From Stutzerimonas xanthomarina DSM 18231 (GTDB lineage Bacteria > Pseudomonadota > Gammaproteobacteria > Pseudomonadales > Pseudomonadaceae), in contig NZ_FQXA01000007.1 of assembly GCF_900129835.1 (NCBI RefSeq), positions 1 through 64,000 on the forward strand: a DNA stretch of 64,000 bases. Reading direction: 5' to 3'. Below are positions 1 to 64,000 of this stretch, in pieces. The position numbers and the translations under genes are program-made. How positions within the stretch are numbered: position 1 is the first letter of the stretch; every line of letters begins with the position of its first letter. The notes beneath the pieces are model-generated. The model made no database searches. It was given only the letters and a program-made list of their open reading frames with translations, and was not told where the DNA came from.

Positions 1-103
1 GAGCGTTGGAACCACCTGATCCCATCCCGAACTCAGTAGTGAAACGACGCATCGCCGATGGTAGTGTGGGGTTTCCCCATGTGAGAGTAGGTCATCGTCA
101 AGC
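1..103 (+). rRNA. rrf: 5S ribosomal RNA, 3' part (5' end outside window)
   Basis: The first ~103 bases carry conserved 5S rRNA segments, including the CCGAACTC loop region and the GGTAGTGTGGGG...CCCCATG helix typical of Pseudomonas 5S rRNA. A strong terminator follows at once, as expected at the end of an rRNA operon. Roughly the first 15 bases of the gene are missing because the window starts inside it. The exact 3' end is estimated by eye. Confidence 0.95.
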
Positions 104-112
104 TTCTACACC

Positions 113-147
113 AAACCCCCGACCCTCGTAAGAGGGCCGGGGGTTTG
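113..147 (+). terminator. rho-independent terminator of the rRNA operon
   Basis: A long GC-rich inverted repeat, with arms AAACCCCCGRCCCTC and GAGGGCCGGGGGTTT around a short loop, lies about 10 bases after the 5S rRNA and runs into TTTGTCTTTG. This is the classic intrinsic terminator that closes an rRNA operon. Confidence 0.9.
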
Positions 148-546
148 TCTTTGGGCCGAGAAAAGCTTTATTGCTTGGCGCATAACGCAGTAGCTATGAC
201 GCTACGCATGATCCATTTGACGCTTTACCCCCAGATTGAAAACCGCGGCTCTGAAGTGTTTAGCGCTCAGGCAACGACCAGCTGGACGGTAGCGCCAGCG
301 GGAGGTTGAATGTCAGATGTCACCAATACGCTCATGTAACGTTCAGTCCGGTTGACGATCGGCCCAAGCTTCCCGCCCGCAGGACCATCGACCGATCCAG
401 GGCAGGCATGGAGCGCGGCCTGCCCCTGGCAACTCGGAGCCGAAGCGAAAGGGCATTCATGCATGCGGCTTTGATAGCTAACTCGCTGCGCTACAAACCG
501 GCCATGTCATGTCGATCGACCGATTAGCCTCTAGGAAACGACATAG
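148..546. other. intergenic region without a recognisable gene
   Basis: Between the rRNA terminator and the DUF2147 gene there are about 400 bases. Short open frames exist on both strands (for example 267-464 on the minus strand and 306-527 on the plus strand), but they oppose each other, lack convincing ribosome binding sites and resemble no family I know. I see no tRNA or clear repeat. Confidence 0.5.
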
Positions 547-993
547 CTATCGCCGTACCCAAGTCTGGGTGCGGCCCAGGGCTTCGATGCCGATGTAACC
601 ACGCATCTCAAGTTTTTCTCCACCTTCGAGCAGGCTCACCTTGGCGCGATAGGTTTTGCCCTTGGCCGGGTCTAGGATAGTACCGCCGCTCCAAGCGCCC
701 TCGCCGTCCGGCTTCAGGCCCCACAGGATGGTCATTCCTGTAATTGGCTGGTCTTTTCGCTCACCGTCACAAGCGCTACATACCGGATTAGCACCATGCT
801 CGGACTGGAGAACCTCAGCGACTTCGCCGCTTAGGGAACCATCAGCGGCCTGTTGGATTTCGACGATCGATTTGGGTTTGCCGGTTTCGTCATCAATGGT
901 TTGCCAACGTCCGACGGGTGACTCGGCGGCGAAGGATGTCGAGGCAATGGCCATCGGCAGAGCTAGTAAAGTGGCAGTAAACAGTGCGCGCAT
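547..993 (-). CDS. DUF2147 family secreted protein
   Basis: 148 residues. Residues 1-22 are a Sec signal peptide (MRALFTATLLALPMAIASTSFAA, cleavage near AFA-A), so the product is periplasmic or secreted. The rest matches the DUF2147 family: an opening GRWQTIDDETGKPKS segment, a central W-G-L-K region and a C-terminal MRGYIGI...GRTQTW segment. Family members are small beta-rich proteins of unknown biochemical role. The start has a good ribosome binding site (AGGAGAAACC before ATG). It is a single gene between the rRNA operon and the AsmA gene. CSACD supplies two cysteines that could form a disulphide or bind metal; that is inference. Confidence 0.85.
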   Translation of the reverse strand: MRALFTATLLALPMAIASTSFAAESPVGRWQTIDDETGKPKSIVEIQQAADGSLSGEVAEVLQSEHGANPVCSACDGERKDQPITGMTILWGLKPDGEGAWSGGTILDPAKGKTYRAKVSLLEGGEKLEMRGYIGIEALGRTQTWVRR

Positions 994-1454
994 GGTTTCT
1001 CCTAAAGTAACGGTCTAGCGCTGTGACTCTATCATCGCTTAGGACCGATAGCGGTCGGTCGGATTTGCGTCGTTAATGCCAAGATCTAGGATTCGCCGCA
1101 TGGCGTCTTTGAATACGCTCCCGAAATTTTGATTCACGACTTGTAATACGTTGCTGCGCATCCGGCGCTCGGCGAAGGCGTCGCTCCCGCTCCGATGTAA
1201 GAAACTTGGCCAGCCGCGGGTTTCTCAGCATCTCGATGGGTCAGCCATGGAACCTCCAACCCGACCCGCACGGGAGTGGTCTGGATGCCGATGCCGATGC
1301 CGATGCCGATGCCGATGCCGACGCCAATGCAGGTCGCGGCCGATTCGCTCTAGTACCTGTTTGCTCGTGCCGCCGAGGTGGTCGCGCGGCTCGGGGGTGA
1401 ATTCTGCGGCAAAAGCGTATCGGGCCGGTGTGTTACGCCAATGCCTTGCCTTGC
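994..1454. other. intergenic region with a hexanucleotide tandem repeat
   Basis: About 460 bases between the DUF2147 gene start and the AsmA stop. It contains the (GATGCC) repeat at 1284-1325 and several conflicting short frames. The only one with translation signals is the minus-strand frame 1225-1458, entered separately at low confidence. The promoter of the DUF2147 gene must lie just right of 993. Confidence 0.5.
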
Positions 1455-1458
1455 TCAT
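1225..1458 (-). CDS. possible small protein coupled to the AsmA gene, with an Arg-His repeat
   Basis: 77-codon frame whose ATG overlaps the AsmA stop codon as ATGA, with AGGA about nine bases upstream inside the AsmA gene, so translational coupling is possible. The central part is an (Arg-His) run encoded by the hexanucleotide repeat at 1284-1325. I recognise no family, and other frames over the same bases are also open. It may be a real small protein, a decayed gene or chance. Confidence 0.25.
   Translation of the reverse strand: MSKARHWRNTPARYAFAAEFTPEPRDHLGGTSKQVLERIGRDLHWRRHRHRHRHRHRHPDHSRAGRVGGSMADPSRC
1284..1325 (+). repeat. hexanucleotide tandem repeat (GATGCC)6-7
   Basis: Six perfect head-to-tail copies of GATGCC followed by one copy with a single change (GACGCC). 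The period of six keeps any frame open and encodes alternating Asp-Ala on the plus strand or Arg-His on the minus strand. Repeats like this can change copy number by slippage. Confidence 0.95.
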
Positions 1459-4322
1459 TCCGCGCCGTCCTGCTCGAACTCTTCGAGCGCCTTGCGGCAG
1501 CCAATACCAAAACCCTCACCGAGCCCGGCTTCCAGCCAGGGCAGGATGGCCAAGGGCGGCGCAACCAAGGCCCCAACCAGACTGGCGGCGGCGCGAACGG
1601 CCAGTTCGCCGGTCACGACGCTGACCTGCGGGTTGCTCAGAGTGCCCTGCAGCTGCACAGGTGAGTTACCTGTTAACAGGCTGATGTCCTTCGCATGAGC
1701 CTCGAACGCCAGGTCCAGGCGTTCGCTGTCGAGCGTGATGTTGCCGCCGCCGGTGATGTTGCTGTCGGCCGTGCTGATAAAGAGCTGCTCCAGTTTCGCG
1801 GTGCCGGCAGTCGAGTCGAAACGCAGGTAGGTGCAGTTGATCGCCACCTGTTCCGAATCGACTAAAGCGGCGAGCGCCGCTTCGCCTGCATCCAGGCCAA
1901 GCAGCTCCACCGCCAGCATGTCGAGCTTGCCTCCAGACATGGCGAGCTCCAGTTGGCCGTCTAGGTTGGCCGCCATCTCTCCCAGCGATTGCCCCTGAAG
2001 CGTGACATCCAGCTGCCCACCGATGGTGCCCGCGGAGTCCTGCGCGATCTTGGACAGGTCGGCTTCGCGCAAAATCGGGGAGAGGTTGACGCTGGTGATA
2101 TCCAGGTGCAGCTCCCCCTTCGGTTGCTGCGGGCGAACGTCCAGTCGCAGCCGGCCGTTCGCTTTTCCTTTGCCTATGGAAAGCGTCAAGGGCTCGGCTA
2201 TTAATACACCTTCTTCCAGCTCGGCTTTGAAATCGACGGCATTCAACGGGATATCCTTGGCCAGGACCGTGTCGGCTTCGTAGCGCACAATGGCGTCCCG
2301 GTCCCGAAGCGCGTCCAGGCCCAGCGGTTCGTTGGAAAATACCTGGCCGTCGTTCGGGTCTGTCGGCGTACCGGGCGCCGTCAGATCCGAGGTCTCGAGC
2401 GTGTCCGAATGCAGGTTGGCCCAAAGCATCGGGCGACCGCGAGTGCTGAGGCGAACGTCGCCGCTCAGATCAGTATTGCCCCATTTTGCGCGAAAACCCT
2501 GCAGGCGCAGCTGCTGGTTTTCCCACAGTAGCTGCCCGTTCAATTGATAGCCGGCCAGCGACGGTAGGCTCAAACCGGTCAGCGGGTTGAGGTTGGCCGG
2601 GTTCGGCCCCTCAAGCGATACCGCGAGGTCTGCCGCTTTCAATTGCAACGGATCGGTGACCGTGCCCCTTACGGTGAGGTAGCTTTCGCGCGACTTGACC
2701 GTGCCTTCGATGGGATAGGGTTGATCGTTGAACAGTGCTTCCAGCGCACCGACATCAAGGTCGAAATGCAGCGGTACCTCGTTGCGCCAGGCATCGCCCG
2801 TCAGCTGCAGACCTGAGTCAGTCGAAGTGGCGTCAATCTCCACTCGCAGATTGCGTGCCGGATTGTCATAGCGCAGGCGCGTATCGCTCAGCTGGGCGGA
2901 ATTCTGCGCCAGTTGCATGTGCAATTCACCGTCCAGGGTGCCCAGCGTGGGATAGCCCAGCGGCGCAAGCGCGCGGCCCAGATCTAGTTGCGCTACGGTC
3001 AGGTCAACCGTTCCGCTCAATGCGTTCTTGCGCAGCCCCAGCGAGCCGTCAGCGCTGATGGCTCCTTCGCCTTGGGCAACGTACAACTGTTTGATCTCTA
3101 GATGCTGCTCGGCCAGGCTGGCCTTGAGCTTGATGTCGCTCAGCGCGGCATCGCCATACAGGAGCTGCCCCAGGCTGAGGTCCAGTTCGCCGCGGTAGCG
3201 ACGCAAGGGCTGTAGAAGGTTTTGAGCACGTCGTTGCAGCGATTGCTCGTCATGCTCGGCTTGCGATTGGTTGCCGCTCTGCTCCGAATCGAGCAAGCGC
3301 ATCACGCCCCAACGGTTGAGGTCGAGTGTGTTGCCCTGCAGCTGCGCCGTCAGCTTGGGCGTATCGCCACGCTCCAGGACGAGCGAGCCAGTGAGGTGGC
3401 TTTCGCCCGTCTTCAGATCCATGTTTCGCAGCGCCCAGCGCGGCCCATCACGCTTCAGCTGGGTATTGAACTCGAATGCCGGCACGGCAATAGACGGGAT
3501 GTCGAAGCTCATCAACTCGGCTGAGTCCGGTGCGCTCACGGTCAGTGCTCCCTGCAGGGCATCGAGCTGCGGCAGCTGTTTGGCTTCCCCGTTGAACTGC
3601 GCCTGAATCTCGCCCAGCTGCGCATCGAGGTTCACCGCATAGGGCGCACCACTGGCCAACGCCTGGGACGGAGGCCCTCCTGTCAGACTCAAAGCCAGTG
3701 GCTTGCCTTCTACATTGCCGCTGCCTTCGATGGACAGTTGGCGTTGACCAGGGCCGTTGTCGGCCGTCTTGATATCGAGAGACAGTTGGATGTCCAGCTT
3801 GGCGTCGCGATAGGTTAGCTGGCCGCTCTGAATGCGGATCGTGCCTAGCTGGATTGGTAGGGCATTGCCGCTCGAGCTGCTCTTGTTTGAGCCAGAGGCA
3901 GAGCTAGCCTGAGACTCGGGCTTGTCGCTGCTGCCCCTCAAGGTGGCCCAGCTGGAGCGCCCGTCCTCCTGCCTGGCGAGGTGAATTTGAGGGTGGTCGA
4001 GTTCGAGCAATTGCAGGCTCAAGTTGCCGGTCAGCAGCGCGCTGACATCGAACTCTGCCTGCATGGCGTCCAGCTTGAGCATGTAAGGGTGTTTGGCCCA
4101 CTCGGGGTTGGCGATTTCGACATTGCCAACGCTGATTCCCAGCGGAAACCCCCAATCGATGTCGAGGCTACCGATTTCGACGATGCGCCCATCCAAGTGC
4201 TGACTCAGTTGAGTTTCGATCTTCTCGCGCGCCCACTGGGTCTGCACCAGCACTGCCGCGATCACCACCAGCAGCATCAGGGCTGCCAGCACAATACCAA
4301 TGATTTTTGCTGCTTTCGCCAC
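1455..4322 (-). CDS. AsmA family protein
   Basis: About 955 residues. One N-terminal transmembrane segment (about residues 6-27, IIGIVLAALMLLVVIAAVLV) anchors a long periplasmic beta-rich domain. Conserved AsmA segments include the GRIVEIGSLDIDW and LLELDHPQIHL regions near the N terminus and a C-terminal region with GGNITLDSERLDL followed by LQGTLSNPQVSV. AsmA-like proteins (AsmA, TamB, YhdP) are thought to bridge the envelope and support phospholipid transport to the outer membrane. I chose the GTG at 4322 because AGGAGG lies five bases before it; a GTG at 4343 would place that Shine-Dalgarno inside the gene. Transcribed alone, possibly with the small frame overlapping its stop. Confidence 0.88.
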   Translation of the reverse strand: MAKAAKIIGIVLAALMLLVVIAAVLVQTQWAREKIETQLSQHLDGRIVEIGSLDIDWGFPLGISVGNVEIANPEWAKHPYMLKLDAMQAEFDVSALLTGNLSLQLLELDHPQIHLARQEDGRSSWATLRGSSDKPESQASSASGSNKSSSSGNALPIQLGTIRIQSGQLTYRDAKLDIQLSLDIKTADNGPGQRQLSIEGSGNVEGKPLALSLTGGPPSQALASGAPYAVNLDAQLGEIQAQFNGEAKQLPQLDALQGALTVSAPDSAELMSFDIPSIAVPAFEFNTQLKRDGPRWALRNMDLKTGESHLTGSLVLERGDTPKLTAQLQGNTLDLNRWGVMRLLDSEQSGNQSQAEHDEQSLQRRAQNLLQPLRRYRGELDLSLGQLLYGDAALSDIKLKASLAEQHLEIKQLYVAQGEGAISADGSLGLRKNALSGTVDLTVAQLDLGRALAPLGYPTLGTLDGELHMQLAQNSAQLSDTRLRYDNPARNLRVEIDATSTDSGLQLTGDAWRNEVPLHFDLDVGALEALFNDQPYPIEGTVKSRESYLTVRGTVTDPLQLKAADLAVSLEGPNPANLNPLTGLSLPSLAGYQLNGQLLWENQQLRLQGFRAKWGNTDLSGDVRLSTRGRPMLWANLHSDTLETSDLTAPGTPTDPNDGQVFSNEPLGLDALRDRDAIVRYEADTVLAKDIPLNAVDFKAELEEGVLIAEPLTLSIGKGKANGRLRLDVRPQQPKGELHLDITSVNLSPILREADLSKIAQDSAGTIGGQLDVTLQGQSLGEMAANLDGQLELAMSGGKLDMLAVELLGLDAGEAALAALVDSEQVAINCTYLRFDSTAGTAKLEQLFISTADSNITGGGNITLDSERLDLAFEAHAKDISLLTGNSPVQLQGTLSNPQVSVVTGELAVRAAASLVGALVAPPLAILPWLEAGLGEGFGIGCRKALEEFEQDGAE

Positions 4323-4539
4323 CTTGCCTCCTGATCCGATCACGCTCGCGCATGAGTGAGGGTCAGCTGCATCAGTGCAGCCGTGTAAAGGTGTCGACCC
4401 TCACTGGCGGAAAAAGCTCATGCAAATTGGCATGCAGTTTTGTGACGTGCAGCCGCGGTACCAACGGGTTCTGATAGGACTAGATTTGGCGCAGGAAACA
4501 CGGACGATCGGCATCGCCACCGTCCACGCTGAACGCGGA

Positions 4540-6159
4540 TCAGCCTTGCAGATCGGCCAGCATCGCTGTGGCCACCGCTTCAGCCACCTTGATGCCATCG
4601 ACGCCTGCCGAAAGAATCCCGCCGGCATAACCCGCACCTTCGCCTGCCGGATACAGGCCACGGGTATTGATGCTTTGCAAAGATTCGTTGTCGCGCCTGA
4701 TCCGTACCGGTGACGAGGTGCGCGTCTCGATGCCTGTGAGGATCGCGTCGGCGCGGTCGAAGCCACGGATCTGCTTGCCGAAGGCGGGCAGCGCTTCGCG
4801 GATCGCCTCGATCACGGAGTCGGGCAGCGACGGAGCCAGGTCGCCGAGACGCACGCCGGGTTTGTAGGACGGCTCGACCTCGCCGAATTCATTCGAAGCC
4901 CGGCCGCGTATGAAGTCGCCCACCAATTGCCCCGGTGCGCAGTAGTCATTTCCACCCAGCTCGAAGGCGCGTGATTCCAGTCGTTCCTGCAGTTCGACGC
5001 CAGCCAGCGGGCCGCCGGGGAAATCCTCGTCCGGGTTGATGCCGACGACGATGCCCGCATTGGCGTTACGCTCGTTGCGCGAATATTGGCTCATGCCGTT
5101 GGTGACCACGCGGTTGGGCTCGGAGGTGGCCGCCACCACGGTGCCGCCCGGACACATGCAGAAGCTGTAAACGGCCCGGCCATTTTTGGCGTGGTAAACC
5201 AGCTTGTAGTCGGCCGCGCCCAATTCTGGATGCCCGGCGTACTTGCCCAGGCGTGCCTGGTCGATCAGTGATTGCGGGTGTTCGATGCGAAAGCCCACGG
5301 CAAAGGGCTTGGCTTCTATGTAGACACCGCGCTCATGGAGCATGCGGAAGGTGTCGCGCGAGCTGTGACCCAGCGCGAGCACGACGTAGCGGCTGCGGAT
5401 TTCCTCGCCGTTGGCCATCCGCACGCCTTGCATGCGGCCGTCCTCGATGATGAAGTCGACTACACGGCTGTCGAAACGTACCTCGCCGCCCAGCGCCTTG
5501 ATTTCCTCGCGCATGGTCGAGACCACGCCAGTGAGGCGGAAGGTGCCAATATGCGGCTTGCTGACAAACATGATCTCTTCCGGCGCGCCAGCACGGACGA
5601 ACTCGTGCATCACCTTGCGGCCGTAGAACTTCGGGTCCTTGATCTGACTGTAGAGCTTGCCGTCGGAAAACAGCCCGGCACCGCCCTCGCCGAACTGCAC
5701 GTTGGATTCGGGGCTCAGCACCTTGTTGCGCCACAACGCCCAGGTGTCCTTGGTGCGGCTGCGTACATCGCGTCCGCGCTCCAGCACGATCGGCCGGAAC
5801 CCCATCTGTGCCAGGGTCAGCGCGGCGAACAGGCCGCACGGGCCAAAGCCAATCACCAGCGGGCGCTCGCTCAGGCCGTCGGGTGCCAGGCCGACCGGGT
5901 AGTAACCGGTGTCCGGCGAGACGCGGATATTGCGATCATCGGCCAACCGCGCGAGCACCGGCTCTTCGTTCGCCACGCTGACATCAAGGATATAGACGAA
6001 GGTAATCTCGCTGTTCTTCTTGCGCGCGTCATAGCTGCGCTTGAATACCGTGAAATCGAGCAGCTCGGCGTCGTTGATCTTCAGGCGCGCAACGATGGCG
6101 TGACGCAGGGCCTCGGCGGGATGGTCAAGGGGCAACTGCAGTTCATTGATGCGAATCAT
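4540..6159 (-). CDS. NAD(P)/FAD-dependent oxidoreductase (COG2509-type)
   Basis: About 539 residues. After an N-terminal RNA-binding-like segment (MIRINELQLPLDH...LKINDAELLDFTVFKRSYDARKK), the FAD-binding Rossmann motif GFGPCGLFAALTLAQMG occurs near residue 107, with the acid of LERG after it. Other family blocks are FGEGGAGLFSDGKL, LALGHSSRDT, CMCPGG and the C-terminal YPAGEGAGYAGGI flavin motif. This is the 'uncharacterised FAD-dependent dehydrogenase' family; its substrate is unknown. The ATG at 6159 is preceded by CAGGAC and matches family N termini; a longer frame to 6219 has no support. About 200 bases without a gene separate it from the AsmA gene. Confidence 0.87.
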   Translation of the reverse strand: MIRINELQLPLDHPAEALRHAIVARLKINDAELLDFTVFKRSYDARKKNSEITFVYILDVSVANEEPVLARLADDRNIRVSPDTGYYPVGLAPDGLSERPLVIGFGPCGLFAALTLAQMGFRPIVLERGRDVRSRTKDTWALWRNKVLSPESNVQFGEGGAGLFSDGKLYSQIKDPKFYGRKVMHEFVRAGAPEEIMFVSKPHIGTFRLTGVVSTMREEIKALGGEVRFDSRVVDFIIEDGRMQGVRMANGEEIRSRYVVLALGHSSRDTFRMLHERGVYIEAKPFAVGFRIEHPQSLIDQARLGKYAGHPELGAADYKLVYHAKNGRAVYSFCMCPGGTVVAATSEPNRVVTNGMSQYSRNERNANAGIVVGINPDEDFPGGPLAGVELQERLESRAFELGGNDYCAPGQLVGDFIRGRASNEFGEVEPSYKPGVRLGDLAPSLPDSVIEAIREALPAFGKQIRGFDRADAILTGIETRTSSPVRIRRDNESLQSINTRGLYPAGEGAGYAGGILSAGVDGIKVAEAVATAMLADLQG

Positions 6160-6357
6160 GACAAGTCCTGGCCGGTGGCCCCGGCAGAGGTGATGACAGC
6201 CGTTCGATTCGCCGGCCATGAAGGGCTGGCGAACCGATAGGTCGAAGGAAGGCGCGCAGTGTAGCTGCGCGGGTTGAGGCTGTCATTCAGCCGCTGGCGC
6301 CTCGCCGGAGGCTCCTGCCTCGTTGCGTTTCAATGGTGTTGGATGGCGCAATCACGG

Positions 6358-7089
6358 TTACTGAAGCACAACCCTTGAGTTAAGAGGCTGCGGTGGACGA
6401 TTGTTGGCGTGGCCAACCGCCTTTGTCAGCGCGTTGATCTGCTGCTTGGAGGCGACCAGCGGCTGCTTCAGTACCAGCCAGCGCACGCCTTCGGTGCAGG
6501 GTGGTGTGGTCAGCGAGCCGCTGAAACGGTAGTAGTCCAGATCATCAGGTAGCAGTGCGGTGACGTTGGCCATGGGTGCGATCTGCTGCGTCTGGCCGTC
6601 TGCCGGCGGTTTGTCCCACAAACGAGCCAGTGCGGCGTTGTGCTCCCCAGCCTTGAACATCAGTGCGAGGACCGCAAGGTTACCGTCCTTGTCCGCATGT
6701 ACCAGATGCCCTTCCAACGGGTAGGACTGTCCTTCAATCAGGTTTTCGCTGGGCATATGGAAGTGGAACTGCAGCAGCTCGTAGTCCTTGCCATCGAGCG
6801 TCAGATGGCTGCCGGGTTCATAGACCACCTGCACGGTATGCCCGAGGTTGACAACCTTGCTTGCGCCCGCTGTATAGCTGAGCTGTAGCGGAGTCAGTTC
6901 GGCCTCGACGAGACCGCTGAGGTCGACCGGTGCCTGGTTCTTGCCACCGCAGGCGCTGAATTCCGGCGTCAGTTTCGCCCAGTTCTCCGGCCCCGCTTCG
7001 CCGGAATAGCCCCAGTGAGTACCTGGCGTAACGGCCGTTGCATTCGCGCAGGCAAGCAAAACGCCAAGACCAAGTGCTGCTCTTTTCAT
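6358..7089 (-). CDS. periplasmic alpha-class carbonic anhydrase
   Basis: 243 residues with a signal peptide (residues 1-19, cleavage after ANATA). It interconverts CO2 and bicarbonate in the periplasm. The zinc site is complete: His109 and His111 in QFHFHMPSEN, and His128 in EGHLVH, with Glu126 as the usual second-shell residue. The SLTTPPCTEGVRW block contains the catalytic-pocket Thr pair, and two cysteines (Cys47 in SACGG and the Cys in PPCTE) likely form the family disulphide. The length is normal for bacterial alpha enzymes. The start has GGAGAGG upstream. It diverges from the sorbosone-dehydrogenase-like gene. Confidence 0.93.
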   Translation of the reverse strand: MKRAALGLGVLLACANATAVTPGTHWGYSGEAGPENWAKLTPEFSACGGKNQAPVDLSGLVEAELTPLQLSYTAGASKVVNLGHTVQVVYEPGSHLTLDGKDYELLQFHFHMPSENLIEGQSYPLEGHLVHADKDGNLAVLALMFKAGEHNAALARLWDKPPADGQTQQIAPMANVTALLPDDLDYYRFSGSLTTPPCTEGVRWLVLKQPLVASKQQINALTKAVGHANNRPPQPLNSRVVLQ

Positions 7090-7406
7090 GCAAACCTCTC
7101 CAACTTCATCTATGGACAGAGCAGGCCCGTGACAGCGGCGCGCCCGAGCCTTCTGACAAGGCGAGCCGGCAGATTGCTCGCCCGTTGCGCCTCGGGCAGA
7201 CGGTCTGCATTAGGGTCGGTACGCGTTGGACGCAGGGATGTGCTGGCGGGTTTCGGTCATCTGGCAAAGGTTTCGTTTGACGCTACGCTGTGACTGAGCG
7301 CTCGCTTTTGTACGCCTGGTGCACGCTGGTCGCGCGGCGTGGGGCGCTGAGCAGAACAACAATAATGATCGTCCTGCGAGACGACCCCTGATGAGGTTGG
7401 TGCCCT
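7090..7406. promoter_or_regulatory. divergent promoter region
   Basis: 317 bases between the carbonic anhydrase gene (minus) and the sorbosone-dehydrogenase-like gene (plus). It must hold both promoters. I see GC-rich partial inverted repeats but no clear operator or terminator, and no supported gene. Confidence 0.5.
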
Positions 7407-8675
7407 ATGAAACATGCTCCCTTGAGTGCGTTGCTGATCTGCATGTCCGGACTGGCGCTGGCCGCGCCCACCAGTGATGAAGCGCTGGAACGCATGCGCT
7501 CGATGAAGACAACTGGCCAATCCCTCGACATGAAAACCGTGCCACAGGACGGCGAAATCGCCGATGCGATCCGCAACAACCTTGAGCGCATCAAGTTGCC
7601 AGATGGCTTCAAGATCGAGCTTTATGCGGTGGTGCCCGATGCACGGCACATGGCGGTGGGACCGTCCAGCGGCGTGGTCTTCGTCGGCACGCGTAAAACC
7701 GATCTCTGGGCCGTCACCGATCGCACCAAGAACCGTACCGCTGACGAGGTCAAACGTTTCGCCCCGGCGATTTCGTTCACCCAGCCGGGGCCTTGTTTCA
7801 GTAAGGATGGTTTCCTCTTCGTCGCGGAGCACAACCGGTTGTTGGTTTTCCCCGCTGCGGAGTTCTTCTTTGAAGGGCCGGATGTCGCCGCCGATATCGT
7901 AGTCCCTACCGGCGAGCTGATCCCTACCGACGAGGAAAGTTACAACCATGGCGCGCGGGTGTGCGCTGTCGGGCCGGACAACAAGCTCACCGTCTCCTTG
8001 GGCCAGCCGCACAACGTGCCGCCGAAAGATAAAGCCGAGCTGTACAAACAGCACGGCATCGGCGGTATCGTGCGCATGGAACGTGACGGCAGCAAGCGCG
8101 AGGTCTACGCCACCGGCATACGCAACTCGGTCGGCATCACCTACAACCCGACCACCCAGGAGCTGTGGTTCACCGACAATCAGGTGGATGGCATGGGCGA
8201 CGACATCCCGCCGGGTGAAATCAACCACGCACCAAAGGCCGGCATGCAGTTCGGCATGCCCTGGTATGGCGGCGGTCAGGTGCGCACCACCGAATACGCC
8301 GAAGAGGCGCCGCCAGAGGGCTTAACCTTTCCGGTGGTCGAGACCGTGGCGCACGCGGCAGACATGGGCCTGATGTTCTACACCGGCAAGATGTTTCCCG
8401 AGAAATACCGCGGGGGCTTGTTCAGCGCGCAGCGTGGCAGCTGGAACCGCACCGAACCGGTCGGCGCACGGGTGATGTTTACCCCCTTCGCGGCAGACGG
8501 CTCGGCACCATCCGGCGAGACGGTGCCCTTCGCCGAAGGCTGGCTGGACGAGGAGACCGGTGAATACTATGGCCGCATCGTCGACGTGGCGCAGTTGAAG
8601 GATGGCTCGCTGCTGGTGAGTGACGACACCGCCGGGGCGATCTACCGGATCTCGTATGACGGCGACTCGAACTGA
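7407..8675 (+). CDS. PQQ-dependent sugar (sorbosone) dehydrogenase family protein
   Basis: 422 residues with an N-terminal signal peptide (about residues 1-20), so periplasmic. It has the beta-propeller blocks of the glucose/sorbosone dehydrogenase family: GFKIELYAVVPDARHMAVG, VFVGTR, FVAEHNRLLVFP, YATGIRNSVGITYNP, LWFTDNQVDGMGDD and a final SLLVSDDTAGAIYRISY. Enzymes of this fold use PQQ to oxidise sugar aldehydes and pass electrons to cytochromes. Here a small c-type cytochrome gene lies 72 bases downstream on the same strand, a plausible electron acceptor. The true substrate is not readable from the sequence. The start has GAGG upstream. Confidence 0.87.
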   Translation: MKHAPLSALLICMSGLALAAPTSDEALERMRSMKTTGQSLDMKTVPQDGEIADAIRNNLERIKLPDGFKIELYAVVPDARHMAVGPSSGVVFVGTRKTDLWAVTDRTKNRTADEVKRFAPAISFTQPGPCFSKDGFLFVAEHNRLLVFPAAEFFFEGPDVAADIVVPTGELIPTDEESYNHGARVCAVGPDNKLTVSLGQPHNVPPKDKAELYKQHGIGGIVRMERDGSKREVYATGIRNSVGITYNPTTQELWFTDNQVDGMGDDIPPGEINHAPKAGMQFGMPWYGGGQVRTTEYAEEAPPEGLTFPVVETVAHAADMGLMFYTGKMFPEKYRGGLFSAQRGSWNRTEPVGARVMFTPFAADGSAPSGETVPFAEGWLDEETGEYYGRIVDVAQLKDGSLLVSDDTAGAIYRISYDGDSN

Positions 8676-8697
8676 TATCAGCTTTTGCAGTGAGGCT

Positions 8698-8723
8698 GCC
8701 AGGCTCGTTCACCCGAGCCTGGC
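8698..8723 (+). other. perfect inverted repeat between dehydrogenase and cytochrome genes
   Basis: Ten-base perfect arms (GCCAGGCTCG / CGAGCCTGGC) with a six-base loop, 22 bases after the dehydrogenase stop and 25 bases before the cytochrome start. There is no T-run after it, so it is more likely an mRNA-stabilising or attenuating hairpin within a two-gene operon than a full terminator. Confidence 0.6.
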
Positions 8724-8747
8724 GGCGTAGTCCTTGGAGTAAGTCGT

Positions 8748-9089
8748 ATGGCTAGACATCGTCGTGGTGGGCTGCTGGTTCCCTGGCTATTGCTGCTGGC
8801 GTTACTGTTCGCAACCGAAGTGAGAGCTGCGGATATCAATGCAGGGAAAACCAAAGCAAAGATGTGCGCGGCCTGCCATGGCCTCGATGGGCTGAGCAAA
8901 GTTGCTGATGCGCCTAATCTGGCTGGCAACGGCGAGCTTTATCTGTCCCGCCAGCTTAAAGCCTTCCGCAGCGGCGAGCGCAAGCATCCGCAGATGTCGG
9001 TCATCGCGGCAGGCCTGAGCGATGACGACATCGCCAATGTGGCGGCCTGGTATTCAGCGATCCAGGTTAGCGTCGAACTGCCTCAATAG
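8748..9089 (+). CDS. small class I cytochrome c
   Basis: 113 residues with a hydrophobic N-terminal export signal (residues 9-28). A single haem attachment motif CAACH is at residues 40-44; Met83 in HPQMS is the likely sixth ligand. The C-terminal LSDDDIANVAAWYS helix is typical of class I (c553/c4-like) cytochromes. Being downstream of the sorbosone-dehydrogenase-type enzyme suggests it takes electrons from that periplasmic enzyme towards the respiratory chain. Good ribosome binding site (GGAG). Confidence 0.92.
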   Translation: MARHRRGGLLVPWLLLLALLFATEVRAADINAGKTKAKMCAACHGLDGLSKVADAPNLAGNGELYLSRQLKAFRSGERKHPQMSVIAAGLSDDDIANVAAWYSAIQVSVELPQ

Positions 9090-9225
9090 CGCGGTGGGCT
9101 GGCGGTTACACCCGCTGAGCGCTTAGCCCTTATACTCGCGCGCCATCGAGGCCTGGCGTATGCCGGCTCTCCCGTTGAATGCGACCGGCGCTGTTGCGGC
9201 GCCCGCTCACCCAGAAGGACACCTC

Positions 9226-9684
9226 ATGCTTAACAACGATGTGATGCGCAGCGTGCGCTACATCCTCAACGTCGACGACGCCAAGATCGCCGAAATTACG
9301 CGGCTTACGGGTTGCGAAATACCTGACAGCGAAGCGGTGGCTTACCTGAAGAAGGAAGACGAGGAAGGGTTCAAGCCCTGTCCTGATCGGATCATGGCGC
9401 ACTTCCTCGATGGCCTGGTGGTCTACAAACGCGGCAAGGACGAGAGCCGGCCGACTCCACCGATCGAACTACCGGTCACCAACAACATGGTCCTGAAGAA
9501 GCTGCGCGTGGCGTTCGAGCTGAAGGAAGACGACATGCACGCGATCCTCCAGTCGGTCGATTTCCCAGTGTCGAAGCCCGAACTCAACGCGCTGTTCCGC
9601 AAGGTCGGGCACAGCAACTACCGTGTCTGTGGCGACCAACTGCTGCGCAACTTTCTCAAGGGATTGGCTCTGCGCGGCAAGTGA
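9226..9684 (+). CDS. DUF1456 family protein (YehS-like)
   Basis: 152 residues made of two copies of the DUF1456 domain: one from MLNNDVMRSVRYILNVDD to about residue 70, and one from PVTNNMVLKKLRVAFEL to the end, with the matching pieces DAKIAEITR and DDMHAILQS. Function unknown; the protein looks cytoplasmic. I use the ATG at 9226, which has AGAAGGA about seven bases upstream and fits the family N terminus, rather than an in-frame ATG at 9160. Confidence 0.9.
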   Translation: MLNNDVMRSVRYILNVDDAKIAEITRLTGCEIPDSEAVAYLKKEDEEGFKPCPDRIMAHFLDGLVVYKRGKDESRPTPPIELPVTNNMVLKKLRVAFELKEDDMHAILQSVDFPVSKPELNALFRKVGHSNYRVCGDQLLRNFLKGLALRGK

Positions 9685-9786
9685 CGCGGAGCGCTGCGCG
9701 CTGGTTTTTGCGCGGGTCTGGCAGAAGTCCCGCCGGGCAAGTCACTTCGGCTGTCTAGGCAAAGCACCGCGCAGCATGGTCCGGCC

Positions 9787-9848
9787 TGTAGGAGCGAGCT
9801 CGCTCGCGAATCCAAGTCACGCAACAAGCTTCGCGAGCAAGCTCGTCC
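9787..9848. repeat. REP-like inverted pair (GGAGCGAGCTCGCTCGCGAA family)
   Basis: TGTAGGAGCGAGCTCGCTCGCGAA is followed some 20 bases later by the inverted form TTCGCGAGCAAGCTCGTCC. This matches the well known extragenic palindromes of Pseudomonas genomes, often placed between convergent genes as here. Confidence 0.8.
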
Positions 9849-9874
9849 AACGGGGCTGGGGTTCGTTTGGTGGA

Positions 9875-9927
9875 GTAGGGTGGGCTTCAGCCCACGCAGC
9901 ATAACGGTGGACTGAAGCCCACCCTAC
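9875..9927. repeat. REP-like inverted pair (GTAGGGTGGGCTTCAGCCCAC family)
   Basis: GTAGGGTGGGCTTCAGCCCA and, inverted, GGACTGAAGCCCACCCTAC face each other across about 15 bases. Each unit is itself a small hairpin. A third copy of the same family occurs at 10057-10078. Confidence 0.8.
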
Positions 9928-10056
9928 AGTCACTGTGCGACTCCGCCGGGCCTGTAAACGAAGCCGCCAACACCGTGGGCTTCGTCGTCAATCTGACCCC
10001 GTATGCATCGACCGCACGCTTTCGGTGGGGTATCGAGTGCTGGCAGTTAGCGAGAC

Positions 10057-10078
10057 GGTGGGCTGAAGCCCACCCTAC
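10057..10078. repeat. single REP-like unit (same family as 9875-9927)
   Basis: GGTGGGCTGAAGCCCACCCT is an isolated copy of the GTGGGCTGAAGCCCAC palindrome found twice at 9875-9927. Confidence 0.75.
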
Positions 10079-10094
10079 CGGCGTAACGAATGCA

Positions 10095-10120
10095 CGAAAC
10101 CCCGCAAGCGCGGGGTTTCG
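10095..10120. terminator. terminator hairpin after the DUF4168 gene
   Basis: Perfect arms CGAAACCCCGC and GCGGGGTTTCG with a short loop. Located 50 bases past the DUF4168 stop. The AT content at the base of the stem allows it to work on either strand, though the T-run is short. Confidence 0.65.
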
Positions 10121-10169
10121 TAAGCCGAGTCCGCTGTATTGCAACGGGCTCGTTATTACGGCGAAGGGC

Positions 10170-10562
10170 TTAGTTCTGCACCATTGCGATGACCTTGTCG
10201 CGCAGCTGCGGATCGTTCTGTACGGCCTGATTGATGGCGTTGTACTCCTCGATGCTGAGGTCGTTGTCTTCGACGGTACCCATCATCTTTTCGTTGGCCT
10301 GCTGCTGCAATTGCTGAGCCTCGGCCGGGTCACCGGTCTTTTCCAGCTTGGCGGTGAAGTCCTCGCGAATCTCCATGATCTCGCCCAGCGAGTCGGCAAA
10401 CTTCTCCAGCTTCTTGTCGCTGATGTCTGCAGCCTGCATCGCCGGTGCGGGTTGCGCGGCCGGCGCCTGGCTGGCCTGCTGCGCGGAGACCTGGGAGGCA
10501 CCAGCGGCCATGAGCAGGGCGGTGAGGCTGGCGGAAACGAGGCGAGCGTTTAGCTTGGTCAT
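10170..10562 (-). CDS. DUF4168 domain secreted protein
   Basis: About 130 residues. Signal peptide at residues 1-28 (cleavage near VSA-QQ), then an Ala/Pro/Gln-rich linker and the DUF4168 domain: ISDKKLEKFADSLGEIMEIREDF, a Gln-rich helix and LSIEEYNAINQAVQNDPQLRDKV. Predicted to be a helical periplasmic or secreted protein of unknown role. I start at the ATG at 10562, with an AGGA signal just upstream; a longer frame to 10616 would push the signal peptide inside. It diverges from the histidine kinase gene with about 130 bases between. Confidence 0.85.
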   Translation of the reverse strand: MTKLNARLVSASLTALLMAAGASQVSAQQASQAPAAQPAPAMQAADISDKKLEKFADSLGEIMEIREDFTAKLEKTGDPAEAQQLQQQANEKMMGTVEDNDLSIEEYNAINQAVQNDPQLRDKVIAMVQN

Positions 10563-10691
10563 GTTCGATATTCCTGCTATTGAAAGACGCAAAGGTCTTT
10601 GCATCAGCCGTGCCATCCTGCGGCATTGTGTCTAATTCATTGATTTTCAATAATTTTTACCACCCGTCCTGTTCAGATCGACCTCAAAGGG

Positions 10692-12200
10692 ATGGCTCTG
10701 TATCGTGCCAGAATGGCACATGTAGCAGTTTGGCAAAGAACATCGACACTGCGCGGCGCGCTGTTGGCGAAGGTGGTGATCCCGCTGGTGGTGATCATGC
10801 TCGGCTTCAGTTATCTGCTGCTGTGGACAGTCGAGCGCAACAGCGAGCGGCGGCTGCAGGAGGAAGTTGAACTGGTGGCGCGGGCAGTCCGTCTGCCGCT
10901 TAGCGACAGCCTGGAAAAGCAGCACGATCGCACCTCGCAGCAGGTACTGGAGTCGGTGCTCGGTGTTGGACGCGTCTATGGTGCCTATCTCTATGACGAT
11001 CAAGGTGAGCTGGTGGCCTTCGCCGGAGCCATTGAGCCAGATCAGGATCAGTCCTCGATTCAGGAGCTGACCGCCGATGGCAAACGCCGGGGCGGTTATC
11101 AGCGTATTCGCGGGCGCGAGGTCTATTCCTATTTCCTGCCGCTCGAACAAAGTGGTGGGCGTATCAATGGCCTGCTGCAGGTCACCCGTCGTTGGAATGA
11201 TTTCGAGCGTGATACCCGCAGGCTACGGGTGATCGCCGGCATATCCGCAGCGGTGTTGGCGCTGGCCGCGGTCTGCATCGTCCTGCTCGGGCATTGGTCG
11301 GCCATTGGCCGCCATCTGCAGCAACTGACCCAGAGCATGGCCCGTGTCGCTGACGGTGATCGCCAGCACCGTGCCCCGCGCAGCGGCCCGCAAGAAATTG
11401 CCGTGCTCGGTCGGGCACTGAATCAAATGCTTGACAGCATCGCCGATGCCGAACAGCGCATGGCCGAACAGAAGGCGCGCGAGGCGGAGCTCGAAGCGCG
11501 CTTGCGGCGCTCACACCAACTCGCCGCCGTGGGTCGGCTGGCGGCAGGCGTTGCCCATGAGCTGGGCAGCCCGCTCAGCGTGATCGACGGCAAGGCGCAG
11601 CGGGTGCTGCGCAGCGAGACGCTGGAAGATGGCCAGCGCAAGGGCCTGTTGCAGATTCGCAGTCAGGTCCAGCGCCTGAGCGAGATCGTCCGTCAGCTCC
11701 TCGACTTCGGCCGCGCTGCTGGGCGACCTGTTCGACGCATGCCCGCCGAGGTGTTAGCGCATTCGTCTGCAGCTGCGGTGGCGGACGAACTGGCCACCCT
11801 CAATGTCACCTTGACGCTGGATACGTCGCCCGAGCCGTTGTGCTGCGAAGTCGATCCGCCTCGTTTCGAGCAGGCACTGACCAATCTGCTGCGCAATGGC
11901 GCCCAGGCCAGCCCCGGCGGACAGGTGTTGCTGCGCTGGTGGCGGGAAGGCCAGTGTCTGTTGTTTCAGGTCGAGGATGACGGCCCCGGCGTCGCCGAGC
12001 AGCACCGTGCAGCGCTGTTCGAGCCGTTCTTCACCACCAAACCTGTGGGGCAGGGCAGCGGCCTTGGATTGGCTGTTGCTCATGGCGTGGTCGCTGAGTG
12101 CGGCGGGCGGATCGAATTGGTCGAGAGTTCGCTCGGTGGTGCGGCATTTCGTATTTCGTTGGCGCTGGCCGGTGAGGAGGATGGCGATGCAAATGGATGA
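10692..12200 (+). CDS. membrane sensor histidine kinase (NtrB-like, HAMP)
   Basis: Up to 502 residues. Order: transmembrane segment (about residues 26-45), periplasmic sensor region (46-180), second transmembrane segment (about 182-203), HAMP linker, HisKA with the phospho-acceptor in AGVAHELGSPLSVI, then HATPase_c with LTNLLRNGAQASP (N box), VEDDGPGV (G1), FEPFFTTK and GSGLGLAV (G2). The gene overlaps the sigma-54 regulator that follows by 14 bases, so they form a two-component pair. The signal sensed is unknown. The start is uncertain: AAAGGG directly abuts the ATG at 10692, and an inverted repeat GTGCCA-GAA-TGGCAC (10705-10719) lies within the first codons and could be an operator. Confidence 0.88.
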   Translation: MALYRARMAHVAVWQRTSTLRGALLAKVVIPLVVIMLGFSYLLLWTVERNSERRLQEEVELVARAVRLPLSDSLEKQHDRTSQQVLESVLGVGRVYGAYLYDDQGELVAFAGAIEPDQDQSSIQELTADGKRRGGYQRIRGREVYSYFLPLEQSGGRINGLLQVTRRWNDFERDTRRLRVIAGISAAVLALAAVCIVLLGHWSAIGRHLQQLTQSMARVADGDRQHRAPRSGPQEIAVLGRALNQMLDSIADAEQRMAEQKAREAELEARLRRSHQLAAVGRLAAGVAHELGSPLSVIDGKAQRVLRSETLEDGQRKGLLQIRSQVQRLSEIVRQLLDFGRAAGRPVRRMPAEVLAHSSAAAVADELATLNVTLTLDTSPEPLCCEVDPPRFEQALTNLLRNGAQASPGGQVLLRWWREGQCLLFQVEDDGPGVAEQHRAALFEPFFTTKPVGQGSGLGLAVAHGVVAECGGRIELVESSLGGAAFRISLALAGEEDGDANG

Positions 12201-13590
12201 CAGCACACCGCAGCGGGTGCTTGTGGTGGAAGACGACGACGGCCTGCGCCAGCTGCTGGTCGAGGAACTGGAAGATCGTGAACTCAGCGTACGAGCCGTG
12301 GCCAGCGCCGAGGAAGCGGCGCCGTTGCTGGAGGGCTGGGAGCCGGATCTGGTGCTCAGCGATCTGCGCCTGCCGGGTGCCGATGGCATGGCGTTGCTGC
12401 GACGGGTCAAGTCGATGCAGGCGGCACCGGCGTTTCTGGTGATCACCGCGTTCGGCAGCATCCAACAGGCCGTCGCGGCGCTCAAGGAAGGCGCTGATGA
12501 GTTCCTGACCAAACCGTTGGACCTCGACCACCTCGGTCTCGCCGTGTCGCGTGCGTTGGAAACGCGCCATCTGCGCGACGAGGTGCGGCGCTTCCAGCAG
12601 TTACTTAGTGATGACCGTTTCCACGGCATGCTTGGGCGCAGTCGGGTGATGCGCGGACTATTCGACCAAATTCGGCAATTGGCCCGTGCAGCCGGGCCGG
12701 TTCTGGTGATCGGCGAGAGTGGCACCGGCAAGGAGCTGGTGGCGCGCGCCGTGCACGCCGAAAGCGAACGGGCCGGGCGCCCGTTCCTCGCGATCAACTG
12801 CGCCGGGCTGCCGGCCGAACTGCTGGAAAGCGAGTTCTTCGGTCATGCCGCCGGTGCTTTCACCGGTGCCAGCCGCGCCCACAAGGGGCTATTCCAGCAA
12901 GCCGATGGCGGCACCCTGTTTCTCGATGAGATCGGTGAAATGCCGCTGCCGCTGCAGGCCAAGTTGCTGCGCGTGCTGCAGGAGGGCACCATCCGGCCGG
13001 TGGGTGGCGAGCGCGAATTGAGCGTGGATGTGCGCATCATCGCTGCCAGTAATCGGCCGCTGGAAACCGCCGCCGGCCGGGAGTCCTTTCGCGAAGACCT
13101 GTTCTTTCGCCTGGAGACCTTCATCCTGCAGGTGCCGCCGCTGCGCGATCGCGAGGACGATCGTGAACTGCTCGCCGCCGGCTTCGTCGCGCACTTCGCC
13201 GCACGTGACGGCCGCCCGGTGCGAGGCCTGTCACCCGCGGCGCTGGAGCAGCTCAGGCGCTATCCCTTCCCCGGCAATGTGCGCGAGCTGCAGAACGCCA
13301 TGGAGCGCGCGGTGACTTTCTGTCATGGCCGCAGTATCGAACTGGAACACCTGCCGGCGCGCATCGCCAACTTTCAGGACAACCCGCCCGAGCGCCAGGC
13401 TGACGAACTGCTCGGTTTGATGATCGACGGCCCGCTGCTGCCGACCCTCGACGAGCTGGAGTTGCGCTACATACAGCACGTGCTGGAGCGGGTTGAGGGC
13501 AACAAGCGGCGCGCTGCGGCCTTGCTCGGCATCGGCCGGCGCACGCTGTATCGCCGCCTGGGCGAAAAGGAGCAGGACGACAACGCCTGA
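12187..13590 (+). CDS. sigma-54-dependent response regulator (NtrC family)
   Basis: 467 residues. Receiver domain first (VLVVEDDDGLRQ, phospho-acceptor Asp in LVLSDLRLPGADG, Lys in LTKPLDL), then an AAA+ domain with Walker A GESGTGKE, the sigma-54 contact loop GAFTGA, Walker B LFLDEIGEM and the arginine-finger region FREDLFFRLE. The C terminus is a Fis-type helix-turn-helix (KRRAAALLGIGRRTLYRRL). It activates sigma-54 promoters once phosphorylated by the upstream kinase. The ATG at 12187 is chosen because GAGGAGG ends seven bases before it; the nearer ATG at 12181 is too close. Target genes are unknown. Confidence 0.9.
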   Translation: MQMDDSTPQRVLVVEDDDGLRQLLVEELEDRELSVRAVASAEEAAPLLEGWEPDLVLSDLRLPGADGMALLRRVKSMQAAPAFLVITAFGSIQQAVAALKEGADEFLTKPLDLDHLGLAVSRALETRHLRDEVRRFQQLLSDDRFHGMLGRSRVMRGLFDQIRQLARAAGPVLVIGESGTGKELVARAVHAESERAGRPFLAINCAGLPAELLESEFFGHAAGAFTGASRAHKGLFQQADGGTLFLDEIGEMPLPLQAKLLRVLQEGTIRPVGGERELSVDVRIIAASNRPLETAAGRESFREDLFFRLETFILQVPPLRDREDDRELLAAGFVAHFAARDGRPVRGLSPAALEQLRRYPFPGNVRELQNAMERAVTFCHGRSIELEHLPARIANFQDNPPERQADELLGLMIDGPLLPTLDELELRYIQHVLERVEGNKRRAAALLGIGRRTLYRRLGEKEQDDNA

Positions 13591-13684
13591 TTAGCTGTGC
13601 GGGATCTCGAAAGGCAGCCAATGCGCTGGCAGAGAGCAGTCGTCTGCCAGCGACCGAGACGAGTCGCTCGCAGCGAGATACCGC

Positions 13685-16063
13685 TTAGCTGGGCTGCACC
13701 GCCGTGCGCGGCGGCAATTGCTCCAGGCGCAGCTCTGCCTGGGACAGATTGCGCACCGCTACCCACTCCGCCAACGCCGTGACCGAACGCGGCGGCGAGA
13801 TAAGGTAGCCCTGGAACAGGTCGCAGCCGGCCTGCAGTAGCGCGGATTGTTTCTCCAGGCTGTCGACACCCTCGGCATTCACCCGTTTGCCCTGGGCCTG
13901 ACAGAACGCGACGATCGCCGTGAGGCTTTGCTGCATCTCCGGGCGGGTCAGTCGCTCAATGATCGCCATGTCCAGCTTGATGGTATCGGCCGGGTATTCG
14001 AGCAATTGCTGGATCGAGGTGTAGCCGACCCCGAAATCGTCGATGGCGACGCGGAATCCAGCCATCCGAATCGCACTCACTGCCGCCATGGTGTTGCTGC
14101 TGAGTTCAGCGGCGAAGGTCTCGGTGAGCTCGATTTCGATGAGGCTGGTGCAGATACCGTAGTGCGCGGCGCGTTCGGTCAGGTAGCTGCACAGGCGGTC
14201 ATCGTCCAGCTGCGCTGACGACACATTGATCGCCAGGATAACGCCCTCGCCGAACAGGCTGACCAGTTGCGGGTAACCGGCCAACGCGTGGTCGATCACC
14301 CAGCTGTCGACCTTCGGGAACAGGCCTGCACGCTCGGCGATGGGAATGAATTCCCCTGGTGAGACCGTGCCCAGCAGTGGCGAGTGCCAGCGCAGCAATA
14401 CCTCGCAGCTGACCACCGCACCTTCACGGTCCACCGCTGGCATGTACACCAAACGAAATTGGTCGTCGCCGTTGAGGGTACGCAACTGTTCTTCGATCAG
14501 GCGGATGCGTTGGTCGCGTTGCTCGAGCTCCGCCGAAAACGCCACCGCGAAGTTCTTGCCCATGGCTTTGGCCTGATACATCGCGCTGTCGGCCCGCGTC
14601 AGCAACTGGGTGATCGACGCGGCATCGTCGGGATAACGGGCGGTGCCGATGCTGACGCTGATCTGGTAAAGACGATCATCCACGCGGAAGCCACCGCGGC
14701 ACAGGCCAAGCAAGGCGTCAGTGAGTTCGGCCAGGCTATCGCTTGCAGCCGGTGACATGAGCAGGACGGCGAACTCGTCACCGGACAGCCGCGCGAAGGC
14801 TGTTTCGGTATCCGGTCGCCATTCGCAATGGCGATTGAGCTCGCCTTGCGCGCGCAGGGCAAAGATCCGCAGCAATGCATCACCGGCATCATGGCCGTGC
14901 TGATCGTTGACTTGCTTGAAATTGTCCAGATCGAGAAACAGCAGAGCCAGCCGTTGCCCGCCTTGCTCGCACTTTTTATGCATCGCCGCAGCCAATATGC
15001 CGAAATGGGCGCGGTTGCTGATGTGGGTCAGGCTGTCGGTCCAGGAAATTTCCTGAATGCGCTGCAAGGCTTCCGTGTTGCGCTCGTGGAGCGTCTTCAT
15101 GTTCAACGTCAGGCGGCCGATCTCGCCGCCGTCGGTGGGCTCGTCCAGCGCCGTTCGCTTGCACAGCAGCAGGTCGGTGAGCTGCTGGCCCAGGTCGCTG
15201 ATGGGGTCGGTAACGTAGCGGCGGATCAGCAGCAGCAACAATCCGCTGGTGATCAGGCAGATCAGCGAGCCGCCGATGAGGAAGGCGAGGCTGAGTGTGC
15301 GCAAGCGATCGGCAAGGTAGTGCGGAGCAGGCGTCAGCCGAGCCTTCAACGATGTCGACAAGTCGACATCCGCCGACAGGCGCGACGTGGTTGTGCCCAG
15401 CGTCGGGGCGATATCTACCGCGGCATCATAGTCTGATTCGAGCTGGGCCTTCAGCTCGATGAACTGCTCCGGCCGCACGGCCAGTTGCAGGGTAAACGCC
15501 TCCTCGCGCTGACTGGGCAAGGGACGGGTGGCGGTGGTCGGCAGAATGAAATCAGTGTCCAGCAGCAGCGGTCCGCCTTCGGCGTTCTCTACGTAGACCA
15601 TTTCATCGGTATCGGCGGCCCGCTTGGCCTCTCTCACGATCCGCTGCTGGGTGGCATTCATCCGGGCGAACGGTGACAGGCTGCTTTCGAAGTAATAGGC
15701 GACTTCGTCGTCAGGCTCGACGATGGCAAAGGAGACGAACGACAGCCGAGCACTGGAGAGCGAGCGGATGCTCTGCTGGATGCGCAGGCCAAGGGTGTCG
15801 TTGCGGTAGGTGGTGTCCGATTCGCGGAGGAACGACCGCAACGCTTCGCTATCGGTGATCGAATAGAGCGCACTGCGATTGAACGCCTGGTAATCCAGAT
15901 AGGCCGATTTCAACGCCGACAGCCGTTGCGCCAGGCGTGCCTGCTCGAGACCCAACAGCGATGCGCGCTGGGTCATGTAGGCCGTCGTGGCGGCGAGCAG
16001 CTGGACGGCCAGGATGACCGGAAAGATCACCAGCAGTGCGCGCTTACCGAGCGTCATGGGCAT
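13685..16063 (-). CDS. membrane GGDEF-EAL protein, MbaA-like
   Basis: 792 residues. Transmembrane segment at about 9-28, large periplasmic sensor region (about 30-255), second transmembrane segment (about 256-282), HAMP linker, then GGDEF and EAL domains. The GGDEF signature is SGDEF (residues 427-431), usually active. The EAL signature is EVL (554-556) with the remaining catalytic features present: NVSS, ELTE, IDDFGVGY, KLD, AEGVD and FQGY. It can be expected to make and/or break c-di-GMP. The gene start overlaps the end of the upstream periplasmic polyamine-binding-type gene by 20 bases. The same order, size, SGDEF and EVL motifs are, as I recall, features of Vibrio cholerae MbaA, which works with the binding protein NspS. 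Confidence 0.9.
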   Translation of the reverse strand: MPMTLGKRALLVIFPVILAVQLLAATTAYMTQRASLLGLEQARLAQRLSALKSAYLDYQAFNRSALYSITDSEALRSFLRESDTTYRNDTLGLRIQQSIRSLSSARLSFVSFAIVEPDDEVAYYFESSLSPFARMNATQQRIVREAKRAADTDEMVYVENAEGGPLLLDTDFILPTTATRPLPSQREEAFTLQLAVRPEQFIELKAQLESDYDAAVDIAPTLGTTTSRLSADVDLSTSLKARLTPAPHYLADRLRTLSLAFLIGGSLICLITSGLLLLLIRRYVTDPISDLGQQLTDLLLCKRTALDEPTDGGEIGRLTLNMKTLHERNTEALQRIQEISWTDSLTHISNRAHFGILAAAMHKKCEQGGQRLALLFLDLDNFKQVNDQHGHDAGDALLRIFALRAQGELNRHCEWRPDTETAFARLSGDEFAVLLMSPAASDSLAELTDALLGLCRGGFRVDDRLYQISVSIGTARYPDDAASITQLLTRADSAMYQAKAMGKNFAVAFSAELEQRDQRIRLIEEQLRTLNGDDQFRLVYMPAVDREGAVVSCEVLLRWHSPLLGTVSPGEFIPIAERAGLFPKVDSWVIDHALAGYPQLVSLFGEGVILAINVSSAQLDDDRLCSYLTERAAHYGICTSLIEIELTETFAAELSSNTMAAVSAIRMAGFRVAIDDFGVGYTSIQQLLEYPADTIKLDMAIIERLTRPEMQQSLTAIVAFCQAQGKRVNAEGVDSLEKQSALLQAGCDLFQGYLISPPRSVTALAEWVAVRNLSQAELRLEQLPPRTAVQPS

Positions 16064-17120
16064 TTATCAGGGCGCTGATGATGCGTCGCCGTGTCTGCGT
16101 CGCTTCCAAGGGTCGCGCCTCGTAAACTTGGCTGTTCCGCAATACCACTTCGGCTGGATAGATGGTCGGGTCCTGGCGTATCTCCTCAGGCAACAACGCC
16201 TTGGCTGCGGCGTTGGTGGTGGCCACCCCCAGCTCAGCGCTGTTCAGCGCCGCAATCTGCGGGTTGTTGAGGAAGTTCAGGAAACGATAGGCCAACGCCT
16301 TCTGCGCGCCATTAGTCGGGACGGATAGACAATCCACCCAAAGCAGCGTGCCTTCCTTGGGCACCATGTAGCGCCAGGGTTCGCCGTCGACACCTTCGAC
16401 TTCATTGAGGACCTGCTGATCACCGCTGTAGGCAAGGGCCATGTCGGCCTTGTCGAGATAACGCTGGCTGCGTAATGACGTGATCACGTACTCGTAGGTC
16501 AACACGGCGGGGGCTTGCGCCTGCAGCAGCTCGAAGGCCGCCTTCAGCTCGTCATTATTCGAGGTGTTGATCGAATGCCCCTGATGCAATAGCGGGCCGG
16601 CGAGGATGTCTTCATGGTCCTCCATCATGATGATGTGCGGCTCGTCGCGATTGGCTGGCTGGAGAAGGTCCGCCCAAGACTGAGGCACGTTGGGCAGGCG
16701 GTCAGCCCGGTAGGCGATGCCGAGTGTGCCCCATAGGTAAGGGATGCTGTGCGCACCACAGCTGTCACGCCAACGCTTTGGAACATGCTTGAGATTGGGC
16801 AGCGCTTGCTCGTCAATCGGATCGAGCAGCCCGCGTTGGCCGAAGCGAGAGGAGCTGATTAGCTCGGTCAGGGCAATGTCGATCAGGTGGTCGGGTTTGG
16901 CCAGTACTTCGTCGCGTTTGTCACCGCTGTCGAAGTACACCTGCTCGATCTTCACGCCCGTTTCGGCTTCCCAGCGTTCGATTACTGCTTCGCTGAGATA
17001 TTCCTCCCAATTGAGCAGGTGAAGGGTCTGTGCTGCATGCAGCGCAGTGGATGGAAGCAGCAAGCAGGCCAGCGCCAGCAGGGCGGCCGGAGCTCGGAAA
17101 AACGGTTTCTGGTTATTCAT
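16044..17120 (-). CDS. periplasmic polyamine-binding-type protein, NspS-like
   Basis: About 358 residues with a signal peptide (to about residue 29, ending LHA-A). The mature protein begins TLHLLNWEEYLSEAVIERWEAETGVKI, the hallmark start of PotD/PotF-type spermidine/putrescine-binding proteins. Later blocks include YLWGTLGIAYRAD, DMALAYSGD and PKEGTLLWVDCLSVP. No ABC transporter permease or ATPase gene is nearby; instead the gene overlaps a membrane GGDEF-EAL gene, which argues for a sensory rather than an uptake role, as with V. cholerae NspS. I start at the ATG at 17120; the upstream frame to 17255 lacks a signal-peptide pattern. Ligand identity (spermidine, norspermidine or other) cannot be read. 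Confidence 0.88.
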   Translation of the reverse strand: MNNQKPFFRAPAALLALACLLLPSTALHAAQTLHLLNWEEYLSEAVIERWEAETGVKIEQVYFDSGDKRDEVLAKPDHLIDIALTELISSSRFGQRGLLDPIDEQALPNLKHVPKRWRDSCGAHSIPYLWGTLGIAYRADRLPNVPQSWADLLQPANRDEPHIIMMEDHEDILAGPLLHQGHSINTSNNDELKAAFELLQAQAPAVLTYEYVITSLRSQRYLDKADMALAYSGDQQVLNEVEGVDGEPWRYMVPKEGTLLWVDCLSVPTNGAQKALAYRFLNFLNNPQIAALNSAELGVATTNAAAKALLPEEIRQDPTIYPAEVVLRNSQVYEARPLEATQTRRRIISALINAHDAR

Positions 17121-17338
17121 CAGCTGTCCATCCGCTGCGGCAGGTGCTTGTTGGGCCGTCGCAGTAACCCCAATATCGCAGGTCGCCTCGACTGGTCTCT
17201 GGCTGTGGAACGCGAACGCGCCGAGAGGCGCACACAGGCGCGACCGCCCAGTCATATATCGACAGGCAGTAATGGCACTTTAATGGCGTCAGGCGAATGG
17301 CGGCAACAAATTTGTTTTCGTTGCCGCAGCCGTTCCGA

Positions 17339-17914
17339 TCAGCGGGCAGTAATCGGCTGTTTAGCGGGTTGCACCCGTGGACGCGGCGAGCGCTGCAGCC
17401 AGGAAGCCAGAAGCCTGGTGGACAGCGGAATGAACAGGTAAGTCATCAGCGGGGTCAGGGCCAGGGTGCTGATCAGTATCCGCAGCACCAGACTCACCTC
17501 GCCGAGCATGCCGCCGAACAGCGTATTAAACAGCAGCGAGACCGGAAAGAACGCTAGCCAAATCGCAACGCTTTGCTTCCAGCGCGGCGGCGACGGGCTA
17601 TCGGTGCCGCCAAACCAGGCGTCAATGCCGCGTGCGCGGTGCTCGAGGGGCTGGCCGAAGAGCTCGCTGCCGCGCTGCAGCCAGGCCCGACGCGACGCCG
17701 AATGCCCCCAGTGGTCTAGGGTTTGCTCGTCGACGAAGCGGAAGACGATCTGAAATTCATCGTCGCCAGGCGGAGGCGCCAGTACGCCGGAGCCGAGGTA
17801 GCCGGGAAAGTCCGCGGCCAGTTCTTCGCCTTCATGCAACCAGGCGAGGAGGTCGTGGTAGCGGCCATCGCGCACGCGGCGGGCCACCATCAGGGTGACG
17901 GGTTCGGTAGACAT
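17339..17914 (-). CDS. membrane-anchored antibiotic biosynthesis monooxygenase (ABM) domain protein
   Basis: 191 residues. Residues 4-95 form an ABM-type ferredoxin-like fold (VTLMVARRVRDGRYHDLLAWLHE, FPGYLGSGVLAPP, FQIVFRFVDEQTLDHWG), followed by two to three hydrophobic segments (about 112-175) and a basic tail. Members of this branch are annotated as ABM-domain membrane proteins and their substrate is not known. Same strand as, and 220 bases upstream of, the NspS-like gene, so co-transcription is possible but not shown. Confidence 0.82.
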   Translation of the reverse strand: MSTEPVTLMVARRVRDGRYHDLLAWLHEGEELAADFPGYLGSGVLAPPPGDDEFQIVFRFVDEQTLDHWGHSASRRAWLQRGSELFGQPLEHRARGIDAWFGGTDSPSPPRWKQSVAIWLAFFPVSLLFNTLFGGMLGEVSLVLRILISTLALTPLMTYLFIPLSTRLLASWLQRSPRPRVQPAKQPITAR

Positions 17915-18291
17915 CGTGTATCTCCAGCATCAGACCGGCCACCCGGATAGGGCATTCGGCAAACGCAGCGCCGGGATGGTGGGCTGCGCCTTCGGGGGAT
18001 GCGAATTCTATTCCGTTTGCAGAGAAGCTCCAGCATTACTTCCCGCTGCAGGTGAACCGTTGAGCGGGCAACGAGTACGCGCCTGAAAAAAGGCGCCATC
18101 CAAACAGCCGCAACGCGGCGCGGTGCCAATGGCTTGCGCAAGGATGGGGCATTCGCCTGTATGTGGTGCACAGCGTCTGGGCGTGCCACAGCATCGCGCG
18201 GTTCCGCCTCGGCTGGCTCGTGCGCTCAGCGAAACGCGAACCCTCGCCGGCAGTTCAGGTCCGTTGAAGGACGAGCCTGAGCCGTCGGAGC
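17915..18291. promoter_or_regulatory. divergent intergenic region with a small hairpin
   Basis: 377 bases between the ABM-domain gene (minus) and the PfkB gene (plus), so both promoters should be here. One perfect small hairpin, GCGCCT-GAAAAA-AGGCGC, lies at 18079-18096. No credible gene is seen. Confidence 0.45.
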
Positions 18292-19257
18292 ATGTCCATG
18301 CAACGTTTCACCTTGCTGTCGCTGGGCAGCATCAACGCTGACTTCCAAGTGCGGGTCGACGAGCCTGCAGGCAGTCGCGAAACCCAGCTGGCCCATGACC
18401 TGTGTCGCCTGTCCGGCGGCAAGGCCAGCAATACGGCGTATCTCGGCGCTCGTTTCGGGCACCGCAGCCTGTTACTCGGCCGCGTCGGTGACGACGAGCT
18501 GGCCGAACAGGCACTCGACCCGCTGCGTCAGGCTGGCGTTGAGGTGGATAACGTCGGGCGCGCCGGCGGTCAGTCCACTGGCGTGTCGATGATCATGGTG
18601 CCGCCGGATGGGAAGAAAAACATCGTCCTGGCGACTAATGCCAACGACTGCTGGGACGACGCGGCCATCGAAGCCATGGCCGCCGCCATCGACGGTTGCG
18701 CAACGCCCGCCTGCCTGGTACTCGATTACGAAGTACCAGCGCCGGTGGTACGCCAGGCGCTGGAAGCGGCAACTCGAAAGGGCATTCAGGCGGTGCTCGA
18801 CCCGTCCTTCCCCGACCGTGTGGAGCAGGCGCTGTTGCCCAGGCTGTACGCGATCACACCGAACGTCTCGGAAGCCGAAGGGCTGGTTGGCCATTCGCTC
18901 GACACCCTGGACCAGCTCGCGAATGCCGCGCGTCAACTGCAGCGCGACGGGCCTGCCGTGGTGTGCATCAAGCTCGGCGATGGCGGCTGCGTGCTGACGA
19001 CGGCTGACCAGACCCTGCACATCCCGCCGGGCGACGTAGAACCGGTCGATACCACCGGCGCTGGCGATGCCTTTACCGGCGTGTTCGCCGTGGCTTTGCT
19101 CGAAGGCCTTGAGCCACGGGAGGCCGCCGCCTGGGGCGTGGCTGCGGCGAAACTTGCCGTCACGGGTTATGGCTCGCAGCCCGCGTATGCCGATCGACAA
19201 CGGGTGATCGAGCTGGCGCAAAAGCTGCTCGAGAACGCGAGGAGGCTGGATGGCTGA
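18292..19257 (+). CDS. PfkB family carbohydrate kinase
   Basis: 321 residues of ribokinase/PfkB fold. Signature 1 is the GGKASNTAYLGARFG block near residue 40; signature 2 with the anion hole and catalytic Asp is DTTGAGDAFTG near residue 256. It phosphorylates a sugar or nucleoside using ATP; the substrate is unknown. The gene ends inside the next one (8-base overlap), a GH65 phosphorylase, so the two are coupled and probably act on the same pathway: the phosphorylase would release a sugar acceptor and glucose 1-phosphate, and the kinase could trap the released sugar. That link is inference. Start may be the ATG at 18292 or at 18298. Confidence 0.88.
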   Translation: MSMQRFTLLSLGSINADFQVRVDEPAGSRETQLAHDLCRLSGGKASNTAYLGARFGHRSLLLGRVGDDELAEQALDPLRQAGVEVDNVGRAGGQSTGVSMIMVPPDGKKNIVLATNANDCWDDAAIEAMAAAIDGCATPACLVLDYEVPAPVVRQALEAATRKGIQAVLDPSFPDRVEQALLPRLYAITPNVSEAEGLVGHSLDTLDQLANAARQLQRDGPAVVCIKLGDGGCVLTTADQTLHIPPGDVEPVDTTGAGDAFTGVFAVALLEGLEPREAAAWGVAAAKLAVTGYGSQPAYADRQRVIELAQKLLENARRLDG

Positions 19258-21667
19258 GCCGAACACGCGATGCCAGATCGTCTTCGAGCATTACGACCGC
19301 GGCGATGAGCGAAGGCGCGAAGCCTTGCTCGCGCTGGGCAACGGAGTCTTGTCGTGGCGGGCCAGTGCGCCGGAAGCTTCCGCAACGCCCCGTGCGGATG
19401 ACAGCGCACACTACGCGGGTTTCTACCGCGCCGGCTGGTATGACGAGGCGCCGCGCGAGGTCAATGGTGACTCGGTGCAGATGGCGGCACTGGTCAACTT
19501 GCCGGACCCCTTCGGTCTCAGCTTCGCGTTAGATAATGGCGATTGGTTCAGCCTCGATAGGATCGACCTGCGGCGCTATCGGCAAACGCTGAGCCTGGAC
19601 ACCGGCGTGCTCGAACGGCACCTCGAATTCGATCTGGCTGATTACCGGGTGAGGTTGCTGGAACGTCGTCTGGTCAGCATGGCGACGCCCAATCTTGCCG
19701 TGCTGCGCTGGGAGCTGCAGTTGCCGCCCGGCCTCAAGCTGCGCCTGCGTACAGTGCTGGACGGTGGCGTACGCAACGCCGGGGTTCGCCGCAACCGTGC
19801 CTATGAAGGACAGCGATTGCAGCACCTTGCCTTCGACCATGACGAGAAGGGCGCGGCCGCACTTAGCGCCCGGCTGCACGACCATCGCCGTCGACTGGCG
19901 ATGGCGACAGAGATCAGGACGCCCGAGCAACCCCTGCAATGGCGCGCCACCCTCGATGATCATCGGCTGATCCAGCAGACGGACTGCAGCGTGCCGGACA
20001 GCGGTCGGCTGATCATCGAGAAGTGCGCGGTAGTGCTGGTCTACGAGGAACGACCCGCAACCGACGACGGCGCGCGTGTCGAGGCACAGCGACAGTTGCC
20101 ATGTGACGGCTATTTGCAATTGGAACAGGCGAGCACCGAAGCCTGGCAAAGGCTGTGGCAGGGGCTCGCGCTCACAGCGGACGATCCGCAGCTGCAGCAT
20201 GCGCTGCACTTTCATGCCTTTCACCTGCTGCAAACCGTGTCGCCACTCAGCGTTGGGCGTGACCTTGGCTTTCCGCCTCGGGGTTGGATGGAAGGCTATT
20301 ACGGCCAGGTATTCTGGGACGAGCTGTTCGCCTACCCGGTACTCGCCACTCATTGGCCCGAACTCGCCAGAAGCCTGCTCAACTACCGTTATGCGCGCCT
20401 CGACAAGGCGCGCGAACGGGCCCGTCGCGCAGGGCTGCGGGGGGCCATGTTTCCCTGGCGCAGCGCACGCACGGGCGAGGAAGAGACGCCGCCATGGCAG
20501 TGCAACCCGATGTCCGGTCGCTGGATGGCTGACCACACCCACCTGCAGCGGCATATCGGTTCAGCTGTGGCGTACGACGCCTGGCAGCTGTATCTGGCCA
20601 CCGCTGACGAGGCATTGCTGGCCGGACCGGTCGGTGAGTTGATCATTGAAGTGGCGCGTTTCTGGGCCAGCCTGGCGCAGTTCGATGCGTCGCGGCAGCG
20701 CTACCTGATCTGCGGTGTAATCGGCCCTGACGAATATCACAACAGCTACCCGGACGCGGTAGAGCCGGGGTTGAACAACAACACTTACACCAATCTGATG
20801 GCGGCCTGGACGCTCGGCCGCGCGCGGCAGGTGCTGGCGTTGCTCAGCGAGGCCGATGCAACCGCGCTACAGCGACGGCTGGCGTTGGAACCGGACGAGC
20901 CGGAACACTGGCAAGCGATCGCAGAAGGTCTTTACCTGCCCTTCGTCGACGATCAATCGCTCAGCCAGTTCGAAGGTTTCGACAAGCTGGAAGCGCCATC
21001 GCAGGAGTGGCTGCACGGTGACCGGCCACGGTTGGACTGGATGCTCGAAGCGCGGCATGACAGCTGCGATCGCTACCAGCTGACCAAACAGGCCGATGTG
21101 CTGATGGCCTATCATCTGCTACCCCGGCAGACCCTGCAGCAGATCCTTGAGCGTCTGGGTTACCGCCATGACATGGCCTGCACACGCCACACCGTCGCCT
21201 ATCATCTCGCCCGCATCACCCATGAGTCGAGTTTGTCGAAGGTTGTCTGCGCCGGTGCGCTGGCGGGTATCGACAGCGAGGCGTCCTGGTCCTACTACCA
21301 GCAGGCCCTGGCCACCGATCTGGGTTCGCCAGGCAACAGCGGCACTCAGGAAGGCATCCATCTCGGCGCCTTGTGCGGCTCGCTCGACGTGATGCAGCGC
21401 CATTACCTTGGGGTGCGTCTGGAGCTTGATGGGTTACACATTTTCCCGTCGCCACCGCCGCAGTTGCGGCAGATAGCGCTGTCGCTGGTGTTCCGGCAGG
21501 CGCGCCTGCATCTGCAGCTGACTGACGGCTCGCTGTGGGTTCGCGCCGCCCATGAAAACTCGGGTTCGGTGCCGCTGCACTATGCTCAAGGCAGGTGCCA
21601 GCTGGGGCCGGGCGAGTCGCTCGAGATCGTCATCCCGCCGGCGCAGGGTCGCTCGGCAACGCATTGA
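19250..21667 (+). CDS. glycoside hydrolase family 65 protein (disaccharide phosphorylase type)
   Basis: 805 residues. An N-terminal beta-sandwich domain (to about 300) precedes an (alpha/alpha)6 barrel with GH65 signatures: GWMEGYYGQVFWDELFAYPVL, WMADHTHLQRHIG, the catalytic acid Glu495 in GPDEYHNSY, and PGLNNNTYTN. The C-terminal part has the LGALCGSLDV and LHLQLTDGSLWVRA features. Family members are inverting phosphorylases of maltose, trehalose, kojibiose, nigerose or glucosylglycerol, giving beta-glucose 1-phosphate. Which substrate applies here cannot be decided by eye. Ribosome binding site GGAGG inside the upstream kinase gene. Confidence 0.9.
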   Translation: MAEPNTRCQIVFEHYDRGDERRREALLALGNGVLSWRASAPEASATPRADDSAHYAGFYRAGWYDEAPREVNGDSVQMAALVNLPDPFGLSFALDNGDWFSLDRIDLRRYRQTLSLDTGVLERHLEFDLADYRVRLLERRLVSMATPNLAVLRWELQLPPGLKLRLRTVLDGGVRNAGVRRNRAYEGQRLQHLAFDHDEKGAAALSARLHDHRRRLAMATEIRTPEQPLQWRATLDDHRLIQQTDCSVPDSGRLIIEKCAVVLVYEERPATDDGARVEAQRQLPCDGYLQLEQASTEAWQRLWQGLALTADDPQLQHALHFHAFHLLQTVSPLSVGRDLGFPPRGWMEGYYGQVFWDELFAYPVLATHWPELARSLLNYRYARLDKARERARRAGLRGAMFPWRSARTGEEETPPWQCNPMSGRWMADHTHLQRHIGSAVAYDAWQLYLATADEALLAGPVGELIIEVARFWASLAQFDASRQRYLICGVIGPDEYHNSYPDAVEPGLNNNTYTNLMAAWTLGRARQVLALLSEADATALQRRLALEPDEPEHWQAIAEGLYLPFVDDQSLSQFEGFDKLEAPSQEWLHGDRPRLDWMLEARHDSCDRYQLTKQADVLMAYHLLPRQTLQQILERLGYRHDMACTRHTVAYHLARITHESSLSKVVCAGALAGIDSEASWSYYQQALATDLGSPGNSGTQEGIHLGALCGSLDVMQRHYLGVRLELDGLHIFPSPPPQLRQIALSLVFRQARLHLQLTDGSLWVRAAHENSGSVPLHYAQGRCQLGPGESLEIVIPPAQGRSATH

Positions 21668-21750
21668 AACACGCCAGTACGTCGATCCAGCGGAACGTCC
21701 GGTCCAGAGCCCGTTCCATAACAGAACGTGCCAGACAAGGAGACGCAGTG

Positions 21751-22242
21751 ATGATGGAGGTCGGGAGCGCTCGCCGATGGCTGGATGGGTTGGGCTGGGT
21801 GGTGATCTATACGTTGGTCTGGGCACTTTTCAGCGAAGGTGGCGGATGGTCGCTGGGCGTACCGACCATCCTGTTGGCCGCAGGGCTTTCAGTCTGGTTA
21901 GGGTTGCGGCCCTGGCACCCGTCGCTGCGGGCGCTGCCTGGGTTTGTCGGTTTCTTTCTCGGCAGGATGGCCGCTGGCGCCTGGGATGTGGCCGTGCGTG
22001 CGGTTCATCCACGCCGACCGCTGCAGCCCGCGTGGCTCGACTACCCAATTGCTAGCTCTTCGCCTCAGGTGCGGCTGGTGCTCTCTGCGCTGGTCGGCCT
22101 GCTGCCCGGCACCTTGGCCTCGCGAGTGGAGGGCGACCAGATGCGCGTGCATGTGCTTGATGAGCGCCAGCCGTGGAAACCCACCGTGAGCGAACTCGAA
22201 CAGCGACTTGAGCAGCTGCTGGTGCGGGGGCGCTCGCATTGA
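21751..22242 (+). CDS. mrpE: Na+/H+ antiporter subunit E
   Basis: 163 residues. Two or three N-terminal membrane segments (WVVIYTLVWALF, VPTILLAAGLSVWLGL, LPGFVGFFLGRMAAGAWDVA) and a cytoplasmic tail containing the MrpE pieces SALVGLLPGTLA and VHVLDE. First gene of an eight-gene Mrp-type operon. AGGAG lies nine bases before the ATG at 21751 (a second ATG follows directly; a GTG at 21748 is also possible). The stop overlaps the start of the next gene. A role in assembly of the cation/proton antiporter complex is known for the family. Confidence 0.9.
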   Translation: MMEVGSARRWLDGLGWVVIYTLVWALFSEGGGWSLGVPTILLAAGLSVWLGLRPWHPSLRALPGFVGFFLGRMAAGAWDVAVRAVHPRRPLQPAWLDYPIASSSPQVRLVLSALVGLLPGTLASRVEGDQMRVHVLDERQPWKPTVSELEQRLEQLLVRGRSH

Positions 22243-22493
22243 TGGCGGTGTACGCGTCCCTGCTGCTGCTAACCATCATCATCGGGCTCGGCCGCGTGGT
22301 GTTGGGGCCGGGTCGGGTGGATCGGCTGCTGGCGATCCAGCTGTTCGGCACCACCGGCACGGCCTTGCTGTTGGTGCTTGCTCAATGGCAACACCAGCCG
22401 GCGTTACGTGACGTGGCGCTGTTGCTGGGGTTACTCGCAGCGGTCGCAAGCGCCGCGCTGGTGCAATTGCTGCGCAGGGGCCGACATGACTGA
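22242..22493 (+). CDS. mrpF: Na+/H+ antiporter subunit F
   Basis: 83 residues, three membrane segments, with the MrpF feature GPGRVDRLLAIQLFGTTG (family: a conserved charged loop between helices 1 and 2). The ATG at 22242 shares one base with the mrpE stop; a TTG at 22239 is possible but less likely. Overlaps mrpG by eight bases. Confidence 0.9.
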   Translation: MAVYASLLLLTIIIGLGRVVLGPGRVDRLLAIQLFGTTGTALLLVLAQWQHQPALRDVALLLGLLAAVASAALVQLLRRGRHD

Positions 22494-22782
22494 GCTGCTG
22501 CTGGATGGCCTCAGCTGGCTGCTGCTGATTGGCGGTCTGCTGTTTTTCGTGGCGGGCAGTATCGGTCTGCTGCGCTTTCCCGACACCGTCAGCCGTCTGC
22601 ATGCCTTAACCAAGGCGGACACCCTGGGCCTCGGGCTGGTGATTGCCGGCCTCTCGCTGCGTGCCGACAGCCTATGGGAGGTCGGGCAGATGGTGCTGGT
22701 CTGGCTGTTGCTGCTGGCCTCCAGCGCCACCGCCTGCCAGTTGCTGGCGCGACAGGCCGGTGAGGAGCCACGCGATGACTGA
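22486..22782 (+). CDS. mrpG: Na+/H+ antiporter subunit G
   Basis: 98 residues with three membrane segments. Family blocks GLLFFVAGSIGLLRFPDTVSRLHA and KADTLGLGLVIAGL are clear. Starts inside mrpF and overlaps the next gene by eight bases, so translation is coupled through the operon. Confidence 0.92.
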   Translation: MTELLLDGLSWLLLIGGLLFFVAGSIGLLRFPDTVSRLHALTKADTLGLGLVIAGLSLRADSLWEVGQMVLVWLLLLASSATACQLLARQAGEEPRDD

Positions 22783-23686
22783 ATGGCTGTTCGACGGGGT
22801 GCTTGGGCTGCTGCTGTTGGGGCTCGCCTTTGGCGCGCTGCATGGTCGTAACCTCTACACCAGCGTGCTGCTGTTCATCGCCTTCGGCCTCGCGCTGGCG
22901 TTGATCTGGGCGCGCCTGGGCGCAGCGGACCTGGCGCTGGCCGAAGCGGCGATTGGCGCCGGACTGACGGGCGTTCTGCTGTTCACCGCACTGGCGCGCC
23001 AGCCCGGGCCGGCGGATCTGCCAGATGCCACCGGTACGCGACTGCGCCTGGGCGCCGCGGCTGTGGTGCTGCCAATGCTGATCCTGCTGGTGCAAGGGCT
23101 GGCACCACTGAGTGAGGTAGAGCCGCGTATGCCGGCGCTGATCACACAGCATCTGGATGAGACCGGTGTCAGCCACCCGGTAACCGCCGTGCTGCTGAAC
23201 TACCGCGCCTGGGACACGTTGCTCGAACTGGCCGTCCTGCTGCTGGCGCTGCTTGGCGCTCGGCAACTGGGGCCGCGACCGCTGGATCTGGCCGAGCCCT
23301 GGCCGCTTCTACGAGCCTGGGCGCGCGTGCTCGCCCCGCTGCTGGTGCTGGCTGCCGGCTACATTCTTTGGCGCGGAGCCAGTGCGCCAGGTGGCGCCTT
23401 TCAGGCTGGGGCGCTACTGGCCTCGGGTGTGGTGCTGCTGCGCTTGTCGGGCTTGGTGCCACGGTTGCGCTGGTCATTCACGCCGTTGCGCTTGCTGGTG
23501 CTGGGCGGCCTGCTGGTGTTTATCGGTGTTGCGTTGATGACCGCCTGGCTGGGCGAGGGCTGGCTGACTTACCCAAGCGGGGCGACCAAGCTGCTCATCG
23601 TCCTGATCGAGAGCGTAGCGACCCTGTCGATCGCTGCGAGCCTCAGCCTGCTGGTGGTGGGCGAAGGGGAGGACGTCTCCTCATGA
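22775..23686 (+). CDS. mrpB: fused DUF4040 (MrpA C-terminal-like) / MrpB antiporter subunit
   Basis: 303 residues, about eight to nine membrane segments. The N-terminal third (LGLLLLGLAFGALHGRNLYTS..., DLALAEAAIGAGLTGVLL) is the DUF4040 domain that normally forms the C-terminal part of MrpA. The second half is MrpB-like: SHPVTAVLLNYRAWDTLLELAVLLLAL and APGGAFQAGALLASGVVL. So the piece that in classical Mrp operons is fused to MrpA is here fused to MrpB. Overlaps mrpC by four bases (ATGA). Confidence 0.88.
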   Translation: MTEWLFDGVLGLLLLGLAFGALHGRNLYTSVLLFIAFGLALALIWARLGAADLALAEAAIGAGLTGVLLFTALARQPGPADLPDATGTRLRLGAAAVVLPMLILLVQGLAPLSEVEPRMPALITQHLDETGVSHPVTAVLLNYRAWDTLLELAVLLLALLGARQLGPRPLDLAEPWPLLRAWARVLAPLLVLAAGYILWRGASAPGGAFQAGALLASGVVLLRLSGLVPRLRWSFTPLRLLVLGGLLVFIGVALMTAWLGEGWLTYPSGATKLLIVLIESVATLSIAASLSLLVVGEGEDVSS

Positions 23687-23982
23687 GCAGCAGCCTGTTC
23701 TGGATGATCATCGGTGCAACGCTCTGGCTACTGGGGCTGCACGGCCTGCTGACATTGCGTCATGCACTGCGCCGGATCATCGCTTTCAACCTGATGGGCA
23801 GTGGCGTGTTTCTGGTGATGATTGCCCTGGCGGCGCGCAGCCAGCCGAGCGATCCGCTGCTGATAGCGCTGGTGGTGACCGGGCTGGTGGTGGCGGTCAG
23901 CGCCACCGCCCTGGCGTTGCGGTTGGCCGGCGTGGCGCAAGTTCCGGAGCATTCAAAGCGTCAGCAGGAGCCGCGACAATGA
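23683..23982 (+). CDS. mrpC: Na+/H+ antiporter subunit C (NuoK-like)
   Basis: 99 residues, three membrane segments, homologous in type to NuoK. Family features: GLHGLLTLRHALRRIIAFNLMGSGVFLVMIALA and DPLLIALVVTGLVVAVSATALAL. ATGA overlaps at both ends. Confidence 0.9.
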   Translation: MSSSLFWMIIGATLWLLGLHGLLTLRHALRRIIAFNLMGSGVFLVMIALAARSQPSDPLLIALVVTGLVVAVSATALALRLAGVAQVPEHSKRQQEPRQ

Positions 23983-25403
23983 ATGCGGCGTTGCTGAGCC
24001 TGTCCCTACCGCTGCTTGCTGCTCTGCTGCTGGTGTTGCTGCGGCCGGCGCGCAGCGGCCTCTGCGTGATCCTGATGAGCGCTGCCAGCCTGACCGCTGC
24101 GGCGTTTGCCTTGCAGCAGGCGATCAGCCTCGGGCCGCAGCTGTTGCAGATCGGCGGTTGGGAGACACCGCTGGCGATCCGGTTTCAGCTGACCCCGCTC
24201 ACCGCGCTGCTGATGGTCTTTACCGCCGGCTTGCATCTATTGGTCGCGCTCTATGCAGCGCGCAGCCCGCACGCCACTGGCAACGAGGATTACTGGCCGT
24301 TGTCCTGCCTGTTGCATGCGTCGCTGGTCGCATTGTGGCTATCGGCGGACCTGTTCAACCTGTACGTCACGCTTGAATTGCTGAGCCTCTGTGCCGTGGC
24401 GCTGGTGGCACTGGCCGGGCGCAAGGCCTATCGGCCGGCCTTCAACTACCTGATGCTGTCGCTGGCCGGGTCGCTCGCTTACCTGTTTGGCGTGGCGTTG
24501 TTCTATGGCCGCTACGGTGTGCTCGATGTGCTGGTGCTGGCCGAGTTGACCGAGGCTGACAACACGACCCGCCTGGCGCTATTGCTGATGAGTGTCGGGC
24601 TGATGCTCAAGGCGGCATTGTGGCCGCTGCACCTGTGGTTGCCACCGGCGCATTCCGGCGCACCGACGGCGGTCAGCGCCTTGCTCTCCGCGCTGGTGGT
24701 CAAGGGACCGATCTATATCCTGTGGCTGATCTGGAGCCAGATCGCGCCACCGGAGCTGGGGCGTCAGGCCGGGTTTCTGTTCGCCGGGGCCGGCATCCTG
24801 GCGTTGATATCTGGAGGCTGGTCGGCGCTGCGCGCGCCGCGTCTGAAGATGCTGGTGGCCTATTCGACGGTTGCGCAGCTGGGCTATGCGCTGTTGGCGC
24901 TCGGCCTGCTGCTGCATTGGCAGGAGCCGCGAATGGAGGCGGCGCTGTGGCTGTTCATCCTGGCGCATGGGCTGGCCAAGGTGTCGATGTTCCTGGCTGC
25001 CGGCGAGCTGCAGCGGGTGCTGGGTACGCGTCGGGTACGCGCGCTGAAAGGTGCTAGCCAGAACATGCCGGTGGCCATGGCGACCTTCGCTGTCGCCGGC
25101 GGCAGCCTGATTGGTCTGCCGCCCAGTGGAGGCTTTCTTGCCAAGTGGCTGTTGCTGCAGCCGCTGTTCGAGCAACCGCAGCACTGGCCATGGGCTTTTG
25201 GTGTGCTGCTCGGCACGCTGATGTCGGCGGCCTATGTGTTCCGTGTGGTGGCGCTGGGCTTCGATCGTGCGCGGCCCAACCCACCCAGCGTCAAGCCTGA
25301 TCCCGTTGCGCAATGGCTGGCGATGCTGCCGGCGCTGTTGGTGCTCAGTCTGGCGCTGATCAGCGAGCCCTTGCTGCTCTGGCTCGGAGGGGTGGCGCGA
25401 TGA
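23979..25403 (+). CDS. mrpD: Na+/H+ antiporter subunit D (NuoN/NuoM-like)
   Basis: 474 residues, about 14 membrane segments. It has the key residues of antiporter-like complex I subunits: Glu in the TM5 LELLSLCAVAL block and Lys residues in LKAALWPLHLWLPPAHSGAPTAVSALLSALVVK. A later AYSTVAQLGYALLALG segment is also typical. Expected to form a proton/cation channel in the inner membrane. Coupled by ATGA to both neighbours. Confidence 0.9.
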   Translation: MNAALLSLSLPLLAALLLVLLRPARSGLCVILMSAASLTAAAFALQQAISLGPQLLQIGGWETPLAIRFQLTPLTALLMVFTAGLHLLVALYAARSPHATGNEDYWPLSCLLHASLVALWLSADLFNLYVTLELLSLCAVALVALAGRKAYRPAFNYLMLSLAGSLAYLFGVALFYGRYGVLDVLVLAELTEADNTTRLALLLMSVGLMLKAALWPLHLWLPPAHSGAPTAVSALLSALVVKGPIYILWLIWSQIAPPELGRQAGFLFAGAGILALISGGWSALRAPRLKMLVAYSTVAQLGYALLALGLLLHWQEPRMEAALWLFILAHGLAKVSMFLAAGELQRVLGTRRVRALKGASQNMPVAMATFAVAGGSLIGLPPSGGFLAKWLLLQPLFEQPQHWPWAFGVLLGTLMSAAYVFRVVALGFDRARPNPPSVKPDPVAQWLAMLPALLVLSLALISEPLLLWLGGVAR

Positions 25404-26896
25404 ACTGGACCCATTGGTTACCGTTGGCCATCGTGCTCAGCTCGCTGGTGCCGGGCCTTCTGATCTTCACCCTGCACGAAGACCAGCATCGGTTGCGGGT
25501 CACGCTCAACCTCAGTGGCGTGGTGATCAAGCTGCTGCTGGTGGCGGCGATGATCTATGGCGTGAGCAAAGGCCTGGAGTTTCGCTTCAGTCTGCCATTC
25601 CTTCCCGGCGCGCCGCTGGTGCTGCAGGGCGATGCGCTGTCGCTGTTGTTCGTCGCACTGTCGTCGGTGCTGTGGCTGGCCACTACCATTTACGCCATTG
25701 GCTACCTTGAAAATTCTCCGTTGCAGTCGCGCTTCTTCGGTTACTTCAGCCTTTGCGTGAGCGCCACCGTAGGCCTGGCGCTGGCGGGCAATCTGGTCAG
25801 CTTTCTGTTGTTCTACGAGATGCTGACCTTGGCGACGTTCCCGCTGGTGGTGCATCGCGGCACGCCCGAAGCGCTGCGCGCCGGGCGCGTCTATCTGGCC
25901 TACACCGTGGGCGGTGGTGCGTTGGTATTGATGGGCGTGGCGCTGCTGCATGGCCTGGCCGGCGGGCAGGACTTCCAGCCGGGCGGCTACTTGCTGGCGG
26001 CGGTGGGCGAGCACGACCTGGCGTTGCGCGTCGCCTTCGTCCTGCTGGTTGCCGGGCTTGGGGTCAAGGCCGCGCTGATTCCCTTGCATGGCTGGCTGCC
26101 GAAGGCGATGGTGGCGCCAGCACCCGTCAGCGCGCTGCTGCATGCGGTGGCGGTGGTCAAGGCTGGTGCGTTCGGAATTATCCGGGTGGTCTATGACGTT
26201 TATGGCGCTGAGGCCATGGAGCAGCTGGACATGGCCGGGCCGCTGCTCTGGCTGGCCACGGCGACCATCCTCTATGGCTCGATGCGCGCCCTCCAGCAGC
26301 AGGAGCTGAAAAAGCGCCTGGCCTACTCGACCATCAGCCAGGTGTCTTACGTGACCCTTGGCGTCGCCTTGCTCGGGCCCATCGCGGCAGTGGGCGGGCT
26401 GGCCCATCTGGTCCATCAGGGGCTGATGAAGGTCACGCTGTTCTATTGCGCGGGCAATTTCGCCGAAACCCTTGGCATCCATCGTGTTCGCGAAATGGAC
26501 GGTGTCGGCCGGCGCATGCCGCTGACCATGACGGCGTTCAGTATCGGTGCGCTGGGCATGATCGGCATTCCGCCGATTGCTGGCTTCGTCAGCAAGTGGT
26601 CGCTGGGCATGGGCGCGCTGGAGGTCGGGCAGGATTGGGTGCTGCTGGTGTTGATGGGCTCGGCGCTGCTCAACGCCGGCTATTTCCTGCCGCTCCTGTG
26701 GCGTGGCTGGTTCGCCGAACCGGCTGACTGGCACGAAGACAACTGGCGCGAGGAGCGCTGGGAAACCCACTGGATGTTGTTGCTCCCCGCGGTCTTCACC
26801 GCCTTTTTGTCAGTGCTGGTGGGCGTGCTGGCCGGCACGGCGCTGAGCCCGCTGGGCTGGGCGCAATTGATCGTCAACCGCGAGTTCGCGCTATGA
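25400..26896 (+). CDS. second antiporter-like subunit (MrpD/NuoL type)
   Basis: 498 residues from the ATG at 25400, about 14 membrane segments. TM5 Glu is kept (FYEMLTLATFPLVV) and the Lys/His region reads VKAALIPLHGWLPKAMVAPAPVSALLHAVAVVK. AYSTISQVSYVTLGVALLG and the IGIPPIAGFVSKW block are typical of this superfamily. Its place after mrpD and the free MrpA-like C-terminal domain upstream suggest that it takes over the role of the MrpA N-terminal part; that is inference. Confidence 0.87.
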   Translation: MNWTHWLPLAIVLSSLVPGLLIFTLHEDQHRLRVTLNLSGVVIKLLLVAAMIYGVSKGLEFRFSLPFLPGAPLVLQGDALSLLFVALSSVLWLATTIYAIGYLENSPLQSRFFGYFSLCVSATVGLALAGNLVSFLLFYEMLTLATFPLVVHRGTPEALRAGRVYLAYTVGGGALVLMGVALLHGLAGGQDFQPGGYLLAAVGEHDLALRVAFVLLVAGLGVKAALIPLHGWLPKAMVAPAPVSALLHAVAVVKAGAFGIIRVVYDVYGAEAMEQLDMAGPLLWLATATILYGSMRALQQQELKKRLAYSTISQVSYVTLGVALLGPIAAVGGLAHLVHQGLMKVTLFYCAGNFAETLGIHRVREMDGVGRRMPLTMTAFSIGALGMIGIPPIAGFVSKWSLGMGALEVGQDWVLLVLMGSALLNAGYFLPLLWRGWFAEPADWHEDNWREERWETHWMLLLPAVFTAFLSVLVGVLAGTALSPLGWAQLIVNREFAL

Positions 26897-28548
26897 GTGG
26901 CGCCTGGCTCTGGATGCTGGTGTCGCTTGCGCCGCTTTTGGCGGCGACCAGCCTGGCGATCTGGCGCGAGCGCGCCATCGGCTGGCTGTGGCTGGCCTGT
27001 GTTCCGGCGCTGATGTTGGTCGTTCAGCCGATGCCTACGCTGGATCTGCCGATGCTCTGGGAGGGCGTGCGCTGGGGCGCCGATGATGCACTTTCCCGCG
27101 CCTGGCTGGCGTTCACGGCGTTGCTGTGGGGCTGTGCAAGCGTCTTCGCCAGCAGCAGTCAGAGGGATGATTCAAAGCGGCTGCGCTTCTGGACGTTCTG
27201 GCTGGTGGCACTGGCCGGCAATCTGTTGCTGATCATCGCCACTGATGCGCTGAGCTTCTACCTCGGTTTCAGCGCCATGAGCCTCGCTGCCTACGGGTTG
27301 ATCACTCATCAGGGCGGCCCCGGCCCTCGCCGCGCCGGGCGGCTGTACCTGCAGCTGGCGATCTCCGGTGAGATGGCCTTACTGGCCGCTCTGATGCTGC
27401 GCAGCCATGCGGCTGGCGGCGACTTCTCGTTCGCCGCCTGGCAAACGCTGCCCATGGATGGCCTGACGCTGATCCTGTTGCTGGCGGGACTGGGGCTCAA
27501 GGCCGGTTTCTGGCCACTGCACGTCTGGTTGCCTCTGGCCCATCCAGCAGCACCTGCACCGGCCAGCGCGGTGCTGTCCGGGGCGATGCTTAAGGCCGGT
27601 CTGCTGGGCATCTGGCGATGCCTGCCCGAAAGCGATCCGTTGCTGTCCAGCTGGGCGGACGTGCTGCTCGCCATGGGCATCTTCGGTGCCGTCTATCCGG
27701 CACTGCTCGGCCTCGTTGCGGGCAAGGCCAAAGCGGTGCTGGCCTATTCATCGGTCAGTCAGATGGGCTATCTGGTAATGCTGCTGGCCCTCGCCTGGCG
27801 GCATCCCGAGCAACGGCAGGCGATGACCGTCGTGCTGATGCTCTACGGCGTGCATCACGGCCTGGCCAAGGGGGCTCTGTTTCTCGCGGCGGGTTTGATC
27901 CACGCCGGTCACCTACCGCGTATCGGCTGGGCGCTGCTGGCGCTGCCGGCACTGGCAATCGTCGGTTTGCCGCTGACCAGCGGCGGAGCAGTAAAAACGG
28001 CGCTGAAAGAGGTCTGGCATGCCGGTGAGTTCGAAGGCTGGCTGGTCTGGCTGAGCCTCAGCAGCCTGACCACGTCGCTGCTGTTGATCCGCGCGCTGTG
28101 GCTGCTATGCCGGGATGCCCGCGATGCGCCAGTGAACCGCCCACCGTTACCTCAGCTGTTGCCCTGGGCATTGCTCAGCAGTTGCTCGTTACTCTTGCCC
28201 TGGCTGTGGCCCGCCCTGCGCGAGCCGATGCTGCATGGCCTCAATCCAAGCGGCATCTGGGCGGCGTTATGGCCGCTGTTGCTGGCGCTGGGTTTGGCTG
28301 GCTTGGCATGGCACCGCGGCTGGAAGGTTCCGACACGCCTGACGAATCTGCCCAACCCGGCGCTGACGCTCTCGCTACAACTACGACATCTGGTTCTACA
28401 CCCGCCGATCGCTGTGCCAACCGCTCACCCGAATGCCTCGCGCTGGCGACAACGGGAACGCCGCTGGAACCGCTTCTGGAGCATCGGCGCGCTGACCATG
28501 AGCGCCTGGCTGCTGGCCGCTTTGCTGTGGTTGGGTTGGTTGTGGTGA
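26893..28548 (+). CDS. third antiporter-like subunit with altered TM5
   Basis: 551 residues, about 14-15 membrane segments and a basic cytoplasmic tail. It aligns with the other two subunits at LGLKAGFWPLHVWLPLAHPAAPAPASAVLSGAMLK and AYSSVSQMGYLVMLLAL. In the TM5 block, however, where the others have E-x-L-[ST]-L, this protein has FSAMSL, so Ser127 stands where the functional Glu is expected (alignment by eye). Last gene of the operon, coupled by ATGA. Confidence 0.85.
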   Translation: MSGAWLWMLVSLAPLLAATSLAIWRERAIGWLWLACVPALMLVVQPMPTLDLPMLWEGVRWGADDALSRAWLAFTALLWGCASVFASSSQRDDSKRLRFWTFWLVALAGNLLLIIATDALSFYLGFSAMSLAAYGLITHQGGPGPRRAGRLYLQLAISGEMALLAALMLRSHAAGGDFSFAAWQTLPMDGLTLILLLAGLGLKAGFWPLHVWLPLAHPAAPAPASAVLSGAMLKAGLLGIWRCLPESDPLLSSWADVLLAMGIFGAVYPALLGLVAGKAKAVLAYSSVSQMGYLVMLLALAWRHPEQRQAMTVVLMLYGVHHGLAKGALFLAAGLIHAGHLPRIGWALLALPALAIVGLPLTSGGAVKTALKEVWHAGEFEGWLVWLSLSSLTTSLLLIRALWLLCRDARDAPVNRPPLPQLLPWALLSSCSLLLPWLWPALREPMLHGLNPSGIWAALWPLLLALGLAGLAWHRGWKVPTRLTNLPNPALTLSLQLRHLVLHPPIAVPTAHPNASRWRQRERRWNRFWSIGALTMSAWLLAALLWLGWLW

Positions 28549-28641
28549 TTCAGGAATAACGTTTCGGTTAATTTATGTGCCGATGCGAACTGCAGTAGGT
28601 CGGACATGCAGCGCCTATGTCCTAGTAATAATTATTCGATA

Positions 28642-28669
28642 AATTAAAAAGGCGCCAACGGCGCCTTGA
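28642..28669 (-). terminator. rho-independent terminator of the repeat-protein gene
   Basis: Stem AAGGCGCC / GGCGCCTT with loop AAC-like; on the minus strand it is followed by TTTTTAATTT. Lies 15 bases past the stop of the minus-strand gene at 28685 and about 95 bases past the end of the antiporter operon, so it may also help stop that transcript. Confidence 0.8.
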
Positions 28670-28684
28670 ATTGAAGCGTTAACT

Positions 28685-29038
28685 TCAGACCGCGCCGAGT
28701 CCGGTGCGGTCGCTGCCGTCTTCGGCCACCAGCTGCCCAAGCGGAGTACGGTCGAAACCATCATCTGCAACCTGATCACTGATCGGTGTGTGGTCGAAGC
28801 CGTCTTCTGCAATCTGGTCACTGATCGGCGTGAGATCGAAACCATCTTCTGCAAACTGTTCGCCAAGCGGGGTACGATCAAAGCCGTTTTCCGAAACGCT
28901 GCGGTCGGTGATGACGTGCTTCTGTACGGTTTCGGCGCCCTGCGCTTCGCCCAAGATAGGCTGAGGATGGCTTGGTGGGATTGCAAAGGCACTGGACGCG
29001 ATGCTGGCCAGAATCGCACTTGTAAGTAGTTTTTTCAT
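28685..29038 (-). CDS. small secreted protein made of 15-residue repeats
   Basis: 117 residues: a signal peptide (1-19, ending SSAFA) and then, from about residue 46, five consecutive units with the pattern [AV]-x-[DN]-G-F-D-x-T-P-[LI]-x-[DE]-Q (consensus AEDGFDRTPLGEQ), the last one degenerate (AEDGSDRTGLGAV). The mature part is strongly acidic. I recognise no family. Asp/Gly-rich units of constant length suggest a repeated binding loop (metal or surface), which is a guess. AAGGA lies before the ATG and a terminator follows, so the gene is a complete single unit. Confidence 0.8.
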   Translation of the reverse strand: MKKLLTSAILASIASSAFAIPPSHPQPILGEAQGAETVQKHVITDRSVSENGFDRTPLGEQFAEDGFDLTPISDQIAEDGFDHTPISDQVADDGFDRTPLGQLVAEDGSDRTGLGAV

Positions 29039-29216
29039 GAGAATGTCCTTCGGTAGTAGTGGGGTACGGGACCTATGCTACGAGCGAGGGCAAACGGGAC
29101 AAACATGAGCGTATCAATAGTACAAATCGACGAATGTGATATCCCGAAGACAACGTCTTTATTGATTAACTCAGCCAATCATTTAATTTAATTAAACCGA
29201 TAGTTAGTGTCGTCAT

Positions 29217-29870
29217 TTATCTCACGGTTTCGCCTTGGATGGCTGAGCGTACCGGTTGGGGCTTACCGATGGCGGCCATGCTGCGGTCGTGTAAACGCAC
29301 CAGCAGCGTCATAGCGGTGAGGCTGCCGAGCAGTGCGCAGAACATGTCGGCCTGGGTGTCCCACTGATCACCCTGCATGCCGAGAAAGGCTTTGGCCCCC
29401 TGACCAAGCGCAAGGGCCGTCCCCCATTCGACCAGTTCGTAAACGGCGCTGAGCATCATGGCCATGCTCACGCAAACAAACGGCAATAGGTGCTTGCCAT
29501 GAACCCGGTCCTTGCGCACCAGCAGCTCCCGCGCGATCAGCGCAGGCACAACGCCCTGGAAGAAATGCCCAACGCGATCGTAGTGGTTGCGACTGAGGTC
29601 CAGCCAGTCCTGAAGCCAGAAGCCCACCGGCACGCGGGCGAAGGTGTAATGGCCGCCCGCAATCAGTCCCAGCGCCTGGACGGCCAGTAACAGATACAGC
29701 AGGGACGAAAGCGGAAACCGCTGGTGGTTGTACACCAGCGCCGGTAGCAAGAAGGCCACCGGTAAGACTTCCAGCAGCCAGGTGGTGCGGTCGTGCGGAT
29801 TGATCGCGGATACCATCAGCGCAAGTACAACGAGGCAAACCAGGGTTTTGAGCAACAGCGGGCGGTGCAT
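29217..29870 (-). CDS. DUF2238 family membrane protein
   Basis: 217 residues, six predicted membrane segments. DUF2238 features: HYTFARVPVGFWLQDW, NHYDRVGHFFQGVVPALIARE, and the acidic YELVEWGTALALG and GDQWDTQADMFCALLGS blocks. Inner-membrane protein of unknown function (YjdF-like). AGG seven bases before ATG. Confidence 0.88.
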   Translation of the reverse strand: MHRPLLLKTLVCLVVLALMVSAINPHDRTTWLLEVLPVAFLLPALVYNHQRFPLSSLLYLLLAVQALGLIAGGHYTFARVPVGFWLQDWLDLSRNHYDRVGHFFQGVVPALIARELLVRKDRVHGKHLLPFVCVSMAMMLSAVYELVEWGTALALGQGAKAFLGMQGDQWDTQADMFCALLGSLTAMTLLVRLHDRSMAAIGKPQPVRSAIQGETVR

Positions 29871-29975
29871 TCAACCTGCCTTTTCGGAATCGGGTGCCTG
29901 TGCAATGGACCGCGAAACCGGGGCGATGACTGCTGCGAAAGCGCGAAACGCTTCCTTGCTGGCCGCGCGCAGCCG

Positions 29976-30419
29976 TCAGGGCAGGGCTTTTTCGGCGTAG
30001 GTGCGGGTCGCCAGTCCGAGCTGGGCGCGGAAGCTTTCCATGTCGAACATGGTGCAGATCTCGCGGACTTGCAGGCCTGGCGTCAGGGTCCAGAACGCCA
30101 TCGCCGAAATGCTCATGACCTTGTCACTGGGTGGGTAGCCGAGCGCGGGAGTTTCGATGGTGCCGATCAAGGTGCTCCAAGTGACTACCTTATCGCCCTC
30201 AGCTACACACTCCTCGACGACCACTTCGAGCTCGGGCATGGCGGTACGGATCTGGGTCACCATCGCGGCGAACTCGGGGCTGGCCATCGGATGGCCGACG
30301 AAGGAACTCTTGTAGAGGAAATCCTTGCTGTGCAGCTTCTCGGCAAGGGCCAGGTGCCCGCGGTTCCAGCTCAGCTCGATGTGCTGGCGGACCAGCCGTT
30401 TGTTGTCGTCCAGTGACAT
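29976..30419 (-). CDS. ester cyclase / SnoaL-like polyketide cyclase family protein
   Basis: 147 residues of NTF2-like fold. Begins MSLDDNKRLVRQHIELSWNRGHLALAEKLHS; other blocks are FAAMVTQIRTAMPELEVVVEECVAEGDKVVTWSTLIGT and ISAMAFWTLTPGLQVREICTMFD, typical of the SnoaL/ester cyclase family. Predicted cytoplasmic; substrate unknown. The start is placed at 30419 from the family N terminus; an ATG three codons upstream (30428) is possible. Confidence 0.82.
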   Translation of the reverse strand: MSLDDNKRLVRQHIELSWNRGHLALAEKLHSKDFLYKSSFVGHPMASPEFAAMVTQIRTAMPELEVVVEECVAEGDKVVTWSTLIGTIETPALGYPPSDKVMSISAMAFWTLTPGLQVREICTMFDMESFRAQLGLATRTYAEKALP

Positions 30420-30685
30420 CTGTCGCATCCGGTAAGTGATTTGGCCAGGAACTGTAGCAGCCAGTCTTGCTGCTGGCATCCATCGTCAGGGCCCTTCGTC
30501 GGGTCAGTCAGCAGAGCTGGCCTCTCCGATCACCTGCGGCGCCAGAAAATATGCATGGATGTCGGCGAACGGCTGACATTGTAGTTCGGGAGATGTGTCC
30601 GGCTTTCAGCATGCTGATAACGTCAGTCTGTGGTATGCAGGGTGATGCTGGGATTCGCCGACTCAGACGCAACGAGCCGCGATAG

Positions 30686-31111
30686 CTATCGCAGATTTGA
30701 ATCCGTTTTGACGACCATCGCATCCGCTGCCGGCGACTGGCGAGGAGCAGGTGTCGGGGAATCTGCCGGTTCGCTAGACGGATAACTCTGGCGCAGGGGC
30801 GTTTGCTCGTGGCCGTCGATGGTCCAGGTAACGGTCGCCTCGATATGGCTGTCGGGCGCGATACCCAGCCGGTTGTTCAGCGGGCACTGGATTTCAGGCC
30901 CGCTGGTCAGCGAGCCCGATTGGCGACTGCGACTGGTGCCAGCTCCGCCTTGAGATCGCACCTCTAGCTGATAGTTAAGTCGGTGAGCTTCGGCGCTGCT
31001 GAAACACAACCGCAGATTCAAGCGGTCCGCTTCAGGCAGTAGCTCCAGGCGAGCGTCAACCGGCCCAGCGGCGGAGGCTAGCAGCATGGCGGCAAGGGTC
31101 GCTGTGAGCAT
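30686..31111 (-). CDS. csgH: CsgH-like curli assembly chaperone
   Basis: 141 residues with an N-terminal signal peptide. An immunoglobulin-like region (LNLRLCFSSAEAHRLNYQLEVRSQGGAGTSRSRQSG...PEIQCPLNNRLG...VTWTIDGHE) matches the CsgH/CsgC type of periplasmic inhibitor of curlin aggregation, with one cysteine in each half (Cys36 region and IQCPL). It lies 22 bases after the CsgA-like gene as last gene of the curli locus. The C-terminal Pro/Ser tail is extra. No clear ribosome binding site, so it may be translated by coupling. Confidence 0.75.
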   Translation of the reverse strand: MLTATLAAMLLASAAGPVDARLELLPEADRLNLRLCFSSAEAHRLNYQLEVRSQGGAGTSRSRQSGSLTSGPEIQCPLNNRLGIAPDSHIEATVTWTIDGHEQTPLRQSYPSSEPADSPTPAPRQSPAADAMVVKTDSNLR

Positions 31112-31133
31112 AATCGGAGGGCCAAGGTCTGGA

Positions 31134-32060
31134 TCACTGTTGAGTGACGGTGGCCGTGTTGCCGGTTCCCGTCTGCGAAATGACCGCTTTCATAAGCTCA
31201 GCGTTCTGAGTGATAGAGCCCTGGTTTGCCATGCCGACCTGATTGATGCGGGCCTCGTTGTAGCCGGCTAGCTGGTTGATGGCGGCGATGTTGTCATCGC
31301 CGGATTGCACAACGCTGGCCTGGTTGCCATCGAACCATTGCACCAACTCGACGCTATTGGAGTTGCCTGTCGACGAGCCGCGAAAACTGTTGTCTCGACC
31401 GCTCTGCTCGACCGTCAGCAGGTTATTGTCGCCTGCCTGATTGAACTCGACTTCACCAAACCGGTTGTACTGCGAAATCGTCGCGGTGTTCATATTGCCG
31501 TTCTGGGCCAGTTGAATATCGCTGCCATCGCCCTGCTCGATGCTGGCCCTGTTCTCGTCGCCGACCTGATACACAGCTGTCCAATTTCCGTTGTAAAAGC
31601 CGTCTTGGGTCATTACCAGCGAATTGCCGTTGCCAATCTGACGTGCCTCAGCCCGAGCGATACCATTTTGAATGGCCGAAATGGAATTATTATCGCCGAT
31701 GCTGCTGATTTGCAGCTCATTAGTATACCAGTGCTGCTCGACCTCGGCGCGGTTGCCGGTGCCCTGCTGATAAACGTTGGCAGTTGAGAAGCGAGTTTCA
31801 TCGCCTTGGTAGATAGAGGCGTTATTGCTGCCGATCTGCACGATACTGGCCACATTCAGCTCAGCGATAACGCCTTGGTAGATCGCGCCGTTGTTGGCCG
31901 TACCGTTCTGCCGGATCGTGGCCTGGTTGAGCAGCCCGGTTTGGTCGATCGTGGCGTCGTTATCATTGCCGGTCTGTACGAGTTTGGCGTTGTTGTCGGC
32001 ATGTGCGCCAATAGCGACAGACAGCAGAGCGGCTGACGCAAGGAGATGCAAACTGCGCAT
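31134..32060 (-). CDS. csgA: large curlin repeat protein (CsgA-like)
   Basis: 308 residues: a signal peptide (to about 21, ADN) and about twelve curlin-type repeats with the N-x-A-x-I-x-Q pattern and G-[DNS]-x-N turns (for example GNDNDATIDQTG, GDDNIAAINQ, GTGNTATVTQ). E. coli CsgA is about half as long with five repeats. It is the likely major amyloid subunit. Separated by 14 bases from the upstream CsgB-like gene. AAGG before the ATG. Confidence 0.87.
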   Translation of the reverse strand: MRSLHLLASAALLSVAIGAHADNNAKLVQTGNDNDATIDQTGLLNQATIRQNGTANNGAIYQGVIAELNVASIVQIGSNNASIYQGDETRFSTANVYQQGTGNRAEVEQHWYTNELQISSIGDNNSISAIQNGIARAEARQIGNGNSLVMTQDGFYNGNWTAVYQVGDENRASIEQGDGSDIQLAQNGNMNTATISQYNRFGEVEFNQAGDNNLLTVEQSGRDNSFRGSSTGNSNSVELVQWFDGNQASVVQSGDDNIAAINQLAGYNEARINQVGMANQGSITQNAELMKAVISQTGTGNTATVTQQ

Positions 32061-32074
32061 AGCGTTACCTTTTG

Positions 32075-32560
32075 TTAGCGATGCTGGACGATCTGGACCT
32101 GCTGGCCGCTGCCGTACTGGGTAACACTGCTGCTCAAGCCATTGCCGAGCTGTTCGATGCTGGCAGTGTTTTCTGAGCCTATCTGAGCTATCGCGGCCTG
32201 GTTGTCGCTGCCGATCTGGCTGATGTCGGCCAGGTTGCCTTGGCCAATCTGCAGAATGGTTGCTATCTGGTTTTCGCCTTGCTGGAGGACGAAGGCCTGT
32301 TGGTCGCTGCCCTGTTGCACGATGTTCGCCAACTGAGCCGTGCCGGTCTGACTTACATCGGCCAGGTTGTCATTGCCAGTTTGCAGCACCCACGCGACTT
32401 GCATATCAGGCAGTTGCAAGGCGGCGACCGCCGGATTGGCGAGGCTCGATGAGCCTCCCGCAAGATCCCCGTTGTCCATTAGATCGGCCGCATACGCGGC
32501 CTGGCCGGCGAGCAGAGCAGCGGCAAGAAAACCGCGGCGGAATAGGGCTAGACGATCCAT
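32075..32560 (-). CDS. csgB: curlin nucleator (CsgB-like)
   Basis: 161 residues with a signal peptide (to about 24, AYA-A), a linker of about 35 residues and then five or more curlin repeats (GNDNLADVSQTG, GENQIATILQIG, GSDNQAAIAQIG, GSENTASIEQLG), ending VQIVQHR. The order before the larger curlin gene and the basic C terminus suggest CsgB, the cell-bound nucleator. I take the ATG at 32560 because GAGG lies nearby and a signal peptide follows. Confidence 0.85.
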   Translation of the reverse strand: MDRLALFRRGFLAAALLAGQAAYAADLMDNGDLAGGSSSLANPAVAALQLPDMQVAWVLQTGNDNLADVSQTGTAQLANIVQQGSDQQAFVLQQGENQIATILQIGQGNLADISQIGSDNQAAIAQIGSENTASIEQLGNGLSSSVTQYGSGQQVQIVQHR

Positions 32561-32676
32561 GCAGGCACCTCGAAGTTGTGCTCGGATTCTTATCTGCCGA
32601 CGGGATGCTGAACATCCATCGAACGGTGCAAAACAAGCGCTACGTGATGAGCGGGGCGGATTAAGCCTCCGGTAGC

Positions 32677-33099
32677 TCACAGCTCGTCCCGGTCCATGTC
32701 GAAAGTGTCCTGGAGCAGGTTCTGCAGCTTGCTGCGGTTGACCTCTTCCAAGATCAACTGCGCAGCTTGGGTCGCGATATCTTCGATCTCCGCTACGTTG
32801 GGCTGCAGGAATCGCCGATACACGGTGAGTTGTCCGTACTCCACCCAGATCAGACTGCCCCAGCGCGCCGAAGGGCGCTCGCGCACTACCAGATCGGCGT
32901 CGAGGGCGCTGGCGTCCTGCAGTTGGAAGCTCAGGTAGCGGTGGAAGTCATGGCCGAAGCGGGTAATGGTGTTGTCGATGATCAGTCCATTCAGCTCGGC
33001 TTCGCCCTGCGCCTGGCTGAGCGGCTCTTCAGCCTGCACGGGCCCGAGCAGGCTCAGCAGCAACAGGCACAGCGTCAAGCGTGGCACGGCTCGGACCAA
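32677..33099 (-). CDS. csgE: curli secretion specificity factor CsgE
   Basis: 140 residues: signal peptide (about 1-23) and the CsgE domain, recognised by ELNGLIIDNTITRFGHDFHRYLS, LVVRERPSARWGSLIWVEYG and VYRRFLQPN. CsgE caps the CsgG pore from the periplasmic side. The start is uncertain: the frame opens with TTG at 33099, 25 bases inside csgD, and a GTG at 33087 is an alternative. Neither has a strong ribosome binding site, so coupling to csgD translation is likely. Confidence 0.87.
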   Translation of the reverse strand: MVRAVPRLTLCLLLLSLLGPVQAEEPLSQAQGEAELNGLIIDNTITRFGHDFHRYLSFQLQDASALDADLVVRERPSARWGSLIWVEYGQLTVYRRFLQPNVAEIEDIATQAAQLILEEVNRSKLQNLLQDTFDMDRDEL

Positions 33100-33737
33100 T
33101 CCAGTCGGCCGCGCAGAAGAAAGGCCGCCTCGGCCCGGTTGGAGGCACCGATCTTACGCAACAGGTTGTGAATATGGCTCTTGATGGTGTGCGGGCTCAG
33201 GCACAGCTGTTCCGCGATCTCGGCGTTCGACAGACCTTTGCCAGCCAGGCTGAGAATTTCCCGCTCGCGCAGCGTCAGTGACGGCTTGCTGCCGGCGAGT
33301 TGGCGCATGCGCCGCCATTGGCTGAGGAGGCGCTCGGTCAGGACCCGAGGAAGCCAGTCGCCGCCATCCAGTAGCACCTGAATGCCGTCGAGTAGATGCT
33401 CGCGCGTGGCGTGGCTGTAGAACACGCCGCGGATGGCGGGATGTTTCTCGACCAACTGCTCGGCCTGTTCCGGCGCGATATTGACCAGCGCCACGGGCGT
33501 CTGCTGATCAAGCTGATCAAGCAGTGTGGACAGCTGCTCGGCCTGGCTGTTTCCCGCGTCGAGTAGATAGAGATCGGTGCTGCCCGGAACGATTTTCTCG
33601 AGCCGCTCCAGCGCCACTTCCAGCTGAGCCTGCTCTCCAAGAAAGTGCTTGAAGAACAATCCCAGTAGTTCATTACCGGTCAGCAGGGTGACGGTAGGCC
33701 GGTTACGTTCCAGGTGGGTGAAGTCCGCTTCGTCCAT
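33075..33737 (-). CDS. csgD: LuxR-type transcriptional regulator (CsgD-like)
   Basis: 220 residues. A receiver-like N-terminal domain without the usual phospho-site arrangement is followed by a LuxR/FixJ helix-turn-helix at about residues 150-210 (SLTLREREILSLAGKGLSNAEIAEQLCLSPHTIKSHIHNLLRKIGASNRAEA). First gene of the curli locus and overlapping csgE, so it likely controls it as CsgD does in enterics. I chose the ATG at 33737, which has AAGGA seven bases upstream, over the ATG at 33773, which has none. Confidence 0.85.
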   Translation of the reverse strand: MDEADFTHLERNRPTVTLLTGNELLGLFFKHFLGEQAQLEVALERLEKIVPGSTDLYLLDAGNSQAEQLSTLLDQLDQQTPVALVNIAPEQAEQLVEKHPAIRGVFYSHATREHLLDGIQVLLDGGDWLPRVLTERLLSQWRRMRQLAGSKPSLTLREREILSLAGKGLSNAEIAEQLCLSPHTIKSHIHNLLRKIGASNRAEAAFLLRGRLDWSEPCHA

Positions 33738-34213
33738 GTTCAATCCTTGGTCTGGGGTGCCGTTATGCTGCATAGAAAAGTTACTAAACGACCGGCCAGA
33801 AATGACGAAGTTCAGCGTTCACGTCGGGATTAGGCCGGCATCTGCACGCTTAGGATGACAACCCGACGGACGGTTGGAGAAGCCGCTCGGTGGGCTTAAT
33901 GAACGATGGCGAGTCAATCGCCCATTCGATGGAGTCTGCATGGCTCCGTGGCAAGCATGGCCGCTATACGCATTACGTTGTGACAGTTGCTGCGCTGAGC
34001 GTGCGCTTTGCCTGTCTTGTTGCTGCCCGCGTAGGGCGCGCAAACGGCGATGAACGGTCGATGCCCCAGCATGGCGACCAATGGCTGAAGGGCTGCAAGG
34101 CTCGCGCTGCAAGGGTTTCAGCGCTTCTGAAAGAACCTGTCATGCGCTAGGGTGAAATTTATTTCCAGGGCCATTGCCGGAATATATGAACCCTTTGATA
34201 CAGGAGAGCGATC
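33738..34213. promoter_or_regulatory. divergent region between csgD and a small secreted protein gene
   Basis: About 475 bases. Long upstream regions are usual for csgD-type genes. I cannot assign a promoter with confidence. Open frames here (33890-34150 plus, 33819-34112 minus) oppose each other and lack family resemblance. Confidence 0.4.
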
Positions 34214-34540
34214 ATGCAAACGACCAAGCTCGCCGCGCTGACTCTGGCCGGTCTGATGTCTGCCTCTGCTTTTGCTGGCACGTCCGATAACGGCGCCATC
34301 CACGACAAGGACGGTTACGGCTCGAATAGCGCGATGGAAGGCGGCACCCATGACGGCAAAATGGGCAGCACTCATGACGACACCATGATGGATGGAAAAA
34401 CCACCGACGACACCGACCGCACTGGTCTGACAACCGGTACTGGCACCTCTGTTGACGGTGAGCCAGCAGGGCCAGGTACTGAAACAGGCACCGGCGTCGG
34501 CAATACGACTGGCACGGGAAACAGTGCCACTGGCAACTGA
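34214..34540 (+). CDS. small secreted Thr/Gly/Asp-rich protein
   Basis: 108 residues: clear signal peptide (1-21, SASAFA) and a low-complexity mature part, first His/Asp/Met-rich (GGTHDGKMGSTHDDTMMDGK) and then Thr/Gly-rich. CAGGAGAG lies a few bases before the ATG and a strong terminator follows at 34562, so it is a complete single gene. No family recognised. The His/Asp/Met cluster could bind metal ions (guess). Confidence 0.75.
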   Translation: MQTTKLAALTLAGLMSASAFAGTSDNGAIHDKDGYGSNSAMEGGTHDGKMGSTHDDTMMDGKTTDDTDRTGLTTGTGTSVDGEPAGPGTETGTGVGNTTGTGNSATGN

Positions 34541-34561
34541 CATGCCGTTGCAACTATTGAA

Positions 34562-34590
34562 AGAGCCCCGGCGTCGGTCGGGGCTTTTTC
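34562..34590 (+). terminator. rho-independent terminator
   Basis: AGAGCCCCG-(loop)-CGGGGCTTTTTCTT: a seven-base GC stem followed by a T-run, 22 bases after the stop of the small secreted protein gene. Confidence 0.88.
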
Positions 34591-34663
34591 TTGCGCAGTC
34601 ACAGGCGCTCCGCCGTCGCGGCTGACCGCAGGGGCTGCCATTAGCCGGTAATCGGAGAAGGCC

Positions 34664-34954
34664 ATGGCCATACGCATCTGGTTATTCGTTTCGATACTGA
34701 TAACGACGCCGCTGGCAATTGCTGGCGGAACCGGACCAACGCACCCGGAAAAGGCCCGCGAGCACCCGCTGGACTCACGCGAGCCGCGCCAGGATGTGAT
34801 CGAGAATGGCGATGACAGCCAAGCCCAGCCGCGACCTCCAACGCTGGAGGCGCCGCCTGAGGTGCCGCCAGTAACGCCTGTCGAGAGACCGTCGACACCG
34901 GCTCGGCCGGACTCGCCTTCGAACGAAAGCGGCGACCCAGCCTCAGCCAGCTAA
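34664..34954 (+). CDS. small secreted proline-rich protein
   Basis: 96 residues: signal peptide (1-20, TTPLAIAG) and a mature part rich in Pro, Glu and Ser (PPEVPPVTPVERPSTPARPDSPS), probably unstructured. GGAG is found before the ATG. No family recognised. It sits between the Thr/Gly-rich gene and serA and could be envelope related; evidence for expression is only the signal peptide plus ribosome binding site. Confidence 0.6.
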   Translation: MAIRIWLFVSILITTPLAIAGGTGPTHPEKAREHPLDSREPRQDVIENGDDSQAQPRPPTLEAPPEVPPVTPVERPSTPARPDSPSNESGDPASAS

Positions 34955-34985
34955 TCAAACGCTGCATACCCAATCAACTCAAGCG

Positions 34986-35016
34986 AAACGAAAACGGGAG
35001 GCCTGAGCCTCCCGTT
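34986..35016 (-). terminator. rho-independent terminator of serA
   Basis: Stem ACGGGAGG / CCTCCCGT with a six-base loop, about 20 bases beyond the serA stop; on the minus strand TTTTCGTTTC follows. Confidence 0.8.
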
Positions 35017-35036
35017 CGGTACCGCCAGTGCAGTGC

Positions 35037-36266
35037 TTAGAACAGCACGCGGCTGCGGATCGTGCCATTAACGTGCTGAAGTTTTTCAAGCGCCAGGTCG
35101 GAGTATTCCTTGTCTACGTCGATTACTACATAGCCAACATCGTTGTTGGTCTGCAGGAACTGGCCGCAGATGTTGATGCCGTTGTCGGCGAACACCTTGT
35201 TGATCTCGCTCATCACGCCCGGAATGTTCCGGTGGATGTGCAGCAGGCGGTGCTTGCCCGGATGCGACGGCAGAGCGACTTCCGGGAAGTTGACCGAGGA
35301 CACCGAGGTACCGTTGTCGCTGTACTTGACCAGCTTCTCGGCTACTTCCAGACCGATGTTGGCCTGCGCTTCGGCGGTCGAACCGCCGATGTGCGGAGTG
35401 AGTATCACGCGATCCAGGCCGCGCAGCGGGCTTTCGAACTCTTCGTCGTTGGATTTGGGCTCGACCGGGAATACGTCGATGGCAGCGCCGATCAGATGCT
35501 CGTCCTTGATCGCAGCGGCCAGGTGTTCCAGTTCGACCACGGTGCCACGGGCGGCGTTGATCAGGATGCCGCCCTTCTTCATGGCGCGGATTTCCTTCTC
35601 GCCAATCATCCACTGGGTCGATGGCAGCTCAGGAACGTGCAGGGAGACGATGTCGCACATGCCCAGCAGCTCATACAGCGAGCCGACCTGCGTGGCGTTA
35701 CCCAGTGGCAGCTTGGTCACCACGTCGTAGAAGAACACCTGCATGCCGAGCGCTTCGGCAAGCACCGACAGCTGAGTGCCAATCGAGCCGTAGCCAATGA
35801 TGCCGAGCTTCTTGCCGCGGATTTCGAAGGAGTTGGCCGCTGACTTGATCCAGCCACCGCGGTGGCAGGACGCGTTTTTCTCTGGGATGCCGCGCAGCAG
35901 CAGGATGGCCTGGGCCAGCACCAGTTCGGCGACCGAGCGGGTATTGGAATAAGGGGCGTTGAACACTGCGATACCGCGTTCACGAGCGGCGTTTAGGTTG
36001 ACCTGGTTGGTACCAATGCAGAAGCAGCCGACGGCGATCAGCTTCTTGGCACACTCGAAAACCTCTTCGGTGAGCTGCGTGCGCGAGCGAATGCCAATGA
36101 AATGGGCGTCGGCGATCTTCTCCTTCAGCTCCGCATCGGTCAGCGCGGTCTTGAGGTACTCGATGTTTGAGTAGCCGGCGGCCTTGAGGGTGTCGACAGC
36201 GTTCTGGTGCACGCCTTCGAGGAGAAGGAACTTGATCTTGCTCTTGTCGAGAGAGGTCTGGCTCAT
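35037..36266 (-). CDS. serA: D-3-phosphoglycerate dehydrogenase
   Basis: 409 residues. First step of serine synthesis: 3-phosphoglycerate to 3-phosphohydroxypyruvate with NAD. NAD-binding GIIGYGSIGTQLSVLAEALG; catalytic Arg/Glu/His in the INAARGTVVE, DVFPVEP and LTPHIGGST blocks; C-terminal ACT domain (HRNIPGVMSEINKVFADNGINI) for serine feedback. Length as in E. coli. I start at MSQTSLDKSKIKF (36266); an ATG two codons upstream (36272) is possible. Divergent from the D-2-hydroxyglutarate dehydrogenase gene: SerA of this type also reduces 2-oxoglutarate to D-2-hydroxyglutarate, which that enzyme recycles. Confidence 0.96.
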   Translation of the reverse strand: MSQTSLDKSKIKFLLLEGVHQNAVDTLKAAGYSNIEYLKTALTDAELKEKIADAHFIGIRSRTQLTEEVFECAKKLIAVGCFCIGTNQVNLNAARERGIAVFNAPYSNTRSVAELVLAQAILLLRGIPEKNASCHRGGWIKSAANSFEIRGKKLGIIGYGSIGTQLSVLAEALGMQVFFYDVVTKLPLGNATQVGSLYELLGMCDIVSLHVPELPSTQWMIGEKEIRAMKKGGILINAARGTVVELEHLAAAIKDEHLIGAAIDVFPVEPKSNDEEFESPLRGLDRVILTPHIGGSTAEAQANIGLEVAEKLVKYSDNGTSVSSVNFPEVALPSHPGKHRLLHIHRNIPGVMSEINKVFADNGINICGQFLQTNNDVGYVVIDVDKEYSDLALEKLQHVNGTIRSRVLF

Positions 36267-36459
36267 CTGCATTAAAACCTTAAGGCCGAGGGATAGGACT
36301 GAAGTGTCCAGCGAAGGCTGGCCGACCCGCAATCAGAGGGTCGGAAGTCTGCCGAGGCACGTTTCAAAGGGGGCCCTATGCTAGCATATGCACCCCGCGA
36401 AACACCCTGTCGTGAGCTGAAGCGTACTCAGGGTGACCATGAATCGAATGAGAGTTCCC

Positions 36460-37869
36460 ATGATGACCGACCCCGCCCTGATCGATGAGCTGAAGACCCT
36501 GGTCGAGCCTGGCAAGGTGCTGACCGATGCCGATTCGCTGAATACCTATGGCAAGGATTGGACCAAGCAATTCGCTCCGGCACCCTCGGCCATCGTGTTC
36601 CCGAAAAGCATCGAGCAGGTGCAGTCCATCGTGCGCTGGGCCAATGAGCGCGCGATCGCGCTGGTGCCGTCTGGTGGGCGCACCGGCCTCTCTGCTGCTG
36701 CCGTGGCGGCCAACGGTGAAGTCGTGGTCTCGTTCGATTACATGAATCAGATTCTCGAGTTCAACGGGATGGATCGCACTGCTGTCTGTCAGCCGGGCGT
36801 GGTCACCGCTCAGCTGCAGCAGTTCGCCGAAGACAAGGGGCTCTACTATCCGGTGGATTTTGCGTCGGCCGGCTCCAGCCAGATCGGCGGCAACATTGGC
36901 ACCAATGCTGGCGGGATCAAGGTGATTCGCTACGGCATGACCCGTAATTGGGTGGCAGGGCTGAAGGTTGTCACCGGCAAGGGCGATCTGCTCGAGCTGA
37001 ACAAGGACCTGATCAAGAACGCCACCGGCTATGACCTGCGCCAGCTGTTTATCGGCGCTGAGGGCACGCTGGGTTTCGTCGTCGAGGCAACAATGCGCCT
37101 GGAGCGCCAGCCGACCAACCTGACCGCGCTGGTGCTGGGCACGCCGGACTTCGACTCGATCATGCCGGTCCTGCACGCCTTCCAGGACAAGCTGGACCTG
37201 ACCGCCTTCGAGTTCTTTTCGGACAAGGCGTTGGTCAAGGTGCTCGGCCGCGGCGACGTGCCGGCACCGTTCGAAACCGACTGCCCGTTCTACGCGCTGC
37301 TGGAGTTTGAAGCCACCACCGAAGAGCGCGCTGAGCAGGCGCTGGCGACGTTCGAGCATTGCGTCGAGCAGGGTTGGGTGCTCGACGGGGTTATGAGCCA
37401 GAGCGAGCAGCAGTTGCAAAATCTGTGGAAGCTTCGCGAGTACATCTCCGAAACCATCAGCCACTGGACGCCATACAAGAACGACATCTCCGTCACCATC
37501 GCCAAGGTGCCGGCCTTCCTCAAGGAAATCGACGCCATCGTCGGTGAGCACTACCCGGACTTCGAAATCGTCTGGTTCGGCCACATCGGTGACGGCAACT
37601 TGCACCTGAACATCCTCAAGCCGGATGGCATGGAGAAGGACGAGTTCTTCGGTAAGTGCGCCACCGTCAACAAGTGGGTGTTCGAAACTGTGCAGAAGTA
37701 CAACGGTTCGATCTCCGCCGAGCACGGCGTGGGCATGACCAAGCGCGACTACCTCGAGTACAGTCGTTCGGAAGCCGAGATTGCCTACATGAAAGCGATC
37801 AAGGCGGCGTTCGACCCCAACGGCATCATGAACCCGGGCAAGATTTTCAGCCTGAAGCCTGAAGCCTGA
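36460..37869 (+). CDS. d2hgdh: FAD-dependent D-2-hydroxyglutarate dehydrogenase
   Basis: About 469 residues. FAD_binding_4 domain (IVFPKSIEQVQSIVRWANER, VPSGGRTGLSAAAV, GGNIGTNAGGIKVIRYGMTRNWVAGL) and FAD-oxidase C domain with metal-binding histidines in WFGHIGDGNLHLN and the SAEHGVGMTKR block. Adjacent and divergent to serA, the arrangement described for P. stutzeri A1501, where this enzyme removes the D-2-hydroxyglutarate made by SerA and so drives serine synthesis. Possible starts are the ATGs at 36439, 36460 and 36463; I prefer the later pair, preceded by TGAGAG. The stop lies inside a 7-base tandem repeat. Confidence 0.92.
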   Translation: MMTDPALIDELKTLVEPGKVLTDADSLNTYGKDWTKQFAPAPSAIVFPKSIEQVQSIVRWANERAIALVPSGGRTGLSAAAVAANGEVVVSFDYMNQILEFNGMDRTAVCQPGVVTAQLQQFAEDKGLYYPVDFASAGSSQIGGNIGTNAGGIKVIRYGMTRNWVAGLKVVTGKGDLLELNKDLIKNATGYDLRQLFIGAEGTLGFVVEATMRLERQPTNLTALVLGTPDFDSIMPVLHAFQDKLDLTAFEFFSDKALVKVLGRGDVPAPFETDCPFYALLEFEATTEERAEQALATFEHCVEQGWVLDGVMSQSEQQLQNLWKLREYISETISHWTPYKNDISVTIAKVPAFLKEIDAIVGEHYPDFEIVWFGHIGDGNLHLNILKPDGMEKDEFFGKCATVNKWVFETVQKYNGSISAEHGVGMTKRDYLEYSRSEAEIAYMKAIKAAFDPNGIMNPGKIFSLKPEA

Positions 37870-37892
37870 AGCCTGAAGCCTGAAGCCTGAAG
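37851..37892 (+). repeat. heptanucleotide tandem repeat (CCTGAAG)6 across a stop codon
   Basis: Six perfect head-to-tail copies of CCTGAAG. The TGA stop of the preceding dehydrogenase gene is in the third copy (37867-37869). Because the unit is seven bases and contains TGA, three copies in series always offer a stop in every frame, so changes in copy number downstream cannot lengthen the protein. Confidence 0.97.
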
Positions 37893-37940
37893 CCCGGCTT
37901 AGCCTTTGCTACCAGCTTGCCGCTCCCGTGAGGATTCGCA

Positions 37941-38606
37941 ATGACCTACAAACACCAGTACACCGACGGCACCACCATCCACTACCCGCTGGGCAAGGTT
38001 GTCTGCATAGGCCGTAACTATGCCGAGCACGCCAAGGAACTGAACAACCCAGTGCCGACCGAGCCGCTGCTGTTCATCAAGGCAGGTAGTTGCACCGTGC
38101 CGCTGGAAGGTGGCTTCAGCATTCCCAGCGACCGTGGTGCCGTTCACTACGAAGCCGAAATTGCCGTGCTGATCGGCAAGCCGTTGTCGCGCAAGCCGAA
38201 CGAAGAGGAGGTCCGCGATGCGATCTCCGGTTTCGCTCCGGCTCTCGATCTGACCTTGCGCGACGTGCAGGCCAAGCTGAAGGAAAAGGGTCATCCCTGG
38301 GAAATTGCCAAGAGCTTCGACGGCGCCTGTGTGCTGGCGCCGTTCGTGCCGGGCGATGCGGTGGACGACCTGACCGACATCAGCATCCGCCTGAGCATCA
38401 ACGGTGAAGTGCGTCAGGACGGCAACAGCAACCAGATGCTCAATGCCATCCTGCCGCTGATGCAACACATCGCCGGGCATTTCAACCTGCAACCGGGCGA
38501 CGTGGTACTGACCGGCACGCCGGTGGGTGTTGGCCCGCTAAGTCAGGGCGATGAGCTGGTGCTGGAGCTGGTCGGGTTGTCGCGCTTCGAGAGCCGAGTG
38601 CTTTAA
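37941..38606 (+). CDS. fumarylacetoacetate hydrolase (FAH) family protein
   Basis: 221 residues. FAH-domain blocks: VVCIGRNYAEHAKEL, FIKAGSCTVPLE, the metal-binding HYEAEIAVLIGK (Glu-x-Glu), ALDLTLRDVQAKLKEKGHPWEIAKSFDGACVLAP and GDVVLTGTPVGVGPLSQGDEL. Similar to YcgM/FAHD1-type enzymes (acylpyruvate hydrolase, oxaloacetate decarboxylase or tautomerase activity). Same strand as the upstream dehydrogenase, 71 bases after it. GAGG before the ATG. Confidence 0.9.
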   Translation: MTYKHQYTDGTTIHYPLGKVVCIGRNYAEHAKELNNPVPTEPLLFIKAGSCTVPLEGGFSIPSDRGAVHYEAEIAVLIGKPLSRKPNEEEVRDAISGFAPALDLTLRDVQAKLKEKGHPWEIAKSFDGACVLAPFVPGDAVDDLTDISIRLSINGEVRQDGNSNQMLNAILPLMQHIAGHFNLQPGDVVLTGTPVGVGPLSQGDELVLELVGLSRFESRVL

Positions 38607-38708
38607 GTTGAGTCTGGGCCGGGTGCGCCTGAGGTATCCGGCCTGCAGCGCTATATCCTCCCTGTGATGGTCATGCTGTAATCGCGTGCTCTCCCAGGGT
38701 TTGCCTAC

Positions 38709-39620
38709 ATGCCTGACGCCATCGCCCGACCAACCCGCCTACGCCTGTTTCTCTACATTTCGCTCGTTCTAACCATTGCAATGGCCTTGCTGGCCGGCTG
38801 GATGCTGCATTGGGACGACCAGCTGAAACTCTATTGGCAGGAGCGATCTGTCGATGCCAGCGGGCGCGCCGCGAGCATCTGGTTGCCAGACTATGAACTG
38901 GTCCTGCAGACCACTCTGTCCGGCCTCGGGGAGGACGAAACCTCCGGGCTGACTTGGAATGCAGAGACCGGGACGCTGTTTACCGTCACCGGGCAAAACC
39001 CGCAGCTCATAGAGTTTTCCCCTGGCGGTGTGGTGCTGCGACGCATCAGCCTGACCGGATTCTCTGATCCCGAAGCGGTCGAAGCCCTGGACAACGGGCG
39101 GCTCGGTATCGTTGATGAGCGGCGCCGGTTGGTTGCGGTGTTTCGGCTGGCGCCAGGGATGGAGAGTCTTGACCTTGATGATCTCGCCACCTATGACCTG
39201 GGTTTCGACGGCGCAGGCAACAAAGGCTTCGAAGGACTGGCCTGGAATCCGCGCACCAAACGTATGCTGTTGGCCAAGGAGCGCGATCCGCAGGGCCTGT
39301 TCGAACTACCCTTCCCTGGTGAAGACGGCGCCGCCGGGGCTCTTCAGTCGCTTCCCAAACAGCCGTTGCTGGTGCGCGATATCTCGTCGGTAGCCATCGA
39401 CCCGCGTACGGGGCATACCCTGATGCTCTCTGATGAATCGCGTCTGCTGGTGGAGCTTGACTTGCAAGGCCGGCCGCGAAGCTTCATCAGGCTGCTCGGC
39501 GGAGTCAATGGCCTGGTAGAGGGTATCGACCAGGCTGAGGGGGTCGCCATGGACGGGCAGGGGAATATCTACGTCGTGGCCGAACCGAACCGTTTCTATG
39601 TGTTCAGTCGGCGACGCTGA
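38709..39620 (+). CDS. SdiA-regulated domain protein (YjiK-like)
   Basis: 303 residues with one N-terminal membrane segment (about 12-32) and a periplasmic beta-propeller of the SdiA-regulated family: SGLTWNAETGTLFTVTGQNPQLIEFSPGG, FSDPEAVEALDNGRLGIVDERR, KGFEGLAWNPRTKRMLLAKERDP, DISSVAIDPRTGHTLMLSDESR, QAEGVAMDGQGNIYVVAEPN. Function not established. No obvious ribosome binding site at 38709. Confidence 0.86.
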   Translation: MPDAIARPTRLRLFLYISLVLTIAMALLAGWMLHWDDQLKLYWQERSVDASGRAASIWLPDYELVLQTTLSGLGEDETSGLTWNAETGTLFTVTGQNPQLIEFSPGGVVLRRISLTGFSDPEAVEALDNGRLGIVDERRRLVAVFRLAPGMESLDLDDLATYDLGFDGAGNKGFEGLAWNPRTKRMLLAKERDPQGLFELPFPGEDGAAGALQSLPKQPLLVRDISSVAIDPRTGHTLMLSDESRLLVELDLQGRPRSFIRLLGGVNGLVEGIDQAEGVAMDGQGNIYVVAEPNRFYVFSRRR

Positions 39621-39746
39621 TGCTTGTGCGCCGCGCTGCGCCTCGTCTTTAAGTCAGTCAAGGCCCGAGCGCGAAGCTGTTCTGCGTGTTTTCGCAAGTG
39701 AGCCGGGTGACCGGCTGCCGTGTCGGCCAGCCGGCTGACCGATTGC

Positions 39747-40094
39747 TCAGGCGGCCGGGGCGGCGCTTTCGTCGTGCAGGACGGCTTCAGGTGCATGCCG
39801 GCGGACCGACTCACAGCCCTGCTCTGCGCTGTGCAGGCTGGCATACATCTGGCTTTGGCCGATGACCTGACCATTGCTTGCCTTGAGTACGAAGTAGTGC
39901 TTGCCGTTGCTGGAGTCCTTGATTTCGAATGCGCCTTCGCGCACAGCGTTCTTGCGTACCGAATCGATGCCGGTCAATGCCGAGGCATGGGCTTTGTACT
40001 GCTCACTGGACAATACGACCTGACCATTGCTGGCTGCCAGATTGAAATGAAATTGACCGTTGCTGGTTTTTTTCAGCTGGAACTTGCCGGACAT
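39747..40094 (-). CDS. YegP family protein (two DUF1508 repeats)
   Basis: 115 residues composed of two DUF1508 repeats (MSGKFQLKKTSNGQFHFNLAASNGQVVLSSEQY and GAFEIKDSSNGKHYFVLKASNGQVIGQSQMY), each followed by a short helix. Small cytoplasmic protein of unknown function, common in proteobacteria. CAGGAGGGTG before the ATG at 40094 fixes the start; a longer frame to 40169 is not needed. The C-terminal Ala/Pro tail is variable in the family. Confidence 0.9.
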   Translation of the reverse strand: MSGKFQLKKTSNGQFHFNLAASNGQVVLSSEQYKAHASALTGIDSVRKNAVREGAFEIKDSSNGKHYFVLKASNGQVIGQSQMYASLHSAEQGCESVRRHAPEAVLHDESAAPAA

Positions 40095-40175
40095 GACGAC
40101 ACCCTCCTGTTGGTGGTCTGCTAGCTGGTTTCTGCACAAACAAGCGTAGCTGCAACCGAAGAGTTTCACCGTTTC

Positions 40176-40199
40176 GTTTCAGCGTTTCAGCGTTTCAGC
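40176..40199 (+). repeat. octanucleotide tandem repeat (GTTTCAGC)3 across the rpiA stop
   Basis: Three perfect copies of GTTTCAGC. On the minus strand the units read GCTGAAAC, and the rpiA stop TGA (40187-40189) lies in one of them. Similar in position and core (CTGAA) to the heptamer at 37851-37892. Confidence 0.95.
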
Positions 40200-40858
40200 G
40201 TCTCTACGCCATCCTTGGTGCCCAGCAGCAGGACATCGGCCGGGCGCGCGGCGAACAGGCCGTTGGTGACCACACCGACGATGTTGTTGATCTGCGCTTC
40301 GACATCCGGGGCGAAGCCGATCATGAGGTTGTGCACGTCAAGAATGACGTTGCCATTATCGGTCACCACGCCGTCACGGTAGACGGGGTCGCCGCCCAGC
40401 TTGACCAGCTCGCGTGCGACGTGACTGCGAGCCATCGGGATGACTTCGACCGGCAGGGGAAACTCACCGAGGCGCTCGACCAGTTTGCTGCCATCGGCGA
40501 TGCAGATGAAGGTGCGAGCCACTGCAGCGACGATCTTTTCGCGGGTCAGGGCTGCGCCGCCGCCCTTGATCAGCTCTAGATGGCTGTTGGTTTCGTCGGC
40601 ACCGTCGACGTAGAACTCCAGGTCCGATACCGAGTTGAGGTCGTAAACCGGAATGCCGTGGCCTTTCAGACGCTCCGCGGTGGCATCGGAACTAGCCACG
40701 GCGCCGTCGAAGAAGCCCTTGTGTTTGGCCAACAGATCGATGAAGAAATTAGCGGTGGAGCCGGTGCCAACGCCGACGATGCTGCGGTCGGTAAGCTGCG
40801 GCACGATGAGGTCGACAGCGGCCTGGGCGACGGCCTGCTTGAGTTGATCCTGGTTCAT
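40187..40858 (-). CDS. rpiA: ribose-5-phosphate isomerase A
   Basis: 223 residues. Interconverts ribose 5-phosphate and ribulose 5-phosphate. Diagnostic blocks: [66 protein letters not shown] (catalytic Asp/Glu/Lys region), [25 protein letters not shown] and [13 protein letters not shown]. Start at ATG 40858 ([11 protein letters not shown]). Divergent from ilvA with about 175 bases between; that gap holds both promoters. Confidence 0.97.
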
Positions 40859-41032
40859 GGCGTGAAGGTCCGGGCGGTGAGTGAGTCGTGGGGCGAGAGT
40901 ATAGCGGCGGCTCATCAGTGGGTCTTGCCTGCTGCGGCTGTACTGCTGTTTTGTGTGCCGATTGCCGGTGGCCGCGGCGTTTTTCGCGGAGTAGACTCGT
41001 CTGCCCCGCAATGCCCGCCAAGATAGCTCACG

Positions 41033-42547
41033 ATGCTCGAACAGTACGTCAAGAAGATCCTCACCTCGCGCGTTTATGACGTTGCGGTGGAAACCCCGTT
41101 GCAGCCTGCCCGCCAGCTTTCCGAGCGGCTGGGTAACCAGATTTTGCTGAAGCGCGAAGATCTGCAGCCGGTGTTCTCCTTCAAGATTCGCGGCGCCTAT
41201 AACAAGCTGGCACAGCTGTCACCTGAGGAGCTTGCGCGCGGCGTGGTGACTGCGTCTGCCGGCAACCATGCCCAGGGCCTGGCCCTGGCGGCCCGTGAGC
41301 TGGGTATCAAGGCAACCATCGTGATGCCGCGCACCACGCCGGAACTGAAGGTGCAGGGCGTACGTGCACGCGGCGGCAAAGTGGTGCTACACGGGGATGC
41401 CTTTCCCGAGGCGCTGGCCTACTCGCTGAAGCTGGTCGAGGAAAAGGGCTACGTCTATATCCACCCCTACGACGACCCGCACGTGATTGCCGGACAAGGC
41501 ACCGTGGCGATGGAAATCCTGCGCCAGCATCAGGGCCAGCTTGATGCGGTTTTCGTGCCGGTGGGTGGGGGAGGTTTGATTGCAGGTGTCGCCGCGTACA
41601 TCAAATACCTCAAGCCAGATATCAAGGTCATCGGCGTCGAGCCCGACGATTCCAACTGCCTGCAGCAGGCGATGGCTGCGGGCGAGCGCGTGGTGCTGCC
41701 ACAGGTGGGGCTGTTTGCCGATGGGGTGGCGGTGGCGCAGATCGGTCAGCACACCTTCGATATCTGTCAGCACTATGTCGATGAGGTGATCACGGTCAGC
41801 ACCGATGAGATCTGTGCGGCGATCAAGGACATCTACGACGACACCCGTTCGATCACCGAGCCTGCAGGCGCCCTGGCCGTGGCTGGAATCAAGCGCTATG
41901 TGGAGCGTGAAGGCATCGAAAACCAAGTGCTGGTCGGCATCGATTCCGGCGCCAACGTGAACTTCGATCGCCTGCGTCATGTGGCTGAGCGTGCTGAGCT
42001 TGGGGAGAAGCGCGAGGCGATCATCGCGGTGACCATTCCCGAGGAGCCTGGCAGCTTCAAGGCCTTCTGCGAGGCCATCGGCAAGCGCCAGATCACCGAA
42101 TTCAATTATCGCTACCACGAAGACCGTGAGGCGCACATCTTTGTGGGTGTGCAGACCCATCCGGAAAACGATCCGCGGACGGCACTGGTGGACGGGCTGC
42201 GGGCGAAGGGTTTCCCCGTGCTTGATCTGACTGACAACGAGCTGGCCAAGCTGCACACCCGGCACATGGTCGGTGGGCACGCGTCCGGCGTCAGTGACGA
42301 AGTGGTCTATCGGTTCGAATTCCCGGAGCGTCCGGGTGCGCTGTTCAACTTCCTCAACAATCTCGGCGGGCGCTGGAATATTTCGATGTTCCACTACCGC
42401 AATCACGGCGCGGCTGACGGGCGGGTGGTTGCCGGCCTGCAGGTACCTGCCGAAGACCGTTACCTGTTGCCGGCCGCGCTGGACAAGATCGGCTATCGCT
42501 ACTGGGACGAAACAGACAATCCGGCTTACCAACTTTTTCTTGGCTGA
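41033..42547 (+). CDS. ilvA: threonine ammonia-lyase, biosynthetic
   Basis: 504 residues. Deaminates threonine to 2-oxobutyrate for isoleucine synthesis. PLP Lys in [12 protein letters not shown]; Gly-rich phosphate loop [20 protein letters not shown] block. Two C-terminal ACT-like regulatory domains ([22 protein letters not shown] and [21 protein letters not shown]) provide isoleucine/valine control. Length as in the long biosynthetic enzymes. No leader peptide or attenuator is visible upstream. Confidence 0.97.
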
Positions 42548-42568
42548 CCAGCCGTACCGCGGGGATCG

Positions 42569-43009
42569 ATGGAACATTATCAACTGCTGAACATGACCCA
42601 CGCCGCGCTGGCGATTCTCCTCACGCTGGGGCTGATTGCCCACATCATCATGTTGTGGAAAGCCTGGCGGCGGGCCGATCCTGTGGTGCTACAGAACAAG
42701 CTGCGCCGCACCCGGTTGATGTCGCTGCCATTGCTGGCGGTGTTTGCGTTGTTGCTTCCGGTCACCGGCTGGTGGCTGGCGCATCTGGCCGGCTTGCCGC
42801 TCGGCCAGTTGTGGTTGCTGGCCAGCTCGGTGCTGTTCCTGGTTCTGGTGCCACTGGGGTTGCTGCTCGGCGGCCGCCTGCGTGCCTGGCAAGCGCTGGG
42901 CGATACCCCGGCGCCAGCAGCATTGCCACGTTTCGCACTGGTGTATGCCGGTCTGATCCTGCTGATTCTGGTCGCCATCATGGGTTTGATGGGCGCCAAG
43001 CCGGTCTAG
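42569..43009 (+). CDS. small integral membrane protein (DUF2269/CopD-like)
   Basis: 146 residues, four membrane segments (ALAILLTLGLIAHIIMLW, LMSLPLLAVFALLLPVTGWWLA, LWLLASSVLFLVLVPLGLLL, FALVYAGLILLILVAIMGLM) with conserved-looking His near the first helix and a GWWLAHL region. It resembles DUF2269/CopD-like proteins, but the assignment is tentative. 21 bases downstream of ilvA; GGGGA before the ATG. Confidence 0.7.
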   Translation: MEHYQLLNMTHAALAILLTLGLIAHIIMLWKAWRRADPVVLQNKLRRTRLMSLPLLAVFALLLPVTGWWLAHLAGLPLGQLWLLASSVLFLVLVPLGLLLGGRLRAWQALGDTPAPAALPRFALVYAGLILLILVAIMGLMGAKPV

Positions 43010-43017
43010 CGCTGAGG

Positions 43018-43671
43018 TCAGCGCAGGCTGATGATGCGCCAGCCGCGTTGCTCGGCAATGCCTCTCAAAGTGGGGTCCGGATCGACCGCAACTGGATGGC
43101 TGACCCGCTCCAGTAACGGCAGATCGTTGCGCGAATCGCTGTAGAAATAACTGTCGTCCAGGCTCTGATCGTTCTCCATGAGCCAGCGCTCGATGCGCGT
43201 CACCTTGCCCTCCTGGAAACAGGGCACATCGGTCAGGCGACCGGTGTAGCGTCCCTCTTGCATCTCGCACTCGGTAGCCAGCAGCGTATCGACCCCCAGG
43301 CGCTTGGCGATTGGCCCGGTGATGAAGCGGTTGGTCGCGGTGATGATCACCACGCGATCGCCGGCTTCGTGATGCTGGCGGACCAATGCCTCACCTTTGG
43401 CCAGCACGATGGGTTCAATGTGGTCGCGCATGAACTCGGCGTGCCACTGCTGCAGCTGCGGCATCTCGCTGCGGCCCAGCAGTTCCTGGCAGAAGTTCTG
43501 ATACTCCAGAACATCCAGCGAACCGGCCAGGTAGTCCTGATAGAAGGCGTCGTTACGAGCGCGATAGGCCTCGGCGTCGACCAGCTCGCGTTGGCAGAGA
43601 AATTCGCCCCAGGCGTGGTCGCTGTCACCGGCCAGAAGGGTGTTATCAAGATCGAAAAGAGCCAGGCGCAC
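43018..43671 (-). CDS. HAD superfamily phosphatase, IB type (phosphoserine-phosphatase-like)
   Basis: 217 residues. Catalytic motif [12 protein letters not shown] (nucleophile and acid Asp), motif [10 protein letters not shown], motif III Lys in EGKV and motif [12 protein letters not shown]. The cap region [14 protein letters not shown] is typical of HAD-IB family proteins next to rppH. Substrate not known. The GTG at 43671 is chosen: GAGG lies seven bases before it and the protein then begins at the catalytic strand; the frame runs on to 43899 but overlaps the divergent rppH region. Confidence 0.88.
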
Positions 43672-43849
43672 GCTGCGTTCCTCGGGGGTTAAAGGGGGTG
43701 AAGCATAGCGGGATCGCTCGATAGATGGCAGTCGGTGAGCGCTCGGATCGAGGATCGGAGCCGGTTGATCAATGGCCCCCATGCGCACTTTCTGCTTTTC
43801 ACGTTTTTGTGGAACAATGCCGCGACATGCGTTTGCGAGGTTGTATGCC

Positions 43850-44329
43850 GTGATCGACTCCGATGGTTTTCGCCCCAATGTCGGCATCATCCTGACCAAT
43901 GATGTCGGACAGGTGCTGTGGGCGCGGCGGATTAATCAGGATGCCTGGCAATTTCCGCAAGGCGGAATCAATCCGCGTGAGACGCCGGAGGAGGCGCTCT
44001 TTCGCGAGCTGAACGAAGAGGTCGGCCTGGAAGAGCAGGACGTCCAGATTCTCGCCTGCACCCGTGGCTGGCTGCGCTATCGCTTGCCGCAGCGCCTGGT
44101 GCGCACTCATAGTCAGCCGCTGTGTATCGGTCAAAAGCAGAAATGGTTCCTGCTGCGCCTTACCGGTGCCGAAGACCGCGTCCGTATGGATCTGACCGGC
44201 AAGCCCGAGTTCGACGGCTGGCGCTGGGTCAGTTACTGGTATCCGCTGGGCCAGGTGGTCACCTTCAAGCGCGAGGTTTACCGTCGCGCCTTAAAAGAAC
44301 TCGCCCCGCGCCTCTTGGCGCGGGACTGA
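43850..44329 (+). CDS. rppH: RNA pyrophosphohydrolase
   Basis: 159 residues. Removes pyrophosphate from 5'-triphosphate mRNA ends, starting RNase E decay. The Nudix box is complete: [23 protein letters not shown] terminus [27 protein letters not shown] is that of NudH/RppH, with GTG as start at 43850 and GAGG nine bases upstream. Followed 19 bases later by ptsP, as in many gamma-proteobacteria. Confidence 0.96.
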
Positions 44330-44348
44330 CGGGAGAAAGCCCCTGAGC

Positions 44349-46622
44349 ATGCTCGGCACGCTGCGCAAGATTGTCCAGGAAGTCAATGCCGCCAAGGACC
44401 TCACGGCGGCGTTGGGGATCATCGTGCTGAGGGTTCGGGAGGCCATGGCCAGCCAGGTCTGCTCGGTCTACCTGCTTGATCCCGATTCCGGGCGCTTCGT
44501 GCTCATGGCCACCGAAGGCTTGAACAAGAAGGCCATCGGCAAAGTCAGCATGGCTCCAAACGAGGGGCTGGTCGGCTTGGTCGGCACCCGTGAGGAGCCG
44601 CTCAATCTCGAACACGCCTCCGAGCACCCTCGCTATCGCTACTTTGCCGAGACCGGTGAAGAACGCTACGCCTCTTTTCTCGGCGCACCGATTATTCACC
44701 ACCGACGGGTGATGGGCGTACTGGTCATTCAGCAAAAAGAGCAGCGCCTGTTCGACGAGGGCGAGGAAGCCTTCCTCGTCACCATGAGCGCGCAGCTCGC
44801 CGGGGTCATCGCCCACGCTGAGGCAACCGGTTCGATCCGCGGCCTTGGTCGGCAGGGTAAAGGCATTCAGGAAACCCGTTTCATCGGTATTCCCGGTGCG
44901 CCCGGCGCTGCCGTGGGCACCGCGGTCGTCGTCCTGCCACCTGCTGATCTGGACGTGGTACCCGACAAGGCGATCGATAACATACCAGCCGAACTCGAGC
45001 TGTTCGAAGCAGCCCTCGCGGCTGTACGCGCCGACATGCGCGCTTTATCCGATAAGCTTGCCACGCAGATGCGCAAGGAAGAGCGCGCGCTGTTCGACGT
45101 CTACCTGATGATGCTCGATGACTCAGCGCTCGGCGGCGAGGTGTCCAAGGTCATTCGCACCGGCCAGTGGGCCCAGGGCGCATTGCGCCAGGTCGTCAGC
45201 GACCACGTTGGCCGCTTCGAGATGATGGACGATGCCTACCTGCGCGAGCGTGCCTCGGACGTCAAGGACATTGGCCGGCGTCTGCTCAGCTACCTGCAGC
45301 AGGCCCGCCAGCAGACCCTGACCTATCCGGACAAAACCATCCTGGTCAGCGAAGAGCTGTCCCCGGCGATGCTCGGTGAAGTGCCCGAAGGCAAGCTGAT
45401 GGGCATGGTGTCCGTGCTCGGTTCAAGCAACTCGCACGTGGCGATTCTTGCCCGTGCCATGGGCATTCCGACGGTCATGGGCGCGGTCGATCTGCCTTAC
45501 TCGAAGGTCGATGGCATCGAGCTGATCATCGACGGTACCCGTGGCGAGATCATCACCAACCCCGCCAAGGTGCTGCGCGAGCAATACCTGGTTCTGGCCG
45601 AGCAGGAGCGGCAGCTGTCCGAAGGCCTCGACGTGCTGCGCGAGCTGCCGTGCGAAACGACGGACGGCATTCGCATCCCGTTGTGGGTCAACACTGGCCT
45701 GCTTGCCGATGTGGTGCGTGCACAAGAGCGCGGTGCCGAAGGCGTCGGCCTGTACCGTACCGAAGTGCCCTTCATGATCAAGGAGCGCTTCCCCAGCGAG
45801 AAGGAGCAGATGGCGATCTACCGCGAGCAGCTGCAGGCGTTTCATCCGCTACCGGTGACCATGCGCAGCCTCGACATCGGTGGTGACAAGAGCCTGCCGT
45901 ATTTTCCGATCAAGGAAGAGAACCCCTTTCTTGGCTGGCGCGGCATCCGCGTCACCCTCGATCATCCCGAGATATTCCTGCTGCAGACCCGCGCCATGCT
46001 CAAGGCCAGCGCCGGGCTGAACAACCTGCGCATCCTGCTGCCGATGATTTCCGGCACACGCGAGCTGGAAGAGGCGCTGCACCTGATCCACCGCGCCTGG
46101 GGCGAGGTGCGTGATGAGGGTACCGATGTCGAGATGCCGCCAGTGGGGGTGATGATCGAGGTGCCTGCGGCTGTCTACCTGACCCGCGAACTGGCGCGTC
46201 AGGTGGATTTCATCTCGGTGGGCTCCAATGATCTGACGCAGTATCTGCTGGCCGTGGATCGCAACAACCCGCGCGTTGCCGATCTCTATGATTACCTGCA
46301 TCCCGCTGTGCTCGAAGCGCTGCAGCGGGTCGTTCGAGAGGCGCACGACGAAGGCAAGCCGGTGAGCATTTGCGGTGAGATGGCCGGCGATCCGGGCGCA
46401 GCCATCCTGTTGCTGGCGATGGGCTTCGACAGTCTGTCGATGAACGCTACGAACCTGCCAAAGGTGAAGTGGATGCTGCGTCAGATCAGTTCGGTCACCG
46501 CGCGTGAGCTGTTGGCCAAGGTAATGAAGATGGACAGCCCGCAGGTCATCCACGCCACAGTGCAGCTGACGCTACGCAATCTGGGGCTGGACCGCATGAT
46601 TAATCCGTCTGCTGCAATCTAG
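44349..46622 (+). CDS. ptsP: phosphoenolpyruvate-protein phosphotransferase PtsP (EI-Ntr)
   Basis: 757 residues. First enzyme of the nitrogen-related PTS. N-terminal GAF domain (about 20-165), then EI-type domains: GAPGAAVGTAVV start, active His in GSSNSHVAILARAMGIPTVMG, and the PEP-binding TIM barrel (GVGLYRTEVPFM, MRSLDIGGDKSLPYF, GWRGIRVTLDHPEIF, SVGSNDLTQYLLAVDRNN, SICGEMAGDP). The length is as usual for PtsP. Stop overlaps the convergent NRDE gene by four bases. Confidence 0.96.
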   Translation: MLGTLRKIVQEVNAAKDLTAALGIIVLRVREAMASQVCSVYLLDPDSGRFVLMATEGLNKKAIGKVSMAPNEGLVGLVGTREEPLNLEHASEHPRYRYFAETGEERYASFLGAPIIHHRRVMGVLVIQQKEQRLFDEGEEAFLVTMSAQLAGVIAHAEATGSIRGLGRQGKGIQETRFIGIPGAPGAAVGTAVVVLPPADLDVVPDKAIDNIPAELELFEAALAAVRADMRALSDKLATQMRKEERALFDVYLMMLDDSALGGEVSKVIRTGQWAQGALRQVVSDHVGRFEMMDDAYLRERASDVKDIGRRLLSYLQQARQQTLTYPDKTILVSEELSPAMLGEVPEGKLMGMVSVLGSSNSHVAILARAMGIPTVMGAVDLPYSKVDGIELIIDGTRGEIITNPAKVLREQYLVLAEQERQLSEGLDVLRELPCETTDGIRIPLWVNTGLLADVVRAQERGAEGVGLYRTEVPFMIKERFPSEKEQMAIYREQLQAFHPLPVTMRSLDIGGDKSLPYFPIKEENPFLGWRGIRVTLDHPEIFLLQTRAMLKASAGLNNLRILLPMISGTRELEEALHLIHRAWGEVRDEGTDVEMPPVGVMIEVPAAVYLTRELARQVDFISVGSNDLTQYLLAVDRNNPRVADLYDYLHPAVLEALQRVVREAHDEGKPVSICGEMAGDPGAAILLLAMGFDSLSMNATNLPKVKWMLRQISSVTARELLAKVMKMDSPQVIHATVQLTLRNLGLDRMINPSAAI

Positions 46623-47395
46623 CTCGGCCCTTTCGGGTTGGTTGCCGTAGACGGCAGGTTTATCTCCGTTTCACCGATCGCACCATTCGGGCCGAAGCGG
46701 CGCTCGGTCATGGTCGTGGACCCGTCCGCGCGGCGCATCAGTAGCGTGATGGCGCGAGTGCCATAGCTGGTACTGGCAATGAACGCGCTCGACAGCAGCT
46801 TCTCCATCTCATACGAGATTCCTGTAGCGGGCAGTTCGTCATCCGCAGCGGGCTGTGAATCGCTCATGATCTCCAGCAACTGGTCGCGCTCCGGCGCACC
46901 GATACAGGCCTGCAGGGCGGCGCGGGTACTCAGCAGCTTTGGCCATGGCGTGTCCAGGGCTGCGTTGGAAAGGCCGTAAACGCCCGGCGAAAGAGGGCGA
47001 GGCGTCCCTTCCTCGGAGTTGAGAAACCAGAGCTCAGTGAGATTCCCGACCAGCAGATTGAAGCCGGAAAACTGATCGAGACTATGGGACAGTTCATCCA
47101 GATAGGATGCGGGGGCGTGCGCGCCACGGAGGAAGCGTTCGGGCAGTTCACCCCGCGAGCGTTCGCCGACAGGGGAGCCGGGCGCGCGAATATTGGTCAG
47201 CGCAGCGAAGCGCCCATCCGTTGTCACACCCAACCAGGTGCCGCCGGCCTGCAGGTCGCGACCGGCTACGACCTGTGGCGCGTCATCCCAGTGCGCCAGC
47301 GGCAGGCTGGGGCGTGCATGAAACTCGTCACGGTTGGCCGCGACAATCAACGGCAATGCATGGCCGGGGCGCCAGGCGAATACGATCAAACACAT
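46619..47395 (-). CDS. NRDE (TANGO2) family protein
   Basis: 258 residues. Begins MCLIVFAWRPGHALPLIVAANRDEFHARPS, containing the defining NRDE motif, with the N-terminal Cys2 as in the family; WDDAPQVVAGRDLQAGGTWLGVTTDGRFAALTNIR and YGLSNAALDTPWPKL are further family blocks. Bacterial members are uncharacterised; TANGO2 in animals is linked to haem/lipid metabolism. No good ribosome binding site visible before the ATG. Confidence 0.9.
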   Translation of the reverse strand: MCLIVFAWRPGHALPLIVAANRDEFHARPSLPLAHWDDAPQVVAGRDLQAGGTWLGVTTDGRFAALTNIRAPGSPVGERSRGELPERFLRGAHAPASYLDELSHSLDQFSGFNLLVGNLTELWFLNSEEGTPRPLSPGVYGLSNAALDTPWPKLLSTRAALQACIGAPERDQLLEIMSDSQPAADDELPATGISYEMEKLLSSAFIASTSYGTRAITLLMRRADGSTTMTERRFGPNGAIGETEINLPSTATNPKGPS

Positions 47396-47413
47396 AGGAA
47401 ACCAGAAAAAACG

Positions 47414-47503
47414 CTGAAGGCTGGAGGCTAGACGAAAAAGCCGCCGATATGCCAGCCCGGCGCGGCGGCGGCTCGGGATGGCGCGTTTGTGGAGCCTCCA
47501 GCC
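47414..47503. repeat. degenerate heptamer repeats forming an inverted pair
   Basis: GCTGAAG-GCTGGAG-GCTAG at 47413-47430 and, inverted, AGCCTCCAGCC-GTCAGCC at 47493-47510. GGCTGGAGGCT (47419-47429) and AGCCTCCAGCC (47493-47503) are exact inverted copies. The units belong to the same CTGAAG-type heptamer family seen at the ends of other genes in this window. The space between is GC-rich. Confidence 0.7.
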
Positions 47504-47561
47504 GTCAGCCTCAGGCCGGTTTTTTGAGCTAACATGCCGCTTTGTTTTTCAGGGTGCTCCG

Positions 47562-48344
47562 ATGGAATTCGCGCTTTATCTGCTTCTCGGCGGATTCGCT
47601 GGTGTTCTGGCGGGGCTGTTCGGCGTTGGCGGTGGCATGATCATCGTTCCGGTGCTGGTGTTCAGCTTTACAGCGCAGGGATTCGACCCACAGATTCTTA
47701 CCCATCTGGCCGTCGGCACCTCCCTGGCGACCATTGTCTTTACCTCGCTGAATTCGATCCTGGCGCACCATCGCAGAAGGGCTGTGCAGTGGCCCATAGT
47801 GCTCTGGATGACGCTCGGAATTCTGCTCGGCGCAGCGCTGGGAAGCCTGACCGCAGCGCAGATCCAGGGACCTATGCTGCAAAAGATCATCGGTGTGTTC
47901 GCCATCGCCATGGCCGTGCAGATGAACTTTTCCCTGCAGCCCAAGGCCAGTGCCGGCGTACCGGGCAGACCTATCCTGACAGTTGCAGGGGCAGTGATCG
48001 GTTGGGCGTCAGCCATTTTTGGAATCGGCGGTGGCTCGTTGACCGTCCCTTTTCTCAGCTGGCGCAGCGTACCCATACAGCAGGCGGTGGGCACCTCCGC
48101 AGCGTGCGGCTTGCCGATTGCCATCGCCGGTGCCTTGAGCTTCACCGTTGTTGGCTGGCAGGATGCGCAGCTGCCTGAGTGGAGCCTCGGTTACGTTTAC
48201 CTGCCTGCGCTGGTGGGTGTCGCCATTACCAGCATGTTCTTTGCCCGTATCGGTGCCAGTCTGGCGCACCGATTATCCGCTTCGATGCTGCGGCGCTTGT
48301 TCGCGCTGCTGCTGCTGAGCGTGGGTATCAACTTCTTGATCTGA
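47562..48344 (+). CDS. TauE/SafE family sulfite exporter / permease
   Basis: 260 residues, about eight membrane segments in two inverted halves, each with a GxGGG loop ([15 protein letters not shown] and [15 protein letters not shown]), the signature of the TauE/SafE family. Possible substrates are sulfite or other organosulfur anions; not determined. Start at ATG 47562. Twelve bases before lgt, so probably co-transcribed with it. Confidence 0.9.
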
Positions 48345-48355
48345 GGAAACCCCGG

Positions 48356-49156
48356 ATGCTGCCTTATCCGCAGATAGACCCTGTTGCCGTGTCGCTGGGC
48401 CCGCTGCAAATCCACTGGTACGGCCTGATGTACCTGATCGGGATTGGCGGAGCCTGGTTGCTGGCCTCCCGTCGGTTGCACCGCTTCGATCCCACCTGGG
48501 ACAAGGACAAGCTTTCCGATCTGGTGTTCTGGGTGGCCATGGGCGTGATCGTTGGTGGAAGGCTGGGCTACGTGTTGTTCTATGACCTAGCTTCCTACCT
48601 CAACGATCCGACGCTGATCTTCCAGGTGTGGAAGGGTGGCATGTCGTTTCATGGCGGCCTGCTTGGCGTGCTGCTGTGTACCTGGATATTCGCCCGGCGC
48701 AACGGCAAGAAGTTCTTCGAGCTGATGGATTTCATCGCGCCCTTCGTGCCCATCGGACTGGGTGCCGGGCGCATCGGCAACTTCATCAACGCCGAGCTCT
48801 GGGGCAAAGCGACCGATGTGCCCTGGGCCATGGTGTTCCCGACCGATCCGCAGCAGCTGGCGCGGCACCCATCGCAGCTTTACCAGTTCGCCCTCGAAGG
48901 CGTGGCCCTGTTCGTCATTCTCTGGCTCTATTCGAGCAAGCCGCGGCCGACCATGGCCGTCTCCGGTCTGTTCGCCGTGTGCTACGGCATCTTCCGCTTC
49001 ATTGTCGAGTTCGTGCGTGTGCCGGACGCCCAGCTCGGCTACCTGGCGTTTGGCTGGCTGACCATGGGCCAAGTCCTGTGCGTCCCGATGATCCTGATCG
49101 GTCTCGGCATGATTGCATGGGGCTACCGTCACGAGCCGGTAAAGGCAGCCGCCTGA
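48356..49156 (+). CDS. lgt: prolipoprotein diacylglyceryl transferase
   Basis: 266 residues, seven membrane segments. Transfers diacylglycerol from phosphatidylglycerol to the lipobox Cys of prolipoproteins. Signature [17 protein letters not shown] with the key Arg and Asn; [10 protein letters not shown] and the essential [11 protein letters not shown] and [13 protein letters not shown] blocks are present. GAGG about ten bases before the ATG at 48356. Followed by thyA as is usual. Confidence 0.97.
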
Positions 49157-49264
49157 TCGCACACCGTCGGGCTTCGTCGCCAGGAGGGCGACAAGCCGGG
49201 CATCGGCTCTTACTATTTGCAGGATTCCTTTTACCGCGCTCCGGCGCCCGCTTCGAGCCCATTG

Positions 49265-50059
49265 ATGAAACAGTATCTCGACCTGATGCGCCATGTGCGC
49301 GAGCACGGCACCTTCAAGAGCGATCGCACCGGCACTGGCACCTATAGCGTGTTTGGCCACCAGATGCGCTTCGACCTGGCCGACGGTTTCCCGTTGGTGA
49401 CCACCAAGAAGTGCCACCTGAAATCCATTATTCATGAATTGCTGTGGTTCCTTCAGGGTGATACGAATATCAAATACCTGCAGGAAAACGGGGTGCGCAT
49501 CTGGGACGAGTGGGCAGACGAGAACGGCGAGCTCGGCCCGGTCTACGGCTACCAGTGGCGCAATTGGCCGGCGCCTAACGGCGAATCGGTCGACCAGATC
49601 AGCAAACTGGTGGAGATGATCAGAAAAACCCCGGATTCGCGGCGGCTGATCGTGTCCGCCTGGAATCCGGCACTGGTCGATCAGATGGCGCTGCCGCCGT
49701 GCCACGCGCTGTTCCAGTTCTATGTCGCGGACGGCAAGCTCAGCTGCCAGCTCTACCAGCGCTCGGCTGACATCTTCCTCGGTGTGCCCTTCAACATCGC
49801 CAGCTACGCATTGCTGACGCTGATGGTGGCGCAGGTGTGCGACCTGCAACCCGGTGAATTCATCTGGAGCGGCGGTGATTGCCACCTCTATGCCAATCAC
49901 CTGGAGCAGGCCGACCTGCAGCTGACCCGCGAACCGCTGCCACTGCCAACGATGAAGCTCAATCCCAACGTGAAGGATCTGTTCGCCTTCCGCTTCGAGG
50001 ACTTCGAACTGATCGGTTACGAAGCCCATCCGCACATCAAGGCGCCCGTCGCCGTGTGA
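49265..50059 (+). CDS. thyA: thymidylate synthase
   Basis: 264 residues, the E. coli length. Methylates dUMP to dTMP. Catalytic Cys in [48 protein letters not shown] and the dUMP-binding [10 protein letters not shown] block. Start at ATG 49265 ([11 protein letters not shown]); the frame upstream to 49217 is not homologous. Confidence 0.98.
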
Positions 50060-50150
50060 ATGGACTTTAGTCGGGTTTGTCTCGTGCGGTAACCCGGCTG
50101 TCATATTTGCCGTATAGACTCGACCACCCAGGGATTTTTGAGGCTGTGGC

Positions 50151-50921
50151 ATGCGCAGGGTCGTGTTCAATCAGAAGGGCGGCGTCGGAAAGTCCAGCAT
50201 TGCCTGTAATCTGGCGGCAGTGAGCGCGGCGCAGGGTTATCGCACGCTGTTGATCGACCTCGATGCGCAGGCCAACTCCAGCCACTACCTCACAGGCTTG
50301 ACCGGCGACGAACTGCCGACCGGCATCGCCGATTACTTTAAGCAGATCCTGGCCGGTGGGCCGGCGGGAAAAAAGGCACGCCCACCGATCACCGAAACCC
50401 GTTTCGAGAATCTGCATCTGATCACGGCGACCGCCGAGCTTGCTGATCTGCAGCCGAAGCTCGAGGCGAAGCACAAGATCAACAAGCTGCGAAAGCTGTT
50501 GGACACCCTCTCGGAAGAATACGAACGCATTTATCTGGATACGCCGCCGGCGCTCAACTTCTTTACCGTTTCGGCGCTGATCGCCGCAGACCGCTGCCTG
50601 ATTCCCTTTGACTGCGACAGCTTCTCGCGCCAGGCGCTGTACAGCCTGCTCGATGAAATCGAGGAGCTGCAGGAGGACCATAACGAAGGCCTTGAAGTCG
50701 AAGGCATCGTGGTCAACCAGTTCCAGCCTCGTGCTGCATTGCCGCAACAGATGATTGACGAGCTGCTCGCCGAGGGCCTACCGGTGCTGCCCGTGCACCT
50801 GATGAGTTCGGTGCGGATGCGCGAGTCGCATCAGGTCTGCACGCCACTCATCCATTTTGACCCGCGCCACAAGCTGACCCAGCAGTTCATCGAACTGCAC
50901 GGGCATCTGGAAGGCAACTGA
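50151..50921 (+). CDS. ParA family ATPase (orphan)
   Basis: 256 residues. Deviant Walker A FNQKGGVGKSSIACNLA with the signature Lys, Walker A' LLIDLDAQANSSHYL and Walker B YLDTPPALN. C-terminal region RMRESHQVCTPLIHFDPRHKLTQQF is ParA-like. No parB gene or obvious parS cluster adjoins it, so it may be one of the orphan ParA/MinD-type positioning ATPases. Lone gene: thyA upstream, convergent ABC operon downstream (one-base gap). Confidence 0.88.
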   Translation: MRRVVFNQKGGVGKSSIACNLAAVSAAQGYRTLLIDLDAQANSSHYLTGLTGDELPTGIADYFKQILAGGPAGKKARPPITETRFENLHLITATAELADLQPKLEAKHKINKLRKLLDTLSEEYERIYLDTPPALNFFTVSALIAADRCLIPFDCDSFSRQALYSLLDEIEELQEDHNEGLEVEGIVVNQFQPRAALPQQMIDELLAEGLPVLPVHLMSSVRMRESHQVCTPLIHFDPRHKLTQQFIELHGHLEGN

Positions 50922-50922
50922 A

Positions 50923-51906
50923 TCAGTCTTTCCGGGACTGCTCGACCCGCCGACCGAGACGCGTGGCATAGAGTTCGCCGACGATGCCGCGACGGAAGAT
51001 CAGCACGCAGACCATGAAGATGATGCCGGTGAGCAGCGTGACCGGCAGCTCGGACGTCGCGAAGTAGTTGCCGAGACCGGTCACCAGTGCGGCGCCGAAC
51101 ACCGGTCCCACCAGCGTGCCGATGCCGCCGAGTAGCGTCATCAGCACCACCTCGCCGGACATCTGCCAGCTGACGTCGGTAAGCGTTGCGAATTGAAATA
51201 CCATCGCTTTCAATCCGCCGGCCAGCCCGGCCAGCGCCGCCGACATGACGAACGCGCCGAGCTTGTAGCGCGTCACCGAATAGCCGAGCGAGATGGCGCG
51301 GCTTTCGTTCTCGCGGATCGACTTGAGGATCATGCCGAAAGGCGAATTGACGATCCGCCAGATCGCCAGCATTCCCAGCAGGAACACGCTGAGTACGAAG
51401 AAATACATGTGCAGCGGTTCTTTCAGGTCGATCAGGCCGAACAGGTGACCACGGGGAATGCCCTGTATGCCGTCTTCGCCATGGGTGAACGGAGCCTGCA
51501 GGCAGAAAAAGAAAAACATTTGCGACAGTGCCAGGGTGATCATCGTCGAGTAGATGCCCTGGCGTCGGATCGCCAGAAAGCCGATCACCAGCCCGAGCAC
51601 CGCGGCGCCGAACACGCCGACCAGGATACCCAGCTCTGGGGTCAGCCCCCATTCCTTGACCGCATGGGCGGTGAAGTAGGCGGCGCCGCCAAAGAACGCC
51701 GCATGGCCGAACGAGAGAATGCCGGCATAGCCCAACAGAAGATTAAAGGCACAGGCAAACAACGCGAAGCACATCACCTTCATCAGGAACACGGGGTAGA
51801 AATGCAGCGGTGCCAGCGCCAGCGCGACGATGCCGAGCAGGATCAGGATCGTTTCGGCGTTCCAGCGGCTGCGCTTTGCGAGCAGGTTCGAGGTTGGATG
51901 GGTCAT
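50923..51906 (-). CDS. branched-chain amino acid-type ABC transporter permease (LivM-like)
   Basis: About 327 residues, nine or ten membrane segments. LivM features: AFNLLLGYAGILSFGHAAFFGGAAYFTAH near residue 50 and the cytoplasmic EAA-like loop IRENESRAISLGYSVTRYKLGAFVMSAALAGLAGGL. Last gene of a five-gene HAAT importer. I start at the ATG at 51906, with AAAGGA seven bases upstream; the ATG at 51915 has no room for a ribosome binding site. Confidence 0.9.
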   Translation of the reverse strand: MTHPTSNLLAKRSRWNAETILILLGIVALALAPLHFYPVFLMKVMCFALFACAFNLLLGYAGILSFGHAAFFGGAAYFTAHAVKEWGLTPELGILVGVFGAAVLGLVIGFLAIRRQGIYSTMITLALSQMFFFFCLQAPFTHGEDGIQGIPRGHLFGLIDLKEPLHMYFFVLSVFLLGMLAIWRIVNSPFGMILKSIRENESRAISLGYSVTRYKLGAFVMSAALAGLAGGLKAMVFQFATLTDVSWQMSGEVVLMTLLGGIGTLVGPVFGAALVTGLGNYFATSELPVTLLTGIIFMVCVLIFRRGIVGELYATRLGRRVEQSRKD

Positions 51907-51907
51907 G

Positions 51908-52795
51908 TCAGGCATCCTTTCCCATAAGGCCGGCGGGACGCACGAGCAGCACGATGGCCATGACCACGAAGATCACGATGTTCGAGGCTTCTGGGTAGAA
52001 CACCTTGGTCAGCCCCTCAAGAATACCGAGCATGTAGCCAGTGATGATCGCGCCAAGAATCGAACCCATCCCGCCGACCACCACGACGGCGAAGACGACG
52101 ATGATCAGGTTCGATCCCATCAGCGGACTGACCTGATAGATCGGCGCCGCCAGAATGCCCGCCAGCCCCGCCAGGCCAGCGCCCAGGCCATAGGTGAAGG
52201 TCAGCAACAGCGGCACGTTGATACCGAAGGTACGCACCAGCGTCGGGTTTTCCGTGGCGGCGCGCAGGTAGGCGCCGAGCTTGGTTTTCTCGATCAGCAG
52301 CCAGGTGCTCAGGCAGATGATCAGCGACGCCACCACCACCCAGGCGCGGTATTTGGGCAGGAACATGAAGCCCAGGTTATAGCCGCCCGACAGCAGATCG
52401 GGCACGGCGTATGGCTGGCCCGAGGAGCCGTAGTAGTAGCGGAAAGTGCCTTCCAGCGCGAGTGCCAGGCCAAAGGTGAATAGCAGGCTGTAGAGATGAT
52501 CGAGGTTGTACAGCCGCGACAGCGCGAAGCGTTCTATTCCGGCGCCGACGAGCCCGACAATAAGCGGCGCGAGAATCAATGCCGGCCAGTAACCGATGCC
52601 GAGCACCGCCAGCAGCAGGTAGCCGGCGAAGGCGCCCATCATGTACTGCGCGCCGTGAGCGAAATTGATCACTTTGAGCAGGCCAAAGATGATCGCCAGA
52701 CCGAGGCTGAGCATGGCGTAGAAGGAGCCGTTGATCAGGCCGATCAGCAGTTGGCCGAGGAAGGCCTGGATAGGTACGCCGAAAATCGCCGTCAT
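51908..52795 (-). CDS. branched-chain amino acid-type ABC transporter permease (LivH-like)
   Basis: 295 residues, about eight membrane segments. LivH features: GLINGSFYAMLSLGLAIIFGLLKVINFAHG at the N terminus and EKTKLGAYLRAATENPTLVRTFGINVPLLLTFTYGLGAGLAGLAGIL. The ATG shares one base with the stop of the upstream ATPase gene. Confidence 0.92.
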   Translation of the reverse strand: MTAIFGVPIQAFLGQLLIGLINGSFYAMLSLGLAIIFGLLKVINFAHGAQYMMGAFAGYLLLAVLGIGYWPALILAPLIVGLVGAGIERFALSRLYNLDHLYSLLFTFGLALALEGTFRYYYGSSGQPYAVPDLLSGGYNLGFMFLPKYRAWVVVASLIICLSTWLLIEKTKLGAYLRAATENPTLVRTFGINVPLLLTFTYGLGAGLAGLAGILAAPIYQVSPLMGSNLIIVVFAVVVVGGMGSILGAIITGYMLGILEGLTKVFYPEASNIVIFVVMAIVLLVRPAGLMGKDA

Positions 52796-53505
52796 CAGAC
52801 CCCCAGGGTTTCGTTGAGAATGGTCATGCGGTCGGCCAGCTCATCAACATGGAAGCTGTCGACGATCCGTCCGTGGTCGACCAGATAGAAGCGATCCGCG
52901 ACCTTGCTGGCGAAGCGGAAATTCTGCTCCACCAGCAGGATGGTCATGCCGCGTTCCTTGAGGGTCAGCAGCACATCGCCGATGCGCTGGACGATCACCG
53001 GAGCCAGGCCTTCAGTGGGTTCGTCGAGCAGCAGTAGCTTCGCGCCGGTGCGCAGGATCCGGGCAATCGCCAGCATCTGTTGCTCGCCACCGGAAAGCTT
53101 GGTGCCTGGGCTGTTGCGCCGCTCCTTGAGGTTGGGAAACAGCTGGTAGATTTCTTCGGTGCTCATGCCACCTTTGGCGATGATCGGCGGCAGGGTGAGG
53201 TTCTCGTCCACGGTCAGCGAAGCAAAAATTCCACGTTCCTCGGGTACGAAGCCCATACCTGTTTGAGCGGTGCGGTGCAGCGGGACGCGCATCATGTCGC
53301 GTCCATCGAAGTGAATCGAACCGCTGCGCTTGCGGATGATGCCCATGATCGAACGCAGCGCCGTGGTCTTGCCCACGCCGTTGCGGCCGAGCAGGGTTAC
53401 GGTTTCGCCTTGGTGCACATCCAGATCAATGCCATGCAGGGCATGGCTTTCGCCATACCAGGCGTTCAGCTCGCGCACGCTCAGCAATGCGGTAGCCTCA
53501 GTCAT
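52795..53505 (-). CDS. ABC transporter ATP-binding protein (LivF-like)
   Basis: 236 residues. Walker A GRNGVGKTT, signature LSGGEQQMLAIARIL, Walker B LLLLDEPTEGLAP, switch His region VEQN. N-terminal LSVRELNAWYGESHALHGIDLDV is typical of LivF. Start at ATG 53505, overlapping the upstream ATPase gene by eight bases. Confidence 0.93.
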   Translation of the reverse strand: MTEATALLSVRELNAWYGESHALHGIDLDVHQGETVTLLGRNGVGKTTALRSIMGIIRKRSGSIHFDGRDMMRVPLHRTAQTGMGFVPEERGIFASLTVDENLTLPPIIAKGGMSTEEIYQLFPNLKERRNSPGTKLSGGEQQMLAIARILRTGAKLLLLDEPTEGLAPVIVQRIGDVLLTLKERGMTILLVEQNFRFASKVADRFYLVDHGRIVDSFHVDELADRMTILNETLGV

Positions 53506-54310
53506 GTTCCGTCCCCATGTAGGCTTCACGCACGCGGGCGTCCTGGCTCACGGTCTGGTAATCACCCGAGGTGAGGATTTCTCCACGCTGCAGCACCGTG
53601 ACTTCATCGCACAGATCGGCAACCACCTTGAGGTTGTGTTCCACCATCAGGATGGCCCTGTCACGTGCAACCTCACGGATTAGGTCGGAGACGATGTGTA
53701 CGTCTTCATGACCCATCCCGGCCATCGGCTCGTCCAGCAGCAATACCTTCGGGTCCAGCGCCAACGTGGTCGCGATCTCCAGGACGCGTTTGCGGCCGTA
53801 GGACAGGTCTGCGGCGGGGCTCTGCCAGGCGTCCTGCAGGCCCACCGACTCGATCAGCGCCATGGCGCGCTCGTTGAGCCGGTTCAGCGAGCGCAGCGGC
53901 AACCAGAATTGCGTCGCCAGCCCACCGGGTCGCTGCAGCGCCACCCGCACGTTTTCCAGAACGCTCAGGTGTGGAAATACCGCGGAGATCTGGAATGACC
54001 GCACCAGCCCCATGCGCGCTACCTTGGCCGGGTCGGCGCGGGTGATGTCGTGATCGAGCAGGCGGATGGTGCCGCTCGAAGGTTGCAGAAACTTGGTGAG
54101 AAGATTGAACACCGTGGTCTTGCCGGCGCCGTTGGGTCCGATCAGCGCATGGACCCGGGCGTGATGTACGTCCAGATCGACGTTGTTCACCGCCACGAAG
54201 CCGCCAAAATCGCGGCGAAGCCCGCGCGCCGAGAGGACGACGCGCGGCTGTTCGTCAGTGCTCGGGAACGCCGCGGCGTCCTCTGCGATGCTGCTACTGC
54301 TGGTCGCCAT
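53498..54310 (-). CDS. ABC transporter ATP-binding protein (LivG-like)
   Basis: 270 residues. Walker A GPNGAGKTT, Walker B VLLLDEPMAGM and H-loop VEHN. The usual LSGGQ signature is replaced by LSYGRKRVLEIATTL, which is common in LivG/UrtD-type subunits. N-terminal extension of about 25 residues before VLSARGLRRDFGG. Two-base gap from the binding-protein gene. Confidence 0.92.
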   Translation of the reverse strand: MATSSSSIAEDAAAFPSTDEQPRVVLSARGLRRDFGGFVAVNNVDLDVHHARVHALIGPNGAGKTTVFNLLTKFLQPSSGTIRLLDHDITRADPAKVARMGLVRSFQISAVFPHLSVLENVRVALQRPGGLATQFWLPLRSLNRLNERAMALIESVGLQDAWQSPAADLSYGRKRVLEIATTLALDPKVLLLDEPMAGMGHEDVHIVSDLIREVARDRAILMVEHNLKVVADLCDEVTVLQRGEILTSGDYQTVSQDARVREAYMGTEHD

Positions 54311-54312
54311 GC

Positions 54313-55518
54313 TTATTGCTTGGCCAAGTCGCAGCCGCTTTCGGCTGGATCAATGTAAGCCTCCTCGCCCGGAACGGTGGCGAGCACCTTGTAGTAATCC
54401 CAGGGTTGCTTGCTTTCTTCCGGCTTCTTCACTTCCATCAGATAGACGTCACTGATCAGCCGCCCGTTGGAGCCGACCTTGGCGTTGCGCGCGAACATGT
54501 CATTCACCGGCATCTCGTGCATGGCCTTGGCGACGGCTTCGGTCTCGTCGGTACCAACCTTGTCGATGGCCTTGAGGTACTGCATGACGCCCGAGTAGGT
54601 GCCGGCGTGGACCATGTTCGGCATCCGTCCGGTGCGCTTGAAGAAGCGCTGCGCGAACTCGCGGGACTGGTCGTCGCGGTCCCAGTAGTAACTTTCCGTC
54701 AGCGTCAGGCCCTGTGCGGCTTTCAGGCCCAGCCCGTGCACCTCGGATAGGGTGAAGAGCAACGCCGCCAGTCGCTGTCCACTGGCGACGATGCCAAACT
54801 CGGCGGCCTGCTTGATTGCGTTGGCGGTATCCAGTCCCGCATTGGCCAGCCCGATCACCTCAGCGCCGGATGCCTGCGCTTGGAGCAGGAAGGAGGAATA
54901 GTCGTTGGTCGCCAATGGATGGCGCACCGAGCCCTTGATTTCACCGCCCTTGTCTTTCACAAACTCACTGGTTTGCTCTTCGAGCGAATAGCCGAACGCG
55001 TAGTCGGCGGTGAGGAAGTACCAGCTGTCGCCGCCCTGAGAGACCAGTGCGCCACCGGTGCCAACCGCCAGCGCATGGGTGTCATAGGCCCAATGGAAGC
55101 CGTAGGGTGAGCATTGTTTGCCGGTGAGTTCGGTTGTGGCGGCACCGGTTACCAGATCGATCTTCTTCTTGTCCTTGGAGATCCCCTGGACAGCCAGTGC
55201 GACGGATGAAGTGGTCAGTTCCATAATCGAGTCGACCTCTTCGCGGTCGTACCACTGCCGGGCGATGTTCGAGGCGATGTCCGGCTTGTTCTGGTGGTCA
55301 GCGGTCACGATTTCGATCGGTGCGCCTTGCACGGTCCCGCCGAAGTCCTCGGCTGCCATCTTTGCCGCCTCGTAGGACCATTTGCCGCCAAAGTCGGCGT
55401 AGACCCCCGATTGATCGTTCAGGATGCCGATCTTCACCTTTCCATCGGATATTTCTGCGGCTACGGCCGGAAGGGCTGCGGCGCTCAGTGCTGCCGTTGC
55501 AATTGCCAGAAGCTTCAT
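54313..55518 (-). CDS. ABC transporter substrate-binding protein, HAAT family
   Basis: 401 residues. Signal peptide 1-20 (LPAVAA), then a type I periplasmic-binding fold: VKIGILNDQSGVYADFGGKWSYEAAKMAAEDFGG, ADHQNKPDIASNIARQWYDRE, FLTADYAFGYSLEEQTSEFVKDKGGEIKG and LQAQASGAEVIGLANAG. First gene of the importer operon. The HAAT family takes branched-chain amino acids, amides, urea and aromatic acids; the ligand is not evident. Two cysteines (CSPYGFHW and CDLAKQ) may pair. Confidence 0.9.
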   Translation of the reverse strand: MKLLAIATAALSAAALPAVAAEISDGKVKIGILNDQSGVYADFGGKWSYEAAKMAAEDFGGTVQGAPIEIVTADHQNKPDIASNIARQWYDREEVDSIMELTTSSVALAVQGISKDKKKIDLVTGAATTELTGKQCSPYGFHWAYDTHALAVGTGGALVSQGGDSWYFLTADYAFGYSLEEQTSEFVKDKGGEIKGSVRHPLATNDYSSFLLQAQASGAEVIGLANAGLDTANAIKQAAEFGIVASGQRLAALLFTLSEVHGLGLKAAQGLTLTESYYWDRDDQSREFAQRFFKRTGRMPNMVHAGTYSGVMQYLKAIDKVGTDETEAVAKAMHEMPVNDMFARNAKVGSNGRLISDVYLMEVKKPEESKQPWDYYKVLATVPGEEAYIDPAESGCDLAKQ

Positions 55519-55975
55519 CGCTTATCTCCTTGCTGGGGTCGACCGCTTACAGCACGGCACGTGGTCTTGCCACGAGCTGGACGGTTCGGTGGGTACTGGG
55601 TGTTGCTTGTTCGGACTGCGGACGAAAGTGTTGGCACTGAGCGCGTTGCCGGAGCGGTGCGAGGGCAGCTATATCGTTGGCGAGGCGGCCATGCGCCTGG
55701 CTGAATCGGGCTGTGCATAGCGAATGCGGAAGACTGCTTTCGTGCCGGGCGGGCACGGGTCGTCGATGGCCCCGAAAGCTGCGTAGTCACCTGACCTGGC
55801 ATGTGATTTGTCTTGTTATTGTTCGTTGAACTAAACGTAGCAGGGGTTTGCGCAGGCGCAACCGCTTCGATTGCGAAGGCGGCGTGGTGAGTGGGCATTG
55901 TGCCGTCAGGTTTGGTGTCTGAGCGGCCTGGTTGGTGCTTGGTGGAGGGCCGGTAAACCGCCGTTCAGAGCTGAT
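55519..55975. promoter_or_regulatory. upstream region of the ABC importer operon
   Basis: About 457 bases between the importer operon (its promoter must be here) and the end of the universal stress protein gene. A short perfect inverted repeat CGTGG-TCTTG-CCACG at 55560-55574 could be an operator. No supported gene; the minus-strand frame 55515-55898 overlaps the importer start and looks random. Confidence 0.4.
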
Positions 55976-56767
55976 TCAATGAGCGATCAACACGTCGCAG
56001 GGTGGTTGGTCGAGGTATTGCCGGGTCAGGCTGCCGAGCAAGGCGTTGCTTATTTCGCTACGGCTGTGGCTACCCAGCGCAAGAAGTTGCGGTTGCAGCG
56101 CTGCGATGGCGTCGTCGAGGCAACTGCTGCGCTCACCGTAACGAAGGCTCGAATGAAGCCGCGCGCCGGTGTTGCGCAGGTCAGCGCGAAGGTCGCTGAG
56201 CAACTGATCGAACAGTTCGCGCTGCAGCGCCAGGTCAGGCTCGCTCGGCTGGTGCAGTTCGGCCATTTCGTAGACGTTCAGTGCCGTCAGATCGCTGGCA
56301 GTCGGTAACAGTTGCCACGCCGCCTGTAGCGCGCGGCTGGCGCAGCTGGAGTAATCCAGTGCGGCCAGCGCCCGTGAGTAGGGCACTGCCGGCGCGACCG
56401 CCAGCAACAGCGGTGCGGGGCAGTTCTGCAGTACCTGCTCCAGCGTGGTGCCGGCGAATCCCTGCGGTGACTGGCGATGATGGCGGCCCATCACCAGCAA
56501 GTCGATTTCCAGTCCGGTGGCCTGGGTAAGAATTTCCTCGGCGGCACGGCCCCTACGAATCCAGGGCTGCAGCTGGGCAAGACCGTGGCGCTCAAGCGCC
56601 GTCCGCAGATAAATCTGTGCGTTCTGCTCCGTCGCGCCCGGTTCGCTGGCCAGAACGTGCAGCACGCTCAGGCGTGCCCCGGTCTGCTGCGCCAATTGCG
56701 CTGCGCGGCTCAAGGCCAGATCGGCGTCGGGGCTGAGATCGTGGGCGACGAGAATATGCTGAACCAT
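55976..56767 (-). CDS. tandem universal stress protein
   Basis: 263 residues with two UspA domains (1-135 and 140-263). Domain 1 begins HILVAHDLSPDADLALSRAAQLA; the ends LVMGRHHRQ...GTTLEQVLQNCPAPLLL and LALGSHSRSE...LGSLTRQYLDQPPCDVLI are typical. In both, the second Gly of the ATP-binding G-x2-G-x9-G[ST] motif is missing (His and Ser instead), so ATP binding may be weak or absent. Start at ATG 56767; the frame upstream to 56926 has no family match. Confidence 0.87.
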   Translation of the reverse strand: MVQHILVAHDLSPDADLALSRAAQLAQQTGARLSVLHVLASEPGATEQNAQIYLRTALERHGLAQLQPWIRRGRAAEEILTQATGLEIDLLVMGRHHRQSPQGFAGTTLEQVLQNCPAPLLLAVAPAVPYSRALAALDYSSCASRALQAAWQLLPTASDLTALNVYEMAELHQPSEPDLALQRELFDQLLSDLRADLRNTGARLHSSLRYGERSSCLDDAIAALQPQLLALGSHSRSEISNALLGSLTRQYLDQPPCDVLIAH

Positions 56768-56943
56768 GGCTGCCTCGCGATTGCTGAGCGAAATACCTGC
56801 AGTATGCCGGGCAGATCCAGGCGTTGTCCTGATCGAGAGCAGGCAGACGCTTTCGCATACGGCTGGCCGTTGCTTTGGTCTGGAATGCTTTTTTCGTTGG
56901 GCTGCTAACGCTATGCTGGCGGCCATTCAAGCAGGAGCGAGTG

Positions 56944-57855
56944 ATGAGCAAGGTCAGTGTGCTGGTGGTGGATGACGCGCCCTTCATTCGGGATTTGATC
57001 AAGAAGGGGTTGCGCAGCCACTTCCCGGGGATTCGTATCGAGGACGCTGTGAACGGGCGCAAGGCCCAACAGATGCTCGACCGCGATTCTTTCGACCTGA
57101 TCCTCTGTGATTGGGAGATGCCGGAAATGTCCGGCCTCGAACTGCTCACCTGGTGCCGCGCTCAGGAAAAGCTCAAAACCACCCCGTTCATCATGGTCAC
57201 CAGCCGGGGCGACAAGGAGAACGTGGTTCAGGCGATCCAGTCAGGTGTGTCCGACTTCATCGGCAAGCCATTCTCTAACGAACAACTGACCACCAAGGTC
57301 CGCAAGGCACTCGGAAGGGCTGGCAAACTCGGCGCACTGGCGGCCAGTGCACCGGCACGGCCGACTAACACCGGCATGGCCAACGATTCGTTGGCTGCGC
57401 TGACAGGCGGCAAGGCTGAAGTCGTCAAGCCGGCTGCAGCATCGGTCGCCTCGCCAGCGCCCGGATTCGCCGCGCCGCTGGTGCAGCCGGCCGCAGCCAA
57501 ACCGACAGCGGCCAGCGGCGGTCGCGGCCAGGGCCAGTTGCGTCTGGCGAGTGGAACGCTTGCTTGCGTCATCAAGGCGATCAGCCTTAAAGAGGGGCTG
57601 CTGGTGGTCAAGCGTGGCGAGACGCTGCCGCAGGTGCTGGAGAGCGCAGTGCTCGATCTGGAGCAGGGTGAAGGCGGGGAGGTGGCACGCCTCAATGGCT
57701 ATCTTCACGCGGTCGCGGCGCTGGAGCCCAAGCCGGACAGTGAGTGGCTGCAACTGACGTTTCGCTTCGTCGACCGTGACCCGCAGAAGCTCGATTACCT
57801 GTCCCGGCTGATCGCCCGAGGCACCGCCCAGCGGCACTTCGTACCGGGCGCCTAG
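56944..57855 (+). CDS. response regulator with C-terminal PilZ-like extension
   Basis: 303 residues. CheY-like receiver at 1-125 (LVVDDAPFIRDLIKKGLR, phospho-acceptor Asp in LILCDWEMPEMSG, Lys in FIGKPFS). A linker of about 65 residues, rich in Ala and Pro, leads to a C-terminal beta-rich domain (GQLRLASGTLACVIKAISLKEGLLVVKRGETLP...WLQLTFRFVDRDPQKLDYLSRLIARGTAQRH) that looks like a PilZ fold but lacks the RxxxR c-di-GMP motif. No partner kinase adjacent. AGGAG sits five bases before the ATG at 56944. Confidence 0.82.
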   Translation: MSKVSVLVVDDAPFIRDLIKKGLRSHFPGIRIEDAVNGRKAQQMLDRDSFDLILCDWEMPEMSGLELLTWCRAQEKLKTTPFIMVTSRGDKENVVQAIQSGVSDFIGKPFSNEQLTTKVRKALGRAGKLGALAASAPARPTNTGMANDSLAALTGGKAEVVKPAAASVASPAPGFAAPLVQPAAAKPTAASGGRGQGQLRLASGTLACVIKAISLKEGLLVVKRGETLPQVLESAVLDLEQGEGGEVARLNGYLHAVAALEPKPDSEWLQLTFRFVDRDPQKLDYLSRLIARGTAQRHFVPGA

Positions 57856-58002
57856 CTGCGACCAACCCAACTGGCTAACGCTGCGCCGCGACCGACCGTC
57901 TGGAAAAACCAGTGACGCGATGAACCATTTCACAGGCTGACAGTCGGTGGCTCGCGCACAGGCCGTTGCGCTGCTAGTCTGCAGCGCTCTGAATACATAA
58001 CC

Positions 58003-58914
58003 ATGAAGTCTGCCGTTATGTTGGGGCGCACCATTCTTGCTCTCGGGTTGTTCTGCCTGGCTATGCCGGCTTCGGCCCTGACCATCTACAAGTACACCGA
58101 CGCCAACGGCGTGGTCACTTACAGCGACCAGGCGGCGCCGGGCGCGCGCGTGTTCGCGTTCAACGATCGCATGGTCGAGAAGCTCGACAACCAGGTGAAG
58201 CTGGTAACCCGCAAGCACGCCGCTGGCGAAACCTTGCTGGTGCGCAATGATCTGTACGCGCCGGTAGACATCGAACTCAAGCTGACCGGCGTGCAGAACG
58301 CCGCCGGCGCGCCGGATGAGCCGATCCGGTGGGTGCTGCCGCCACGCAGCCAGATTCGCTTGGCGACTCTGGCTCCGCTCGACCCCTCAAAACCACTGAA
58401 GTACACCCCTAAACTGCGCCATGCGCTGGGTGATCCGCGGCTATTGCCCAAACCCTACAAGTATCCGCTGCCCTGGCGTGGCGGCCCGTTCCGCCTGACC
58501 CAGGGCGCGAATGGCAAGTACAGCCACTTCACCCGGAAAGGTCGCTACGCCGCCGATATCGCCATGCCCGAGGGCACGGCCATCGTGGCGGCGCGTGGGG
58601 GCATGGTGGTGAAACTCGAGAATGCTCAGACTGGGCGTGGCAACAACCCGGCCGGAAACTTTGTCCGGGTGTTGCATGATGACGGCACCATGGGCGTCTA
58701 TCTGCACCTGATGAAAGGCTCGGTCAGCGTACGCGAAGGTCAGCGCATCGAAGCCGGTTCGCTGCTGGCGCGCTCGGGCAATACCGGCAACAGCACCGGC
58801 CCGCATCTGCATTTCGTGGTCCAGCGCAACGTCGGCTTGGCGGTCGAATCGATTCCCTTTGATTTCGCCCAGCCAGTCAACAGCCTGCCGAACTTTGCCG
58901 TTGGCGGGGACTGA
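58003..58914 (+). CDS. M23 family metallopeptidase with DUF4124 domain
   Basis: 303 residues: signal peptide (to about 25, ASA), an N-terminal DUF4124 domain (LTIYKYTDANGVVTYSDQAAPGARVF), a middle linker and a LytM/M23 domain (about 165-290). Zinc-site pieces are YSHFTRKGRYAADIAMPEGT (His and Asp), YLHLMKGS and GPHLHFVV. M23 enzymes cut peptidoglycan cross-links or serve as activators of amidases; activity is likely as the ligands look complete. No clear ribosome binding site at the ATG. Confidence 0.88.
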   Translation: MKSAVMLGRTILALGLFCLAMPASALTIYKYTDANGVVTYSDQAAPGARVFAFNDRMVEKLDNQVKLVTRKHAAGETLLVRNDLYAPVDIELKLTGVQNAAGAPDEPIRWVLPPRSQIRLATLAPLDPSKPLKYTPKLRHALGDPRLLPKPYKYPLPWRGGPFRLTQGANGKYSHFTRKGRYAADIAMPEGTAIVAARGGMVVKLENAQTGRGNNPAGNFVRVLHDDGTMGVYLHLMKGSVSVREGQRIEAGSLLARSGNTGNSTGPHLHFVVQRNVGLAVESIPFDFAQPVNSLPNFAVGGD

Positions 58915-58931
58915 CGCATTCCAGGCTTGCA

Positions 58932-59005
58932 GTCGTAGGGCGGGTACAACTCGCCGATCGCAGCTGCTATCGCGTACGTCCTGCGGGTTTCACCCGCCCT
59001 ACGAC
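58932..59005. repeat. inverted repeat, REP-like (GTCGTAGGGCGGGT)
   Basis: Perfect 14-base arms GTCGTAGGGCGGGT and ACCCGCCCTACGAC about 45 bases apart, between two convergent genes. It resembles extragenic palindromes of pseudomonads and could also act as a transcription barrier. It is followed by CTCCAGCCTCCAG, a degenerate member of the heptamer family. Confidence 0.8.
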
Positions 59006-59028
59006 TCTCCAGCCTCCAGTCCAGCCGT

Positions 59029-60369
59029 TTACTCCTGCTTCAGCACCTTGGCCAGTACGATCTTCGGGCCACGCATTTTCTTGATGACAATCTGCAGATC
59101 ATCGACGAACAGTACTTCGTTTTCCTCTGGAACCCGCTTCAGGGTTTCGTAGATCAGGCCGGCAAGGGTGTCCGCTTCGACGTGGTCGAGATCGACATGC
59201 AACAGCCGCTCTACCTTGAACAGCGGCGTATCGCCGCGCACCAGCAATTTGCCAGGCTGATAAGCGAGGATGCCGCGCTCGGTCTTGCGGTGCTCGTCCT
59301 GAATATCGCCCACCAGCACTTCCAGCACGTCCTCCATGGTCAGGAAGCCCACCACCTTGTGATCGCCTTCCTCAACCAGCACGAAATGCGCACCGCCCTG
59401 GCGGAATTGGTCCAGCAGCGCATTTAGCGGTAGATGGCGCGGCACCCGCTCTAGCGGCCTTAGCAGATCGTCGAGAACGAAATGCTGGGTCAGTTGGTCG
59501 TCGCTGGCCAGCGCCAGCAGCAAGTCCTTGATGTGCAGCAGTCCGATGTAGTCGCCCTGCTCGCTGTCATACACCGGGTAACGGCTGTATTTGTGACGGC
59601 GGATCAGGTCAAGAATGTCGGGCAGCGAGGCGTTGTGTTCCAGCTGCAGCAAGTCCTCACGGGAGTTGGCCCAGTCGGCCACTTCCAGCTCGCTCATTTC
59701 TACCGCCGAGGCGAGCACTTTGATGTCCTGGTTGGCCGGGTCCAGGGCCCGGTTCGAATGCAGGATCAGCTTAAGCTCGTCGCGGCTGTAGTGGTGCTCA
59801 TGGTGGCTGCCCGGTTCACCCTGGCCAGCCAGGCGCAGAATGGCGTTGGCGCTCGCGTTGAGCAGGTAGATTGCCGGATACATCGCCCAGTAGAACAGGT
59901 ACAGCGGTGCGGCCGTCCACAGAGACAGCAGTTCGGGTTTGCGGATCGCCCAGGACTTGGGTGCCAGTTCGCCAACAACGATGTGCAGATAGGAAATGAT
60001 GAAAAACGCCGTAAAGAAGGCGATACCATGCACCACGGCCTGAGACTCGATACCCGCCGCGGCCAGTACCGGCTCGAGCAGGTGGGCAAAGGCCGGCTCA
60101 CCGACCCAGCCGAGGCCCAGCGAGGCCAGGGTGATACCCAACTGACAGGCCGAGAGATAGGCGTCCAGCTGGCTATGCACTCTGCGCAGGATGTGCCCGC
60201 GCCAGCCGTGCTCCTTGGCGATGGCCTCGACCTTGGTGGCGCGCAGCTTGACCATGGCGAACTCGGCGGCCACGAAGAATCCGTTGAGCAATACCAGGAA
60301 CAGGGCAAAGAGAATCATGCCGAAGTCGGCGAAGTAGGAAGAAGCGGCGTAGCTGGGGGAAGGGTCCAT
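59029..60369 (-). CDS. HlyC/CorC family CBS-domain membrane protein (CNNM type)
   Basis: 446 residues. DUF21/CNNM membrane domain with about four segments (MILFALFLVLLNGFFVAAEFAMVKLR; LGITLASLGLGWVGEPAFA; FFTAFFIISYLHIVVGELAPKSWAI), two CBS domains (about 215-335, IRRHKYSRYPVYD and FVLVEEGDHKVVGFLTMEDVLEVLVGDI) and a C-terminal CorC_HlyC domain (LLVRGDTPLFKVERLLHVDL). Linked in other bacteria to Mg2+/Co2+ efflux or transport. Start at the ATG 60369; the frame extends to a TTG at 60399. It lies downstream of phoR on the same strand. Confidence 0.9.
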   Translation of the reverse strand: MDPSPSYAASSYFADFGMILFALFLVLLNGFFVAAEFAMVKLRATKVEAIAKEHGWRGHILRRVHSQLDAYLSACQLGITLASLGLGWVGEPAFAHLLEPVLAAAGIESQAVVHGIAFFTAFFIISYLHIVVGELAPKSWAIRKPELLSLWTAAPLYLFYWAMYPAIYLLNASANAILRLAGQGEPGSHHEHHYSRDELKLILHSNRALDPANQDIKVLASAVEMSELEVADWANSREDLLQLEHNASLPDILDLIRRHKYSRYPVYDSEQGDYIGLLHIKDLLLALASDDQLTQHFVLDDLLRPLERVPRHLPLNALLDQFRQGGAHFVLVEEGDHKVVGFLTMEDVLEVLVGDIQDEHRKTERGILAYQPGKLLVRGDTPLFKVERLLHVDLDHVEADTLAGLIYETLKRVPEENEVLFVDDLQIVIKKMRGPKIVLAKVLKQE

Positions 60370-60391
60370 TGAGGTGTCAGGTAGTGGCAGA

Positions 60392-60409
60392 GGCCCCAAG
60401 GATGGGGCC
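60392..60409. other. small hairpin between phoR and the CorC-type gene
   Basis: GGCCCC-AAGGAT-GGGGCC, a six-base perfect stem 57 bases past the phoR stop. No T-run follows on the minus strand, so a terminator role is doubtful. Confidence 0.4.
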
Positions 60410-60465
60410 GGCTCGGGGTTATTTCAAGAAGCCGGCCAGCGGCCGGGCGCCAGGCGGTCGCAGAG

Positions 60466-61767
60466 CTACCTCACCGTGGCCTGCGACAGCGGGAAGTGGC
60501 AGGTGAAAATGCTGCCCTTGCCTGGCGTGCTGTTTACATCCAGGCGGCCCTGATGCCGCAGCAGCACGTGTTTGACAATCGCCAGGCCGAGGCCGGTGCC
60601 GCCGGTGCTACTGGCGCGACTGGAATCGACTCGGTAGAAGCGCTCGGTCAGCCGCGGCAGGTGCTTGGACTCGATGCCGATGCCGGAATCCTGCACCGCC
60701 AGGTGTGCACCATGCTCGTTGCACCACCAGCGGATATGCACCTCGCCATTGTCCGGCGTGTATTTCACTGCATTGAATACCAGGTTGGAGAACGCGCTGC
60801 GCAGCTCACTCTCGCTGCCCTTGAGCAGCAAGGTCGGGTCGGCTTCAAGGGTGATTTGGTGGTTGCGCTCGGCCGACAGCGCTAAGGCGTCGCTCTTGAT
60901 GGACTGCAGCAGTTTGGCGATGGCCACCGGTTGGGTATTGGTCGGTGGGTTGGTCGCTTCGAGCTTGGCCAGCAGCAGCAGATCGTTGAGCAGGAGCTGC
61001 ATGCGCCCCGCCTGCTGGCTCATCTGATTCAGGGCGCGCGGCCAGCGTGGTGGCATTTCGTCGGTATGTTCGAGCATCGTTTCCAGATAGCCGGCAATCA
61101 CCGTCAGCGGCGTGCGCAGCTCGTGGGATACGTTGGCGACGAAGTCCTTGCGCATCTGCTCCAGTTGATGAAGGCGGGTGATGTCGCGCACCACCATCAG
61201 GTGTTCACTGTTGCCGTAGCGGGTAATGGTGATCTGCAGCCAGAGGCGATCATTGACGGGAGAAGAGAGCTCCAGTGGCTCTTCATGACGCCCTTTGTCG
61301 AAGTACTCCTTGAAGCTGGGGTGGCGTACCAGGTTGGTCACCGGATGGCCGGTGTCCTGCGGTTTCTTCAGGCCCAGCAGGCGCTCGGCGGCTGGGTTCC
61401 ACCATTCGAGATTGGCGTCGCTGTCGAGCATGATCACCGCATCCCTGAGCGCGGTGGTCGAGCCTTGGACCCGGTCGATCACCGACTGCAGCTGGCCGCG
61501 CAGGCGCAGGTCGCGGCGCTGGAGTTGGTACAGATTGTCGAAGATTTCGCCCCAGATGCCGTGGCCGTCCGGCGGCGGCTGGTCGGCCTGATCGCTCTTT
61601 ACCCACAGCAGCAAGCGGCGGATCTGGTGCAGAGTCCAGCCCAGGTAACCGGTAAGCCCAATCACCAGGGCCCAGGCATATTCACCCGTGACCAGGCCGG
61701 CCAGCAGGCATCCAGCCAGTATCAACAGCAGGCGACGCACCAGAGCGCCTTGCCAGTCTTGATTCAC
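60466..61767 (-). CDS. phoR: phosphate regulon sensor histidine kinase
   Basis: 433 residues. N-terminal membrane segments (about 10-45), a PAS domain (DAVIMLDSDANLEWWNPAAERLLG), HisKA with VSHELRTPLTVIAGYLETM, and HATPase_c (NLVFNAVKYTPDNG, VQDSGIGI, TGLGLAIVKHVL). Phosphorylates PhoB under phosphate limitation. Start is GTG at 61767 with AAGGAG nine bases upstream. 80 bases downstream of phoB. Confidence 0.96.
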   Translation of the reverse strand: MNQDWQGALVRRLLLILAGCLLAGLVTGEYAWALVIGLTGYLGWTLHQIRRLLLWVKSDQADQPPPDGHGIWGEIFDNLYQLQRRDLRLRGQLQSVIDRVQGSTTALRDAVIMLDSDANLEWWNPAAERLLGLKKPQDTGHPVTNLVRHPSFKEYFDKGRHEEPLELSSPVNDRLWLQITITRYGNSEHLMVVRDITRLHQLEQMRKDFVANVSHELRTPLTVIAGYLETMLEHTDEMPPRWPRALNQMSQQAGRMQLLLNDLLLLAKLEATNPPTNTQPVAIAKLLQSIKSDALALSAERNHQITLEADPTLLLKGSESELRSAFSNLVFNAVKYTPDNGEVHIRWWCNEHGAHLAVQDSGIGIESKHLPRLTERFYRVDSSRASSTGGTGLGLAIVKHVLLRHQGRLDVNSTPGKGSIFTCHFPLSQATVR

Positions 61768-61847
61768 CGCTAACGCTCCTTGAGGCAGCTTGAGGCCGGC
61801 CAGAATGGATCTACAACGCCAGCTGACGCTCGGCGGTTGCGGCTTGT

Positions 61848-62537
61848 TCAGCTCTTGGTGGAAAAACGGTAACCGGTGCCACGCACGGTTTGCACCAGAT
61901 TTTCATAGGTCTCGCCCAGGGCCTTGCGCAAGCGCCGGATGTGCACATCAACGGTGCGCTCCTCGACGTATACATTGCCGCCCCAGACCTGATCGAGCAA
62001 CTGGCCGCGGGTGTAGGCGCGTTCCTGATGAGTCATGAAAAATTGCAATAAACGGTATTCGGTTGGACCCATGTCCGCCGGCGTACCGTCGATGGTTACG
62101 CGGTGGCTGATGGGGTCCAGCAGCAGACCACCGATTTCGATGGGCATCTCGTTGTCACTGGTGCCTGCGCGGCGAAGCACGGCCTTCAGGCGCGCGACCA
62201 GTTCGCGGGGCGAAAAAGGCTTGGTGATGTAGTCATCGGCGCCCACTTCCAGGCCCTGGATCTTGTTGTCCTCGGCATCCTTGGCGGTCAGCATGATGAT
62301 CGGTGTGTTGGCCGTCATCTCGTCCCGCTTGAGGCGTCGTGCCAGCTCGATACCGGAGGTGCCAGGGAGCATCCAGTCAAGCAGGATCAGATCCGGTTGA
62401 CGATCGATGATCAGCGCATGCGCCTGCTGGATATTTTCCGCTTCAAGGCATTCGTAGCCGGCCATCTCCAGCGCCACCACGATCATTTCCCGAATCGGCG
62501 CTTCGTCATCGACGATCAGTATGCATTTGCCGTTCAT
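61848..62537 (-). CDS. phoB: phosphate regulon response regulator
   Basis: 229 residues. Receiver ([13 protein letters not shown], Asp in [13 protein letters not shown], Lys in ITKPFSP) and OmpR-type winged helix ([25 protein letters not shown], ...[25 protein letters not shown]). Controls phosphate-starvation genes from Pho boxes; a candidate Pho box lies upstream (62586-62604), consistent with autoregulation. Confidence 0.97.
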
Positions 62538-62585
62538 GTCCGCTCTCGGTCCGTTTTATTGTCGCTCGGCATTAGATAACGGAAA

Positions 62586-62604
62586 TGTTGCAGGGATGTG
62601 ACAA
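62586..62604 (-). promoter_or_regulatory. candidate Pho box upstream of phoB
   Basis: On the minus strand TTGTCAC-ATCC-CTGCAAC, two seven-base half sites 11 bases apart, similar to the Pho box consensus CTGTCAT-N4-CTGTCAT. It lies about 50-65 bases before the phoB start, the usual place. The second half is degenerate. Confidence 0.5.
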
Positions 62605-62734
62605 AAGCCGATCAGCGTGCAGGCGGTTAGAGGTTCAGGACTGCGATAAAAGCGCCGTAGGTTGGGAGCTGAACGACGAAAGTGCCTCGCAGTGTCGCGA
62701 TAGCCTTTGCGCAATATCGTCGACGCTCTGTTTG

Positions 62735-62755
62735 CCTTCAGCCTTCAGCCTTCAG
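62735..62755 (+). repeat. heptanucleotide tandem repeat (CCTTCAG)3 next to the ubiA stop
   Basis: Three perfect copies of CCTTCAG; on the ubiA (minus) strand they read CTGAAGG and begin three bases after the stop codon. Same family as the CCTGAAG repeat at 37851-37892. Confidence 0.95.
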
Positions 62756-62758
62756 CGA

Positions 62759-63655
62759 TCAGCCCGCCTTCGTCGCGTAATCCATAACGATCCCCGCAAG
62801 GATCGCCAGCCCCGCCCAATGGTTATGCAAGAACGCCTGGAAGCACAGCTGTGCCTTGCGCGAGCGGGTTTTCCAGAACTCCCAGGCAAAGCAGGCGGCA
62901 GCGATGGTCAGCCCAAGGTGAAACCACTGGCCGAGTTCGAAGCGCACACCAGCGAGAATCAGGCAGAACAGGGCGAGACCCTGCAGTGTGGCGATGATGA
63001 TCCGATCGGCTTCGCCAAAGAGGATCGCGGTGGATTTGATGCCGATCTTCAGATCGTCCTCGCGGTCGGCCATGGCGTAGTAGGTGTCGTAGCCCACCGT
63101 CCAGACCACGTTGGCGATGAACAGCAGCCAGGCCTCCGGTGGCAACTCGCCGCGCTCAGCCGTAAAGGCCATCAGCATGCCCCAGGAAAAGGCTGCGCCG
63201 AGTACCACCTGCGGGTAGTAGGTGTAGCGTTTCATGAAGGGGTAGAGCGACGCGACACCGAGCGCACCAAACGACAGCCAGATGGTGGCCGCGTTGGTCA
63301 GCAGGACGAGGCCGAAGCTCAGTGCGACGAGAATGGCGAAAAGAATCCAGGCTTCCTTCGAGGTGACCTTGCCGGTCGCCAGCGGACGGCCCTTGGTGCG
63401 GCTGACGTGCCCATCCAGGTTGCGGTCGGCGAAATCATTGATCACGCAGCCGGCGGCGCGCATGAGGACCACGCCGAGGACGAAGATGACGATGTTTTTC
63501 ACACTGGGCGAGCCCTCGCCAGCGATCCACAGTGCCCAGAGCGTCGGCCACAGCAGCAGGTAGGTGCCAATCGGGCGATCCAGCCGCATCAGCTGGATAA
63601 AGTCCCAGGCGCGCGGGTGGAGGCGATTGCTCGATTGCAGAAGCTTCTGGTACAT
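62759..63655 (-). CDS. ubiA: 4-hydroxybenzoate octaprenyltransferase
   Basis: 298 residues, about eight membrane segments. Attaches the polyprenyl chain to 4-hydroxybenzoate in ubiquinone synthesis. First Asp-rich motif region [12 protein letters not shown] and second [18 protein letters not shown] are both present, as is the N-terminal [20 protein letters not shown]. It follows ubiC on the same strand with a gap of 51 bases. Confidence 0.97.
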
Positions 63656-63706
63656 CGGCGGGGCTCCGGTTGGTGAGTGGCATTTGCAGAACAGTCTGTG
63701 CTGCGC

Positions 63707-64000
63707 TCAGTTGGTCATCCGCGCGGCCTGCCACAGCGCTGGAAGAAATACCTCGGCGACCAATACGCGCAGCTCACCCTGGCTAAAACAGGAGCGGCGC
63801 GCCCAAAGACCGGGTTGGCGGACCGCTTCCGGCAGCCATTCGGCTGGGTAGCGGCGGGCTTGCAGTGAGCCGCGCGCAAACGCCGGATCACTGAACAGTA
63901 ACTCGCCCAAGGAGCGGCTACCCAAATGCGGCAGGTCAAGCCCGGATTGCTCCAGCGCGCTGCGAGCAGTGACGCTGCGCGCGAACACCCATGGCTGCTG
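63707..64000 (-). CDS. ubiC: chorismate lyase, C-terminal part (5' end outside window)
   Basis: About 97 C-terminal codons; the frame is open to the right edge of the window. Sequence QQPWVFARSVTARSALEQSGLDLPHLGSRSLGELLFSDPAFARG and ...WARRSCFSQGELRVLVAEVFLP matches UbiC, which splits chorismate into 4-hydroxybenzoate and pyruvate, and its place before ubiA agrees. Confidence 0.92.
   Translation of the reverse strand, partial: QQPWVFARSVTARSALEQSGLDLPHLGSRSLGELLFSDPAFARGSLQARRYPAEWLPEAVRQPGLWARRSCFSQGELRVLVAEVFLPALWQAARMTN

Follow-up and report, generated by a model that had tools for sequence, protein, structure and literature searches.

Results and Discussion

Two overlapping genes in the window, the 64-kb stretch of Stutzerimonas DNA analyzed here, very probably encode the Stutzerimonas version of the NspS-MbaA polyamine/c-di-GMP system. 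Orthology, gene pairing, intact catalytic motifs, and an orphan binding protein support this assignment directly. The polyamine ligand, the docking of the two proteins, the two-way enzyme, and the biofilm output are carried over from V. cholerae and S. meliloti. By analogy with the mechanism described for V. cholerae (PMC8079147, PMC8967002), the periplasmic NspS would bind a polyamine and would dock in a ligand-dependent manner on MbaA, at its Cache-like periplasmic domain. This contact would shift MbaA, via the membrane and the HAMP region, between synthesis of c-di-GMP (SGDEF) and its breakdown (EVL), and this shift would tune biofilm formation versus free swimming.

The presence of NspS-MbaA in these bacteria is already known from PMC9993111 (2023), in which the pair is reported in P. 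stutzeri strains, and the earlier note, which had offered it as a new inference for Pseudomonas/Stutzerimonas, was thus anticipated in print. The P. stutzeri pair, which presumably represents this locus in sister strains, is named there as a cluster in a tree, without residue, motif, or function analysis in the section consulted. With a polyamine input to c-di-GMP, the window pair would provide a non-Vibrio test of one binding protein setting a two-way enzyme.

Gene Organization

The features of the locus are listed in Table 1. At its maximal length, the mbaA-like open reading frame spans positions 13685-16063(-) and encodes 792 residues. Since the homologues begin at MTLGKR, which corresponds to Met3 of the window protein, the start was placed at this methionine. 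The earlier note was right that a binding-protein gene overlaps a membrane-protein gene, but its figures of 20 bases and 792 residues become 14 bases and 790 residues; its positions for SGDEF (427-431) and EVL (554-556) are correct in its own numbering. The 13 bp overlap given for Pseudomonas in PMC9993111 is evidently the same overlap counted differently. In a promoter and terminator scan, the site counts fell below the shuffle means.

Table 1. Positions of the genes, their overlap, and the signature motifs in the window
Feature	Position	Strand	Description
nspS-like gene	16044..17120	(-)	polyamine-type periplasmic solute-binding protein, 358 aa, start codon ATG at 17120
mbaA-like gene	13685..16057	(-)	GGDEF-EAL receptor of the inner membrane, 790 aa counted from Met3
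overlap of the nspS-like and mbaA-like genes, 14 bases	16044..16057	(-)	
periplasmic sensor domain of the mbaA-like receptor, approximate (~residues 25-254)	15296..15985	(-)	predicted Cache/LuxQ-like
SGDEF cyclase signature, residues 425-429 counted from Met3	14771..14785	(-)	motif
EVL phosphodiesterase signature, residues 552-554 counted from Met3	14396..14404	(-)	motif

Orthology to NspS and MbaA

The window proteins were compared with the genomes of V. coralliilyticus, V. sinensis, and V. hepatarius. The best match to the window NspS was in each case the nspS that adjoins mbaA (181-221 bits), and the other binding proteins of these genomes reached at most 134 bits. The window MbaA found that same mbaA at 391-440 bits versus at most 229 bits for the next protein, and among the matches listed, at E 1e-50, the Vibrio mbaA was the sole one to cover the sensor. 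In the reverse direction, MbaA from one of the three species (V. coralliilyticus) returned the window MbaA at 416 bits over positions 1-759, followed by a match of 256 bits over GGDEF-EAL only. Four Vibrio NspS proteins, compared with three paralogues of the Stutzerimonas genome, scored 186-217 bits with NspS and at most 97 bits with SpuD and SpuE. Both proteins are thus reciprocal best hits with Vibrio species other than V. cholerae, the species for which the earlier note had suggested this check.

NspS and MbaA of V. coralliilyticus are each 33% identical to the window proteins. The periplasmic domain, which the earlier note had considered might prove unrelated to that of MbaA, is homologous: identity to V. 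coralliilyticus is 26% over 336 columns (E 5e-33 in a single comparison), and alignment over 335 of 335 sensor residues gives 36% for S. meliloti and 40% for Shinella. Together with the trees described below, the reciprocal best hits with Vibrio support orthology of the window pair to NspS-MbaA. The pairing exceeds what chance would give: the binding-protein gene is located directly upstream of the sensor gene in all 26 other Pseudomonadaceae genomes read (16 of the same genus and 10 of a second genus); outside this family, an MbaA-like receptor of V. campbellii (L043) is an exception, no such gene having been found beside it.

The Vibrio pair has the same architecture and near-identical SGDEF and ExL positions, but its overlap is 17 bases by the counting used here (16 in print). 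The S. meliloti pair (smc00991-smc00992), which has been studied experimentally (PMC9993111), resembles the window pair in gene order, overlap, SGDEF, and the lack of an I-site, and at full length the binding protein is 42-44% identical and the sensor 36%. It differs in having EAL rather than EVL, a 4-base overlap with a GTG start instead of 14 bases, and the D90 and F131 contacts, which are E and L in the window.

The Membrane Receptor

GGDEF and EAL domains were assigned to the MbaA-like protein by Pfam. By motif, there is no RxxD inhibition site (I-site) ahead of SGDEF, and the motifs of active EAL domains further downstream of EVL are also present; as read from the sequence, the catalytic motifs are intact. 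Pfam gave no HAMP match even at E 1 in the window MbaA or in that of S. meliloti, and the match in V. coralliilyticus MbaA is weak (21.6 bits versus a cut-off of 25). We infer a HAMP region in the window protein from its alignment with V. coralliilyticus MbaA. Similarly, Pfam found no Cache domain in the window receptor, and structural modeling predicts a Cache/LuxQ-like fold for the periplasmic domain, the model aligning with LuxQ (3c38) at Z 10.5 and an rmsd of 5.6 Å over 180 residues. In LuxP-LuxQ, too, a periplasmic binding protein signals through a Cache-like receptor, but the binding protein belongs to another family and the output is a histidine kinase, and the two systems are comparable in their way of working only.

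It is possible, although unlikely, that the receptor functions in the cell as a polyamine-gated phosphodiesterase only, with SGDEF being regulatory and not catalytic. The purified cytoplasmic domain of V. cholerae MbaA was solely a phosphodiesterase in vitro (PMC8079147), and a sister group has AGDQF, so that the family may include losses of cyclase chemistry. However, SGDEF is intact in the window protein and in 43 of the 52 MbaA proteins compared, and in vivo data from V. cholerae suggest synthesis with norspermidine (PMC8079147).

The earlier note had argued that the shared SGDEF and EVL variants made common descent likely, and this argument is weak and unsupported. Among the 52 open-frame rows of the MbaA tree (L071, L074, L075, L077, L078, and L111 were left out), the phosphodiesterase motif is EAL in 26, EVL in 22, and ETL in 4. 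At least 6 changes among the three are needed on the tree, 5 of which are forced by starred branches (A label). EAL is found in the three nearest relatives of the window protein on this tree and in its six Vibrio orthologues there, unlike in the window protein itself; V. cholerae MbaA has EVL (PMC8079147). The pair was rejected as a sign of descent, the middle residue of EVL/EAL being labile and SGDEF common in the clade, and by this comparison EVL is unsuitable as a marker of MbaA.

Predicted Ligand Contacts

Eight ligand contacts have been predicted for NspS (W41, D70, D90, F131, Y233, D236, W261, and D263 in V. cholerae numbering; PMC9993111), and all eight are present in the four Vibrio rows compared. 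With the numbering mapped through S. meliloti, six of the eight are identical in the window protein; D90 is replaced by E and F131 by L, and the ligand may therefore differ. At D90, Shinella and Pseudomonas sp. 102515 have N, and the Vibrio rows and S. meliloti have D. The D70/D90 positions are D/E in the window versus E/S in the transport rows compared.

These substitutions indicate that the pocket drifts between lineages, and the ligand of an orthologous pair could be another cationic amine and not a classical polyamine. We consider this quite improbable, because W41, D70, Y233, D236, W261, and D263 are retained and most of the relatives found among PDB sequences are binding proteins of the polyamine type, though the top match is a Listeria protein with no name other than Lmo0810. 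Ligand use varies within the family, as judged from the responses of S. meliloti: in strain 1021 putrescine or spermine caused an nspS-dependent drop in biofilm and exopolysaccharide, and in Rm8530 norspermidine raised biofilm in the wild type and the nspS mutant alike (PMC9993111).

With a polyamine as the ligand of the window pair, such input to c-di-GMP would tie attachment to the polyamines of neighbors or plants. Stutzerimonas inhabits soil, sediment, and water, and some species fix nitrogen on roots; a nitrogen-fixing biofilm and rhizosphere colonization are reportedly the subject of one paper on S. stutzeri A1501. The Stutzerimonas genome also holds a carboxy(nor)spermidine decarboxylase-like gene adjoining a saccharopine-dehydrogenase-like gene, and self-made polyamine may therefore be one input.

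The Binding Protein

The 358-residue protein matches the Pfam families SBP_bac_8/6/1, and its best NCBIfam models are PotD and PotF, both far below the cut-off. Its N-terminus, judged by eye, resembles a signal peptide. No ABC-transporter ATPase was found by a motif scan of the whole 64-kb window, in agreement with the earlier description of a PotD/PotF-type binding protein that lacks transporter genes, and the protein is an orphan in this sense.

In a binding-protein tree of 70 rows, all 32 MbaA-linked proteins fall on one side of a single branch (SH-aLRT 100). The window protein lies in this clade, apart from transport PotD/PotF and the SpuD/SpuE of its own genome, and not with transport PotF as the earlier note had allowed. 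Of 80 loci, 54 were entered; 22 were removed by hand beforehand, to thin out near-duplicates and the transport-type rows from Firmicutes and Nitrospira (L068 and L079, with a broken mbaA frame, among them), and L071, L074, L075, and L114 were omitted by oversight. L084, whose frame is likewise broken, was retained under the label MbaA. Both trees were made by a quick method, with long-branch warnings for L097, L118, and L119 in one and for L097 and L080 in the other. That the protein is a transport PotF with a receptor gene beside it by coincidence, as the fold family and the PotD/PotF labels might suggest, is extremely improbable and already largely contradicted, since separate SpuD/SpuE-like proteins of the same genome are clustered with an ABC ATPase, the window has no such ATPase motif, and the clade and the gene pairing both persist from Rhizobiaceae to Vibrio.

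Distribution and Wider Family

The sensor is not seen to be evenly distributed through the class: of 369 genomes drawn from it, its own alone gave a match at E 1e-5. When the class was searched at E 1e-60 with a longer query, again the own genome alone was returned, and a scan of viral contigs gave no match. A wider sensor profile at E 0.001 matched 91 of 350 genomes; among the matches listed, only that of the own genome is full-length, and the others start at profile position 192 or later, a region that covers the end of the sensor and TM/HAMP. Close relatives were few in these evenly drawn genome sets. NspS-like proteins in other bacteria, such as that of Desulfopila (L103), adjoin hybrid histidine kinases.

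NspS-MbaA could belong, as a single branch, to a broader family of sensory binding proteins of the polyamine type that arose once and whose output modules have been exchanged, a tentative reading of the sequences to which we give somewhat less than an even chance. The modules would be MbaA-type GGDEF-EAL receptors, hybrid histidine kinases, and other GGDEF-EAL receptors, most of which carry a dCache-like sensor. Several of the non-MbaA binding proteins have the transport-like E/S at D70/D90, which argues against it. If true, extracellular polyamines would act as inputs to c-di-GMP and phosphorelay pathways in far more bacteria than the cases known so far. In the non-MbaA GGDEF-EAL group, whose labels were fixed before the family scan of most members, dCache_1 was detected at E 0.001 in 8 of the 11 members (not in L107, L110, or L116) and above the Pfam cut-off in 3.

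Orthology with the Vibrio Pair

The proposal that the orphan binding protein (window NspS) and the adjoining membrane GGDEF-EAL receptor (window MbaA) correspond to NspS-MbaA was supported by best hits of both proteins in Vibrio coralliilyticus, V. sinensis, and V. hepatarius and by reverse comparisons with Vibrio MbaA and NspS. The best match to window NspS in these three species was the mbaA-linked binding protein, with scores of 200, 181, and 221 bits, respectively, versus at most 134 bits for the runners-up. The best match to window MbaA was the gene adjoining nspS (418, 440, and 391 bits), and the alignments extended from query residue 3 to residues 764-766. The other Vibrio matches listed at E 1e-50 start at residue 262 or later. 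In the reverse direction, V. coralliilyticus MbaA recovered window MbaA as its best match in the genome that carries the window (416 bits over residues 1-759), and the remaining 32 of 33 matches start at residue 251 or later. The set compared with four Vibrio NspS proteins consisted of window NspS and its two transport-type paralogues, SpuD and SpuE, and did not include C16, which matches only in part. The scores were 186-217 bits to window NspS versus at most 97 bits to SpuD/SpuE. E. coli PotD and PotF preferred SpuD/SpuE over window NspS.

The window genes and their neighbours are listed in the table below. Homologues of window MbaA begin with MTLGKR, and the start was placed accordingly, giving 790 residues and a 14-base overlap with the nspS-like gene; the overlap described in the earlier note stands, with its figures of 792 residues and 20 bases corrected. 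The overlap in Pseudomonas is given as 13 bp in PMC9993111.

Features of the nspS-mbaA locus in the window
Feature	Position	Strand	Description
nspS-like and mbaA-like genes, overlapping	13685-17120	-	ORF calling
nspS-like gene, upstream member	16044-17120	-	358 aa, signal-peptide-like N-terminus; SBP_bac_8/6/1 match
mbaA-like gene, downstream member	start placed at 16057	-	membrane protein, GGDEF and EAL domains
Neighbours of the pair			histidine kinase, sigma-54-type response regulator, ABM-domain protein, pfkB kinase, GH65 enzyme

Binding Protein and Sensor

The PDB contains 26 distinct sequences matching window NspS at E 0.001 or better. These are mostly PotD-/PotF-type, and the top match is Lmo0810, whose ligand is unnamed. 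Window NspS does not group with the transport PotD/PotF proteins. In a quick IQ-TREE analysis of 70 rows, all 32 MbaA-linked rows, window NspS among them, fall on one side of a branch with an SH-aLRT of 100. Adding the 17 rows that are linked to receptors of other kinds gives a group of 49, also with an SH-aLRT of 100, versus 21 transport or other rows. Among the aligned rows shown, the predicted polyamine-contact position D70 (V. cholerae numbering) is Asp in the MbaA-linked proteins, except for Glu in L094, and D90 is Asp, Asn, or Glu; the transport proteins have Glu and Ser. The latter pair is also found in L116, L118, L119, and L121, which are linked to receptors other than MbaA, and hence the D70/D90 signature is no marker of the wider receptor-linked group. 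Window NspS has Asp at D70, Glu at D90, and Leu at F131.

Residues 1-335 of MbaA were modeled with AlphaFold2 from a 32-row alignment (mean pLDDT 83.9, pTM 0.69). Only four Foldseek matches passed 0.001: three integrative models, followed by the sensor of sporulation kinase D (E 6e-4). VIA-align gave Z 12.3 (rmsd 4.1, 195 residues) with histidine-kinase sensor 8w7p, Z 10.8 (4.8, 193 residues) with the polyamine chemoreceptor McpU (6f9g), and Z 10.5 (5.6, 180 residues) with LuxQ (3c38). The model supports a Cache-like fold; since many Cache-type domains tie, this support does not extend to the ligand. Docking of a binding protein on a receptor of this kind would be in keeping with LuxP-LuxQ as a precedent.

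Catalytic Motifs and Mechanism

Counted from Met3, window MbaA carries SGDEF at 425-429 and EVL at 552-554; the RxxD inhibition site is absent, with DTET where it would be expected. Downstream of EVL are INVS, ELTE, DDFGVGY, IKLD, AEGV, and FQGY, which we take to be EAL active-site motifs. With these motifs, it is plausible that both active sites are intact. According to PMC9993111, MbaA of S. meliloti and V. cholerae likewise has SGDEF, lacks RxxD, and keeps the Mg-binding residues. One member of the genus (L022) has YGDEF instead of SGDEF. MbaA relatives from gammaproteobacterial MAGs (L093, L094, L095) have AGDQF together with EVL, which suggests a phosphodiesterase-only version of MbaA.

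The earlier note took SGDEF and EVL together as a mark of common descent, and this argument is not supported. SGDEF is present in 43 of 52 MbaA proteins. At the central position of the EAL motif, 26 of the 52 have Ala, 22 have Val, and 4 have Thr, and the tree requires at least 6 changes there. V. cholerae MbaA has EVL (PMC8079147), but EAL is found in all six Vibrio orthologues of the tree and in the three relatives nearest to window MbaA in it: L120 (Stutzerimonas stutzeri 4C29, with 93% identity), L008, and L007. Convergence is thus the best reading of the shared EVL.

For V. cholerae, the proposed mechanism has NspS associate with MbaA when it carries norspermidine, which promotes c-di-GMP synthesis; with NspS apo or spermidine-bound, MbaA would keep degrading c-di-GMP (PMC8079147 and PMC8967002). 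Judged from its sequence, the NspS-MbaA machine is present in the window; its sign and ligand are not transferable from V. cholerae or S. meliloti. The pair is already in print for pseudomonads: most of 24 P. stutzeri strains form a cluster in the NspS-MbaA tree of PMC9993111, so that its occurrence in Stutzerimonas is already known as a genomic fact. Among the papers listed, no functional study of the pair in Stutzerimonas was found.

Relatives and Partner Genes

Named genomes were scanned with an eight-row NspS alignment, and the best 80 of 584 relatives were kept. An automatic test placed a GGDEF-EAL gene just downstream in 44 of these 80. Thirteen of the remaining 36 loci were read individually, and seven also have a GGDEF-EAL partner: the frame is interrupted in the records of Sinorhizobium fredii USDA 205, Rhizobium sp. 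RCAM05350, and Aureimonas leprariae (L068, L079, L084), three are the AGDQF proteins (L093-L095), and in L109, from an uncultured Halomonas (5001-9887), a second binding-protein-like gene stands between the NspS-like gene and the receptor. In five (L103, L113, L115, L118, L119) the NspS-like gene lies directly upstream of a hybrid histidine kinase; the sources are Desulfopila, Desulfobacterales, a gammaproteobacterium, SAR324, and Algicola. Four of these five match dCache_1 at E 0.001, two of them above the Pfam cut-off. Among the titles of the papers listed, no pairing of a polyamine-type binding protein with a histidine kinase/dCache receptor was found. The record of L100 ends within a Cache-HAMP protein. 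The last 23 loci were scanned for the ABC ATPase motif only; it is present in 18 and absent from five, two of which are on contigs of about 5 kb. One of 57 receptor-linked loci (L117) has the motif.

The S. meliloti Ak57 locus (CP090106), annotated as a substrate-binding protein and an EAL-domain protein and adjoining purD, matches window MbaA over the whole sensor at 36%; the Shinella sensor is at 40%. Vibrio campbellii encodes an MbaA-like receptor (L043:5860-8334) with SGDEF, EVL, and a sensor 23% identical, and no upstream same-strand open frame of at least 200 aa was found in the stretch examined.

Distribution and Genomic Context

The MbaA sensor was found in 39 of 56 genus genomes (own included) and in 21 of 148 family genomes, representing 2 of 19 genera. 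Even class draws gave one of 369 genomes, and another draw gave one full-length match in 350, in each case the own genome alone. Among the best 80 of 584 relatives, the closest named relatives in both trees are Stutzerimonas, which points to this genus as the source of the window. The two genes also stand together in each of the 26 further Pseudomonadaceae genomes with a locus available for comparison. The five neighbour genes include no transporter or polyamine gene. L150 and L120 retain all five, whereas the remaining Stutzerimonas loci in the comparison have some of the set or none of it; the stretches examined of L151 and L091 (the other Pseudomonadaceae group) and L112 (V. coralliilyticus) lack them.

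The SpuD/SpuE genes cluster with an ABC ATPase (by motif) and, by ORF reading, with two permeases, an aminotransferase, and glutamine-synthetase-like genes, presumably the Spu arrangement. The genome also has an nspC match of 398 bits versus a curated cut-off of 409, adjoining a saccharopine-dehydrogenase-like gene (L153:5542-8029). We would expect this arrangement for carboxyspermidine/carboxynorspermidine synthesis, and a carboxy(nor)spermidine route is possible in this genome.
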